Shown here one piece after another: positions 1 to 42,578 of a stretch of DNA of 42,578 bases. Both the position numbers and the translations under genes were made by a program. The number at the start of each line of letters is the position of its first letter. Within the stretch, counting starts at the first letter, position 1. Under the pieces are notes generated by a model. The model searched no databases, was not told the DNA's origin, and saw only the letters and a list, made by a program, of their open reading frames with translations. Source of the stretch: Anaerolineae bacterium (lineage in GTDB: Bacteria > Chloroflexota > Anaerolineae > Anaerolineales > Villigracilaceae); assembly GCA_003130845.1 (NCBI GenBank), contig QEXW01000042.1, positions 1 to 42,578 on the forward strand, read 5' to 3'.

Positions 1-25
1 CCGCTCTCAATACCCGAATCTAAAC

Positions 26-51
26 AAAAAAGGGCGCTTTCGCACCCTTTT
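26..51. terminator. Hairpin terminator, best formed on the minus strand
   Basis: The arms AGGGCGC (31-37) and GCACCCT (42-48) pair. Read on the minus strand this is a seven-pair stem with one G-U pair and a GAAA tetraloop, followed by a run of T. On the plus strand it is followed by TTTTC, so it may work in both directions. The gene it serves probably lies left of the window. Confidence 0.6.
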
Positions 52-75
52 CTTGTTCGTTTCTCTTTCCCGACT

Positions 76-393
76 TTGCTCAAAGAGCCAAAGTCGAGGC
101 ACTTAGAAACGATTCTCAAGCCTGGCATCTGCCTGTTCGATGACGGTGGTTGGAAACTCTCCAGCCACAGCGTCAACTCGTGGATGAGCAAAATTTTCCT
201 GGCGCAATACGTTGCTGAACAGGTTTTGGACCTGCCCGCCGACTCGCGCGCCGACCGCGCTCACGCCGATTGGTGGCGAATCGGTTGTCCCACCAACCCC
301 GGCATTGACCAGATTTTCGCCGGAACGACCCCCGAACGCAACTTTTTCTACCCACGCGCCGTGACCAGTTATCTCTGGCTTGCGTATTTTTGA
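76..393 (+). pseudogene. C-terminal fragment of a GH52 beta-xylosidase
   Basis: The 105-residue frame (TTG start) resembles the last hundred or so residues of family GH52 beta-xylosidases from memory of the Geobacillus enzymes. The block GICLFDDGGWKLSS, followed by NSWMSKIFLAQYVAEQVL and, near the end, FYPRAVTSYLWL, is the characteristic C-terminal stretch. The family is about 700 residues long, so roughly 85 per cent of the protein, including the catalytic residues, is missing. Homology seems to begin around base 106. The bases before it form a hairpin (71-96) and then the terminator at 26-51, so there is no room for the rest of the gene upstream. No Shine-Dalgarno precedes the TTG. It is best read as a decayed remnant, consistent with a past or present xylan-using lifestyle. 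Confidence 0.6.
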
Positions 394-590
394 CGGGAGA
401 ACGAACCTGCCACCAGAACGTACTTGAACCCTGAATTCCCTATTGAACCACTTTTCGCGATTAAGTCATTATTCAATATACCACCCCTTGTATAAGTGGG
501 CAGAAACCTGTTTTCAAGCAGATGATGTTCGTACTTCGAAAGCGCTAATCAACCTGGCTGGCTATTGGGTTTGCATCCAAAAAATGCAAC

Positions 591-621
591 AAAAAAGCAG
601 ATGGGCAAATAGCCATCTGCT
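591..621 (-). terminator. Rho-independent terminator of the mevalonate operon
   Basis: The arms AGCAGATGG (596-604) and CCATCTGCT (613-621) form a perfect nine-pair stem. Read on the minus strand it is followed by TTTTTTG. It lies 22 bases beyond the stop codon of the DUF35 gene and closes the minus-strand operon that starts with HMG-CoA reductase. Confidence 0.85.
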
Positions 622-642
622 TATACAGAAATTCGGATAACT

Positions 643-1041
643 TTAGCCAAGTTTTGGTCGAAACTTATACCCATACACAATCACCCCGCGCTCATCGCCG
701 TCGTTGCGCATCTTGCGCGTGACCATCTCCACCGGCATACCAATTTCCACCGGCTGGTCGCCCAGGTCGGTCAATTGAGCGGTGACAATTGGGCCTTCTT
801 CCAATTTGACGAGTGCTACGGTGTAAGGGGCAGTGCTATCGAACCCAGTTGGGGCTTCATAAATGGTAGTGTAAGAAAACACCTCGCCCTTGCCGCTGAA
901 GGTGTACAGGGTCTTTGCCTCGTCGCCGCAATTGGGGCAAACATCGCGGGGTGGAAAAATTTTATAATCGCAGTGCGGACAAACTTCGCCTACCAAAGCA
1001 TAGCGTTGCTTCTTTAGTCGCCAATGGCGCGGGATTTCCAT
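643..1041 (-). CDS. DUF35 zinc-ribbon/OB-fold acyl-CoA-associated protein
   Basis: This 132-residue protein has an N-terminal rubredoxin-like zinc ribbon with Cys21, Cys24, Cys35 and Cys38 (CPHC and CPNC knuckles), then an OB-fold from about residue 48 to 130. This is the DUF35 architecture. Known members sit in archaeal gene clusters with acetoacetyl-CoA thiolase and HMG-CoA synthase, where DUF35 bridges the two enzymes and helps channel acetoacetyl-CoA. Here it is the last gene of an operon holding exactly those partners, so a bridging role is the natural reading. The ATG is preceded by AAAGGAG at seven bases. The gap of 120 bases to the thiolase-like gene is long for a coupled pair. It is probably a cytoplasmic subunit without catalysis of its own. 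Confidence 0.85.
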   Translation of the reverse strand: MEIPRHWRLKKQRYALVGEVCPHCDYKIFPPRDVCPNCGDEAKTLYTFSGKGEVFSYTTIYEAPTGFDSTAPYTVALVKLEEGPIVTAQLTDLGDQPVEIGMPVEMVTRKMRNDGDERGVIVYGYKFRPKLG

Positions 1042-1155
1042 AGTATTACTCCTTTTGGTTGTTGAGCATAATTCTAACGCCCAGAACTGTCAGGAACTAT
1101 CAGAGATGGCAAATAACAAGCAAGCAGGTTACATGAGAGTTGTTGAGAGTCCTGC

Positions 1156-1178
1156 AATCACTCAAAGAGTGATTTTTT
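1156..1178 (+). other. Terminator-shaped hairpin at the 3' end of the thiolase-like gene
   Basis: The arms AATCACTC (1156-1163) and GAGTGATT (1167-1174) with an AAA loop are followed on the plus strand by TTTTC. The stem includes the stop codon of the minus-strand thiolase-like gene. The T run is on the plus strand, where no gene ends, so on the minus strand it would act only as an intercistronic hairpin. Its role is unknown. Confidence 0.45.
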
Positions 1179-2331
1179 CTAAAATGTGAGTCACGGCCGT
1201 CGAGGCAGGTCCACCGAGCGATTGAATCAACCCAAACCGCGCATTCTCTACCTGGCAAGGCCCCGCCTGACCACGTAACTGAATCGTCGCTTCAACGGCC
1301 TGGTACACACCCGTTGCTCCACCCGCGAAACCACGTGCCTTCAACCCGCCCAGTGTGGCGCAAGGGATACGCCCATTCAGCGCAATCGCACCCTGGGCGG
1401 CCAGTTTCCAGCCCTCACCATGTGGGGCAAACCCGGCTGCTTCGAGCGAGAGCGCAGCATAAATGCTGTACGAGTCGTGATACTCAAAAAAATCAACCTG
1501 GTCCAGCGTAATCCCGGCTTTATGACGAGCCGCATCCACCGATTCGCGCGCCGCCCAAAAGCCAAGCGGATCGTGCCGGTCATGCAACGCCAGGGTGTCG
1601 GTCGAGACGGCCGACGCAGCAATCTTGACCAGCGGATGCAAATATCCCTTCGGCAACAGATCGCTGCGGGTCAAAATCACTGCCGCCGCGCCATCCGCAT
1701 TCGGGGCGACATCAAACAGATTAATCGGGTCGCTGACCATTTCCGCTTTCCCGTACACTTCCGCCTTGATGGCTTTGCGGAACATGGCACAAGGATTGCC
1801 CGCCCCATTGGCATGCGCCACCAGCGGAAACCCGGCAAAGCCATCAGATGGGACACCATACTCGTGCATATAGCGGCGCATCAACAAAGCAGCCTGCCCA
1901 CTGGCGGTAAGACCCTGCACCGCCTCGAAATCGCTATCCGAAGTAGTAGCGACAGCCGTATCAACGCCAGCGCCCACCTGGTCGGTGAATTTTTCCACAC
2001 CAACCACTAGCGCCACATCAACCAACCCGCTCTTGACGGCCATATAACCCTGGCGCAAAGCCGCGCCACCCGAAGCACCCGCTGCCTCAACCGTGACAGC
2101 CTCGATTCCTCGCATCCCGCAATGGTCGGCCAACAAGACGCCCAGATGCGCCTGGTTGGAAAGATTGGGAGCCAACATATTCCCGACGAACAAAGCCTGC
2201 GGTTGCAGCCCGCCACTATCAGCGATTGCTTCCTTGATAGCCACGTATGCCAAATCGCGCAGGGCAATGTCCCAGTGTTCACCAACTTCGGTTTGTCCTA
2301 TTCCTGCAATGATGACATCGGTCATAAACAT
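1162..2331 (-). CDS. Thiolase-like protein lacking catalytic Cys and His (HMG-CoA synthase operon)
   Basis: This 389-residue protein has the thiolase fold of the SCP2/archaeal acetoacetyl-CoA thiolase type. The N-terminal half has the nucleophile-region motif VEAAGASGGAALR at residues 81-93. The C-terminal half has a retained EYHDSYS block and LGGLKARGFAGGATG. Thiolases of this type carry Cys in the CASG/CATG motif; here residue 85 is Gly (codon GGT, one base from TGT). The GHP motif His is also replaced, by Phe335. With both gone, normal Claisen chemistry looks impossible. The operon context (HMG-CoA synthase, DUF35) is that of the archaeal thiolase/DUF35/HMGCS complex, so it may be a structural partner or bind acyl-CoA. 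Two starts are possible, ATG 2331 and ATG 2325; neither has a strong Shine-Dalgarno. The repeat frame ends six bases before the first ATG, which would allow translational coupling. Confidence 0.8.
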   Translation of the reverse strand: MFMTDVIIAGIGQTEVGEHWDIALRDLAYVAIKEAIADSGGLQPQALFVGNMLAPNLSNQAHLGVLLADHCGMRGIEAVTVEAAGASGGAALRQGYMAVKSGLVDVALVVGVEKFTDQVGAGVDTAVATTSDSDFEAVQGLTASGQAALLMRRYMHEYGVPSDGFAGFPLVAHANGAGNPCAMFRKAIKAEVYGKAEMVSDPINLFDVAPNADGAAAVILTRSDLLPKGYLHPLVKIAASAVSTDTLALHDRHDPLGFWAARESVDAARHKAGITLDQVDFFEYHDSYSIYAALSLEAAGFAPHGEGWKLAAQGAIALNGRIPCATLGGLKARGFAGGATGVYQAVEATIQLRGQAGPCQVENARFGLIQSLGGPASTAVTHILEKITL

Positions 2332-2334
2332 CCG

Positions 2335-2645
2335 TTTCTATACGCTCCGTTTATCCGTTTCAAAATCCGCTTCTTCACTTCTCCGCTTCCACATCCGGTT
2401 ATCCGCTTCCGCATCCGTTAACAAAATCCGTTTATCCGCTTCAAAATCCGTTGCTTCGCTTATCCGCTTCCACATCCGTTTATCCGCTTCAAAATCCGTT
2501 GCTTCGCTTATCCGCTTCCACATCCGTTTATCCGCTTCAAAATCCGTTACTTCGCTTATCCGCTTCCACATCCGTTTATCCGCTTCAAAATCCGTTGCTT
2601 CGCTTATCCGCTTCCACATCCGTTTATCCGTTTCACAATCCGTTG
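2335..2645. repeat. 48-bp tandem repeat between HMG-CoA synthase and thiolase-like genes
   Basis: Near-identical units start at 2431, 2479, 2527 and 2575, with a partial unit at 2623 and diverged units from about 2335 to 2430. Each unit contains two similar 20-base half-units (TATCCGCTTCAAAATCCGTT and TATCCGCTTCCACATCCGTT) separated by a short GCTTCGCT-like spacer. The plus strand is strongly pyrimidine-rich. Because 48 is a multiple of three, the minus strand stays open for about 100 codons, encoding a 16-residue repeat (MWKRISEATDFEADKR). That frame is the frame of HMG-CoA synthase directly after its TAA stop. The units have no unique spacers, so this is not a CRISPR array. Confidence 0.95.
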
Positions 2646-2646
2646 C

Positions 2647-3714
2647 TTACTTCATCGTAATCTTATCGCGGAAGCGTGCATAAGTTGCGTAATCAATTTC
2701 CGTGCGCCGAGCAATATATTCTTGCGTTTTAATAGCCAACCCAGCCCGCTCAATAATTTTCTCCGTCACAGTAATATCAAATGCATCTGAACCTGCTCCA
2801 GAACCAAACGAAGCCAACAGAATCCGGTCACCTGGTTTAGCAATATCGAGAATAGCGGTTAAACCGATAATCGAAGCGCCGGAATACGTGTTACCAATCA
2901 CCGGCACCAACAGACCGGGAGCAATTTGTTCCGGCGTAAAACCGAGCATCTGCGCCGCGCGCTGTGGAAATTTCGTATTTGGCTGATGGAACACCGCCCA
3001 AGTGTAATCCTTCGCGGCTGTACCCAGTTCCTGCATCAAAGTTTTCGCAGAAGAAGTAATGTGGTTAAAGTAAGCAGGTTCACCGGTAAAACGCACTCCA
3101 TGTTCGGGATACTTTTGATATTCGCGCCGCCAGAAATCGGGCGTATCCGTTACATAAGAATAGGAGGCATTAATAACCGCCAGCGAATTCTCGGCCGGGC
3201 CGATAACAAAAGCCGCGCCGCCTGCTGCCGCCGTATATTCGAGCGCGTCACCGGGCTTACCCTGGGCCGTATCCATGCCGATCGCCATAGCGTACTCGGC
3301 CATGCCGGAGCCGACAAAGCCCATCGCGGCCACCATCGCTTCCGTCCCGGCTTTGCAGGCGAACTCCCAGTCACCGGCCTGAATGTGCGGCACAGCGCCA
3401 ATCGCCTCGCCCACCACCGTTGAGGTCGGCTTCACGGCATACGGATGCGATTCCGAACCAACCCAAATCGCCCGCAACTGAGAAGGCTGGATTTGCGCTC
3501 GCGCCATCGCATTGCGCGCCGCTTCGATAGACATTGTAATTACATCTTCATCGAGACCCGGAACAGCCTTTTCTTTGACGGGCAAGCCGCTAGCCTTACC
3601 GCCTGCCCACACCCGAGCAATTTCTTTAGCCGGGATGCGGTAGCGAGGGACATAAGCCCCGTAACCCACAATACCCACGGGGCGAGTAGGTTTGAGCAAA
3701 GTCGTATTAGACAT
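2647..3714 (-). CDS. Hydroxymethylglutaryl-CoA synthase, archaeal type
   Basis: This 355-residue enzyme condenses acetoacetyl-CoA with acetyl-CoA to HMG-CoA, the second step of the mevalonate pathway. It belongs to the shorter archaeal/bacterial branch. The nucleophile is Cys120 in [12 protein letters not shown]. Other marks are the acid region GSESHPY (Glu88), [21 protein letters not shown], the catalytic His243 in [17 protein letters not shown] and GSGAGSDAF. All catalytic positions are intact, unlike in the thiolase-like neighbour. The ATG follows AAGGAA at four to five bases. It lies 50 bases downstream of HMG-CoA reductase on the same strand. After the TAA stop the reading frame remains open through the 48-bp repeat. 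Archaeal relatives form a complex with thiolase through DUF35. Confidence 0.93.
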
Positions 3715-3764
3715 AATCTTCCTTCGTTACTAAGAATGAGAGAGAACTATCATTTTCTGAGAAA

Positions 3765-5063
3765 CTACGCTTTCGCTGCATCCGAAGCGTGTGTGTACTC
3801 TTGGAGCAAGGCTTCTGCCCGGTCAATCCGCACCGTTTTCTCAGCCACCATCTGAGCGGCCACTTTCTCAATCAAGTCGCCGCTCGCCCCTGCCGCAATC
3901 GCCACCTGCCGGGCGTGGAGCGACATGTGCCCGCGCTGGATACCCTCCGTGGCAAGCGCGCGCAGAGCAGCCATATTTTGCGCCAGGCCCACTGCCACAA
4001 TAATTTCGGCCAGTTCCGAGGCGGTTTTCACACCCATCAATTTGATAGCTGCTTTGGCCGCCGGATGGACCTTGGTTGCGCCCCCGACAATCCCAACTGC
4101 CATCGGCATTTCCAACGTTCCCACCAGATTCCCGGCGGAATCCTGTCCCCACGTCGAAAGGCTAGTATAACGCCCCGAACGTGCCGCATAAGCATGTGCC
4201 CCCGCCTCAATCGCGCGCCAATCATTGCCGGTGGCAATCACCACCGCATCCACACCGTTCATAATCCCCTTGTTATGCGTTGCAGCACGATATGGGTCAG
4301 CAGCAGCAAACGCCCAAGCCGCCAAAATTCCATCTCGCACCTGCTCACCGGAAAAATCACCAAAAGCCAACTCGGAGGTGGGTATAGTACACCGGGCCCG
4401 AGCAATACGCCGGTCGGCCAAATTCGAAAGAATGCGCAAATGCACCTTTCCCCCCGTAATCGCTTCTACCTGAGGAGCCAACAGTTCACAAGCCGTATTA
4501 ACGGCATTTGCCCCCATCGCATCGCGCACATCATACACAAGATGAACGACCAAAAAACCGCCAATTGGAGAATCCTCCACGATGCGCACTTCCAAATCGC
4601 GCGCCCCCCCACCAAATCTCTTAAGAACCGGATCAATCTCATCCGCAGCAGCCAGCAAATCGGCCTTCTGTTCATAAATCTTAAGTCGCGCCTCGTACAA
4701 ATTAGCAACCTGAACGACTTGCATCTGTCCAATCATCAACGGCTCAGTGCTAGATGTATAGAACCCGCCTCCAGCGCGTGCCAGCTTGGCCATAAACGAA
4801 GCCCCTGCCACAACCGAGGGCTCTTCCACAGCCATCGGCACCAACACCTCGCGTCCATTTACCATAAAGTTAAGGCCAATACCCAAGGGCAGGCTATGCA
4901 GACCAATCACATTCTCAATCATATGGTCAGCCGCATCCAGAGAAAGCCCGCCCGTTTGCCATGCCGCCACATCTGAGAAACTCAACCCTGCTGCTTCCAC
5001 CACCTGAGTTAAACGGTCGTTAAGAGTTAGATTGTAAAAACCAGGAATACGCGAAGATGCCAT
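3765..5063 (-). CDS. Hydroxymethylglutaryl-CoA reductase, class II
   Basis: This 432-residue enzyme interconverts HMG-CoA and mevalonate. Class II character is clear from resemblance to the Pseudomonas mevalonii enzyme: ENVIG at 50-54, EEPS with Glu81, DAMGANAVNT at 181-190, NKGIMNG with Lys265, Asp281 in ATGND, and His379 in RGHMSLHAR. These four are the expected catalytic Glu, Lys, Asp and His, each offset by two from the P. mevalonii numbering. There is no membrane anchor. Although the class was first known as degradative, its place before HMG-CoA synthase points to biosynthesis of isoprenoids. It is the first gene of the operon; AAGGAT lies seven bases before the ATG. Kinase and decarboxylase genes of the pathway are not in the window. 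Cofactor preference cannot be judged. Confidence 0.95.
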   Translation of the reverse strand: MASSRIPGFYNLTLNDRLTQVVEAAGLSFSDVAAWQTGGLSLDAADHMIENVIGLHSLPLGIGLNFMVNGREVLVPMAVEEPSVVAGASFMAKLARAGGGFYTSSTEPLMIGQMQVVQVANLYEARLKIYEQKADLLAAADEIDPVLKRFGGGARDLEVRIVEDSPIGGFLVVHLVYDVRDAMGANAVNTACELLAPQVEAITGGKVHLRILSNLADRRIARARCTIPTSELAFGDFSGEQVRDGILAAWAFAAADPYRAATHNKGIMNGVDAVVIATGNDWRAIEAGAHAYAARSGRYTSLSTWGQDSAGNLVGTLEMPMAVGIVGGATKVHPAAKAAIKLMGVKTASELAEIIVAVGLAQNMAALRALATEGIQRGHMSLHARQVAIAAGASGDLIEKVAAQMVAEKTVRIDRAEALLQEYTHASDAAKA

Positions 5064-5165
5064 AACCTATCCTTAAAAACAGATTCTCGCAACCAAAATT
5101 TTCGAGCGCAATTCAAGTTTAGTTTACAGTGATTTTACAGTCCCGCTCTGGCAAAACCTATCAAC

Positions 5166-5194
5166 TTGAATAATTCAGAGGGGTAGGGTAGAAT
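5166..5194 (+). promoter_or_regulatory. Promoter of the histidine kinase gene
   Basis: TTGAAT (5166-5171) and TAGAAT (5189-5194) are spaced by 17 bases. The expected start of transcription is near 5201, giving a very short leader that holds the Shine-Dalgarno AGGAGAGG (5204-5211) before the ATG at 5217. Confidence 0.6.
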
Positions 5195-5216
5195 TACCAG
5201 AAAGAGGAGAGGCCCC

Positions 5217-6890
5217 ATGCTCTTAACACGTCAGCAACTGGAAGAGCGATTGATTGCGCTTCACCAAGCCAGTTTGCAACTTGTGGAGGACATTTCGCTG
5301 GAAACGCTGCTAGAGCGCATTGCGACTGTGGCCTGCGAGCAGGCGCAGGCACGCTATGCGGCACTGGGCGTGTTAGGAGAAGATGGCCAACTCAAACAAT
5401 TCATCTCAGTTGGCATGACCGAAGAAGAAATCCGGCGCATTCCCCACCCGCCCAAAGGGTTAGGATTGATTCGTGCGCTCATGGACACTCCTCACGCGCT
5501 TCGCCTACCCAACATCCAACAAGACCCGCGCAGCGTAGGCTTCCCCCCCAACCATCCACACATGCGCTCCTTTTTAGGAGTACCCATTCGCCTAGGCGAA
5601 GACCAATACGGCCAGATTTACCTAACCGAAAAACTCGGCCAAGCCGAATTCACCGCTGATGATGAGCGCATTATTCAAATGCTAGCCGCCTACGCCGCGG
5701 TTGCCATTCACAATGCCCGGCTGTACGAAGAACTACACGCACGCGACCAAGCGCTCACCCGCCGCAACCAAGATTTAGCCCTGCTCAACAGCATCGCCAA
5801 GGCCCTCACATCTTCCCTAAAACTCGATGAAATTCTAGAAAAAACGCTCTCACTCGTGATGGACTACATGCAGGTTGAATCCGGTGAGATTTTCCTGCTA
5901 GAAGAAGACAAGCACACTTTGCGCCTGGTCTTGCATCGCGGACAAGCCGCCGAAGCCTTCTGGACTCGCAACCGCTTCTGCCTGGGCGAGGGCTTAGTTG
6001 GGCTCGTTGCCCAGCACAACGAACCGATTGTCAGCCACGACCTAGCCAACGACGTACGTTACCTGCGCGATGCAGTCGTCAAAGCCGGCTTTCGGCAAAT
6101 GGCGGGTTTTCCACTCACATCCAGCGGTCAATTGGTCGGCGTACTAAGCGCTGTCACCCGCAGCCCCGCCCCACTGGATGACCACGATATCCAAGTCGTG
6201 ACCGCCATTGGCAGCTGGGCTGGCCTGGCGATTGAGAATGCCCGCCTACACAACAACGCCCGTCGTCTGGCCGTGCTAGAAGAGCGTGACCGAATCGGCA
6301 TGGACCTGCACGATGGCATCATTCAATCCATTTACGGCGTTGGGCTCATTCTAGAACATGCTCGTCTCCTTGCAACGGAAGAACCCCACAAAGCACAAGA
6401 ACGAATTCAACAGGCCATAGATAGCCTCAATCACACCATTCGGGATATTCGTTCCTACATCCTCGATTTACGTCCACGACAATTCAAAGACGAAAACCTA
6501 TTCGATGCCGTCAAACGCTTGGTGCTAGAATTTCGCGCCAATACGCTCTCGGAAGCCATCCTAAGCGGCGACCCCAAAGACATCCAAGGCCTACCACAAA
6601 CTCAAGCTTTAGCCCTCTTTCACATCTGCCAAGAAGCACTCGCTAACGCCGCCAAACATGCGCATGCTAAAAAAGTAGATGTTCGTATTTGGGCTACACC
6701 CGAGCGCTACCTATTAGAAGTGCGCGACGACGGGCAAGGATTCGACATAACCAAAATGAGCATGACCCTTGGACACGGCCTCTCCAATATGCACACCCGC
6801 GCCCAACACGTCGGTGGAGATGTTGAAATCTGCTCCGTCATCGGCGAGGGAACTTCAATCCTCGCCTGGGTGCCAAAAGACAACCCCTAA
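5217..6890 (+). CDS. GAF-GAF sensor histidine kinase (HisKA_3/NarL-type)
   Basis: This soluble 557-residue kinase has a first GAF domain at about 25-170, a second at about 190-345, a HisKA_3 dimerisation/phosphoacceptor domain with His365 in the motif DLHDG, and a HATPase domain at about 460-555 with an N-box region (EALANAAKHA), G1 motif DDGQGFD and G2 region GHGLSNM. No transmembrane segment or signal peptide is seen, so it senses a cytoplasmic or diffusible cue through the GAF domains. Bound ligand (haem, flavin, nucleotide) cannot be told from sequence. HisKA_3 kinases normally phosphorylate NarL/FixJ response regulators; none is encoded next to it, so it is an orphan. It diverges from the mevalonate operon and has its own promoter. 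Confidence 0.9.
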   Translation: MLLTRQQLEERLIALHQASLQLVEDISLETLLERIATVACEQAQARYAALGVLGEDGQLKQFISVGMTEEEIRRIPHPPKGLGLIRALMDTPHALRLPNIQQDPRSVGFPPNHPHMRSFLGVPIRLGEDQYGQIYLTEKLGQAEFTADDERIIQMLAAYAAVAIHNARLYEELHARDQALTRRNQDLALLNSIAKALTSSLKLDEILEKTLSLVMDYMQVESGEIFLLEEDKHTLRLVLHRGQAAEAFWTRNRFCLGEGLVGLVAQHNEPIVSHDLANDVRYLRDAVVKAGFRQMAGFPLTSSGQLVGVLSAVTRSPAPLDDHDIQVVTAIGSWAGLAIENARLHNNARRLAVLEERDRIGMDLHDGIIQSIYGVGLILEHARLLATEEPHKAQERIQQAIDSLNHTIRDIRSYILDLRPRQFKDENLFDAVKRLVLEFRANTLSEAILSGDPKDIQGLPQTQALALFHICQEALANAAKHAHAKKVDVRIWATPERYLLEVRDDGQGFDITKMSMTLGHGLSNMHTRAQHVGGDVEICSVIGEGTSILAWVPKDNP

Positions 6891-6907
6891 AATCCACCAT
6901 CCGAGCC

Positions 6908-6940
6908 AACATGCGCCGCTAGGGAGACGCGGCGCATGTT
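6908..6940 (+). terminator. Strong hairpin after the histidine kinase
   Basis: AACATGCGCCGC (6908-6919) pairs perfectly with GCGGCGCATGTT (6929-6940) around a nine-base loop. It lies 18 bases after the stop codon. No T run follows, so it is either a weak terminator or a 3'-end stabilising structure. Confidence 0.5.
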
Positions 6941-7248
6941 GCTTAATCGTGAACAAACAACAACGACTCAACCATTTACGATTTGTTAACATTCGTGCCG
7001 ATTTCAAGAAATTCGCAAAAGAAACCCAAAAACATCTACCCAATCTCTAACCTGAGCGTTACGAAACCATGATAACGAACGATTTAAACCGCTTTATTTC
7101 TTAAGATAGATATACGACAGATTGGCATTTTCGCTCATAAATCACCATATCTGGGGGGTAAATCAGCAAGCCAAGGTATCTTTGGCTAGAATAAACGTTC
7201 GAACACTTCCAAAGCGCAACATCAAGCAATAAATTGTTCTTTAAGGTT

Positions 7249-7276
7249 ACTTCACCTTAAAAAAGGTGAAGTTTTT
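7249..7276 (+). terminator. Rho-independent terminator in the kinase-dnaA gap
   Basis: ACTTCACCTT (7249-7258) pairs with AAGGTGAAGT (7263-7272) around an AAAA loop and is followed by TTTT. It is plus-oriented and lies upstream of the dnaA promoter, insulating dnaA from upstream transcription or ending a small RNA. Confidence 0.75.
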
Positions 7277-7298
7277 AAGAAAGCGTAGGTTTTTCGTG

Positions 7299-7327
7299 TG
7301 GCAGTTACAAGCCCTTTTTGCTAGAAT
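7299..7327 (+). promoter_or_regulatory. Probable dnaA promoter (extended -10)
   Basis: TAGAAT at 7322-7327 is preceded by TGC, giving an extended -10 of the TGN type. The matching -35 position (TGGCAG, 7299-7304) is weak. The leader would be about 140 bases and contains the stem CCCTCTG/CAGAGGG (7412-7418 and 7429-7435). Confidence 0.4.
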
Positions 7328-7475
7328 TTGGACGATTGATTGAGTGGATGCATATCGGAGACTGCGTCCAAAATCCCGCAAAGAAATTGAGAAAACTTAG
7401 CCCTATCTTTCCCCTCTGTACATCCCTGCAGAGGGCTTCCTTACCCTTTTATCCTCATCACTGCTGGAGCATACC

Positions 7476-8834
7476 ATGAATGCAGCACAAGCTTGGCAAT
7501 CGGTGCTTGGACAACTCCAATTGGAAATGCCACGAGCATCTTTTGACACTTGGGTGCGCGATACCCACCCTGTCTCATACAAAGACGGCCTACTAACAGT
7601 GGCCGTCCGCAACGCCTATGCCCGAGACTGGCTGGAGAATCGTCTCTTGAGCAGTATTTCCCGCCAACTGGCGGGGCTTTTAGAACAAGAAGTAGAAATA
7701 CGCTTCGTCGTCGCAGGCGAATACAAAGCCCCAGAAGCGGATTCGCACGTTCTCACCGAACCAGATACACCAGCAGAACCTGCTGCTGCCAAACAACGCA
7801 ACACGACCCTGAACCCGCGCTATACCTTCGAAAATTTTGTGGTAGGCGCCAACACACGCCTGGCACACGCCGCATCACTGGCCGTAGCCGAAAAACCAGC
7901 CCGCGCCTACAACCCACTCTTTCTCTATGGTGGCGTAGGTCTAGGAAAAACCCACCTGCTGCACGCCATTGGCAACGCCTGCCATGCCCGTGGCCTGAAC
8001 GTCCTCTACGTCTCATCGGAAGAATTCACCAACGACCTAATTAATGCCATCCGCGCCCACACCACACAGGCCTTCCGCGAAAAATACCGCTCGATTGACG
8101 TTCTGCTGATTGATGACATCCAATTCATCGCCGGCAAAGAATCCACACAGGAAGAATTCTTCCACACCTTCAACACCCTGCATAGCCAGGACAAGCAAAT
8201 CATCGTCTCATCTGACCGGCCTCCCAAGTCACTCGTCACCCTAGAAGAGCGTCTGCGCTCACGCTTTGAATGGGGATTAATCGCCGACATTCAACCCCCC
8301 GATTTCGAAACCCGCCTTGCCATCTTGCGATATAAGGCAGAACGCGCCGCCTACCAAGTCCCCAACGACGTCATGGAAATGATTGCCCGCCGCGTACAAT
8401 CGAACATCCGCGAACTAGAAGGCGCACTCAATCGCATTGTAGCCTATGCGCAACTCATTGGCGCGCCGATTAACCTGCGTCTGGCAGAAATGGCCTTAGC
8501 AGACCTACTACCCCAACGCAACCACATTGCGCCTGAAAAAATCATCGAACTCGTGGCACGTGAATGGCAAATCAGCGTGGATGCCATTCGCAGCCGCGAC
8601 CGCTCGCAAAAAGTAGCAGAACCGCGCCAGGTGGCCATGTACCTCTTGCGCAACAAAACCGATGCATCCTTACCCCAAATCGGCCATGCACTCGGTGGAC
8701 GTGACCACACCACCGTCATGTACGCCATTGAGAAAATCGCCGAATCCATCCAACAAGATAGCAACCTACGGCGGCGCGTAAACAACATTGAATTACAAAT
8801 GCAAAACTACAATCAAGCCGGTGCCTCGGCTTAA
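7476..8834 (+). CDS. dnaA: Chromosomal replication initiator protein DnaA
   Basis: This 452-residue protein has the normal four-domain layout. Domain I (about 1-85) is the oligomerisation/helicase-loading part, followed by a short linker. Domain III (about 110-320) is the AAA+ core with Walker [17 protein letters not shown], Walker [10 protein letters not shown] and a sensor 2 region. Domain IV is the DNA-binding part with the signature [11 protein letters not shown] near the C-terminus. It binds ATP and DnaA boxes to open the origin. GGAG lies ten bases before the ATG. The usual partners dnaN, recF and gyrB are not adjacent; instead ettA follows after 11 bases, so the two are probably cotranscribed. 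Length and motifs are complete. Confidence 0.98.
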
Positions 8835-8845
8835 AAACGCCAAAT

Positions 8846-10516
8846 ATGCCCTCCGATACCCAAGTCATCTACTCCATGGTGCGTGTTGGGCGCATTCATC
8901 CGCCCAACAAACAAGTATTGCGTGATATTTCGCTTGGCTTTTATTATGGCGCCAAAATCGGCGTATTGGGCTTGAACGGCGCAGGCAAAAGCACCTTGCT
9001 CCGCATTATGGCCGGCGTAGATAAAGACTACATCGGCGAAATTGCCATGAGCAAAGGCTACACCATTGGCTATCTACCCCAAGAACCGGAGCTTGACCCC
9101 CAAAAAACCGTGATCGAGGTCATTCGCGAGGCAGTTCAACCAATTGTAGATATGCTCGCCCGCTATGAAGAAGTCAATGCGAAATTTGCGGAACCAGACG
9201 CCGATTTCGATGCGCTCATCGCCGAACAGGCACGGCTACAAGACGCCCTAGATAAAGTAGACGTTTGGAACCTAGACTCTCACCTGGAAGTAGCGATGGA
9301 CGCCCTGCGCTGCCCCCCGCCGGAAACCCCCATTCAAATCCTATCTGGCGGCGAAAAACGGCGTGTTGCCCTCACCCGCCTGCTACTCACCGAACCCGAT
9401 ATTCTTCTTCTCGATGAACCCACCAATCACCTAGATGCTGAATCCGTCGCCTGGCTAGAACATCACCTACAACAATACAAAGGCACAGTCATCGCAGTCA
9501 CCCATGACCGCTACTTCTTAGATAATGTTGCCGGCTGGATTCTTGAACTCGACCGAGGCTACGGCATTCCCTGGAAAGGCAACTACTCCTCCTGGCTAGA
9601 ACAAAAACAAGAACAACTGCGCCGCGAAGAAAAAGCCGAAAGCAAACGGCAGAAGACCCTCGAGCGCGAACTGGAATGGATTCGCATGTCGCCCAAGGCG
9701 CGGCAAGCCAAAGGTCGCGCGCGCGTCACCGCTTACGAACGCTTGCTCTCACAAGAAGTAGAACAATACCGTGGCGAGCGCGAAATCTACATTCCACCTG
9801 GCCCTAAACTAGGCAAAACCGTCATCCAGTTTGAAAACGTCACCAAATCCTACGGTGACCGCATCATCCTTGAGAATTTCTCCGCCAGCATCGAACCCGG
9901 CTCCATTGTCGGCGTCATCGGTCCTAATGGCGCGGGCAAAACCACCCTACTCAAAATGATTGTCGGCCAAGAAAAGCCTGATAGCGGCCACATTCAGATT
10001 GGCGAAACCGTCAAACTAGGCTACGCCGACCAAAGCCGCACCCTCGACCCAGAGAAAACCGTTTTCGAGGAAATTTCCGGCGGACAAGAAATTCTCGAAC
10101 TGGGCAACCGCAAAATCAATGCACGGGCCTACTGCGCTTCCTTCAACTTTCAGGGCGCTGACCAACAGAAAAAAGTCGGCGTGCTTTCGGGCGGAGAGCG
10201 CAACCGCGTTCACTTAGCCAAAATGCTCAAAGAAGGCAACAACGTCCTGTTGCTAGACGAACCCACCAACGACCTAGACGTAAATACCTTGCGTGCACTG
10301 GAAGACGCGTTGGAAGACTTTGCCGGCTGCGCCATCGTAGTCAGTCATGACCGCTGGTTTCTCGACCGCATCTGCACCCACATTCTAGCCTTTGAAGGCA
10401 ACAGCCAGGCGCGCTTGTTCTTGGGCAATTGGAGCGATTATGAAGCCGATTACAAAGCACGCTACGGCAAAGACATCCGCCCAACACGAGTCAAATACCG
10501 CACCTTGAAGAGATAA
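8846..10516 (+). CDS. ettA: ABC-F translation factor EttA
   Basis: This 556-residue cytoplasmic ATPase has two ABC domains in tandem and no membrane part. The first has Walker [10 protein letters not shown], signature LSGGEKRR and Walker [13 protein letters not shown]. The second has [17 protein letters not shown] and [12 protein letters not shown]. Between them lie the Lys/Arg-rich P-site tRNA-interaction linker and the EttA-like stretch [13 protein letters not shown]. Length equals that of the Escherichia coli protein (about 555). EttA binds the ribosomal E site and gates the first peptide bond according to ATP/ADP level. Its start is 11 bases after the dnaA stop and has no clear Shine-Dalgarno, so coupling to dnaA translation is likely. 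Pairing an energy-sensing translation factor with the replication initiator is a notable neighbourhood. Confidence 0.92.
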
Positions 10517-10555
10517 CCCACAATTCCAGCAGACGAGATTTGACCCTCGCCACAC

Positions 10556-10586
10556 ACCGCCCTTATTCTTTTTTAGGGCGGTTTTT
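10556..10586 (+). terminator. Terminator of the dnaA-ettA unit, overlapping the gyrA 3' end
   Basis: ACCGCCCT (10556-10563) pairs with AGGGCGGT (10575-10582) and is followed by TTTT on the plus strand. The gyrA stop codon (10563-10565, minus strand) lies inside the hairpin, so the two convergent genes share this DNA. Confidence 0.8.
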
Positions 10587-13235
10587 GGTTGTTTCTGCCG
10601 ATGCTTTTGCTGAGGGGGATTTTTTTTGCCCGGCAGTGGCGGCCCTGCTCGGTTGCGGTACCTCCGCCGCTGGCTTTCTGCTCGCAGCCAATGTGCGACT
10701 GGCTTTGGTTGGCTTGGTCGCTTCCGCTTCCCCTTCATCGAGTGTTTTTTCGCCTGGCAGCGAAAGATACTTTTCGATACACCAGGCCTCGGTCAGCCCC
10801 ACCACAGCATCGCCGGGCCGAACCTCGACTACCACGTCACCGCGCGTTGCCGCACGTTTTTTCAGCCCAGCCTCATCGAGACGCGTTTGCTTGGCAGCGG
10901 CTTTGTGCAAATGCAAAGTCACAGTATGTGTGCCTTTCCCAACCACCAAACCTGCCAAACGAACACCCAACGGCAGTTCCCAAGCAATCACACCTCTACC
11001 ATAACGGCCCTGCAGCGGAAACTCCTTAAGTGACACACGTTTGGCCCTACCATCCGAACAGACCAGAAAGACCTCCGCGCCTGTCTCTTGGATTGACTTA
11101 CCCGCAGCCTGTGCGCTAAGCACTTCTACACCAATCACCTGGTCACCAATGCCCAATTTGATGCCATTCACGCCGGCTGCCATCAAACCCATCGGGCGGA
11201 TATCCTCTTCGGAAAAACGTATGCTAAATCCCAGCGCAGTGGCAAGCAAAAGTTCACGTTTTCCATCAGTAAGCACCACCCAACCCAACGCATCACCTTC
11301 GTTCACTTTACACAACCCAAAGGTTTGCGCCGATGGACCGGGGAGTTCACGACTCAACGTTTTTTTCAACATCCCACCGCGCGTAACTGTTAAGACACAG
11401 ATTTCTTCAGGCAACTTAGTACGTTTAGCAGGCAACACAAAAGCAGCTACCGGACGTTCCCCCGCTTTCAACGCGCAGAGTTTATGAAAAGGAATGCCTT
11501 CTGCCAATTTTTCAGCCTCCGGCAGCGTATGAACAGCAATGGCCGCCGTTAAGCCGCGTTCCGAAACCAAGTACAACGTATCGGTTGAGCGCGCCTTAAC
11601 CAGCAAGTGGGGCGCATCGCTGCCGCTCAAGCGCGGCGGTTTCTCATCCCGTGTACGGGCAACCAACCCGTCCGCATTCATCCCCACCCAAAGCACCTGT
11701 TCGGGCAAGAGCTGAATGGCTGTCAGCACATTTTTCTTTTCCTTACCCGCACGCAAATTGACAATCTGCGTGCGACGTTTATCTCCATAAGCGGCTTTGA
11801 CCTTCAATAGCTCCTCAGCGGCCAGCGCACGCATTTTGGCAGGCGACTTCAACAAAGATTCAAGTTCCTTGATGAGCGCCATCACTTCTTTATACTCTGT
11901 TTCAATTTTCTTGCGTTCCAATGCAGCCAAGCGACGCAACTGCATCTCCAAAATTGCATTGGCCTGAATCTCGGTCAGATGATAGCGTTTCATCAAAAGT
12001 TCACGGGCAGTTTCAGCATCGGGAGATTTCTTAATCAACTCAATGATTTCATCTAAATTCTTAAGCGCAACCAAATAGCCTTCTAGGATATGCGCCCGTG
12101 CACGGGCTTTTTCCAAATCGTACTCTGCACGGCGACGGATGACCGTCAGGCGGTGCTCTAAATACACCCGCAGCGCCTGCTTAAGAGTGAGCAGACGTGG
12201 TTCCCCATCAACCAACGCCAACAGAATCACGCTAAACGTAGTGCGCATCGGGGTGCGCTTATAAAGATCAGCCAGCACCTTTTCGGGGTCGGCATTCTTG
12301 GTCAGCTCGATGACGATTCGCATTCCCTGCCGGTCCGACTCATCGCGCAAGTCGGCCAATCCTTCCAGTTGTCCTTCGCGCGCCAATTCCGCAATTCGTT
12401 CAATCAGACCAGCCTTATTGACCTGATACGGTAGTTCACTCACGATAATCCGACTCTTGCCGCGCTCCATTTCTTCGTAATGCGCACGCGCCTGCAAGGT
12501 TAGCTTGCCCTTACCCGAACCATAAGCAGCTTCTATGCCTTCTTCGCCCGATTCTTGTAAAATAACGCCACCGGTAGGGAAATCTGGTCCTTGAATAAAC
12601 TGCATGAGATGTTCCAGGTCAATGTCATCCAATTTCTCCCAGTGCTGAAGCATATAGACCAACGCATCTACCACTTCCCCCAAGTTATGCGGTGGAATAC
12701 TGGTTGCCATCCCCACCGCAATACCGGTTGCGCCATTCACCAAAAGATTGGGCAGGGCCGCCGGTAAAACCAGTGGTTCGGTCAGCGTATCGTCAAAATT
12801 CGGGCCAAATTCCACCGTGTTTTTGTGCAAGTCGGCCAGCAACTCCAGCGCGGCAGCAGTGAGACGCGCCTCGGTATAACGCATGGCAGCCGGGGGGTCA
12901 CCATCTATCGAACCAAAGTTACCTTGCCCATCCACCAACAAGGTGCGCATCGAAAAATCTTGCGCCATACGCGCCATAGCTTCGTACACCGCCGCATCGC
13001 CATGGGGGTGATATTTCCCCAGCACCTCGCCCACAATGCGCGCCGATTTTTTATACGGACTATCAGCTCGCAACCCCATGTCATACATCGCATACAAAAT
13101 CCGGCGGTGAACGGGTTTCAACCCATCACGCGCATCGGGTAAGGCACGCGCCACAATGGTGGACATAGCGTAATCGAGATACGCTTGCTGCATTTCCTGG
13201 TCAATATCAATTTTGCGGACAAGGCCAAGTTCCAT
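10563..13235 (-). CDS. gyrA: DNA gyrase subunit A
   Basis: The type IIA topoisomerase A subunit cuts and rejoins DNA through Tyr120 in [10 protein letters not shown]. The N-terminal winged-helix/tower part runs to about residue 510 and the C-terminal six-bladed beta-pinwheel follows. The pinwheel holds QGRYGRG at 742-748, a variant of the GyrA box (QRRGGKG in E. coli), which favours gyrase over topoisomerase IV. A Lys/Ala/Pro-rich tail of about 75 residues ends the protein. I chose the ATG at 13235 (890 residues) because AAAGGG lies nine bases upstream; the in-frame ATG at 13259 has no Shine-Dalgarno. In the quinolone region the E. coli Ser83 and Asp87 positions are Ala and Glu. gyrB is not in the window. 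Confidence 0.92.
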
Positions 13236-13340
13236 AAACGATTTCCCTTTGTAGTTCATCGGTCACAGCAAGCAACCTCCGCTGCAGCACCGGTGCATGG
13301 TCTTTATTTGCAAATTTGTTCTATCTTAAATGCGAAGACA

Positions 13341-13357
13341 CCAGGCGTCAAGCCTGG
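13341..13357 (-). terminator. Weak hairpin after the SH3-like lipoprotein gene
   Basis: CCAGGC (13341-13346) pairs with GCCTGG (13352-13357). It lies just past the lipoprotein stop on the minus strand and is followed by a moderately T-rich stretch. Terminator function is uncertain. Confidence 0.3.
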
Positions 13358-13374
13358 CTAATCGTAGAAAATCA

Positions 13375-14226
13375 TCATTCCTGGAATTCCAATGTTTTAG
13401 TAACGCATGCGCCCTTCAGGTCTTGCTCGGTGCACAGCATGATAACCGCCGTCTGCCGGTTCGAGCGTGGGTCCCAAGGATAAGGGGCGCTTTGCACATA
13501 GCCAGTGCCGCCCGGCAAAAGCGGAGCAATGTTACGAGCAACAATACAGCCCTCATATAAATCAAAAGCCAACAAAGATTGTTCCAGTGACTGCTTGCGC
13601 TTTTGGTCTGTCACTTTGACGTATGCCGACCGGAATTGACTACCGCCCGTATTCACCACTTTAAAGTGAGCCACATACGCATCTTTACACATCATATACT
13701 TCCAGAACACAACCGTAAAATTGGGCGCAGGTGTAGGAGTTGGCGGTGGTGTGATTTGGGGTAAGAACGAAAGGTCGCCGCTGATTTTGATGTTGTTTTG
13801 AAGGAGATAACATTGCTCTTCCGGCTTTTCTGGATTTTGCACAAAAACAAAGCCTCCACCCAAATCGCGGGCAATCACATTCAGCACTTTACCAGGCTGA
13901 TACGTGGCCACCAAGGTGTAGTTCCCCGCCGGCCCAACACGGCAATTTGACTCACGCACCACTTCGGCGGTTGGCGGCGCCGGGGTTGGCGTACTGGAAG
14001 GTTCTAAGGTAAGGGTCAGCGTTGGGGTGGCAGAAGGAAGCGGCGTTTCGGTAGGCGGCAAAGGTGTGCTCGTAGGTGGTAAGGGAGATTCCGTGGGTGT
14101 AAAGCGCGGCAACTCCGTTGCAGATGGAGCAGGTTGTTCAGGCCCGGCCACCGGTAAATTACAGCCCTGCAGTAATAAGGCAAAAGCGGAAAACAACACA
14201 ATCATGCGAAACACGGATAGGTTCAT
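13375..14226 (-). CDS. Lipoprotein with Pro/Thr-rich linker and SH3-like domain
   Basis: This 283-residue protein has a type II signal peptide with lipobox LLQGC and the lipidated Cys at 22. Residues about 30-85 are a low-complexity Pro/Thr/Ser linker. A small SH3-like domain follows (about 88-140; CRVGPAGNYTLVATYQPGKVLNV). A second short Pro/Thr linker (about 155-165) leads to a C-terminal beta-rich domain of about 110 residues with several Cys (MMCKDAYVAHFKV, LYEGCIV, MLCTEQ). It should be anchored on the outer face of the membrane. SH3-like domains often bind cell-wall or polysaccharide. The function is not recognised; the architecture is common in Anaerolineae-type genomes. It lies downstream of rpoC after a terminator, so it is probably expressed separately. 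Confidence 0.75.
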   Translation of the reverse strand: MNLSVFRMIVLFSAFALLLQGCNLPVAGPEQPAPSATELPRFTPTESPLPPTSTPLPPTETPLPSATPTLTLTLEPSSTPTPAPPTAEVVRESNCRVGPAGNYTLVATYQPGKVLNVIARDLGGGFVFVQNPEKPEEQCYLLQNNIKISGDLSFLPQITPPPTPTPAPNFTVVFWKYMMCKDAYVAHFKVVNTGGSQFRSAYVKVTDQKRKQSLEQSLLAFDLYEGCIVARNIAPLLPGGTGYVQSAPYPWDPRSNRQTAVIMLCTEQDLKGACVTKTLEFQE

Positions 14227-14291
14227 CTCTCCTCCTTGGCTTCAATTACGTTCTCTTCAACAATACCGGAAAACGCACCGGCTGACAAGTA

Positions 14292-14327
14292 CAAAAATTG
14301 CGCCCGCAGGAAACCCGCGAGCGCAAT
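14292..14327 (-). terminator. Rho-independent terminator of rpoC
   Basis: Read on the minus strand, ATTGCGCTCGC pairs with GCGGGCGCAAT over 11 positions (one G-U pair) and is followed by TTTTTG. The arms lie at 14317-14327 and 14297-14307, about 33 bases beyond the rpoC stop. Confidence 0.88.
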
Positions 14328-14359
14328 CAGAACCAATTTACACCAGCACCGGTTAGTGC

Positions 14360-17300
14360 TTAATCACCTTCGGCAGGCAACTCAACCCATTGTGACGAAC
14401 CACGCCCTAACGCTTTTTCCAACTCGGTGAAGCGCCCATACTTAAAGCCGGTGCCAGCCGGGATGAGTTTACCGATAATCACGTTCTCTTTCAAGCCATA
14501 CAGCGGGTCGGTGCTGGAGGCAATGGCCGCCCCGGCCAAAACTTTGATTGTATGCTGGAAGGATGACGCCGAGAGGAAAGAGTCGGTCGAAAGAGAAGCC
14601 TTGGTGACACCCAACAAAATTTCTGCAAAACGTGCAGGTTGCTTGCCTTCGGCCAACATCTGCTCGTTGATGCGCTTCATCTCCAAACGGTCCACAATAT
14701 CGCCTGGCAAGAAGCGCGTATCACCCGGGCGCGTGACTTGCACTTTGCTCAGCATTTTGCGAATAATCACTTCGAAGTGCTTATCGTGAATGTTCTGGCC
14801 TTGGGAGCGGTAGACTTTTTGAATTTCGCTCATCAGATACATCTGGCAAGCATCACGGCCCTGCAGTTTCAGGATTTGATGCGGGTTGAGCGAACCTTCG
14901 GTAATCGGCTGACCGGCTTTGACGCGCTCTCCGTCTTTCACCAGCATACGCAGGGTGGTCGGAATTTCGTGCTCCACCTCTTCGCGCTGTTCGTACGAAA
15001 CAATCACTTGGCGACCCTCAATGCGCACACGCCCACCATGCTGGGCTGTAATCGTTGCCTCACCCAAGCTAGCCAGGACGTCACCGGCACGCACTTCGCC
15101 TTCGTCTTTAGCAACAATGTCCCATTCTTCTGGAATGTCGTACGTGTCCGAGACCATCTCGGCGTGTTCCACGCGCACCAGACGCAAATCAGAGTATTTG
15201 TCCGATTGAATGACCCGCACAACACCGTCAATTTCGGAAACAACCGCCTCGCCTTTGGGGGTTTTGCGGGCCTCAAACAGTTCTTCCACGCGCGGTAGAC
15301 CGGTCGTAATATCGCCGCCAGCCGCCACACCGCCAGTATGGAAGGTGCGCAACGTCAGCTGGGTGCCGGGCTCACCAATCGATTGCGCCGCCACGATGCC
15401 AACCGCTGCACCCAACTCAACCATCGTACCCCGCCCCAAGTCAATGCCGTAGCATTTGGCACAAATACCATGCCGTAACTGACAGGTCATGGGAGAGCGA
15501 ACTCTCACATCGGTTACGCCCGCTGCCGTAATTCGGCGAGCCACATCGTGCGTAATCATCTCGTCACGGTCTACAATCACCTCGCCGGTGTGCGGGTCAA
15601 TCACTGCTTCGGCAGCCAAGCGCCCATACAAACGGCTCGACATGCTCTGCCCAGCCACATCATCCGACTTGCGAATCCAGATACCTTCTTTTGTACCGCA
15701 GTCCACCTCGTTGATGATGATGTCTTGAGCAATATCCACCAAACGACGGGTGAGATAACCGGCATCTGCCGTGCGCAGCGCGGTATCGGCCAAACCTTTG
15801 CGCGCGCCATGCGTGGAAATGAAGTACTCCAGCGCAGTCAAACCTTCACGGAAATTGGAGCGAATGGGCAGCGGAATAATACGCCCGGATGGGTCCGCCA
15901 TCAGACCGCGCATACCCGCCAACTGCGAAATCGGACCGAAACCACCTTTGGTAGCGCCGGAATTGGCCATCGTGGACAGGTTACCGCTGGGGTCCATGTT
16001 CGATTTAACCGCTTTCGCAACATCCACCGTCGTTTTCTGCCAAATTTGAATGATGCGTTCGTTTTGCTCCTGCTCGGTCAACAAACCACGCCGAAAATCG
16101 CGCTGAACGACTTCCACTTCCTTAAGCGCCGCAGCAATGATTTCTTCTTTGGCAGCCGGCACGGAAATATCCGAAACAGCCAAGGTAATACCGGAACGCA
16201 TGGCATACTGGAAACCAATTTGCTTTACAGCGTCTGCCACCGTGGTCGTGACTTCTTGACCGCAGATTTCGTACACATCCGCAATCAGGTCCTTCACGCC
16301 GCCTTTTTCCAGAACTTCGTTGACAAATTGCACTTCCGGCGGCAGAATGCGATTGAACAAAACACGTCCAACCGTTGTATCTACCAAGCGCATTTGAGGA
16401 GCGGGCATCCGGCTTCCGCTCTCATCGTACCAGGTTTCCACACGAACTTTAATGTTTGTGTGAACTTCGACCTGCCCCAGTTGGTAAGCCAGTTCCACCT
16501 CGTCCATATCCGCAAACAAGCGGCCATCACCCTTATGCGGACGATTGTCGGTCATCGTGAGATAATACACGCCCAACACCATGTCTTTAGAAGGCGAAAT
16601 AATCGGTTCGCCATCGGCCGGTTTGAGCAGGTTCTTCGAGGCCAACATCAACTTGCGGGCTTCTTGCACCGCTTTTTGCGAAAGCGGAACGTGAACTGCC
16701 ATCTGGTCGCCATCGAAGTCAGCATTGAAGGCGGTTGTCACGAGCGGGTGCAGTTGAATGGCTGAGCCTTCAATCAGAATAGGTTCAAACGCCTGAATAC
16801 CCAGGCGGTGCAAGGTGGGCGCACGGTTGAGTAAGACAGGCCGCTCACGAATAACTTCTTCCAAGACTTCCCACACTTCGGGGCGGTTGCGCTCAATCAG
16901 ACGGCGCGCGCCTTTCACATTTGCGGCGTAATTATGCTGCACCAGCCGCGCGATGACAAACGGACGATACAGTTCGAGCGCCATTGTCTTGGGTAAACCG
17001 CACTGATACAGTTTCAATTGTGGACCAACGACAATCACCGAACGACCGGAGTAGTCCACGCGTTTTCCCAGCAAGTTGCGGCGGAAGCGGCCTTTTTTCC
17101 CTTTTAGCATATCGCTCAAGGATTTCAGTTCGCGGCGGCCACGCCGGCTGAGGGCTTTGCCGCGCTGCGAGTTGTCAATCAGGCTATCCACAGCCTCCTG
17201 CAACATGCGCTTTTCATTGCGCACGATAACGTCGGGAGCGCCCAATTCCAGCAAGCGCTTCAAACGATTGTTGCGGTTGATAACACGGCGATAGAGGTCA

Positions 17301-18598
17301 TTCAAATCCGAAGTTGCAAAGCGACCACCGTCCAATTGCACCATTGGGCGTAAGTCGGGTGGAATCACCGGTAAGATGGTCAGAATCATCCATTCGGGCC
17401 GATTGCCAGAACGGCGAAAAGCCTCCACCACCTTCAGGCGGGTAGTGGCCTTTTTGCGTTTCTGCTTACTCTTGGTGGTGCGCACTTCTTTCCACAGTTC
17501 TTCGGCCAATTTATCCAAGTCCAGACGGCTTAGGATGTCATAGAAGGCTTCGGCACCCATATCGGCGCGAAAGACCTGGCCCCAACGCGATTTCAGTTCA
17601 CGATAGCGACTTTCACTCAGAAAAGTAAACGGCCGCAGTTCCAGCAGTTCATCACGCAAGTGTGAAGAGTGGTCTTTGCTAGTGGAAGCCTGGTCTTCCA
17701 ACTGATTGCGCAGATTCTCCATCTGCTCGGCAGCCTCGGCGCGAATGCGCTCAATTTCGAGCTTGATGTGCTCAATTTCGCGCGCTTTCTGGTCCTTTAG
17801 CTCATTTTCGAGCGCTTCCAACTGCTCACGCACATTCTTCTGCACTTTAGAAATATGCGTAGCAGAAATCACCTGCCCTGCCTGTACAATCACCTCGCCG
17901 GTCGCATTGAAAACAATCGCCTTCGAGGCAGTCTGACCGCTCAGCTCCTGCAGTTGTGCTTCCAAGCGTTGGCCCTCTTGAATCACCGGCTCTAGCCGGG
18001 AAGCAATTTGCTCATCATACGAACGCTCAATATCACCCTTACGCTGATTCAATTCGGCAACCGTCTGGTCGCGCCGGGTTTTAACTTCGGCAATTTTGGC
18101 ATTAATCGCGCTGGCTTGCTCTCGCTCCGAAACGGAGATTTCATCTTCTAGACGGCGCAATGCCTTCTGACGGGCTTCTTCATCAACATAGGTGATAATG
18201 TATTGGGCAAAATACAAGACACGGTCAAGATTGCGGCGCGAAATATCCAGCAACAACCCAAGATACGAAGGAATACGGCGGGTGTACCAGATGTGCGCCA
18301 CAGGCGTGGCCAGAGAAATATGCCCCATTCGTTCACGGCGCACCGCAGCGCGGGTCACCTCGACACCACATTTATCGCATACAATGCCTTTGTAACGCGG
18401 GTTCTTATATTTGCCACAATAACATTGCCAGTCACGAGTCGGCCCAAAAATGGCTTCACAAAACAGGCCGTCTTTTTCAGGCCGTAAGCGGCGATAGTTA
18501 ATGGTTTCCGGCTTGAGGACCTCGCCATACGACCAAGAACGAATGGTTTCAGGCGAAGCCAGGCTGATGCGGAGAGCGGTCAGGCCTTTGGTTTCCAC
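14360..18598 (-). CDS. rpoC: DNA-directed RNA polymerase subunit beta'
   Basis: The 1412-residue largest catalytic subunit is complete. The N-terminal zinc site uses Cys59, Cys61, Cys74 and Cys77. The active-site motif NADFDGDQM places the three Mg-binding Asp at 627, 629 and 631. The second zinc site is formed by EVDCGTKEG and [11 protein letters not shown] near the middle. Between the zinc finger/lid region and the clamp (residues about 140-322) there is an insertion: coiled coil 141-222, a short beta module at about 224-250, and another coiled coil 252-303. The start is GTG, with AGGAGG five bases upstream. The gene has its own promoter and terminator, and rpoB, its usual upstream partner, is absent; a glycosidase gene lies there instead. 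Confidence 0.98.
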
Positions 18599-18670
18599 GG
18601 AGTCCTCCTAAAAAATCAAAAATCCGTTCGGTGCAAGTTCAGGAAAAATTGCCTGTAACAAAGAAAGATA

Positions 18671-18705
18671 AGCGCGAGAGACTCATCTTGTCTCAAGCGC
18701 TCGCG
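18671..18705 (-). other. Hairpin in the rpoC 5' leader
   Basis: GAGAC (18678-18682) pairs with GTCTC (18690-18694), extended beyond a bulge by CGCGA/TCGCG. It lies in the roughly 140-base untranslated leader between the rpoC promoter and its start codon. No T run follows it. Confidence 0.4.
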
Positions 18706-18745
18706 TGCGGGGGCTGAGTTTTAACAATCAGACATCAATCGAGAG

Positions 18746-18774
18746 ATTATACCGCAATCTCACGTAAGGTGCAA
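18746..18774 (-). promoter_or_regulatory. Strong promoter of rpoC
   Basis: Read on the minus strand, TTGCAC (18774-18769) is followed after 17 bases by a perfect TATAAT (18751-18746). Transcription should start near 18739, about 140 bases before the GTG. The -35 box is only 14 bases from the stop codon of the upstream GH43 gene. Confidence 0.85.
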
Positions 18775-18788
18775 GAAGTTTTCAAAAT

Positions 18789-19730
18789 TTATAGCGGCAG
18801 CACACGGAAGGCCCTACTTGGCCCCTCCACAAACAACCGGCCCTCGGCATCGAACCCCATCCGGTCTATGCACACCTGCCGGTCGCCGCTGGGCTGGAGC
18901 GGGTCGGTGTGAATGTGATACACGATGACCAGCGTCTTGCCATCCGGTGCCAGGGTGATGGAGTTGTGGCCAGGGCCAGAAATCTCCACGCCCTGGGCTG
19001 CCAGCACTGGGTTATGGGCGGCTTTGATGAAGGGGCCAAGGGGGCTATCGGATACCGCATACCCAACGGCGTACTCTCGGCTGGCATAAAAGTTCGCCGA
19101 ATACATGAGATAGTATCGCCCGGCGTGCTTAAGCACGAAAGGGCCTTCGTTCCAGCGCCATTCATCAGAGTGACAGGTTTCCCAGGCTTGCTCCGGTTTT
19201 GCCACCAGCACCGGCGCGCTGCGGAAGGAAAGCAAGTCGTCGTTCAATTCCATCACGTACAAATGGCTTTCGTGACGGCCCTCAACGATGTTTTCGCTGC
19301 AATCGCGCGCATAGTAAAAGTATTTTCGCCCATCGTCATCAAAAAAGACATGCCCATCAATCACGGCATAGCCAAAATCGAACAGCGGACGGTTGAAGAC
19401 ATCGGTGAAGGGGCCAAGCGGCGAATCGGAGACGGCTACGCTCATGCGCAGGCTGTGATTTTTGCTCCAGCGGGCAGTGTAGTGCATGAAGTACCGTCCC
19501 TGATGAAAAACCACTTCCGGCGCCCAGAAATCGGATTGGCCCCACGAATCCGGCTGACGCCGATAAACATACCCGGCTTCGCGCCAATCTACCAGGTTGG
19601 GCGAAACCCAGGCTTTGAAGCCATCGGGCGCCGAGGTGGCGTAGCAATAATACAATCCATCCGGCGCACGCAGGACATACGGGTCGCCGATATGCTTAAT
19701 CGGCAAGGGGTTGCGATAGACAAGGGACAT
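18789..19730 (-). CDS. GH43-type glycoside hydrolase, cytoplasmic
   Basis: This 313-residue five-bladed beta-propeller enzyme should remove arabinosyl, xylosyl or galactosyl residues from imported oligosaccharides by inversion. The expected acidic triad is visible: Asp in HIGDPYVL near the N-terminus, Asp in AVIDGHVFFDDDG, and Glu in WRWNEGPFVLKHAGRYY. I took the ATG at 19730 because GGAG lies six bases upstream; an in-frame upstream ATG (19895) lies inside the GH2 gene and has no signal. There is no signal peptide, unlike the second GH43 of the operon. It starts 20 bases after GH2 and is the last gene of the sugar operon. No terminator separates it from the rpoC promoter. Substrate specificity within GH43 cannot be fixed by eye. 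Confidence 0.85.
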   Translation of the reverse strand: MSLVYRNPLPIKHIGDPYVLRAPDGLYYCYATSAPDGFKAWVSPNLVDWREAGYVYRRQPDSWGQSDFWAPEVVFHQGRYFMHYTARWSKNHSLRMSVAVSDSPLGPFTDVFNRPLFDFGYAVIDGHVFFDDDGRKYFYYARDCSENIVEGRHESHLYVMELNDDLLSFRSAPVLVAKPEQAWETCHSDEWRWNEGPFVLKHAGRYYLMYSANFYASREYAVGYAVSDSPLGPFIKAAHNPVLAAQGVEISGPGHNSITLAPDGKTLVIVYHIHTDPLQPSGDRQVCIDRMGFDAEGRLFVEGPSRAFRVLPL

Positions 19731-19750
19731 ACTGAACTCCAAAGGGATGT

Positions 19751-22447
19751 TTAGAACAGACGCAGCAATTCCGCCAGCAAGAAGCGCGCCAGGGGATTGT
19801 TTTCCAGGTTTTCGCGCAAGCGGAAGGTAGAAACCACCAAAACGCCGCGCCCCATGCGGCGGCGAGCGATGGTGGGGATAGGTTTGTGAATCCAACCCAC
19901 AAACAACCCGGCCAATACATCCCGCGCAAAATCACGCGGGGCAAAGCCATGAATGACATGCTCCGGCGTCAGCCCGGCAAAGGAGAAATCTACCACCCCA
20001 TTGGTCGGCAGGCTTTCGAAGCGGTGCCAGCCAAAACTGCTGGCCCAATCACCCTGCCAGGGAGTACCGGCGCGTGGAGCAATGCTCAGGCCGGGCAGAA
20101 CGGCGCGCAGCGAATCGGGCTGTTCGGCCAAAAACAACACCTTGCCGCCACGCAGCAAAAAATCACGGCAGGCGTCATCCAAAGTGGAGACGACCGCCAC
20201 GCGGGCATGGGCCAGGTCATCCACCGTCGAAATGCCCTGCTGAGCCAAAAAGACGCGCAAGTCTGGCGCGTATAACCCTTCGAGCAGTGGCCATGGCGCA
20301 ACCTTAGGCAGGAAAAGAAAATCCTGTTCCGTTTCGGCAATCATCTCGCCGCAACGAGTCAGTTTTATTCCCAAACGCGCCCGGGTTGGTTTTTTCACCG
20401 GTGGCACAGAGAAAGAAATCATGCCCAATTCGGTCACATCGAACGGCGTGCATTCTCCAACTTCGAGCCGCCCGCTCAACCACTCGCAGGCTTTGCCACC
20501 ATCAGAATATTGCTCACTACGCACTTCCCATTCCAGGGCCGCGCCCTGTACGGCCTGCGCCGAACAATGCGCCAACAGCACCGGCAGGGCGCAAGTCTCA
20601 CCGCCAGCCACGCTCAGCCGCTCCCAAAGCGGAATCAGGACATCATCGGCGTTGACGCAGTGAAATTTCTCGAAATACGTCTTAGGGTTGCGAAGCATAT
20701 CCAGCAGGCCGTTGCATTCCCAATGCACATCGGTCAATTCGGTAATAACATAGCCCTGAATGGCGTTGTGCCGCCGTATTTGTTCGATTTCGTACTTCAT
20801 GGCCGCAAATTGCAGTTCTTGGCTGGCCGCCGCGAGCGCCGCTAGCGAAGGAAAAACCCGGTCGAACGCATAATCACGAAAACGGCCTTCGACACCGTGC
20901 GGATACACCACGCCATCGCCCCACTCCAGACCGGTCTCAAACCACCAGGGTTCGCCGCCATAGCCCTTCACAAGTTTTTCTACATCCGGCAGCCCCCAAT
21001 TGCCAAACTCGGAAACCAGCAGCGGCTCATCTCCCCGGCGGCGTGCTTCGGGCGCAAGCAGGCGCGGCGCTGCCTGCCAGGGCGCGCGCAGATACTCTTG
21101 CCAGGCAGCCGCATTCTCATACGCGCAGGCATACGTCCACCAGGGACGGCTGGCAAAGGCAGCCACCCAAGCGCGCCACTGCTCATGATGGTCAGGCATG
21201 GCAAAATACATGTGGTAGTCATCTAGGTCGCTGACCACATTGAAGTTGCCCCAACAAGCCGAATTGCCAACCACCAAGCGGGTTGGGTCGAGCGCCTTCA
21301 TAAAATCGTACATCTCTGCCAGCCAGGCGCGATGTTCGGGATTGCTTAAATCCACGCCCCAAGATTCGTTGATAATCGTCCAAATCCCAATCGAAGGATG
21401 ATTCCAATCCCGCTCTACCATGCCGGCCAGGGTTTGGCGGGCGCGACGTTTGGCGTGCTCGGTCAGCAAAATGTGGTTGGGTAATTCTGTCCAAATGAGC
21501 AGACCAACTTTGTCGGCAGCAGCGTAATAACGCGGGTCGGCCACTTTGATATGTACGCGCAGGCAATTCAGCCCCAAGGCCTTGGCCTGACGGAATTCAG
21601 CTTCAATATATTCTTGCGAGGGTGGCGTGCAAATGAATTCGGGGTAGTAATCTTGGTCGAGCGCGCCGCGCAGATAAAACGGCTTTCCATTCAACCAAAT
21701 CTGCCCGTTGCGCGTTTGGATGGTGCGAAAGCCAAAGGTTTCAGTCACTTCATCTTCGCCGGTGCAGAGTTTCAGCGTGTATAAATGCGGCTCGTCTGGC
21801 GACCAAGGCAAAGGGTGTTCGATGGGAATGGAAAAACGCAGCGCGGCGAATTCGGCCTGGGCGGCGATTCTGCCATCCGGCGCAAAAACTTCGGCTGTGA
21901 GCATTCCCGCCAATGCGCCGCTCAAACGGACTTCCACCGAAACTTGTTCACCGCCCGCCGTAATTTTCACCCCCTGGATATGGGTCGCCGCGCGGCTTTC
22001 CACCCACACCGATTGCCAGAGCCCGGAGAGCATTCCGTACCAGGACTGCTTGCCGTGCGGAATCTCATCGAACCATTCGGGCGGGTCATCCACGCGCACG
22101 GTCACGACATTCCGCCCAGAGCGCACGGCAGCAGTGATGTCGAACTCGAAAGGTAGGTAGCCGCCCTCGTGGGCGCCCACTTCCACGCCATTCACCCACA
22201 CTTGCGCAGCGTAATCCACCGCGCCAAAACCCAAAATCAGTACCCGGTTGGCCATCAGCCATTCATCTGGAATGTGAAACTCGCGCCCATACCAAGCCAC
22301 GCCGCGATGCTGACGAAAGCGTGGGTCAGCCTGCCAGGGTGCAGGGACAGAAATCTGCGTACAGTGATTGGAAAAATCAGGGGGCAATGGCTCATGCGGG
22401 GAGAACGCCCATTTCCCATCCAGCGAAAGACGAAAGCGAGCAGACAC
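19751..22447 (-). CDS. Glycoside hydrolase family 2 enzyme
   Basis: This 899-residue retaining glycosidase has the GH2 layout: an N-terminal sugar-binding jelly roll (about 1-170, with YGREF, WVNGVEVGAHEGGYLPFEFD), an immunoglobulin-like domain (about 175-270), and a TIM barrel with the acid/base Glu in IINESWG and the nucleophile Glu in LVSEFGNWG. A long C-terminal part of about 300 residues includes a flavodoxin/glutamine-amidotransferase-like stretch (ARVAVVSTLDDACRDFLLRGGKVLFLAEQ) as in some beta-galactosidase relatives. The GTG start at 22447 is chosen for the AAGGAG six bases upstream; the ATG at 22537 has none and its extension is low-complexity. No signal peptide, so it acts in the cytoplasm. 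Galactosidase, glucuronidase or arabinosidase activity are all possible. Confidence 0.85.
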   Translation of the reverse strand: MSARFRLSLDGKWAFSPHEPLPPDFSNHCTQISVPAPWQADPRFRQHRGVAWYGREFHIPDEWLMANRVLILGFGAVDYAAQVWVNGVEVGAHEGGYLPFEFDITAAVRSGRNVVTVRVDDPPEWFDEIPHGKQSWYGMLSGLWQSVWVESRAATHIQGVKITAGGEQVSVEVRLSGALAGMLTAEVFAPDGRIAAQAEFAALRFSIPIEHPLPWSPDEPHLYTLKLCTGEDEVTETFGFRTIQTRNGQIWLNGKPFYLRGALDQDYYPEFICTPPSQEYIEAEFRQAKALGLNCLRVHIKVADPRYYAAADKVGLLIWTELPNHILLTEHAKRRARQTLAGMVERDWNHPSIGIWTIINESWGVDLSNPEHRAWLAEMYDFMKALDPTRLVVGNSACWGNFNVVSDLDDYHMYFAMPDHHEQWRAWVAAFASRPWWTYACAYENAAAWQEYLRAPWQAAPRLLAPEARRRGDEPLLVSEFGNWGLPDVEKLVKGYGGEPWWFETGLEWGDGVVYPHGVEGRFRDYAFDRVFPSLAALAAASQELQFAAMKYEIEQIRRHNAIQGYVITELTDVHWECNGLLDMLRNPKTYFEKFHCVNADDVLIPLWERLSVAGGETCALPVLLAHCSAQAVQGAALEWEVRSEQYSDGGKACEWLSGRLEVGECTPFDVTELGMISFSVPPVKKPTRARLGIKLTRCGEMIAETEQDFLFLPKVAPWPLLEGLYAPDLRVFLAQQGISTVDDLAHARVAVVSTLDDACRDFLLRGGKVLFLAEQPDSLRAVLPGLSIAPRAGTPWQGDWASSFGWHRFESLPTNGVVDFSFAGLTPEHVIHGFAPRDFARDVLAGLFVGWIHKPIPTIARRRMGRGVLVVSTFRLRENLENNPLARFLLAELLRLF

Positions 22448-22483
22448 AGGGAACTCCTTGAATAATAGCAATGTGAGACCAGG

Positions 22484-22535
22484 CCTTGCCCGGCGGCAAG
22501 GTGCGCCCGCCCGCAGAAGCAGCCTGCGGGCAGGC
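22484..22535 (-). other. Two tandem hairpins between GH43 and GH2 genes
   Basis: CCTTGCC/GGCAAGG (22484-22501, loop CGGC) and a 12-position stem with one mismatch (22505-22516 with 22524-22535, core GCCCGCAG/CTGCGGGC) sit in the 120-base gap. Neither is followed by a T run, so they look like intercistronic mRNA stabilisers or barriers rather than terminators. The first resembles the hairpin in the binding-protein leader (26919-26939). Confidence 0.6.
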
Positions 22536-22567
22536 AAAAGGAGAAGAGAAATGGCAAGAAAAATTGC

Positions 22568-23611
22568 TCAGGGCAACAGCGGGACGGACTGAGAACCGGT
22601 GGTAGGCCCACGCACGACCGGCTTGCCGTCCACCCAATCCAATCGGTCGAGCCACATCAGGCGGCGTTCACCGCGCCGGCTGCCCGCGACTACTTCCCAG
22701 GCGTGGTAGAACATCCAGGTCTGCTCGCCCAGCTGCAAAAGCGCCTGGTGGCCTGGGCCAATCACCAGCGCGTCTTTGTTGCTCAGGTCGCTTTGCAGGA
22801 TGGGGTTTTCTGGCGCGTCCTGACAAGGCCCCAGGGGTGATTCACACAAGGCATAGCCAACCGCGTATTCATGCCCGGCATAGTTGTTGGCCGAGAAAAA
22901 CAGGTAATAGCGGCCTTGGTGCTTGAACATGGTCGGGGCTTCTACGACGCGCCCCTCCCACAATGCGTCATTCCGAATCAGCGACACGGGTTCACCCAGC
23001 AGGCGCAAGCCATCTGGGGCGAGTTCCTGAACGTAGATGAAAGTGGGCAGGTTGCAGCAATTGCCGTCGTTTTTGTAATACAGATACAGTTTGCCATCTT
23101 CATCACGGAAGGGGCTGGCGTCAATCGTGCCGCCCCATTCAGCCTGGCAGACCAGCGGCGCGTCGTTCGTATCTTTGAATTTGCCCTCCGGCTTATCGCT
23201 GACCGCGACTCCCACGCACTGTTTATCCGATTGTTTATCGCGCGCGGTGTAGTACAGAACAAACTGATTGCCAATCTGAATCACTTCCGGCGCCCACACC
23301 AGCCCGCCGGTCAATTTGGCCCAGCGGGGCAAGGCGGGCATGGCATCGGGCAAAATCTGCCATTTCACCAGGTCAGTGGAGCGCGCCAGAGAGATATTTT
23401 TACTGGCGCTGTTGGTGGCGTAAGCGTAGAAGGTTTCTCCAACCTGCAAAATGAACGGGTCGGCAAAATTCTCACGCAAGACCGGGTTTTGAAACATCGG
23501 AACATCCGGCGAAGGCGTGGAAGTCGCCTGGGCGGGCGGCATCAGCGGGGAGCAGGCCGCTGAAACGGTCAGCAAAGCAAAAGCCAGGAAAAAGAGCGGG
23601 GAGAGTCTCAT
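22568..23611 (-). CDS. GH43-type glycoside hydrolase, surface lipoprotein
   Basis: This 347-residue protein begins with a type II signal peptide (MRLSPLFFLAFALLTVSAAC) with the lipidated Cys at 20, then a short Pro/Ser linker and a GH43 five-bladed propeller. The likely catalytic residues are Asp in ENFADPFIL, Asp in GGTIDASPFRDEDGK, and Glu in GRVVEAPTMFKHQGRYY. Anchored outside, it would trim polysaccharide before uptake by the ABC transporter, complementing the cytoplasmic GH43. Its ATG overlaps the stop of the upstream permease (ATGA), so the two are translationally coupled. A longer frame reaching 23821 only overlaps the permease gene and spoils the signal peptide. Sequence similarity between the two GH43 proteins is low apart from the motifs. 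Confidence 0.85.
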   Translation of the reverse strand: MRLSPLFFLAFALLTVSAACSPLMPPAQATSTPSPDVPMFQNPVLRENFADPFILQVGETFYAYATNSASKNISLARSTDLVKWQILPDAMPALPRWAKLTGGLVWAPEVIQIGNQFVLYYTARDKQSDKQCVGVAVSDKPEGKFKDTNDAPLVCQAEWGGTIDASPFRDEDGKLYLYYKNDGNCCNLPTFIYVQELAPDGLRLLGEPVSLIRNDALWEGRVVEAPTMFKHQGRYYLFFSANNYAGHEYAVGYALCESPLGPCQDAPENPILQSDLSNKDALVIGPGHQALLQLGEQTWMFYHAWEVVAGSRRGERRLMWLDRLDWVDGKPVVRGPTTGSQSVPLLP

Positions 23612-24477
23612 CCCTTGAGTCCTGTCGTCGCCACGCTTTGAACGATGAACCGCTGGAGGAAAATATACAGCACCAACACCGGCACCGCCACAATCACCGC
23701 CCCGGCCATCATCAGGCCATATTCCGAGGTATAAGCGCCTTGCAGGGTGCGCAAGCCCGGCTGCAGGGTTTGCACGGCGCGGTCTTTCAGCACCAGAAGC
23801 GCCCACAGGAAATCGTTCCAACTGGCGAGGAATTCGATGACCGCCAGGGTTGCCAGGGCTGGCTTGGAAAGCGGCAAGGCAATTTGGAAAAAGATTTGCA
23901 AGCGGTTGGCGCCATCTATTTCAGCGGCTTCTTCCAACTCTTTGGGCAGGCTTTCGAAGAACTGACGCATAAAATACACCCCAAACACGCTCGCCAGGGC
24001 CGGAATGATGACTCCGCTGAACTTGTTCAACATACCCAGCTTGGCTACGGTAACGAAGTTAGGGACCAAAAACATCACCCCTGGCAAAAAGAGGGTGGCG
24101 ATGAGCAAGCCAAAAATCTGTTTGCGGCCCGGGAAATCCATGCGCGCGTAAGCGTAGCCGGCCAAAGAATCAATCACCAGTTTCAAGACGGTGGTGACGG
24201 AGGCAACGAACAAACTGTTCATGAACCAACGGCCAATCGGCGTGGATGGATTGTTGAGAATTTTTTCGTAGTTTTCGAGCGTAATCTGTTTAGGAATCCA
24301 ATAAATTTCTTTGGTGAACAACTGCGATTTGAGTTTGAACGAGGTCGAAAACATCCAGACCAACGGAATGACGACAATCAGCGTCACCAGGGAGAGGGTG
24401 AGATAAATCATGGCGCGATTGACAAATTCTTGCACGCGGTAGCCCGAAACCGGGCGGCGGGTGGTTTTTAGGGTCAT
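23608..24477 (-). CDS. Carbohydrate ABC transporter permease, MalG/AraQ type
   Basis: This 289-residue inner-membrane permease has about six transmembrane helices and the ATPase-contact EAA motif (EEAAEIDGANRLQIFFQIALP) in the second half. The first helix is near residues 20-45. It pairs with the neighbouring permease to form the channel of a family 1 sugar importer. I chose the ATG at 24477, which follows AGGAGG at six bases; the ATG at 24498 overlaps the previous gene and lacks a ribosome site. The stop overlaps the start of the lipoprotein GH43. No ATPase gene is in the operon, as is common for CUT1 importers that share an MsmK-type ATPase. Confidence 0.92.
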   Translation of the reverse strand: MTLKTTRRPVSGYRVQEFVNRAMIYLTLSLVTLIVVIPLVWMFSTSFKLKSQLFTKEIYWIPKQITLENYEKILNNPSTPIGRWFMNSLFVASVTTVLKLVIDSLAGYAYARMDFPGRKQIFGLLIATLFLPGVMFLVPNFVTVAKLGMLNKFSGVIIPALASVFGVYFMRQFFESLPKELEEAAEIDGANRLQIFFQIALPLSKPALATLAVIEFLASWNDFLWALLVLKDRAVQTLQPGLRTLQGAYTSEYGLMMAGAVIVAVPVLVLYIFLQRFIVQSVATTGLKG

Positions 24478-24494
24478 GGTGAGCCTCCTGCGTG

Positions 24495-25409
24495 TCAATC
24501 ACGCTGACGGAAAAGACGAAAATTGACGAAAGAAAACGCCATCATCATGAGCGCAACCACCACCGACATAGCCGCCGCGCTGCCCTGGAAGGGGCGCACG
24601 AAACCCTCGGTAAAAATGCGCAGCATAACCGGTTCGGTCGCCCCGCCGCCGGTCGGTTGGGCGGGCGCGCCGCGCGTCATCATCATCGGCTGGCCGAGCA
24701 GGTTGAACGAGGCGATGATGGTCGTGATGATGATAAAGACCAGGACCGGTTGCAGCAGCGGCAGGGTAATGCGCGTAAAGCGCTGCCAGGCATTGGCGCC
24801 ATCTACTTCGGCGGCTTCGTATAAATCGGTGGGGATGTCTTGCAGGGCCGCCAGAAAAATGACCATGTTATAGCCCATCGTCCACCACACGGTAGCGACT
24901 ACGATGGAAATCATCGCGTAGGGCATGGTCGAAAGCCAGCGCGGCGTATCGAAGCCCCACAGTTTCAGATAATAGTTGAGCAGGCCGCCCTGGCTTTGGA
25001 AAATCCACCACCAGATGAGCGAAATGACCGCACACGAAAGTACCCAGGGGGAGAAAAACACCGCGCGGAAGAATTTCATGCCCTTCAATTTTGAATTCAA
25101 CAGGACCGCCAGCCCAAGCGGAATAAGCACCAGGAACGGCACGCTCCAAATCACGAAAGTCACCGTCACGCGCACCGAATTCCAAAACTCGATGAACTTT
25201 ACGCTGCCAGCATGGAACAAGTCCAGGTAGTTTTGCAATCCCACAAAGACGGTGGCTTCAGGCCGCAGGTAGTCATATTGAAAAAAACTGATATACAAGC
25301 CGCTGAAAAACGGGTAGCCGACGAAGACTGCAAAGAAAATTAGGTGCGGCAGGATGAACAGATAAGGCGTAATCGAAATTCTGCGTTTCCGGGCGAACGC
25401 AACGGACAT
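24495..25409 (-). CDS. Carbohydrate ABC transporter permease, MalF/UgpA type
   Basis: This 304-residue permease has about six transmembrane helices beginning around residue 14 and an EAA motif YEAAEVDGANAWQRFTRITLP. It is the partner of the downstream MalG-type permease. The proline and glycine-rich loop RGAPAQPTGGGATEP near residue 245 is longer than usual. A weak AGG-containing ribosome site lies before the ATG. It follows the binding-protein gene after a 124-base gap that holds a very stable hairpin, which should lower permease relative to binding-protein expression. Confidence 0.92.
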   Translation of the reverse strand: MSVAFARKRRISITPYLFILPHLIFFAVFVGYPFFSGLYISFFQYDYLRPEATVFVGLQNYLDLFHAGSVKFIEFWNSVRVTVTFVIWSVPFLVLIPLGLAVLLNSKLKGMKFFRAVFFSPWVLSCAVISLIWWWIFQSQGGLLNYYLKLWGFDTPRWLSTMPYAMISIVVATVWWTMGYNMVIFLAALQDIPTDLYEAAEVDGANAWQRFTRITLPLLQPVLVFIIITTIIASFNLLGQPMMMTRGAPAQPTGGGATEPVMLRIFTEGFVRPFQGSAAAMSVVVALMMMAFSFVNFRLFRQRD

Positions 25410-25476
25410 GGGAGCCTGCCTTTCAAAAGTCCGAAATTTCTATTGAACAGGAACAGATAAAAACGTTACCAGGAAG

Positions 25477-25518
25477 GCCGCGAAGGTCTCTCAAACATTC
25501 CAGTGAGACCTTCGCGGC
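25477..25518 (-). other. Perfect 14-bp intercistronic stem between binding protein and permease genes
   Basis: GCCGCGAAGGTCTC (25477-25490) pairs perfectly with GAGACCTTCGCGGC (25505-25518) around a 14-base loop. No T run follows on the minus strand. It sits right after the binding-protein stop codon, where similar structures in maltose-type operons protect the upstream mRNA and give more binding protein than permease. Confidence 0.8.
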
Positions 25519-25533
25519 TATCAAATTAGCGGC

Positions 25534-26877
25534 TTATGGCGCTTTGGGCGCGTCGCCGTAGGTGGCTTTGTTCTGCACCAGGATTTCATTGGCGCGTTTG
25601 GCGGCGTCATCGAGCGCGGCTTTGATGTCGGTGGCGGTGCCATTCATCACCGCGCCGACGGCTTCACCCAGCGGGCCAAAGGCATCGGTAATGCCAGGAA
25701 CGGCAGGCGGGAAGAAGGCGTACTCGACCGAGGGCGCAATCGACGCCTGGGGTTGGATGGCTTTGAACTCAGCGCTGGCACGGACGGAATTGGAGGCCGG
25801 AATCTGCCCGGCTTTGGCCCAGGTGACGGAGTTTTCGACCATGTATTTGATGAAAATGGCGGCAGCGCGGTCTTTGCAGGGGTCAACCGTCCGGTGAACT
25901 GGCAGGGTAAACTGGTGCGAGCCAGCCCACACAGCCATTTGCGGGCCTATCTGCGGCACGGCCGTTGCCACGCCGTTGAACTCCACGCCCGCGCCGGTGA
26001 CGTTGGTGGTTTGCCAAATACCATTCCAAATCATGCCGACCGTGCCGGTCTTGAAGGCATTCAACTCGGCATCCACTTCCAAGTTAGGTTCGGAATATTT
26101 GGTCTGGGCGTCCTTCATCCATTGCAAGGCCTTCACGCCGGCCTCGCTGTTCCAGGTGGCTTGCGTACCATCGGCGCTAAATTCCGTGCCGCCAAACTGG
26201 TGCAGCAACATTTGGAAAATTTGCATGACCGGGAAACCACCGGTGATGTTGAAGCCTTTGTTCTCACCGACAGTCAATGCGGCAGCAATTTTCTCGAACT
26301 CTTCACGGGTCTTGGGTGGATTCTCGAAACCGGCCTGTTTGAGCAGGTCGGCATTGTAAAACATGGTCATCGGATGAATATCGAGAGGAATGCTGTAGCG
26401 GCGTCCGGCCACTTCGCCAGCAGCCCACACACCCGCCGGGTAATCGCTGCTCGAAATGCCCATCTCGGCAACCAGGTCATCCATCGGGCGCAGCATATTG
26501 CGGAAAACGTGCGTGGCAATCTGGTCAGCGTGCAGAATGGCGACATCGGGCAGGGTATCGGCAGCAGCGGCGGTGGCAAGTTGGGTGTAATACTCACCCT
26601 GGCTGGTCATGGTCACTTTGATGTCTGGATGTGAAGCATTAAACGCCTCCACCATTTCACCCATGTAAGGGCCATCTGGGCCGGTGAAGGGATTCCAATA
26701 CTGCAACTCCACCACGCCACACGATTGTGTCTGCTCTTGACCCGAGGCCGGTTGCCCGGCGGCAGGTTGTTCAGCAGGAGGCTGGGCAGGCGATTGGGTT
26801 GCGGCGGGCGTACCGCAGGCAGAAAGCACCAGGCTCAGAATGAGCAGCAGGGGCAAAACAAAACGAATGGTTTTCAT
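25534..26877 (-). CDS. Extracellular sugar-binding lipoprotein, family 1
   Basis: This 447-residue solute-binding protein begins with a type II signal peptide, lipobox LVLSAC with Cys21, followed by a Pro/Ala/Gln-rich linker and the family 1 fold (ELQYWNPFTGPDGPYMGEMVEAFN, then DTLPDVAILHADQ). It delivers oligosaccharide to the permease pair. The ATG at 26877 is chosen because AGGAG lies a few bases upstream and because it starts the signal peptide; the frame upstream to 27051 is not signal-like. It is the first gene of the transporter operon, after a 186-base gap from the regulator. Ligand identity is inferred only from the GH43/GH2 neighbours (arabino-, xylo- or galacto-oligosaccharide). 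Confidence 0.93.
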   Translation of the reverse strand: MKTIRFVLPLLLILSLVLSACGTPAATQSPAQPPAEQPAAGQPASGQEQTQSCGVVELQYWNPFTGPDGPYMGEMVEAFNASHPDIKVTMTSQGEYYTQLATAAAADTLPDVAILHADQIATHVFRNMLRPMDDLVAEMGISSSDYPAGVWAAGEVAGRRYSIPLDIHPMTMFYNADLLKQAGFENPPKTREEFEKIAAALTVGENKGFNITGGFPVMQIFQMLLHQFGGTEFSADGTQATWNSEAGVKALQWMKDAQTKYSEPNLEVDAELNAFKTGTVGMIWNGIWQTTNVTGAGVEFNGVATAVPQIGPQMAVWAGSHQFTLPVHRTVDPCKDRAAAIFIKYMVENSVTWAKAGQIPASNSVRASAEFKAIQPQASIAPSVEYAFFPPAVPGITDAFGPLGEAVGAVMNGTATDIKAALDDAAKRANEILVQNKATYGDAPKAP

Positions 26878-26906
26878 CTTTTCTCCTACTTGGTTGTAAA
26901 TGAGAT

Positions 26907-26939
26907 GGCCTGAACAGGCCCTTGCGCGCGGCGCAAGGG
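26907..26939 (-). promoter_or_regulatory. Leader hairpin and palindrome upstream of the binding-protein gene
   Basis: The palindrome GGCCTGAACAGGCC (26907-26920) overlaps the nine-pair hairpin CCCTTGCGC/GCGCAAGGG (26919-26939). Both lie 30-60 bases before the start codon. They cannot fully form together, which suggests alternative structures or an operator. No function is known. Confidence 0.45.
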
Positions 26940-27012
26940 AAACAGGACTCAAATTGCTGCAGAACAATGGGGGGATATGGTAAACTGTATGCGAGCGGAA
27001 CAACCTCCTCTC

Positions 27013-27060
27013 AAAGACGCACTGCGCGGGTCTGCCAGGACAAAGGCGCACTGCGTCTTT
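27013..27060 (-). promoter_or_regulatory. Long inverted repeat after the regulator gene, with two CGCACTGCG palindromes
   Basis: AAAGACGCACTGCGC (27013-27027) and GCGCACTGCGTCTTT (27046-27060) form a 15-position inverted repeat with one central mismatch. Each arm contains the palindrome CGCACTGCG (27018-27026 and 27047-27055), with centres 29 bases apart. It lies three bases past the stop of the regulator and ahead of the transporter operon. It may act as the regulator's terminator, as paired operator sites for the ArsR-type dimer, or both. No clear -35/-10 pair was found downstream; TTGTTC with CATATC at 18 bases is the best, weak candidate. Confidence 0.5.
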
Positions 27061-27063
27061 TAT

Positions 27064-28035
27064 TTACGCTTTTGGCGCGCGCCGAAAGCGCTGCCGCAGC
27101 ACAATGTCTTGGGGATAATTGCCAAATTTGCTGCCAAATAAATTCATGCCGCCAATATTGCGGGCGTCTTCTTTGATACCAATGCGCACCGAGATAGGCT
27201 GATTGGGCTTCAATCCCAATTCATCCAGCGTCACGCCAGAAACTGGCACGCCATCCACAAAACTACCATTCTGGGTCACTTTCCAAACTTTGAGTAGACC
27301 GTATTGCGAGTTTTGACTATCCCACCAGGCTGGCGTCAGTGCGCCGCGCTCACCGCCAAAATCGGCCGGGCTAGTCCATGTCCCAATTTCCACGCCGCCA
27401 ATCCAGACGGTAATATCTGAAGGCCAGTTATCGTGATGGAGGGGCGCTTCGGAACAAACTTCGAAGCTTACTTCGACAGAGTCCAGCACAACGCCGAGCG
27501 GCAGGCGATTCGGGAAGCGATATTCAACAAAGCCGCGCCGGAACCAGAGCAGTTGGGCGTAGATATGGTCGGGTTCGTAAAATGCAGAAGGGTTATCCAG
27601 GTGGCCGATAATGCCCATTTCTCCGGCCAGGCCACAAGTGGGGACAACTTCGACATTCACATAAGCCCCAATTGGCATGGCGACTTCGACGGTGGTGTCC
27701 TCCTGCTCATACTCAGCAGGCAATTGAATGACAATCCGGTCGAAAACGCGGGCGCAAACTTTTTGCAAGCCGCGCGTTGCCGGGCGCAAATCGGTTTCAA
27801 TCAGCCCAGCGCGCTCTAAAATGCTGATGTGCAGCGTGGCCGTCGAAGGGGGCAGCCCCAGCGCTTCGGCAATCTCCAGCACGGTGCTGGTATGCGTACT
27901 TAGAAAACGCAGAATCTCCAAGCGCGTTTCGGAACCCAGGGCCTTGGTCACCGCTTCCAGCTTTTGCAAGTTGCGGTCATCGGCCATCAGATTCAAAACG
28001 CGCGCAATCGGAAGGTTTTCAGGGTTAGATTTCAT
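27064..28035 (-). CDS. ArsR-type regulator with C-terminal beta-domain, sugar operon
   Basis: This 323-residue protein has a winged helix at about 20-100 (KALGSETRLEILRFL, recognition-helix region STATLHISILERAGLIE) of the ArsR kind, and a C-terminal part of about 200 residues rich in beta strands, Trp and Tyr. It lacks the metal-binding Cys box of ArsR/SmtB sensors. Long ArsR-like proteins of this shape occur beside glycosidase genes in Gram-positive bacteria, so the C-terminal domain is inferred to sense a sugar. It is transcribed in the same direction as the transporter and glycosidase genes and has its own promoter. The ATG has no good Shine-Dalgarno in an AT-rich leader. It probably controls the downstream operon, perhaps through the CGCACTGCG sites. 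Confidence 0.8.
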   Translation of the reverse strand: MKSNPENLPIARVLNLMADDRNLQKLEAVTKALGSETRLEILRFLSTHTSTVLEIAEALGLPPSTATLHISILERAGLIETDLRPATRGLQKVCARVFDRIVIQLPAEYEQEDTTVEVAMPIGAYVNVEVVPTCGLAGEMGIIGHLDNPSAFYEPDHIYAQLLWFRRGFVEYRFPNRLPLGVVLDSVEVSFEVCSEAPLHHDNWPSDITVWIGGVEIGTWTSPADFGGERGALTPAWWDSQNSQYGLLKVWKVTQNGSFVDGVPVSGVTLDELGLKPNQPISVRIGIKEDARNIGGMNLFGSKFGNYPQDIVLRQRFRRAPKA

Positions 28036-28074
28036 GGGAAATAAAAAACATAAAAAAATGATTTGCTACATAAA

Positions 28075-28102
28075 ATTATATTTCATTTCAGAGAAAAGTC
28101 AA
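28075..28102 (-). promoter_or_regulatory. Promoter of the ArsR-type regulator
   Basis: Read on the minus strand, TTGACT (28102-28097) is followed after 16 bases by a perfect TATAAT (28080-28075). The start of transcription is expected near 28068, giving a leader of about 33 AT-rich bases. Confidence 0.8.
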
Positions 28103-28103
28103 T

Positions 28104-28331
28104 AGGGAAAAAGGCTAGACCAGCCCATCAACTAGCCACCGGACACTTCTAAAATTAGACGCAGGCCAACGCAAAGGAAGGCGGACAACAAGCGTGTTTT
28201 GCAAAGGCAGCCTAAAAAAATTCCGCGTTTTCCGCGTGAATCCGTGTCCAAAAACAAAGCGTCGAGTGGCTAGCCAATGAAAAAACTTGTGATTTCAGGC
28301 TAGCAAATCCGCCCTGATAAGCAACTCCCGA
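28104..28331. other. Intergenic region with GGCTAG motifs and CCGCGT-type short repeats
   Basis: No gene was seen. GGCTAG or its complement occurs four times (for example the palindrome TGGCTAGCCA at 28267-28276, and CTAGCCAC at 28131-28138 as an inverted partner of GTGGCTAG). A TCCGCGTTTTCCGCGTGAA stretch at about 28222 resembles short dispersed repeats known from several environmental genomes. Confidence 0.4.
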
Positions 28332-29825
28332 TTACCGTCTCCCCCATACCTGATAGCGCTCGTTTTCGTAAATCACCTGCCAGGCGTGGGTTTCTTTGAT
28401 TTGCTGGAACAGCCAGCGCTGGTTGGGGGCAATCAACAGGTCGGGATAAGCGTCTTTCGCGGCCAGCAGGGTCTCAATGCACGGCCAATCTTTGTTCATC
28501 TGGCAAGCGCGCAGGTCAATCAGAATTTGCAATTGTTCGGCATATTCTCCCTTCCACTCGCTGCCCCAGGGCGCAAACACAGGCGTTCGCTCCAGCAGGT
28601 AGGGGAACCATTCGGCTTCGTTGATTTTGCCGATGTAGAGATAAGTCTGCGCCGGGTCCGTTTCCTGCCGCACGAACTTCGACATCTGCAGAGAATAGAC
28701 GTCAATTTCCGGCTCATAGCGGATGATTTCCGATAGGTTTTTGCCCACCCCAAGCAGAACAAGCACGGTGAGAAGCGCGGCGGCTGACCATTGGGCGGCT
28801 CTCCCGCTGCAGCGCCCCGCCAGCCATTCGACGAATACACCCGCCATCATCGCCGCCAGCAGGACGGGGAAAAACGAGGCTTCGCCCATCGTCAGGGAGA
28901 ACAGAAAGGCCAGGGGCAGGTGAAATTGCCGTCGCAACAAGAGCAGCAACAAGCTGGGCAACGACAAAACAGCCAAGAATCCGTTGCGGGTGACGTAGGA
29001 GAGATTCTGCCAGAGATAGTTCATCGCTCCGCCAACATCCCGCCAAAGCAGGGAGAGAAAATCGGCATTGCGATGCGAGGCAGCGGCCATCCACAAACTC
29101 TCGAAGCCATGCCGGGCGATGACCGTCCCCAGCCAGGGCGAAGCGATGAGCAAGGCCAGCCCCAAGATTCCGAGCGCGGTCAGGATGCGGCGCGGCTGCC
29201 ACTCCGCCAGCAGAAAAGCAAGCCCAACCAACGCGGCGAACAGGGTGTAGAGCAAGTGCGTGCTCAGGAGCAGCCCCAGGCAAATTCCCGCCCAAACGAT
29301 AACGTCCCGTACAGGCTGCCGCAGGGCGCGCAGGTAGAATAGGAGACCAGCCAGGCACAAAGTCAGCGCCAGCCCGCGTACCACCCCCGCCGACCAGATG
29401 TGTATGCTGAAAACGGACGGGGCCGTGAACGCCAGCAGGAGCGCAGCCAGCCCGCCCCAGCGGATTCCGGTTAGTTCCTGAGCGAGAAAATAAAACGGAA
29501 TAAGCGCTGCCAATCCAAAGACCGGCGGAATCAGCCGCAGATAGGCCCAGGGAGAAAGACCGAGTTTGAGATAGATTGCAAATAGGTAATGTCCAAACGG
29601 CGGATAGACAAAAGGAATGCCACCCGGCCCGTAGCGCGGAATGTCCAGCGGCAGGGCAAAATTGGCCGCCGCTATCTGCCCGGCCATTTGGGCGAACATC
29701 CCGGCGTAGCCCAGCGGCAAAGCGTGGCGAACGGCGTGGAAAAAGAAAACGGGCGTCAGCAGCCCCAACCCAGCCGCCAGCGGTAGTGGAAAGACAGAGA
29801 AGATTCGGGTAGTGTGAGCGCGCAT
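28332..29825 (-). CDS. GT-C-like polytopic membrane glycosyltransferase
   Basis: This 497-residue protein has about ten or more hydrophobic helices up to residue 365 and a soluble, probably extracytoplasmic, C-terminal domain of about 120 residues. After the first helix comes a loop with NFALPLDIPRYGPGGIPFVYPPFGHYLFAIYL; an acidic residue in this loop followed by a Tyr/Pro-rich stretch is typical of GT-C enzymes such as PMT/ArnT-like proteins, which use lipid-linked sugars. I cannot name the substrate. No Shine-Dalgarno is obvious before the ATG. It lies 93 bases after a lipoprotein gene on the same strand, separated by a strong hairpin. It is not obviously part of the sugar operon downstream. 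Confidence 0.7.
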   Translation of the reverse strand: MRAHTTRIFSVFPLPLAAGLGLLTPVFFFHAVRHALPLGYAGMFAQMAGQIAAANFALPLDIPRYGPGGIPFVYPPFGHYLFAIYLKLGLSPWAYLRLIPPVFGLAALIPFYFLAQELTGIRWGGLAALLLAFTAPSVFSIHIWSAGVVRGLALTLCLAGLLFYLRALRQPVRDVIVWAGICLGLLLSTHLLYTLFAALVGLAFLLAEWQPRRILTALGILGLALLIASPWLGTVIARHGFESLWMAAASHRNADFLSLLWRDVGGAMNYLWQNLSYVTRNGFLAVLSLPSLLLLLLRRQFHLPLAFLFSLTMGEASFFPVLLAAMMAGVFVEWLAGRCSGRAAQWSAAALLTVLVLLGVGKNLSEIIRYEPEIDVYSLQMSKFVRQETDPAQTYLYIGKINEAEWFPYLLERTPVFAPWGSEWKGEYAEQLQILIDLRACQMNKDWPCIETLLAAKDAYPDLLIAPNQRWLFQQIKETHAWQVIYENERYQVWGRR

Positions 29826-29853
29826 GGAGCAAATGATAACACCGTTGAATCAA

Positions 29854-29889
29854 TTTCGGGCCTGCGTGTGACTGTCCGCAGACCCGAAA
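29854..29889 (-). terminator. Hairpin after the LamG-like lipoprotein gene
   Basis: The arms TTTCGGGCCTGCG (29854-29866) and CGCAGACCCGAAA (29877-29889) pair over 13 positions, read with one G-U pair on the minus strand. The downstream minus-strand bases are only slightly T-rich, so termination is probable but not certain. Confidence 0.55.
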
Positions 29890-29918
29890 GAAAAAGGAAA
29901 TGGAACAAAGCCCGTCGT

Positions 29919-30716
29919 TCAGGGCTGGCTGATTTGGACCCAGTCTACCCCCACAACCACCGGCACCAGGTCTGCTACCGCACCAACATACAACCCAACG
30001 GTGCCACTTTGTATGTCAATCCGGCTGTCGGTAATCGTCTTCACTTCCTTGCCATTGACGAACAGCGTGAAACGGTTACCCTTGCAAACGAAACCATACT
30101 CATTCTTCGACTTGCCCTGATTGATAGCCAGAGAAGCACCCTGGAACAACACCTGCGCCTGTTGCATGGTTTGGCGCTCATAGACGGCGAACAGATACCG
30201 CCCGTCATTCGTGATTAAAACCTGATAGAACCCACCATTTGAGGCTCGACAAAGCATGGAGACGTTAATGGTGTTGCGGCTTTCGGGCTTGTTTTCGAAG
30301 GCCGCGTCAATGCGGACGTCTTGGTAATTGTAGGGAGTATAGATGAACTCTATCCCCGCGTTTGGTTCTTGAACGGAGAAAATCAACTCGCCGTTCCGAT
30401 AGGAATAAGAGTTCTTGCTCGAATCACCATACACCACGAAGTTCCACAGGATGCCCAACGGATTGTCGATCTCCTGGCGGAAGAACACCGGGAAGGGTGT
30501 GGAGGTTGGCGTGGAGGTGCGAGTCGGGCGAGATGTGGGGGTTTCGGTGAAAGTTGGCGTGGGCTCGGGCGTGAAGGTGGCGGTAGCGGTCGGAAGCGGG
30601 GTGGAGGTGGAGGTCGGTTCCGGTGTCGGCGTTGGCGCCAGCGCACCAACTGAACAGGCCAGCTGCATCACCAGTAGCAAAACAAATGCAGAAGAGATAA
30701 GATGTTTTCGCTTCAT
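29919..30716 (-). CDS. Lipoprotein with Thr/Pro-rich stalk and concanavalin-like domain
   Basis: This 265-residue protein has a type II signal peptide with lipobox MQLAC (Cys21). Residues about 27-75 are almost entirely Thr, Pro, Ser and Glu, a flexible stalk. The rest (about 78-265) is a beta-sandwich resembling LamG/DUF1080-type jelly rolls (NGELIFSVQEPNAGIEFIYTPY, then FTLFVNGKEVKTITD and GTVGLYVG). Such domains bind or cleave sugars; no catalytic residues are evident. GAGGG lies eight bases before the ATG. A 333-base region without genes lies upstream. It may be a surface carbohydrate-binding protein, but this is inference from fold only. Confidence 0.75.
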   Translation of the reverse strand: MKRKHLISSAFVLLLVMQLACSVGALAPTPTPEPTSTSTPLPTATATFTPEPTPTFTETPTSRPTRTSTPTSTPFPVFFRQEIDNPLGILWNFVVYGDSSKNSYSYRNGELIFSVQEPNAGIEFIYTPYNYQDVRIDAAFENKPESRNTINVSMLCRASNGGFYQVLITNDGRYLFAVYERQTMQQAQVLFQGASLAINQGKSKNEYGFVCKGNRFTLFVNGKEVKTITDSRIDIQSGTVGLYVGAVADLVPVVVGVDWVQISQP

Positions 30717-31049
30717 TTTGTATGCCCTCTTTTATCAAAAAAACAACGGTTGTTCAGGAATTGCGCGACAGCCACACCGCCCAAGCCTGAAAATTGTATA
30801 AATTTTAACCCAAAAAGCTCCAATTCGTTCTAGTCATCGAGACAAGCGCAACCCCCTCCCACTTCCCTGCCCGGTCCTCGCCAGAATCAACGATTGACAT
30901 TTTATCTATAGAGAATCAAACTGGAGAACGAGTACAGACAGGCCCTATCCCCAGACAACGCCCTGGCAGCAGACGAAAACGATTCTTTCCGGCATCCTAC
31001 CTGCTGGTGCTATTGTGCCGCGCGTCAGACCATAGAACCGCCTGATTGA
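30717..31049. other. Intergenic region without recognised genes
   Basis: The part next to the lipoprotein is AT-rich; a weak promoter candidate on the minus strand is TTGGAG with TTATAC at 16 bases near 30795-30825. The right part (about 30960-31049) may be the decayed 5' portion of the ArsR remnant that follows: the frame there reads LIDELRK before a stop and a shift. Nothing else was seen. Confidence 0.4.
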
Positions 31050-31271
31050 CGAACTGCGCAAACCGGCTTCAGCCAAACGCACGTCTCACGACAGTTGTCG
31101 ATTCTGCGGGCTGTGGGCGTGGTGGAGTGCCAGCGGCGCGGCACGGAAATGCTCTACCAGTTAACCGACCCGCAAATCGGCGAGTTTTGTGACTTGGTGC
31201 GCAAATTGCTCTGCCAACAGATGAAAAAACGATCCACCATGCTGGCAGAAAGCGGCACAATCACCGATTAA
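31050..31271 (+). pseudogene. C-terminal remnant of an ArsR-family regulator
   Basis: The plus frame from 31071 to the TAA at 31269-31271 reads SQTHVSRQLSILRAVGVV, then CQRRGTEMLYQLTDPQI and CDLVRKLL. This is the recognition helix, wing and last helix of a small ArsR-type winged-helix protein. The N-terminal half is missing. A frame-shifted stretch before it (DELRKPA, 31048-31068) fits the helix that normally precedes the recognition helix, so at least one frameshift separates them, and stop codons lie just upstream. No start codon or ribosome site fits. The stop overlaps by three bases the stop of the convergent DUF3343 gene. It may once have been the regulator of that sulfur/selenium operon. 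Confidence 0.7.
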
Positions 31272-31486
31272 CCCACCACGTGGATTTCACTTTCCACGCC
31301 AGCGGCTATTAATATCGCTTCAATTTGGTCCCTGGCGGGGAGTTCGAATTGCAGGGCAATGCCGCAATCACTGGAGAGTTCGCGCGGCGTGGGGATGAGT
31401 TTGACCGATAACCCCGCTTTTTGCAAGATTTTTTCGGCGCGCAGGGCCGAGGTGGTGGTGTGGAACAAGACAATGCCCCGCTTCAT
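31268..31486 (-). CDS. DUF3343 protein (putative Se/S carrier-like)
   Basis: This 72-residue protein matches the small DUF3343 family, described as putative selenium/sulfur carrier-like proteins. Visible marks are an N-terminal strand followed by HTTTSALRAEKIL, then LIPTPRELSSDCGIALQF with the single conserved-type Cys41, and a C-terminal ferredoxin-like half. Its ATG overlaps the stop of the desulfurase gene (ATGA), so it is translationally coupled and belongs to the YedE-TusA-desulfurase operon. In other bacteria the same four families cluster with selenium metabolism genes. It may receive or pass on a persulfide or selenide from the desulfurase; this is inference. Confidence 0.8.
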   Translation of the reverse strand: MKRGIVLFHTTTSALRAEKILQKAGLSVKLIPTPRELSSDCGIALQFELPARDQIEAILIAAGVESEIHVVG

Positions 31487-32631
31487 GCTTGCGCTATCTC
31501 CCTAACCGCGCAGAGGACGGTTTCGATGTCATGCAGCGTGGTTGTGGGCCCTGGGGCCAGGCGCACCGTTCCGGCGGGGAACGTGCCAAGCGAGCGATGG
31601 GCGGCGGGGGCGCAGTGTAAACCGACCCGGCAAAAGATTTCGTAGTCTTCGTCCAGCCGGTAGCCTACTTCAGAGACAGACTTGCCCTGCAGGGTGAACG
31701 AGAGAACAGCCGTGGCGTGTTGTGGGTCTTTCGGCCCATAAACCGTTACGCCGGGAATTTCGTTCAGGCCTTCGCGCAAACGGGCGGAGAGGCTCAGCTC
31801 GTGAGCGCGGAGAGATTCGATACCGCGCTCGTTGAGCCAAGCCAGGCCTGCGCCCAAGCCCGCAATTCCCACGCCGTTGGGCGTGCCACTTTCATAGCGG
31901 TCGGGCAAGTCGTCGGGTTGAATTTCGTATTCCGAACGGCTGCCTGTGCCGCCGCGCACCAGAGGCCGCAGTTGGGCGGGGTCAAACGAATCGGCCAGGA
32001 CAAGCCCGCCCGTGCCGGGGGGACCATGCAGGGCTTTGTGTCCGGTGAAGGCGAGCAAGTCAACCCCCAGCGTGGGAAGATGGATGGGCAACGCGCCCGC
32101 CGTTTGCGCGGCATCTACCAACACCAGGGCGCCAGCGGCATGAGCGAGCGAGGCAATTTCTTTAACGGGAGCCAGAGTCCCGCAGACGTTGCTGGCGTGA
32201 TTGATGACCACCAGCCGCGCAGGCGTCTGCAGCGCAGCGGCAAAGTCGGCAGGGTCGAGCGTCCCATCTTCTCTTGCCGGAATGACATCTACTTTAACGC
32301 CGCGCGTTTCCAACTCCCGAAGAGGGCGCATGACGGCGTTGTGTTCCATGCCGCCGGTGACAACGCGCTGCCCCGGCTGGAGCAAACCCTGAAGCGCCAG
32401 GTTGAGGGCGTGGGTGGCGTTGAGCGTGAAAATCACCCGCAAGGGGTCCTGCAGGCCAAAAAATTCGGCCAGGGCTTCGCGGGTATCATACACAATACGC
32501 CCGGCGGCGATGGACAGGCGATGCCCGGAGCGGCCAGGGTTACCCCCGGCGCGCTCCAGGAAATCGCGCATGGCTGCCGAAACGGAGGCCGGTTTGGGCC
32601 AGGAGGTGGCGGCGTTATCGAGGTATATCAT
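31483..32631 (-). CDS. Class V aminotransferase, cysteine desulfurase family
   Basis: This 382-residue PLP enzyme should release sulfur (or selenium) from cysteine (or selenocysteine) as an enzyme-bound persulfide. It starts MIYLDNAATSWPKP, a mark of the EF2568-like subfamily often found with YedE/YedF. The PLP lysine lies in FTGHKALHGPPGTGG. The catalytic-loop Cys is in RVGLHCAPAAHRSLGTFPAGTVR. The aspartate of LVDAAQTAGA pairs with the PLP ring. The ATG at 32631 overlaps the TusA stop (AAATGA) and is preferred to a longer frame reaching 32811, which overlaps TusA entirely. It is the third gene of the coupled YedE operon. It is not linked to iscU or suf genes, so a role in iron-sulfur assembly is less likely. 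Confidence 0.88.
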   Translation of the reverse strand: MIYLDNAATSWPKPASVSAAMRDFLERAGGNPGRSGHRLSIAAGRIVYDTREALAEFFGLQDPLRVIFTLNATHALNLALQGLLQPGQRVVTGGMEHNAVMRPLRELETRGVKVDVIPAREDGTLDPADFAAALQTPARLVVINHASNVCGTLAPVKEIASLAHAAGALVLVDAAQTAGALPIHLPTLGVDLLAFTGHKALHGPPGTGGLVLADSFDPAQLRPLVRGGTGSRSEYEIQPDDLPDRYESGTPNGVGIAGLGAGLAWLNERGIESLRAHELSLSARLREGLNEIPGVTVYGPKDPQHATAVLSFTLQGKSVSEVGYRLDEDYEIFCRVGLHCAPAAHRSLGTFPAGTVRLAPGPTTTLHDIETVLCAVREIAQA

Positions 32632-32849
32632 TTGGTAAGCGTGATGCGATAGGTACCATCCGCTTCTTGGATGGTTTCGGCTTTCCAGCCGGTCAGTTTG
32701 CCGGTGCGTTCGATGTTGGTGCGCGAGGTGAAGGAATCGGTCAAGACGATGAGTTCGCCGGAACCGAGGGCAAGCAAGGCTTCGCGGGTCAGCATGGCCG
32801 GTTCGGGGCAAGAGAGACCACGCACATCGAGGTTTTTGGGTTCGGTCAT
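32628..32849 (-). CDS. TusA/YedF-like sulfur carrier
   Basis: This 73-residue protein has the TusA signature LDVRGLSCPEPAMLTREAL near its N-terminus; the Cys in SCPEP carries sulfur (or selenium) as a persulfide. The size is that of a single TusA domain; YedF proteins may be longer. The ATG at 32849 follows AAGGAG at six bases, which rules out the much longer frame to 33134. It lies 71 bases after YedE and overlaps the desulfurase start. The order transporter, carrier, desulfurase suggests handling of imported sulfur or selenium compound inside the cell. Confidence 0.92.
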   Translation of the reverse strand: MTEPKNLDVRGLSCPEPAMLTREALLALGSGELIVLTDSFTSRTNIERTGKLTGWKAETIQEADGTYRITLTK

Positions 32850-32885
32850 TTCAAACTCCTTGAAACATTCAAGCGCTATGGACAC

Positions 32886-32912
32886 AACAAAAAACCGCTT
32901 TTGGTTTTTGTT
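32886..32912 (-). other. AT-rich hairpin with T run between YedE and TusA genes
   Basis: On the minus strand ACAAAAACC pairs with GGTTTTTTGT (one bulged T) around AAAAGC. The 3' arm itself is T-rich. It could be a leaky terminator that lowers expression of the genes after yedE. Confidence 0.35.
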
Positions 32913-32920
32913 TAGAAAAC

Positions 32921-34027
32921 TTAAGCGCTGCGCACTTCGCGCATGGTTAAGCCAATGATGAAGAGAATCACCAAGCCAATCAGGACGATGGCCGGGCCGT
33001 TGGCACCCACGCCTGCCGGGGAACTCGCCAGGCTGTAGGTATGCGCTACGCCAGCCCCAACAATCATACCCAAAACGAAGATGGCTGCGTCGGCGTCCCC
33101 TTCGCCGCTTAGGAAAACCTGCCGCCCGGGGCAACCACCCGCCAGAGTGAAGGCCAGCCCGGCCAGCACCATGCCGCCGAAGTTCCAGAGCGCGTCAGTG
33201 TGGGCCACGGGCTGCCCCTCGAAGCCAGGCTTGAACTGCCCAAGGGCTAGGTTGGTGAGGAAGGCCGCCACAAGCAGGGCCAGCACGCCGTTGAACAGGT
33301 GAGAATCGCGCAAGAGGACGACATCGCGCAAAGCGCCTACGGTGCAGAAGCGGCTGCGTTGCGCCAGGAAGCCTATCACCAGGCCCGCGCCAAGCGAAAG
33401 TAGGAGAGGCGCATGCTGGCTGCCGGGGCCTTTTTCAGAGAAGAAGATGGGGCCGATGGCCTTACCTTCGGCGTCGCGCCCAAAGAGCGGGGCAGCCACC
33501 AGCAAGGCGAGCAGGAGGACAGCAAAAATCGGCATCACCCAGCCCACTACCGGAGAGGCCGGGCGGCTGCGCCCCAGGCTGAAGCCACGTTTGAGGAAGA
33601 CAATTCCCAACCCAATGCCTGCAAATAAGCCAACGATACCGGCAATGGCGTTCCAATCGCCGCCCGCCAGGCGCAGATAGGCACGCCAGGGGCAGCCCAG
33701 GAAAACCAACGCTCCAATCATGGCAAACATGCCCAGCAGGAAACGAATGAGGGGCGAGGAGCCGCCGCGCGGCTTAAACTCTCGGAACAAGAGCGCCGCA
33801 AGAAGCGCACCCAGCACAAAGCCGATGATTTCCGGGCGGATGTATTGAACGGTGGCGGCGCGGTGCAGACCTAACGCCCCGGCAATATCGCGGTTGAAGC
33901 AGGCCACGCAAATGCCCATGTTGCCGGGATTGCCAAATTTGACGAGGATGGGGGCGAGGATGCCGACCACTAGACCGGTGAGGATGGGTCCCCAACGGGA
34001 GATGAAAAAATCGGAGATGGCACGCAT
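32921..34027 (-). CDS. YedE/YeeE family transporter (putative selenium or sulfur uptake)
   Basis: This 368-residue membrane protein has about ten helices and the duplicated YeeE/YedE repeat. Conserved Cys-containing motifs are GICVACFNRD, GCPWRAYLRLAGGDW, RSRFCTVGALRD and AGGCPGRQVFLSGEGDADAA; in YeeE-type thiosulfate transporters such Cys relay the substrate. The GEGDADAA ending is typical of the YedE branch that is linked with selenium genes. The ATG at 34027 has AAAGGA nine bases upstream; the longer frame to 34174 runs through the leader hairpin and is not a real extension. It is the first gene of the operon with TusA, desulfurase and DUF3343. No selD, selA or molybdenum hydroxylase gene is in the window, so selenium is only one of two readings. 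Confidence 0.88.
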   Translation of the reverse strand: MRAISDFFISRWGPILTGLVVGILAPILVKFGNPGNMGICVACFNRDIAGALGLHRAATVQYIRPEIIGFVLGALLAALLFREFKPRGGSSPLIRFLLGMFAMIGALVFLGCPWRAYLRLAGGDWNAIAGIVGLFAGIGLGIVFLKRGFSLGRSRPASPVVGWVMPIFAVLLLALLVAAPLFGRDAEGKAIGPIFFSEKGPGSQHAPLLLSLGAGLVIGFLAQRSRFCTVGALRDVVLLRDSHLFNGVLALLVAAFLTNLALGQFKPGFEGQPVAHTDALWNFGGMVLAGLAFTLAGGCPGRQVFLSGEGDADAAIFVLGMIVGAGVAHTYSLASSPAGVGANGPAIVLIGLVILFIIGLTMREVRSA

Positions 34028-34060
34028 AATACGAGTTCCTTTCGTTTTGATGGAATCAAA

Positions 34061-34092
34061 ATGGGTCTCCACGCGCAAAGCGGGAGACCCAT
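34061..34092 (-). promoter_or_regulatory. Attenuator-like hairpin in the YedE leader
   Basis: ATGGGTCTCC (34061-34070) pairs with GGAGACCCAT (34083-34092) in a perfect ten-pair stem. Read on the minus strand the stem is followed by TTTTGATT, and the YedE start codon comes 34 bases later. It has the form of a terminator placed ahead of the coding region. Confidence 0.6.
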
Positions 34093-34182
34093 GAAACCCG
34101 TAGGCTGTGACTAAGCCAGGGATGACACGGACCACCTGCCGCGCGTCAGAGGCGGATGCGGCACGCGCATCCAATGACGGTT

Positions 34183-34209
34183 TCAGCGTAAATGCAGCAG
34201 GTTGGGCAT
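34183..34209 (-). CDS. Eight-residue leader peptide ORF ahead of YedE
   Basis: ATG at 34209 opens the frame MPNLLHLR, ended by TGA. It is preceded by AAAGGAGGTGA (34224-34214), fully complementary to the 16S rRNA 3' end, at seven bases. That ribosome site is itself within a small CTCC-GAAA-GGAG hairpin. A second short frame (MRVPHPPLTRGRWSVSSLA) follows at 34170-34111. The perfect ribosome site in front of so short a frame, upstream of a terminator-like hairpin, suggests translation-dependent control of the operon. Confidence 0.55.
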   Translation of the reverse strand: MPNLLHLR

Positions 34210-34242
34210 CGCGTCACCTCCTTTCGGAGAAAGCATACTTTC

Positions 34243-34270
34243 ATTTTAAGTGAGCAATACAGACAAACAA
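34243..34270 (-). promoter_or_regulatory. Promoter of the YedE operon
   Basis: Read on the minus strand, TTGTTT (34270-34265) and TAAAAT (34248-34243) are separated by 16 bases. Transcription should start near 34237, 28 bases before the leader ATG. Confidence 0.65.
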
Positions 34271-34271
34271 A

Positions 34272-34285
34272 GTGACGAATTTCAC
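34272..34285. promoter_or_regulatory. Crp/Fnr-family binding site at the YedE promoter
   Basis: GTGACGAATTTCAC matches the core GTGA-N6-TCAC. Its centre is about 41.5 bases upstream of the predicted start of transcription and it abuts the -35 box, the usual place of a class II activator site. The regulator gene is not in the window. Confidence 0.55.
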
Positions 34286-34513
34286 GTCCAGGCAGATGTT
34301 TGTAACCGTACCACATGTGGTTTTGCGCTCAAACAATCCGCCGTTTTTTACACAAACTCTGACCGCCGCGCAGGGATTAGCTCGAACGTGAATGCCCAAG
34401 TCCTGAAAAGGCTATCTTAGCTAACCGTAGGCAGGTTATACTTCGGCAAGCCACTTTTGGCCAATCCTTGCATCTATAAGGTGAAACTCTCTTGACGTTT
34501 TTGTGAGGCTATT

Positions 34514-35611
34514 TTGAACACCTCTCGACCTTCGATTATCCAATCCTTTGCCCCTAGCTGGTTCGCTGCCGTGATGGGAACAGGCGTCATCAGCATTGCA
34601 GGCGCGGCTTTTCAGTTCGTCTTGCCGTTTGCGCCCACTTTGCAGATATTCTTTCTGATAATCGCCCTGCTGTTCTTCGTCAGCGCGCTCATCCCCTGGA
34701 CACTACGCTGGTTCTTGTATTTTGAAGATGTGCGGCGCGACTTAAACCACCCCGTCTTGGCAGCATTCTTTCCCACCATGCCCATTTCGTTGATTGTGAT
34801 AGGCATTGCGCTCGAAAAAACAGGGAACCGCTTGCTGCCAGAATCCGCTCTGTGGAGCATACTGCAGGTGTTGTGGCTACTGGGCGCAGCAGGGATTTTG
34901 TTCTTTGCCTTGGTGATTCTCAACATATTTTTACACAAGCCAGAAATTGAATGGCAGGCCTCCACGCTGGGCTGGCTGATTCCGCCCGTTTCGGCGCTGA
35001 TTGTCCCGGTTTTAGGCGGGAGCCTGAGCCTGCATTTTTACGGCACAGCATGGGGCGAGTTGAACCTGCTCGTCAGTCTCGTTTTTCTGGGGATAGGCAG
35101 TTTTCTGTTCGTGTTCGTCATGGCGGTCGTGCTGACCCGCTACATTTTCTACGCCCTCCCCCCCGCACACCTAGCGCCAACCATGTGGGTTGGGATTGTG
35201 CCAACTTCGATTTTAACAATCTTGAGCATACGACTGGTGAAACCCATTTCGCAATTCTTCCAAGCCGGTCCCGAAACTGAACAATTGCTTGCCTTGTTGG
35301 CACGGCCAACCGGCGTCATACTTTGGGGTTTTGCGGCGTTTTGGCTAAGTTTAGCACTGGTGGTCACGTTAGAAATCTGGCGCAAATCAAACATCCCCTT
35401 TGCATTGAGTTGGTGGGCCTTCATCTTTCCACTGGGCGCATTTGCAACCGCGAGTGGCGTTCTGTATCAAGCCATCCCCGCCAAGCTATTCTTGTGGACA
35501 GGGCTGCTCGCCCTGGCCGGCGTGATAGCGCTCTGGGCAGGAGTCACCTTCCGCACGGCCCAAGGAATTTTGAGCGGCACGATTTTCAAACCACATGGAG
35601 GGTCCAAATAA
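34514..35611 (+). CDS. TDT family anion channel/transporter (TehA/SLAC1/Ssu1-like)
   Basis: This 365-residue membrane protein has about ten helices. The start SFAPSWFAAVMGTGVIS is the family hallmark, and the central part keeps the helix pattern of TehA/SLAC1 channels and of fungal sulfite exporters. Members pass small anions: nitrate, chloride, malate or sulfite. Next to sulfur genes a role in sulfite or related anion export is the most attractive guess. The start is TTG, with GAGG five bases upstream. It diverges from the YedE operon and converges with the XRE-cupin gene. No close operon partner follows. Confidence 0.85.
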   Translation: MNTSRPSIIQSFAPSWFAAVMGTGVISIAGAAFQFVLPFAPTLQIFFLIIALLFFVSALIPWTLRWFLYFEDVRRDLNHPVLAAFFPTMPISLIVIGIALEKTGNRLLPESALWSILQVLWLLGAAGILFFALVILNIFLHKPEIEWQASTLGWLIPPVSALIVPVLGGSLSLHFYGTAWGELNLLVSLVFLGIGSFLFVFVMAVVLTRYIFYALPPAHLAPTMWVGIVPTSILTILSIRLVKPISQFFQAGPETEQLLALLARPTGVILWGFAAFWLSLALVVTLEIWRKSNIPFALSWWAFIFPLGAFATASGVLYQAIPAKLFLWTGLLALAGVIALWAGVTFRTAQGILSGTIFKPHGGSK

Positions 35612-35691
35612 CGCCCTAAAAGCACACTTGCACAAATGAAATCATCGGTGACCTTCCCCTTCCAAAACGGAAAGATAGGTGTGTTCGGCTC

Positions 35692-36300
35692 TTATCCAAT
35701 GTGCTTGATAGACGGGAAGGCAACAAAATGCCGCTCAACCGTCTCACGCGATTCGTCCGGCGTCTGGATGACCAGGATGAAAGCCGCCCGCTCATCGAAA
35801 GGGTTGCGCCAGATGTGCGGCAGGGTGGCCTCGAAAATCAGGAAATCGCCCTTTTCGACCAGGTACGCCTGGCCATCAATCAGATATTCCACCCGACCCT
35901 GCTGGCAAAAAATAAATTCCTGCCCGGGGTGTGCTACGGGGCGGTCACCGCTGGTGGCACGCGGCTCCAGCATAACCAAAAACGGTTCCACTTCCTGGCC
36001 TTTCAGCCGCTTGCCCACGCCTTCGATGGTCAGGCCATTGCCGTTCACAACCGGCCGCTCACTGTTTTTGACCAACAAAACGTGCCCGGTATATTCATCA
36101 TCGAAAAAATAGCTGACCTTGACATTCAGCGCCCGCGCCAGGCTTTGCAGGGTAGAGACGCTGGGAGAAATCTCCTCGCGCTCGATGAGACTGACCGAGT
36201 TGGTCGAAATCCCGGCCAGTTGGGCCAAGTCACGCTGCGAAAGCCGCCGTTCAGCGCGCAATTGGCGCAAACGGTCACCCAGCGAAATTTTCACGTTCAT
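35692..36300 (-). CDS. XRE-family regulator with cupin sensor domain
   Basis: This 202-residue protein has an N-terminal HTH of the XRE type (about 5-65: LGDRLRQLRAERRLSQRDLAQLAGISTNSVSLIEREEISPS) and a C-terminal cupin barrel (about 100-190: GDRPVAHPGQEFIFCQQGRVEYLIDG, then EKGDFLIFEATLPHIWRN). Relatives control sulfur, polyamine or amino-acid metabolism by binding a small ligand in the cupin. The ATG at 36300 follows AGGAGC at seven bases; the upstream ATG at 36339 lies in the operator and has no ribosome site. Its own promoter overlaps TGTGA/TCACA half-sites, so autorepression is likely. It lies between two sulfur-type gene groups and may regulate either. Confidence 0.88.
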   Translation of the reverse strand: MNVKISLGDRLRQLRAERRLSQRDLAQLAGISTNSVSLIEREEISPSVSTLQSLARALNVKVSYFFDDEYTGHVLLVKNSERPVVNGNGLTIEGVGKRLKGQEVEPFLVMLEPRATSGDRPVAHPGQEFIFCQQGRVEYLIDGQAYLVEKGDFLIFEATLPHIWRNPFDERAAFILVIQTPDESRETVERHFVAFPSIKHIG

Positions 36301-36316
36301 CAGCGATGCTCCTATC

Positions 36317-36364
36317 TCACAAGATGATGTGAATATCATAACAAAAAAACGCGAAAATTCACAA
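36317..36364 (-). promoter_or_regulatory. Promoter and likely operator of the XRE-cupin gene
   Basis: Read on the minus strand, TTGTGA (36364-36359) and TATGAT (36340-36335) are 18 bases apart. A palindrome TCACA-N6-TGTGA (36317-36332) covers the expected start of transcription, and another TGTGAA/TTCACA pair spans the promoter. The layout fits autorepression. Confidence 0.55.
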
Positions 36365-36434
36365 TAAAATACACGGCATTTCTGTGGAGTCTATAAAATC
36401 TCACGATTGAGCGCACGTCAAAAGACTTCTCTAC

Positions 36435-36471
36435 AAAACCATCCCGAAGGAACCGAAGCCCTTCGGGATGG
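36435..36471 (-). terminator. Terminator of the OTR-YeeE operon
   Basis: CCATCCCGAAGG (36439-36450) pairs perfectly with CCTTCGGGATGG (36460-36471). Read on the minus strand it is followed by TTTTG. It lies about 76 bases after the stop of the YeeE-rhodanese gene. Confidence 0.85.
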
Positions 36472-36547
36472 AGTGCTGAAACTACTTGGAGTTTGCGTTA
36501 CGATGTAGCTAGCGTGTGAAATGAATTTTGTGCCACGCGCCGAATGA

Positions 36548-37849
36548 CTATCCGCATCCCCCGCCAGATTTATCACGCTTAATTTGCAATTGAATCTTCG
36601 GCTCAAACTCAAGATGCTCATACTCAATTGGGTCAGGGTCGGCAGCTTGGTAACGGTCACCCAAAGCAGCGGGGAAGGTGAAATTTAAGTATCCAGCAGG
36701 CGCGCCAAGCGCAGGCTGAATTTGTGGGTCATTCTCTCCAAAGAAAGCAATCCATGCATTTAAGCCACCCTCTAACAAATAAACATTCGGTACACCCTCT
36801 GCTACCAATAAACGCCAGGCTTCAGTCGCCAGTGTCTCATCATTGCTCATGACGACATACACAGCGTTCGGGGCAGCCGTAGCAAGCAGTTCAGGAATAT
36901 GTTGCTGAAGGGTATCAGCAGGCAGATTTAAGGCACCTCGCACATGGAAAAGGTTGTACTGGGCTTCCGGGCGCACATCAATCATGGTGAGCTTGAGCTT
37001 CTGGTCATAGCGCGCCTTAAACAATTCAGCTGGGCTAATTTGCACCAGGCGCTTTTGTAAGGCTTCCTCAGCACTGTATTTGACCTGCACATCTTTCACG
37101 GTTCCATCGGCTTGCAACTCTGGCACAGTACGCAGAATGGTCACTCTTTGATATTTTTCTTGTGTAGAAGGCGCCCCAAGGATGAGAACGGTCAGCGCCA
37201 AAACCACCACAGCGCCTGCACCATAGAGCCGCCAGCGGGGCTCGTGACTCATATCTTTCTTTCCGACAATCCGTTCTAACTGTTCTGCGCCCCAAAACAT
37301 AAACAATGCCATCAAGACCACCAGCAGAACAATCACGCCCATCGGCAGCCCAAACACGTCCATCAACGTCACACGACCATAGTAGCTGACATTGTTATGC
37401 CAATAGGTAAAGAACCGTTCCGTTTCTCCAAACAAGAAAGCGCCGACAAAGCCCCCCAACATGAAAAACATGCCGTCAATTTTCCCGGTCGAAGCCGAGG
37501 CCAGGGAGGTAGTAGGACAAAAGCCGCCAATGATAAAACCGACACCCATAATCAACCCACCTAAGATGCCCGGCCATAGATACGTCGGGTTGACCCAAAC
37601 TTGGTTGTAATCCAAAATACCCAAACTCACCGAAAGAAAAAGCAGGGTCATCGCAGTAATTACAGCGGTAAACATGACCTTGAGAACAGTTAAGTCCTTG
37701 AAGTAAAACTGCGCCGCTAGTTTGCGGCTATTGCCGAAACCAGACAATTCCAGAACAAAGCCAAACGCAAAACCTATCAAACCAAAGACCAGATAGGTCC
37801 AAGGATTTTGGGCGCTGACATTTTGAAAGGCAAGAAGAGGAAAGTTCAT
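36548..37849 (-). CDS. YeeE/YedE membrane protein fused to a rhodanese-like domain
   Basis: This 433-residue protein has a YeeE/YedE membrane part (about 1-195, with GFGNSRK and GFIIGGFCPTTSLASASTGKIDG), another helix at about 208-228, and a soluble rhodanese-like domain at about 270-370 (TMIDVRPEAQYNLFHVRGALNLP, then GVPNVYLLEGGLNAWI). The rhodanese active-site Cys is absent: the loop after VYVV is MSNDETL, with Met334 where Cys is expected. The last residues are KSGGGCG, placing a single Cys432 on a flexible Gly tail. By topology the domain is probably outside the membrane. AGGAG lies eight bases before the ATG. It follows the short YeeE protein and ends an operon with multiheme cytochromes, suggesting sulfur-compound transport tied to respiration. 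Confidence 0.85.
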   Translation of the reverse strand: MNFPLLAFQNVSAQNPWTYLVFGLIGFAFGFVLELSGFGNSRKLAAQFYFKDLTVLKVMFTAVITAMTLLFLSVSLGILDYNQVWVNPTYLWPGILGGLIMGVGFIIGGFCPTTSLASASTGKIDGMFFMLGGFVGAFLFGETERFFTYWHNNVSYYGRVTLMDVFGLPMGVIVLLVVLMALFMFWGAEQLERIVGKKDMSHEPRWRLYGAGAVVVLALTVLILGAPSTQEKYQRVTILRTVPELQADGTVKDVQVKYSAEEALQKRLVQISPAELFKARYDQKLKLTMIDVRPEAQYNLFHVRGALNLPADTLQQHIPELLATAAPNAVYVVMSNDETLATEAWRLLVAEGVPNVYLLEGGLNAWIAFFGENDPQIQPALGAPAGYLNFTFPAALGDRYQAADPDPIEYEHLEFEPKIQLQIKRDKSGGGCG

Positions 37850-37895
37850 AATTCATTCTCCTGTGGCAGGCAGCCGAAGGTCCGACTCAGCGATG

Positions 37896-38465
37896 TTAAT
37901 TCCACAGTTTCCGCACAAAGTAGGCCAAGGCATACGCACCGGCAAAGATAGAGAGCATCACCGTCCATGAACCGGCAGAAAGCACGGCACCACCTGTGAG
38001 CGCTTGACCAGAAGTACAACCGCGAGCCATGCGCGCACCGTAGAGAAACAGAACGCCGCCAATAAAAGCCAATAACCAGCGTGTGCGGTCAGACACCTGT
38101 GGACCCTTTGTCGTCTCTAGTTTCACGCGCCCACCAATCAAACCCGATGTAAAGCCACCGAGCAACGCGCCAAAAAAGACCGGAACCAGCCAGTCATCCA
38201 GCGGGTTTTTGTCGCCACCTGCCATTTTGAGCAGATAGGGCGTGCGGTCCACATGCGCAGGGTCTATCTGGTCCTGTACAAAGGTCACCAAGCGGCTGGT
38301 AGCGCCTGAAGAGCCAAGCCCGTTGCCGGTGAGGAACAAGGCCAGGAACAGAACAATGCCAAGTATCATACCGCCTAGGTAAGGATGCACATACGGTTGC
38401 GTCGGGCGGTTGAACAAGGTTTTTAGGTCAAAGCCTTTTTTGACGGACTTAGATGCAAGTGCCAT
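37896..38465 (-). CDS. Short YeeE/YedE membrane protein
   Basis: This 189-residue protein has about four helices and one YeeE/YedE unit, with the motif GARMARGCTSGQALTGGA that holds the conserved Cys. Long single-chain YeeE proteins contain two such units; here the second unit is probably supplied by the following YeeE-rhodanese protein, 46 bases downstream, as in two-gene PmpA/PmpB-like pairs. The loop at about 60-90 is hydrophilic. AAGGAG lies six bases before the ATG, and the gene begins 20 bases after the cytochrome fusion gene. Confidence 0.87.
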   Translation of the reverse strand: MALASKSVKKGFDLKTLFNRPTQPYVHPYLGGMILGIVLFLALFLTGNGLGSSGATSRLVTFVQDQIDPAHVDRTPYLLKMAGGDKNPLDDWLVPVFFGALLGGFTSGLIGGRVKLETTKGPQVSDRTRWLLAFIGGVLFLYGARMARGCTSGQALTGGAVLSAGSWTVMLSIFAGAYALAYFVRKLWN

Positions 38466-38485
38466 AATTTTCTCCTTAGAGCGAG

Positions 38486-41170
38486 TTACTCATGCTCCAC
38501 TTCTTCCCAGCCGGTGACCATAGCACGCATGGCTTCAAGCGGGGTAGCGCCGGTTGTGGTGAGGTAGACATGTCCCACAATAAACGACCCCAACAACCAG
38601 GCAATGAGACTGTGAAGCGGAGCCAGGAAAGGTAAACCTCCTAACCAACCAGCAACCTGGGGCCATTCTTGTACGCCCCACATTAACGCGCCCGTGAGCA
38701 TTTGCAAGGGCAACAAAACGGTCAGCAAGCCGAAGTAGGTGAACTGCTGAAGCGGGTTGAGCTTTTTCTCGCGGCGCTTCTCAAACGGATGGGGTTCACC
38801 CTTAAAAATACCCAGCGTGTAGAACTTGACCTGTAGCACCATATCGTTGATGATGCCAACCGGTTTGAGGAAGTTGGGAATATACTGGCGCACTTCGCCA
38901 GTTGTTACATGCCAGAACAGCGAGAAGATAAAATTGAGAATGAGAATAGCCGCTAACACGTTGTGAATTAAGACCATGTGCGGGAAAGAGAAGGCACCAA
39001 ACATGTCAGGCCGATGAATGACGAGTCCGCTCAAGAGCAAGAACAGGATAGCAAAGGTCTGTAGCCAGTGCCAGAAGCGTTCATAGGCCTCATACATGTA
39101 GACGCTTTTCAACACAGGTTGGTGTTTTGGACGTTTCAACCAGGCGATATAGCGCAGCGTGCCGTGTCCTGCTACGCCAAGCAGTGTACCAACAAAAGCC
39201 AAGGCACCCAACCAATCAATCCAGTGAATTCGATCGCGGCCAAAGACATACACACCGTCTTTCATTGTTAGCGGTTGATAAAAGAGCGCACCGCCTTCAC
39301 CCCGGACGATTTCACCGGTCGTGTTGACATTCGTATCACTGACAAAGTGCGGTGTGACTCCTGCCGGGGTATAGACAGTCAGTTGCATGGTGGCCGTCAC
39401 GCGCGAATTATCGCTATGGCAGGTGGTGCAATCACGAATGGCATATCCTTTGCCTGCTACGTTGTGATTAACGCTATAAGGTTGTACCTGACCCTCAATG
39501 CGTGGATTTTCTAAGCCAAGCGCTTCCAGCCGCGCAGCGACCACTGATTGTTTCTCAAGCGTATCTGTGCGTAACTCGCTCGAGTCAATTCGGCCATTCT
39601 TGTCAACATCAAAAGCGGCCATGATTTCCGGCGCATACTGCCCGTTGACCAAGTAAGCAGCAGTGAGATCCGCCTGACGCACTGGGCGCGGGCCAGTCTT
39701 GCTGTCATAGACCCAGTAAAAGGTTGTAATTAAGTTATACGGGGCCAAAAGTTTCTGTCCATCAATGTTGGTTCTCTGCATCAGAACCGGTTGATACCCG
39801 GTGACCAAGTCGTTGACCGTATCGCCCCCGGTTAAGCCACGGCAGAGATTGGCCGGTGTGCCATCCAGTTGAATCACCGTCCAATCATACGATTGAATCG
39901 CTGGCGCATATAGCTTCGGGATATGACAGGATTCACAGGCCAACACGCTCATATGTTGCCCCGCATAAGGCAACCAATCGCTATGGCTATTGGCCGCATC
40001 GTGACAAGATTCACAACGACGCATGGTGCCTTTTAATTCTGGGGCAACCGTAAATTGAGCGCTCTGTCCGCGAGCAAAGTTATGGTCAGGCCGCTGTAGG
40101 TACTCTCCAATTTCCAGTTTTCGGGGGTCATATTCTAAGTGACCAGGAGCAGCAAACGATTGAGCATGTGTCGGGTTATTGAGCGAGTAATGACAATCTG
40201 TACACTCCAAGCCGCGTTCGGCATGAATATCCCAAGCGCGGTTCAGGTCCTTTTTTCCCTGCAAATTTACCCCGGATTCGGCAATCTTCTGCCCGGCAAA
40301 AACCTGGCCCGTAGTAGCGGTTTGATGATACTTCAAATCACAGGCTGAAACAAGCAGGGGCTCAGCGCGGTTGGCGTGAACTTCACCATGACAAGCAGCG
40401 CAGTTTTGGTTGGTTGGGTCCTGAATTTGTACAAACTCTGGCTTGAGTTTGCCATCGGCATCAAAAGCAACCGGGTTGTAGGTAAACCCCTCGCCCTCCT
40501 GCTCAACCCAGCCTGTCCCTAACAAAGTAGCGGTGTTGGCTTGTCCAAAGCGTCCGGCGCGAATTTCAGCAGCCCGTGCTTCCAAATTCGGCTGGGCCAG
40601 GTGACACAAAAAGCAGTTCATCTCCATGACGCCCGATTTCGACCAATCCCACGCTTCAGGCTGTAGCGTTTGTGGGTTAAGAATGGCCGTTTCCGGATTG
40701 GTGGGGTCAGGCGGAAGTTGTTGCAGTGGTTGTCCTGTGCGCGAGGTCGTAGCCGGTCCACCGCCTGGCACACGCTGTCCATTCAGCATCAACCATTCCG
40801 CTGTGCTTAAATCCAGTCGGTCATCCCCTGGTTGAGAGAGATAGCGATACGTGAGCGGGTTCCATTTGTCAAACAACCCGCCACCGGTTTGCAACCCTAA
40901 ATCAGCATGAAAACTGTGAGATTCGATGAAAACTGTGTCATGACATTGTCCACAGGTTTGCATCGTACTGACCGGATTGCCAGTTTGCAAGACATTCTGC
41001 CCCTGTGCATCGAGCAAAGCAAAGACCGGATGTAGAGGAGAAGTTTGTGCAACGATTTCAGCCGGAGGCCGAGCAAGCGCCTGCGAAACACCAAAGAGCA
41101 GCGCAGCCAGCAAAAGCAAGCCAAGACCAGCCAAGAACAGGGATTTGCGGTGAAAAGTGATGGTTTTCAT
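38486..41170 (-). CDS. Multiheme cytochrome c fused to a cytochrome b membrane domain
   Basis: This 894-residue protein starts with a signal/anchor helix (about 9-33). The extracytoplasmic part (about 40-640) has seven CXXCH haem motifs (CGQCH, CFLCH, CAACH, CTDCH, CESCH twice, CTTCH) and one degenerate CDLKYH where the second Cys is missing. An EF-hand-like calcium loop, DVDKNGRIDSSEL, lies before the last haem. The C-terminal about 250 residues form a four- to five-helix cytochrome b561/PhsC-like domain with His in RFWHWLQ, LIHNVLA, PLHSLIAW and GHVYLTT, fit to hold two haems b. The design suggests quinol oxidation in the membrane and direct electron transfer to the fused haem chain, then to the adjacent OTR-like protein. 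No Shine-Dalgarno is evident. Confidence 0.88.
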   Translation of the reverse strand: MKTITFHRKSLFLAGLGLLLLAALLFGVSQALARPPAEIVAQTSPLHPVFALLDAQGQNVLQTGNPVSTMQTCGQCHDTVFIESHSFHADLGLQTGGGLFDKWNPLTYRYLSQPGDDRLDLSTAEWLMLNGQRVPGGGPATTSRTGQPLQQLPPDPTNPETAILNPQTLQPEAWDWSKSGVMEMNCFLCHLAQPNLEARAAEIRAGRFGQANTATLLGTGWVEQEGEGFTYNPVAFDADGKLKPEFVQIQDPTNQNCAACHGEVHANRAEPLLVSACDLKYHQTATTGQVFAGQKIAESGVNLQGKKDLNRAWDIHAERGLECTDCHYSLNNPTHAQSFAAPGHLEYDPRKLEIGEYLQRPDHNFARGQSAQFTVAPELKGTMRRCESCHDAANSHSDWLPYAGQHMSVLACESCHIPKLYAPAIQSYDWTVIQLDGTPANLCRGLTGGDTVNDLVTGYQPVLMQRTNIDGQKLLAPYNLITTFYWVYDSKTGPRPVRQADLTAAYLVNGQYAPEIMAAFDVDKNGRIDSSELRTDTLEKQSVVAARLEALGLENPRIEGQVQPYSVNHNVAGKGYAIRDCTTCHSDNSRVTATMQLTVYTPAGVTPHFVSDTNVNTTGEIVRGEGGALFYQPLTMKDGVYVFGRDRIHWIDWLGALAFVGTLLGVAGHGTLRYIAWLKRPKHQPVLKSVYMYEAYERFWHWLQTFAILFLLLSGLVIHRPDMFGAFSFPHMVLIHNVLAAILILNFIFSLFWHVTTGEVRQYIPNFLKPVGIINDMVLQVKFYTLGIFKGEPHPFEKRREKKLNPLQQFTYFGLLTVLLPLQMLTGALMWGVQEWPQVAGWLGGLPFLAPLHSLIAWLLGSFIVGHVYLTTTGATPLEAMRAMVTGWEEVEHE

Positions 41171-41220
41171 GGGTTCATTCGTTGTGTGTCATCGCGCAAT
41201 CAGCATGAAACATCGTGTTA

Positions 41221-42578
41221 CTACTTACGCCCGCCCCACTGCATGGGGTCGCCAGGGTAGCCAAGTGCCTGCCAATTCATACGGCCGTTCTCACCATGGC
41301 AGTCATTGCACTGCAAAGCATTTTCTTTGGGCTGAACCATGTGCGTAATCGGCCAATACATATAGGTTTGAGCAAAGCCATAATTGCCGCTGTAGGGCAA
41401 ACCAATGCGTTGCTCAGCAAGGCGGAAGGCTTGATCCCAATCGAAGTTTGTCCAGTAACCATCCGGGCCGGCAGTGATTGGCGCAAGCAAATAGTTATAG
41501 AGCGTATCGTAGGGCTGATTACCTACATGGAGTTTGAAGGGGAAGATTTTGGCTTGTGGGTCGTTGATGTTGCCGGCCGGTTTGTTGATGTAGGTTGGTT
41601 GCGTCGGATCAATGACATCACCCAACAGGTAGCGGTATTCCAAATTGCCATTAAACCATAGGTAGGTTGGCTGAACGTTCTTCTGGTACACAAACGAGCC
41701 TTTGATTTTTAGATACTTGTAATGGTCATCTCCTAAATCCTGTCCAGAAGTAGACCAATCCCATGAGACTTTGGTGGGGTCTTCGATGGCAAAAGCCGGG
41801 ATGTGGCAGGTTTGGCAAGCAACTGCGCTCATGTGCAAGCCAATTCGTTCGTCTTCGTGGGGGTTGGCGTTGTGGCATTGCGTACAAGAGACTTGCTCGG
41901 CAGGGTCAATCACCAGATTATCAGCCACCAAGCGCCCCTTGATTTGATGATTGGTGGTGACGTGGCAATCGGTGCAGACAAAATTATTGCGTCCCATGTG
42001 GACATCTTGGCTTTCAGCAGGGTAATACAAACTCTCATCCAGGTCCCCATGTTTGACACCATTGCCACCCCCACCGTTAAAGTGGCACTTTCCACACTGC
42101 AAACGAGTGGGGGCGCCTACGCTTTGTGCTGCTGCCACTAGATTTACCCCATCCCGAGGATTACCGTATTTACCCTTGGCATACCCGCTCTGGGCATGAC
42201 AAACCAAGCAATCGACATTGGCCGGGTCATTGAGATTGGCGCCGTAATTCTCTTCCGTCCAGTTATAGCCAATGTGGCAGCTGGTGCAACTCCGTTGATT
42301 GCCTTGTGCACTGATACAGAAGTTGTTAATTTGATTGAATTTTCCAATGGCAACTTTTTCTCCATCCCGCCAGGGAATTTCGACCGGCTCGCTCTGCCAA
42401 GTCCAGTGACTGGTCATCATCACGTCTTCTGCTGCTTTGGGGTGACATTCCAAGCAAGCGCGGGTGATGTCAGGCCCGGTGACGGTCGCAGGGTCAACCC
42501 CCTTAAAACGTGCGGCAATGATGTCAGTGTGTGGAACATGCACAGGATGCTTGGGAACGGCTGCCCAGGGGTCATCCA
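41221..42578 (-). CDS. Octaheme cytochrome c, tetrathionate reductase (OTR) family, 5' end outside window
   Basis: The visible 452 codons have eight CXXCH motifs (CLECH, CTSCH, CLVCH, CGKCH, CTDCH, CTQCH, CQTCH, CNDCH), the full set of the OTR family. The stretches ACLECHPKAAEDVMMTSHW and FNQINNFCISAQGNQRSCTSCH match OTR of Shewanella as I recall it. That enzyme reduces tetrathionate, and also nitrite and hydroxylamine, in vitro; its true substrate is unsettled. The frame stays open to the right edge of the window, so the start (with signal peptide) lies outside; the GTG at 42543 is not the true start. The cytochrome c-b fusion begins 50 bases downstream, a plausible electron donor. Confidence 0.9.
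   Translation of the reverse strand, partial: DDPWAAVPKHPVHVPHTDIIAARFKGVDPATVTGPDITRACLECHPKAAEDVMMTSHWTWQSEPVEIPWRDGEKVAIGKFNQINNFCISAQGNQRSCTSCHIGYNWTEENYGANLNDPANVDCLVCHAQSGYAKGKYGNPRDGVNLVAAAQSVGAPTRLQCGKCHFNGGGGNGVKHGDLDESLYYPAESQDVHMGRNNFVCTDCHVTTNHQIKGRLVADNLVIDPAEQVSCTQCHNANPHEDERIGLHMSAVACQTCHIPAFAIEDPTKVSWDWSTSGQDLGDDHYKYLKIKGSFVYQKNVQPTYLWFNGNLEYRYLLGDVIDPTQPTYINKPAGNINDPQAKIFPFKLHVGNQPYDTLYNYLLAPITAGPDGYWTNFDWDQAFRLAEQRIGLPYSGNYGFAQTYMYWPITHMVQPKENALQCNDCHGENGRMNWQALGYPGDPMQWGGRK

Follow-up and report, generated by a model that had tools for sequence, protein, structure and literature searches.

OTR-family octaheme c-type cytochromes reduce tetrathionate, nitrite and hydroxylamine in vitro, and to our knowledge their physiological role is still open. 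SoxY carries sulfur between Sox enzymes. It ends in the motif GGCGG (PMC6067878), and in the lucinid symbionts treated in PMC11237559, which are sulfur-oxidising, OTR adjoins soxY-S3 and soxZ. The OTR activities given in the cited section of PMC6449678 are reductive: the enzyme of orange Beggiatoaceae reduced tetrathionate at 93 umol/min/mg, significantly above its own nitrite activity, and nitrite and hydroxylamine reduction by OTR in vitro is described there. A cluster of OTR and b561 also appears in PMC7509429. On the transport side, YeeE transports thiosulfate, and a YeeD cysteine is called the 'fourth cysteine' at the cytoplasmic exit of YeeE (passages in PMC11073785). In the PmpA/PmpB scheme presented in PMC11582611, YeeE is split into two halves.

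The window analysed here is the whole of a 42,578-nucleotide contig (QEXW01000042.1, our C12) from an Anaerolineae bacterium. Four minus-strand open reading frames at 36548-37849, 37896-38465, 38486-41170 and 41221-42576 are spaced by 46, 20 and 50 bases. They encode YeeE-Rhd (an N-terminal, PmpB-like YeeE half with a rhodanese-like domain and a tail), YeeE-S (a C-terminal, PmpA-like half), a cytochrome c-b fusion and an OTR-family octaheme cytochrome, respectively. An earlier note on this DNA had described four same-strand genes with short gaps and a shared terminator, including an OTR-like octaheme protein and a cytochrome c-b fusion, and these assignments hold. A terminator-like hairpin of 13 pairs followed by a T run lies 3' of the set (36439..36471, minus strand). 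The 2.2-kb stretch around it contains five terminator-like sites where shuffles average 3.3, a count that is not unusual by itself; the hairpin at 36471-36439 has the longest stem, the other four sites having 5 to 8 pairs. A selenium-type cluster (YedE, a YedF-like gene and a desulfurase-like gene) is located 2.4 kb from the set in the same window. The regions of 20 relatives (about 18-20 kb each) gave no match to a YedE or YedF-like gene and a desulfurase-like gene in one of them, and a link between the set and this cluster was rejected on that ground.

The OTR protein has eight CxxCH motifs, scores 543.8 bits against TIGR04315 (curated cut-off 375) and matches Shewanella OTR (1SP3) with E=4e-129. 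The window covers the entire contig, so the start of OTR lies beyond it, and about 34 N-terminal residues are missing relative to the nearest relative. Lys175 (42052-42054) aligns with 1SP3 Lys153, which we take to be the catalytic haem ligand, and Cys87 (42316-42318) aligns with 1SP3 Cys64, the 1SP3 numbers being counted by hand along the alignment. The eight motifs, the lysine and Cys87 are invariant in all 66 aligned OTR proteins. A literature search for OTR together with Cys64 listed no paper containing both terms. What sets this protein apart from described Otr is that it belongs to a unit of four genes, the others coding for a split YeeE and a seven-haem-b561 protein.

The cytochrome c-b fusion (38486..41170) carries seven CxxCH motifs (39416-40954), an EF-hand-like loop (39575-39610) and a C-terminal b561 part (about 38510-39094) that matches PF01292 (b561/Ni_hydr_CYTB) at 78 bits, with a cut-off of 30.1. 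Its match to the PhsC-type thiosulfate reductase cytochrome b model NF011582 (135.8 bits) is below the equivalog cut-off of 204. A Foldseek search with the predicted structure returned 1kqf_C and 6g94_A as top matches, with a probability of 1.00 but E values of 0.02-0.03, and no match at E <=0.001; these two plausible matches cover the b-type part only, and much of the haem-c part has a pLDDT below 50. In viral contigs, the cytochrome c-b patterns matched nothing. Otr-b561 pairs are known from a Photobacterium plasmid (L234) and from Ignavibacteriae Ch128a. Over 199 residues the b561 part here shares 41% identity with the product of the b561 gene adjoining OTR on the plasmid, and the combination of OTR with b561 is thus not itself new. 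However, the plasmid b561 is a 207-residue protein without haem-c motifs. No YeeE-like ORF was seen by eye among the neighbours of that OTR. The plasmid collection as a whole contained five OTRs (38-42% identity), six partial matches to YeeE-Rhd and no full-length one.

Both YeeE proteins match PF04143, YeeE-S (37896..38465) through the C-terminal half of the profile (positions 168-309) and YeeE-Rhd (36548..37849) through the N-terminal half. As in YeeE/TsuA and the split PmpA/PmpB proteins, each half has one conserved pore cysteine: Cys150 in ARGCTSG of YeeE-S (38016-38018; Cys in 75/75 aligned proteins) and Cys111 of YeeE-Rhd (37517-37519; 81/81). By the split scheme of PMC11582611, the two proteins look like the PmpB-like and PmpA-like halves of one channel, and a reading as two separate transporters was rejected on that basis. 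The earlier note had recognised both as YeeE proteins; it had the gene set right and made no mention of the two additional features of YeeE-Rhd, the cysteine-less rhodanese-like domain and the GGGCG tail.

The rhodanese-like domain (36734..37048) was identified by PF00581 and by Foldseek, which matched it to rhodanese folds (best E 2.4e-4). Unlike active rhodaneses, it lacks the catalytic cysteine, with VVMSNDE as its catalytic loop, and the residue is absent in 81 of 81 YeeE-Rhd proteins, on which ground an active rhodanese was rejected. The model of YeeE-Rhd has low confidence in its YeeE half, where pLDDT is about 45-70 up to residue 170, and in the tail, where it is below 50. Topology was predicted from loop charges (K+R), which from the N-terminal tail up to the loop that precedes the final helix are 0.2, 2.4, 0.0, 1.0, 1.35 and 5.9, the loops being drawn by hand from hydropathy. 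These charges predict N-out and C-out termini, with the rhodanese-like domain and a flexible tail outside.

The tail itself (SGGGCG, 36551..36568, with Cys432 at 36554-36556) is a putative sulfur-carrier arm. All 77 complete YeeE-Rhd proteins from the best 80 of 296 loci end in GGGCG-COOH; this count excludes two proteins that stop at a contig end (L087, L091) and one (L111) with an in-frame TAG before the tail, whose contig ends 119 bases later. Among 18 more distant YeeE-Rhd proteins, 17 end in GGCG, three of them being repeats (L174, L175 and L191 of L101, L108 and L089), and the eighteenth is a TGA case. None of the 1542 other ORFs in the fetched loci ends in GGCG or GGCGG; the 101 ORFs that do are all 380-560 residues long and were set apart by length, and the fetched regions overlap. 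At the level of the motif, the Gly-Gly-Cys-Gly end resembles that of SoxY. In contrast to SoxY, the arm here is membrane-anchored on a transporter, no SoxY model is among the Pfam and NCBIfam matches of YeeE-Rhd, and the four-gene set has no SoxZ. The parallel with the lucinid symbionts is weakened because SoxY-S3, the form paired with OTR there, has a swinging arm that departs from the canonical one at several points (PMC11237559). YeeE with YeeD likewise has a partner cysteine added, but the extra cysteine here is covalently tethered and predicted to lie outside, and the set has no TusA-like gene. The terminal thiol could instead serve to bind a metal or to exchange thiols and disulfides.

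Two genera belonging to one family have TGA in place of the tail cysteine codon (L182 and L217, in genomes G489 and G514), each time followed by a glycine codon and then the true stop; one of the two also has TGA at the pore cysteine. Hairpins 3' of the three TGAs have z values of -2.68, -1.53 and -1.92 against shuffles, compared with 0.51, -0.91 and -0.62 at the same places in Cys genes, and two of the three beat the shuffles only modestly (14 and 9 of 200 shuffles do equally well). selA is above the cut-off in five of six genomes of this family, and selB is above it in G514 and present as fragments below it in G489. G489 also gave a tRNA-Sec match of 47.1 bits against a cut-off of 47, which does not stand out from noise, as 5 of the 14 control genomes pass too. 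Taken together, the tail TGA, the hairpins and selA make selenocysteine decoding likely, so that these genes are predicted to be candidate selenoprotein variants. Other PmpB-like loci, scanned once for a TGA pattern, returned nothing.

The earlier note had proposed conservation of the neighbourhood as a check. A search with YeeE-Rhd retrieved 296 loci, and all four genes are found in 69 of the best 80 (named genomes), among them L038, L057, L080 and L099, where OTR is partial and runs into the contig end; in the remaining 11 the contig stops no more than 226 bases upstream of the first visible gene. The neighbourhood is thus kept outside this genome, a lack of such conservation can no longer be held against the unit, and chance juxtaposition was rejected. 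Since only the best 80 loci were taken, distant relatives are under-sampled. All 20 relatives whose regions were fetched, hand-picked as strong matches on long contigs, have identical gene order and strand; the order differs in G513 (YeeE-S, YeeE-Rhd, OTR). In a second set of 20 regions, 14 have all four genes, five are cut by contig ends (L175, L181, L188, L191, L193) and L192 has a distant OTR-like gene without YeeE. Starting from OTR, 12 of 301 Chloroflexota genomes were above the cut-off. All four genes were read in 11 of these, and the twelfth (G054) has OTR with cytochrome c-b-like and YeeE-S matches within 5 kb on one contig. As genomes recur between the fetched sets, the counts were not summed. 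The set is common in Anaerolineales; of 100 genomes sampled from the family, 54 have close relatives of YeeE-S. Thiobacillus and Parasulfuritortus are among the proteobacteria that carry the set, and the trees (for OTR a quick tree; cytochrome c-b and YeeE-S are not in the trees) fit one transfer of the set into proteobacteria.

Our reading builds on what the sequences contain, namely the gene set and its conservation, the haem, cysteine and lysine sites, the loss of the rhodanese cysteine, the invariant tail and the tail TGA. We propose, with a probability of roughly 0.55, that the operon is a quinone-linked sulfur redox/uptake module where the substrate of OTR is sulfur bound to the arm near the YeeE pore. 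Such a module would be self-contained and would work at the outer side of the cytoplasmic membrane. Electrons would pass between the quinone pool and the b561 domain, and a chain of seven, then eight c-haems would connect that domain, in either direction, with the extracellular active site of OTR and its lysine ligand. The two YeeE proteins would assemble into one YeeE-type channel, and the non-catalytic rhodanese-like domain would keep the flexible GGGCG arm on the outer side. Its cysteine may then ferry sulfur, as a persulfide, S-thiosulfonate or S-sulfonate, from OTR to the pore cysteines or back, much as SoxY does among Sox enzymes, which would bring arm, OTR and pore into contact.

The YeeE halves and the SoxY-like tail support a sulfur link, and here the earlier interpretation, which had joined OTR, the b561-cytochrome and YeeE in one sulfur- (or selenium-) related unit, agrees with ours. 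Its reductive flow and any export were not borne out. For the direction of flow, we lean towards quinol reducing polythionate or arm-bound sulfur and rank oxidation feeding the quinone below it, as a lesser though sizeable possibility. More tentatively, the module might carry out redox-driven group translocation, in which sulfur captured on the transporter-tethered Cys/Sec arm is redox-changed by the quinone-wired octaheme cytochrome and handed into the YeeE pore; respiration and vectorial sulfur transfer would then be one process.

One competing explanation is plain polythionate respiration, with OTR reducing free tetrathionate with quinol electrons, the YeeE pair importing thiosulfate made outside and the tail only tuning the pore entry. 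The tetrathionate activity of Beggiatoaceae OTR (PMC6449678), the occurrence of OTR with b561 alone (the Photobacterium plasmid and PMC7509429) and thiosulfate transport by YeeE (PMC11073785) speak for it. However, it leaves the invariant tail, the tail TGA in two genera and the loss of the rhodanese cysteine unexplained, and we consider it unlikely. An oxidative, Sox-like module seems just as unlikely; here OTR would oxidatively join thiosulfate or sulfide to the arm, electrons would run through cytochrome c-b to quinone, and sulfur would enter via YeeE. Thiobacillus and Parasulfuritortus, both among the carriers, oxidise sulfur. In Thiobacillus (L062) a flavocytochrome c sulfide dehydrogenase gene lies directly downstream of the set, and OTR beside soxY-S3 and soxZ in sulfur-oxidising symbionts (PMC11237559) points the same way. 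Yet SoxB and DsrA are above the cut-off in 0 of 20 carriers, with 0 of 14 control genomes passing either and thus no positive control; SoxB-like matches below the cut-off occur in 10 of the 20 carriers (best 346 of 550 bits, G482). The activities described for OTR in PMC6449678 are, moreover, reductive.

It is considerably less probable that OTR serves as a nitrite or hydroxylamine reductase with the YeeE genes as passengers. Its in-vitro activities (PMC6449678) would allow this, but the YeeE halves are found beside OTR throughout the sampled loci and accompany it in both phyla. Although those 80 loci were retrieved with YeeE-Rhd itself, the OTR-led search of 301 genomes agrees (12 of 12 above the cut-off). 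Least probable of all is that the module handles selenium or another chalcogen oxyanion and not sulfur. The selenium-type cluster 2.4 kb away and the TGA variants of the tail would fit such a role, whereas the 20 relatives' regions, with no YedE/YedF-like match and one desulfurase-like gene, argue against it.

Anaerolineales are abundant and poorly cultured. The conserved set suggests a new way in which respiration could be coupled to the handling of sulfur on the cell surface. A genome study of sediment Chloroflexi concluded that it had seen no sign of Chloroflexi taking part in the sulfur cycle (PMC3971608); a module this common in the family would, if sulfur is handled, change that view. 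A constant partner with a sulfur-carrier-like arm also makes the physiological role of OTR testable, and as Parasulfuritortus cantonensis strain LSR1 (L051) holds the same four genes, tests are independent of the cultivation of Chloroflexota.

Two neighbours recur around the set. In 51 loci the gene immediately upstream of OTR is of the ArsR type (PF01022); the count among loci with a full OTR and room is 50 of 63, an under-count due to over-extended OTR frames in L047, L072 and L097. One cysteine is invariant in all 52 ArsR-type proteins. As the gene was not found in five proteobacterial loci with room, it was treated as a regulator and not as core. The contig here ends before its place, and the best match in the same genome is only 54% identical. 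An XRE-cupin gene was rejected as a fixed part of the set, its family being present in 35 of 100 loci, many of which are short. Elsewhere this gene is mostly upstream and divergent (opposite strand in 34 of 36), whereas here it is found downstream and on the same strand.

The four-gene operon (36548-42576, - strand; intergenic gaps of 20 to 50 bases between its ORFs) is followed on its 3' side by a terminator-like hairpin of 13 pairs. It belongs to a genome of 3.77 Mb in 159 contigs, and the window is one of these (C12) in full. The four genes were found together in 69 of 80 loci from named genomes, and in the remaining 11 the leftmost core gene starts at most 226 bases from the locus start. 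Among named genomes, the closest relatives come from Anaerolineales metagenomes, with isolate SKYG2 (L034) the nearest at 91% identity across YeeE-Rhd. Of 100 genomes from the source family, 54 (source genome counted) contain a YeeE-S relative at E <= 1e-54; across the class, full-length YeeE-Rhd was obtained in about 24 of the 150 genomes searched (a hit count, one hit being partial). Among 301 Chloroflexota genomes, 12 had an OTR above the cut-off, and all 12 gave a second match in the adjoining cytochrome c-b gene. One genome, G513, carries a rearranged set in the order YeeE-S, YeeE-Rhd, OTR (L218, 8685-11988).

OTR matches TIGR04315 with 543.8 bits in a profile search, and its alignment with 1SP3 covers nearly its full length. 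All eight haem motifs are invariant in the 66 aligned OTR proteins, as are a lysine and a cysteine equivalent to Lys153 and Cys64 of 1SP3, which are the catalytic haem ligand and a residue near it. OTR is probably an exported or anchored protein, since among full-length relatives with inspected N-termini most start with a basic stretch plus a single hydrophobic segment. Cytochrome c-b combines seven CxxCH motifs with a C-terminal b561 domain that shares 41% identity across 199 residues with a b561 gene beside OTR on a Photobacterium plasmid. Its seven-haem domain contains an EF-hand-like loop (DVDKNGRIDSSE; 39575-39610, - strand), whose first Asp and last Glu are invariant in 30/30 aligned proteins and whose Gly is kept in 29/30. 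Further multihaem cytochromes (7 and 6 CxxCH) lie past the divergent regulator in one relative (L015, 15582-18510); one of them has a NapC/NirT match at its N-terminus, and similar genes occur in some other relatives. On pFER4, a megaplasmid of Paracoccus ferrooxidans, an OTR gene comes immediately after a run of suf/cysteine desulfurase genes (L233, 1403-10518).

YeeE-S matches the C-half of PF04143 and YeeE-Rhd the N-half, the same division as in the PmpA/PmpB split arrangement described in PMC11582611. YeeE-Rhd also holds a rhodanese-like domain, identified by profile and by the leading Foldseek matches, whose active-site loop lacks Cys in 81/81 proteins. GGGCG forms the C-terminal end of all 77 complete YeeE-Rhd proteins at the 80 loci. 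Relatives of 38-59% identity end in GGCG in 17 of 18 cases (three of the 17 repeat named-genome loci), and the eighteenth reads GGG-TGA-Gly-stop; among 1542 other ORFs of the loci, none ends in GGCG or GGCGG. SoxY binds sulfur at a Cys within its C-terminal GGCGG (PMC6067878), and this C-terminus is termed a swinging arm (PMC5336275). The N-terminus, rhodanese-like domain and tail of YeeE-Rhd are predicted to lie outside, judging by the charges of the loops (delimited by hand from hydropathy) across 49 proteins. In the structure model (mean pLDDT 72) the tail is below 50 and the membrane part is weaker.

We propose that b561 and the fifteen c-haems would provide an electron path between quinone and OTR, and that the tail would act as an arm offering sulfur both to OTR and to the two Cys of the pore. 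A partner Cys, termed a fourth cysteine, accepts thiosulfate at the cytoplasmic exit of YeeE-YeeD (PMC11073785); the tethered Cys of the module would be at the entrance. Lucinid symbionts, in which soxY-S3 and soxZ adjoin OTR (PMC11237559), are a separate case of a carrier paired with OTR, but the SoxY-S3 arm is altered. SoxB and DsrA exceeded their cut-offs in none of 20 carriers, and thus, judging by these profile scores, the module seems not to take part in either pathway there. Sub-cut-off SoxB-like matches occurred in 10 of the 20 (top score 346 of 550 bits); none of the control genomes was above either cut-off. OTR has been noted in Anaerolineae bins (PMC7887784), and the individual parts are already known; the open-licence literature, as far as surveyed, yielded no description of the four-gene operon or the GGGCG tail. 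The novelty appears to lie in the combination and in an arm borne by the transporter.

In one family the cysteines are partly replaced by TGA: G489 (L182) has TGA at the pore Cys (GGY-TGA-PGTS) and at the tail Cys, G514 (L217), from another genus, at the tail only, and G513 has Cys. Each TGA has a hairpin on its 3' side; the loops read GGUC at the pore site, and GUU and GGC at the tail sites. Against shuffles these hairpins scored z -2.68, -1.53 and -1.92, compared with 0.51, -0.91 and -0.62 at the equivalent places of three Cys sites, which is suggestive of selenocysteine at TGA but short of proof. selA exceeded its cut-off in five of six genomes of the family and selB in G514 and G513, selB being fragmentary in G489. 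tRNA-Sec matches were strong in G421, from the genus of G489 (72 bits), and in the source genome (78 bits); the match in G489 reached only 47.1 bits, and 5 of 14 control genomes were also above the cut-off. A general recoding of TGA in G489 and G514 is unlikely, since the OTR and cytochrome c-b frames of both loci are open and free of TGA. PMC13188914 catalogues YeeE selenoproteins with the motif GUxSG as well as one selenoprotein of the OTR family, and the sections covered contain no mention of a tail selenocysteine. In L217 (13569-16277), another ArsR-type gene precedes a PmpA/PmpB-like pair, with one TGA in the PmpB-like frame.

The midpoint-rooted YeeE-Rhd tree unites five proteobacterial rows in a single clade (100/100) amid Chloroflexota, and the same five share a clade in a quick OTR tree; a sixth proteobacterial locus (L080) was omitted because its OTR is cut. 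Both trees fit a single transfer, and from these two genes and the common order we infer that the whole four-gene set may have moved together. All five proteobacterial loci have the four genes and lack the ArsR-type regulator gene often found upstream of OTR.

In the window, a selenium-type cluster (31483-34174, - strand) encodes a desulfurase-family protein, a TusA/YedF-like protein and a YedE selenium transporter (TIGR04112, 509 bits in a profile search), and the source genome also has selB and the tRNA-Sec match. A SLAC1/TDT-type channel gene (34514-35611, + strand) adjoins the operon, and a gene 73% identical to it sits behind the operon in L014. Downstream of the operon lies an XRE-cupin regulator (35692-36339, - strand); in many relatives a 36-45% identical gene is found divergently upstream. 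At the Thiobacillus locus (L062), a flavocytochrome c sulfide dehydrogenase gene lies immediately downstream.
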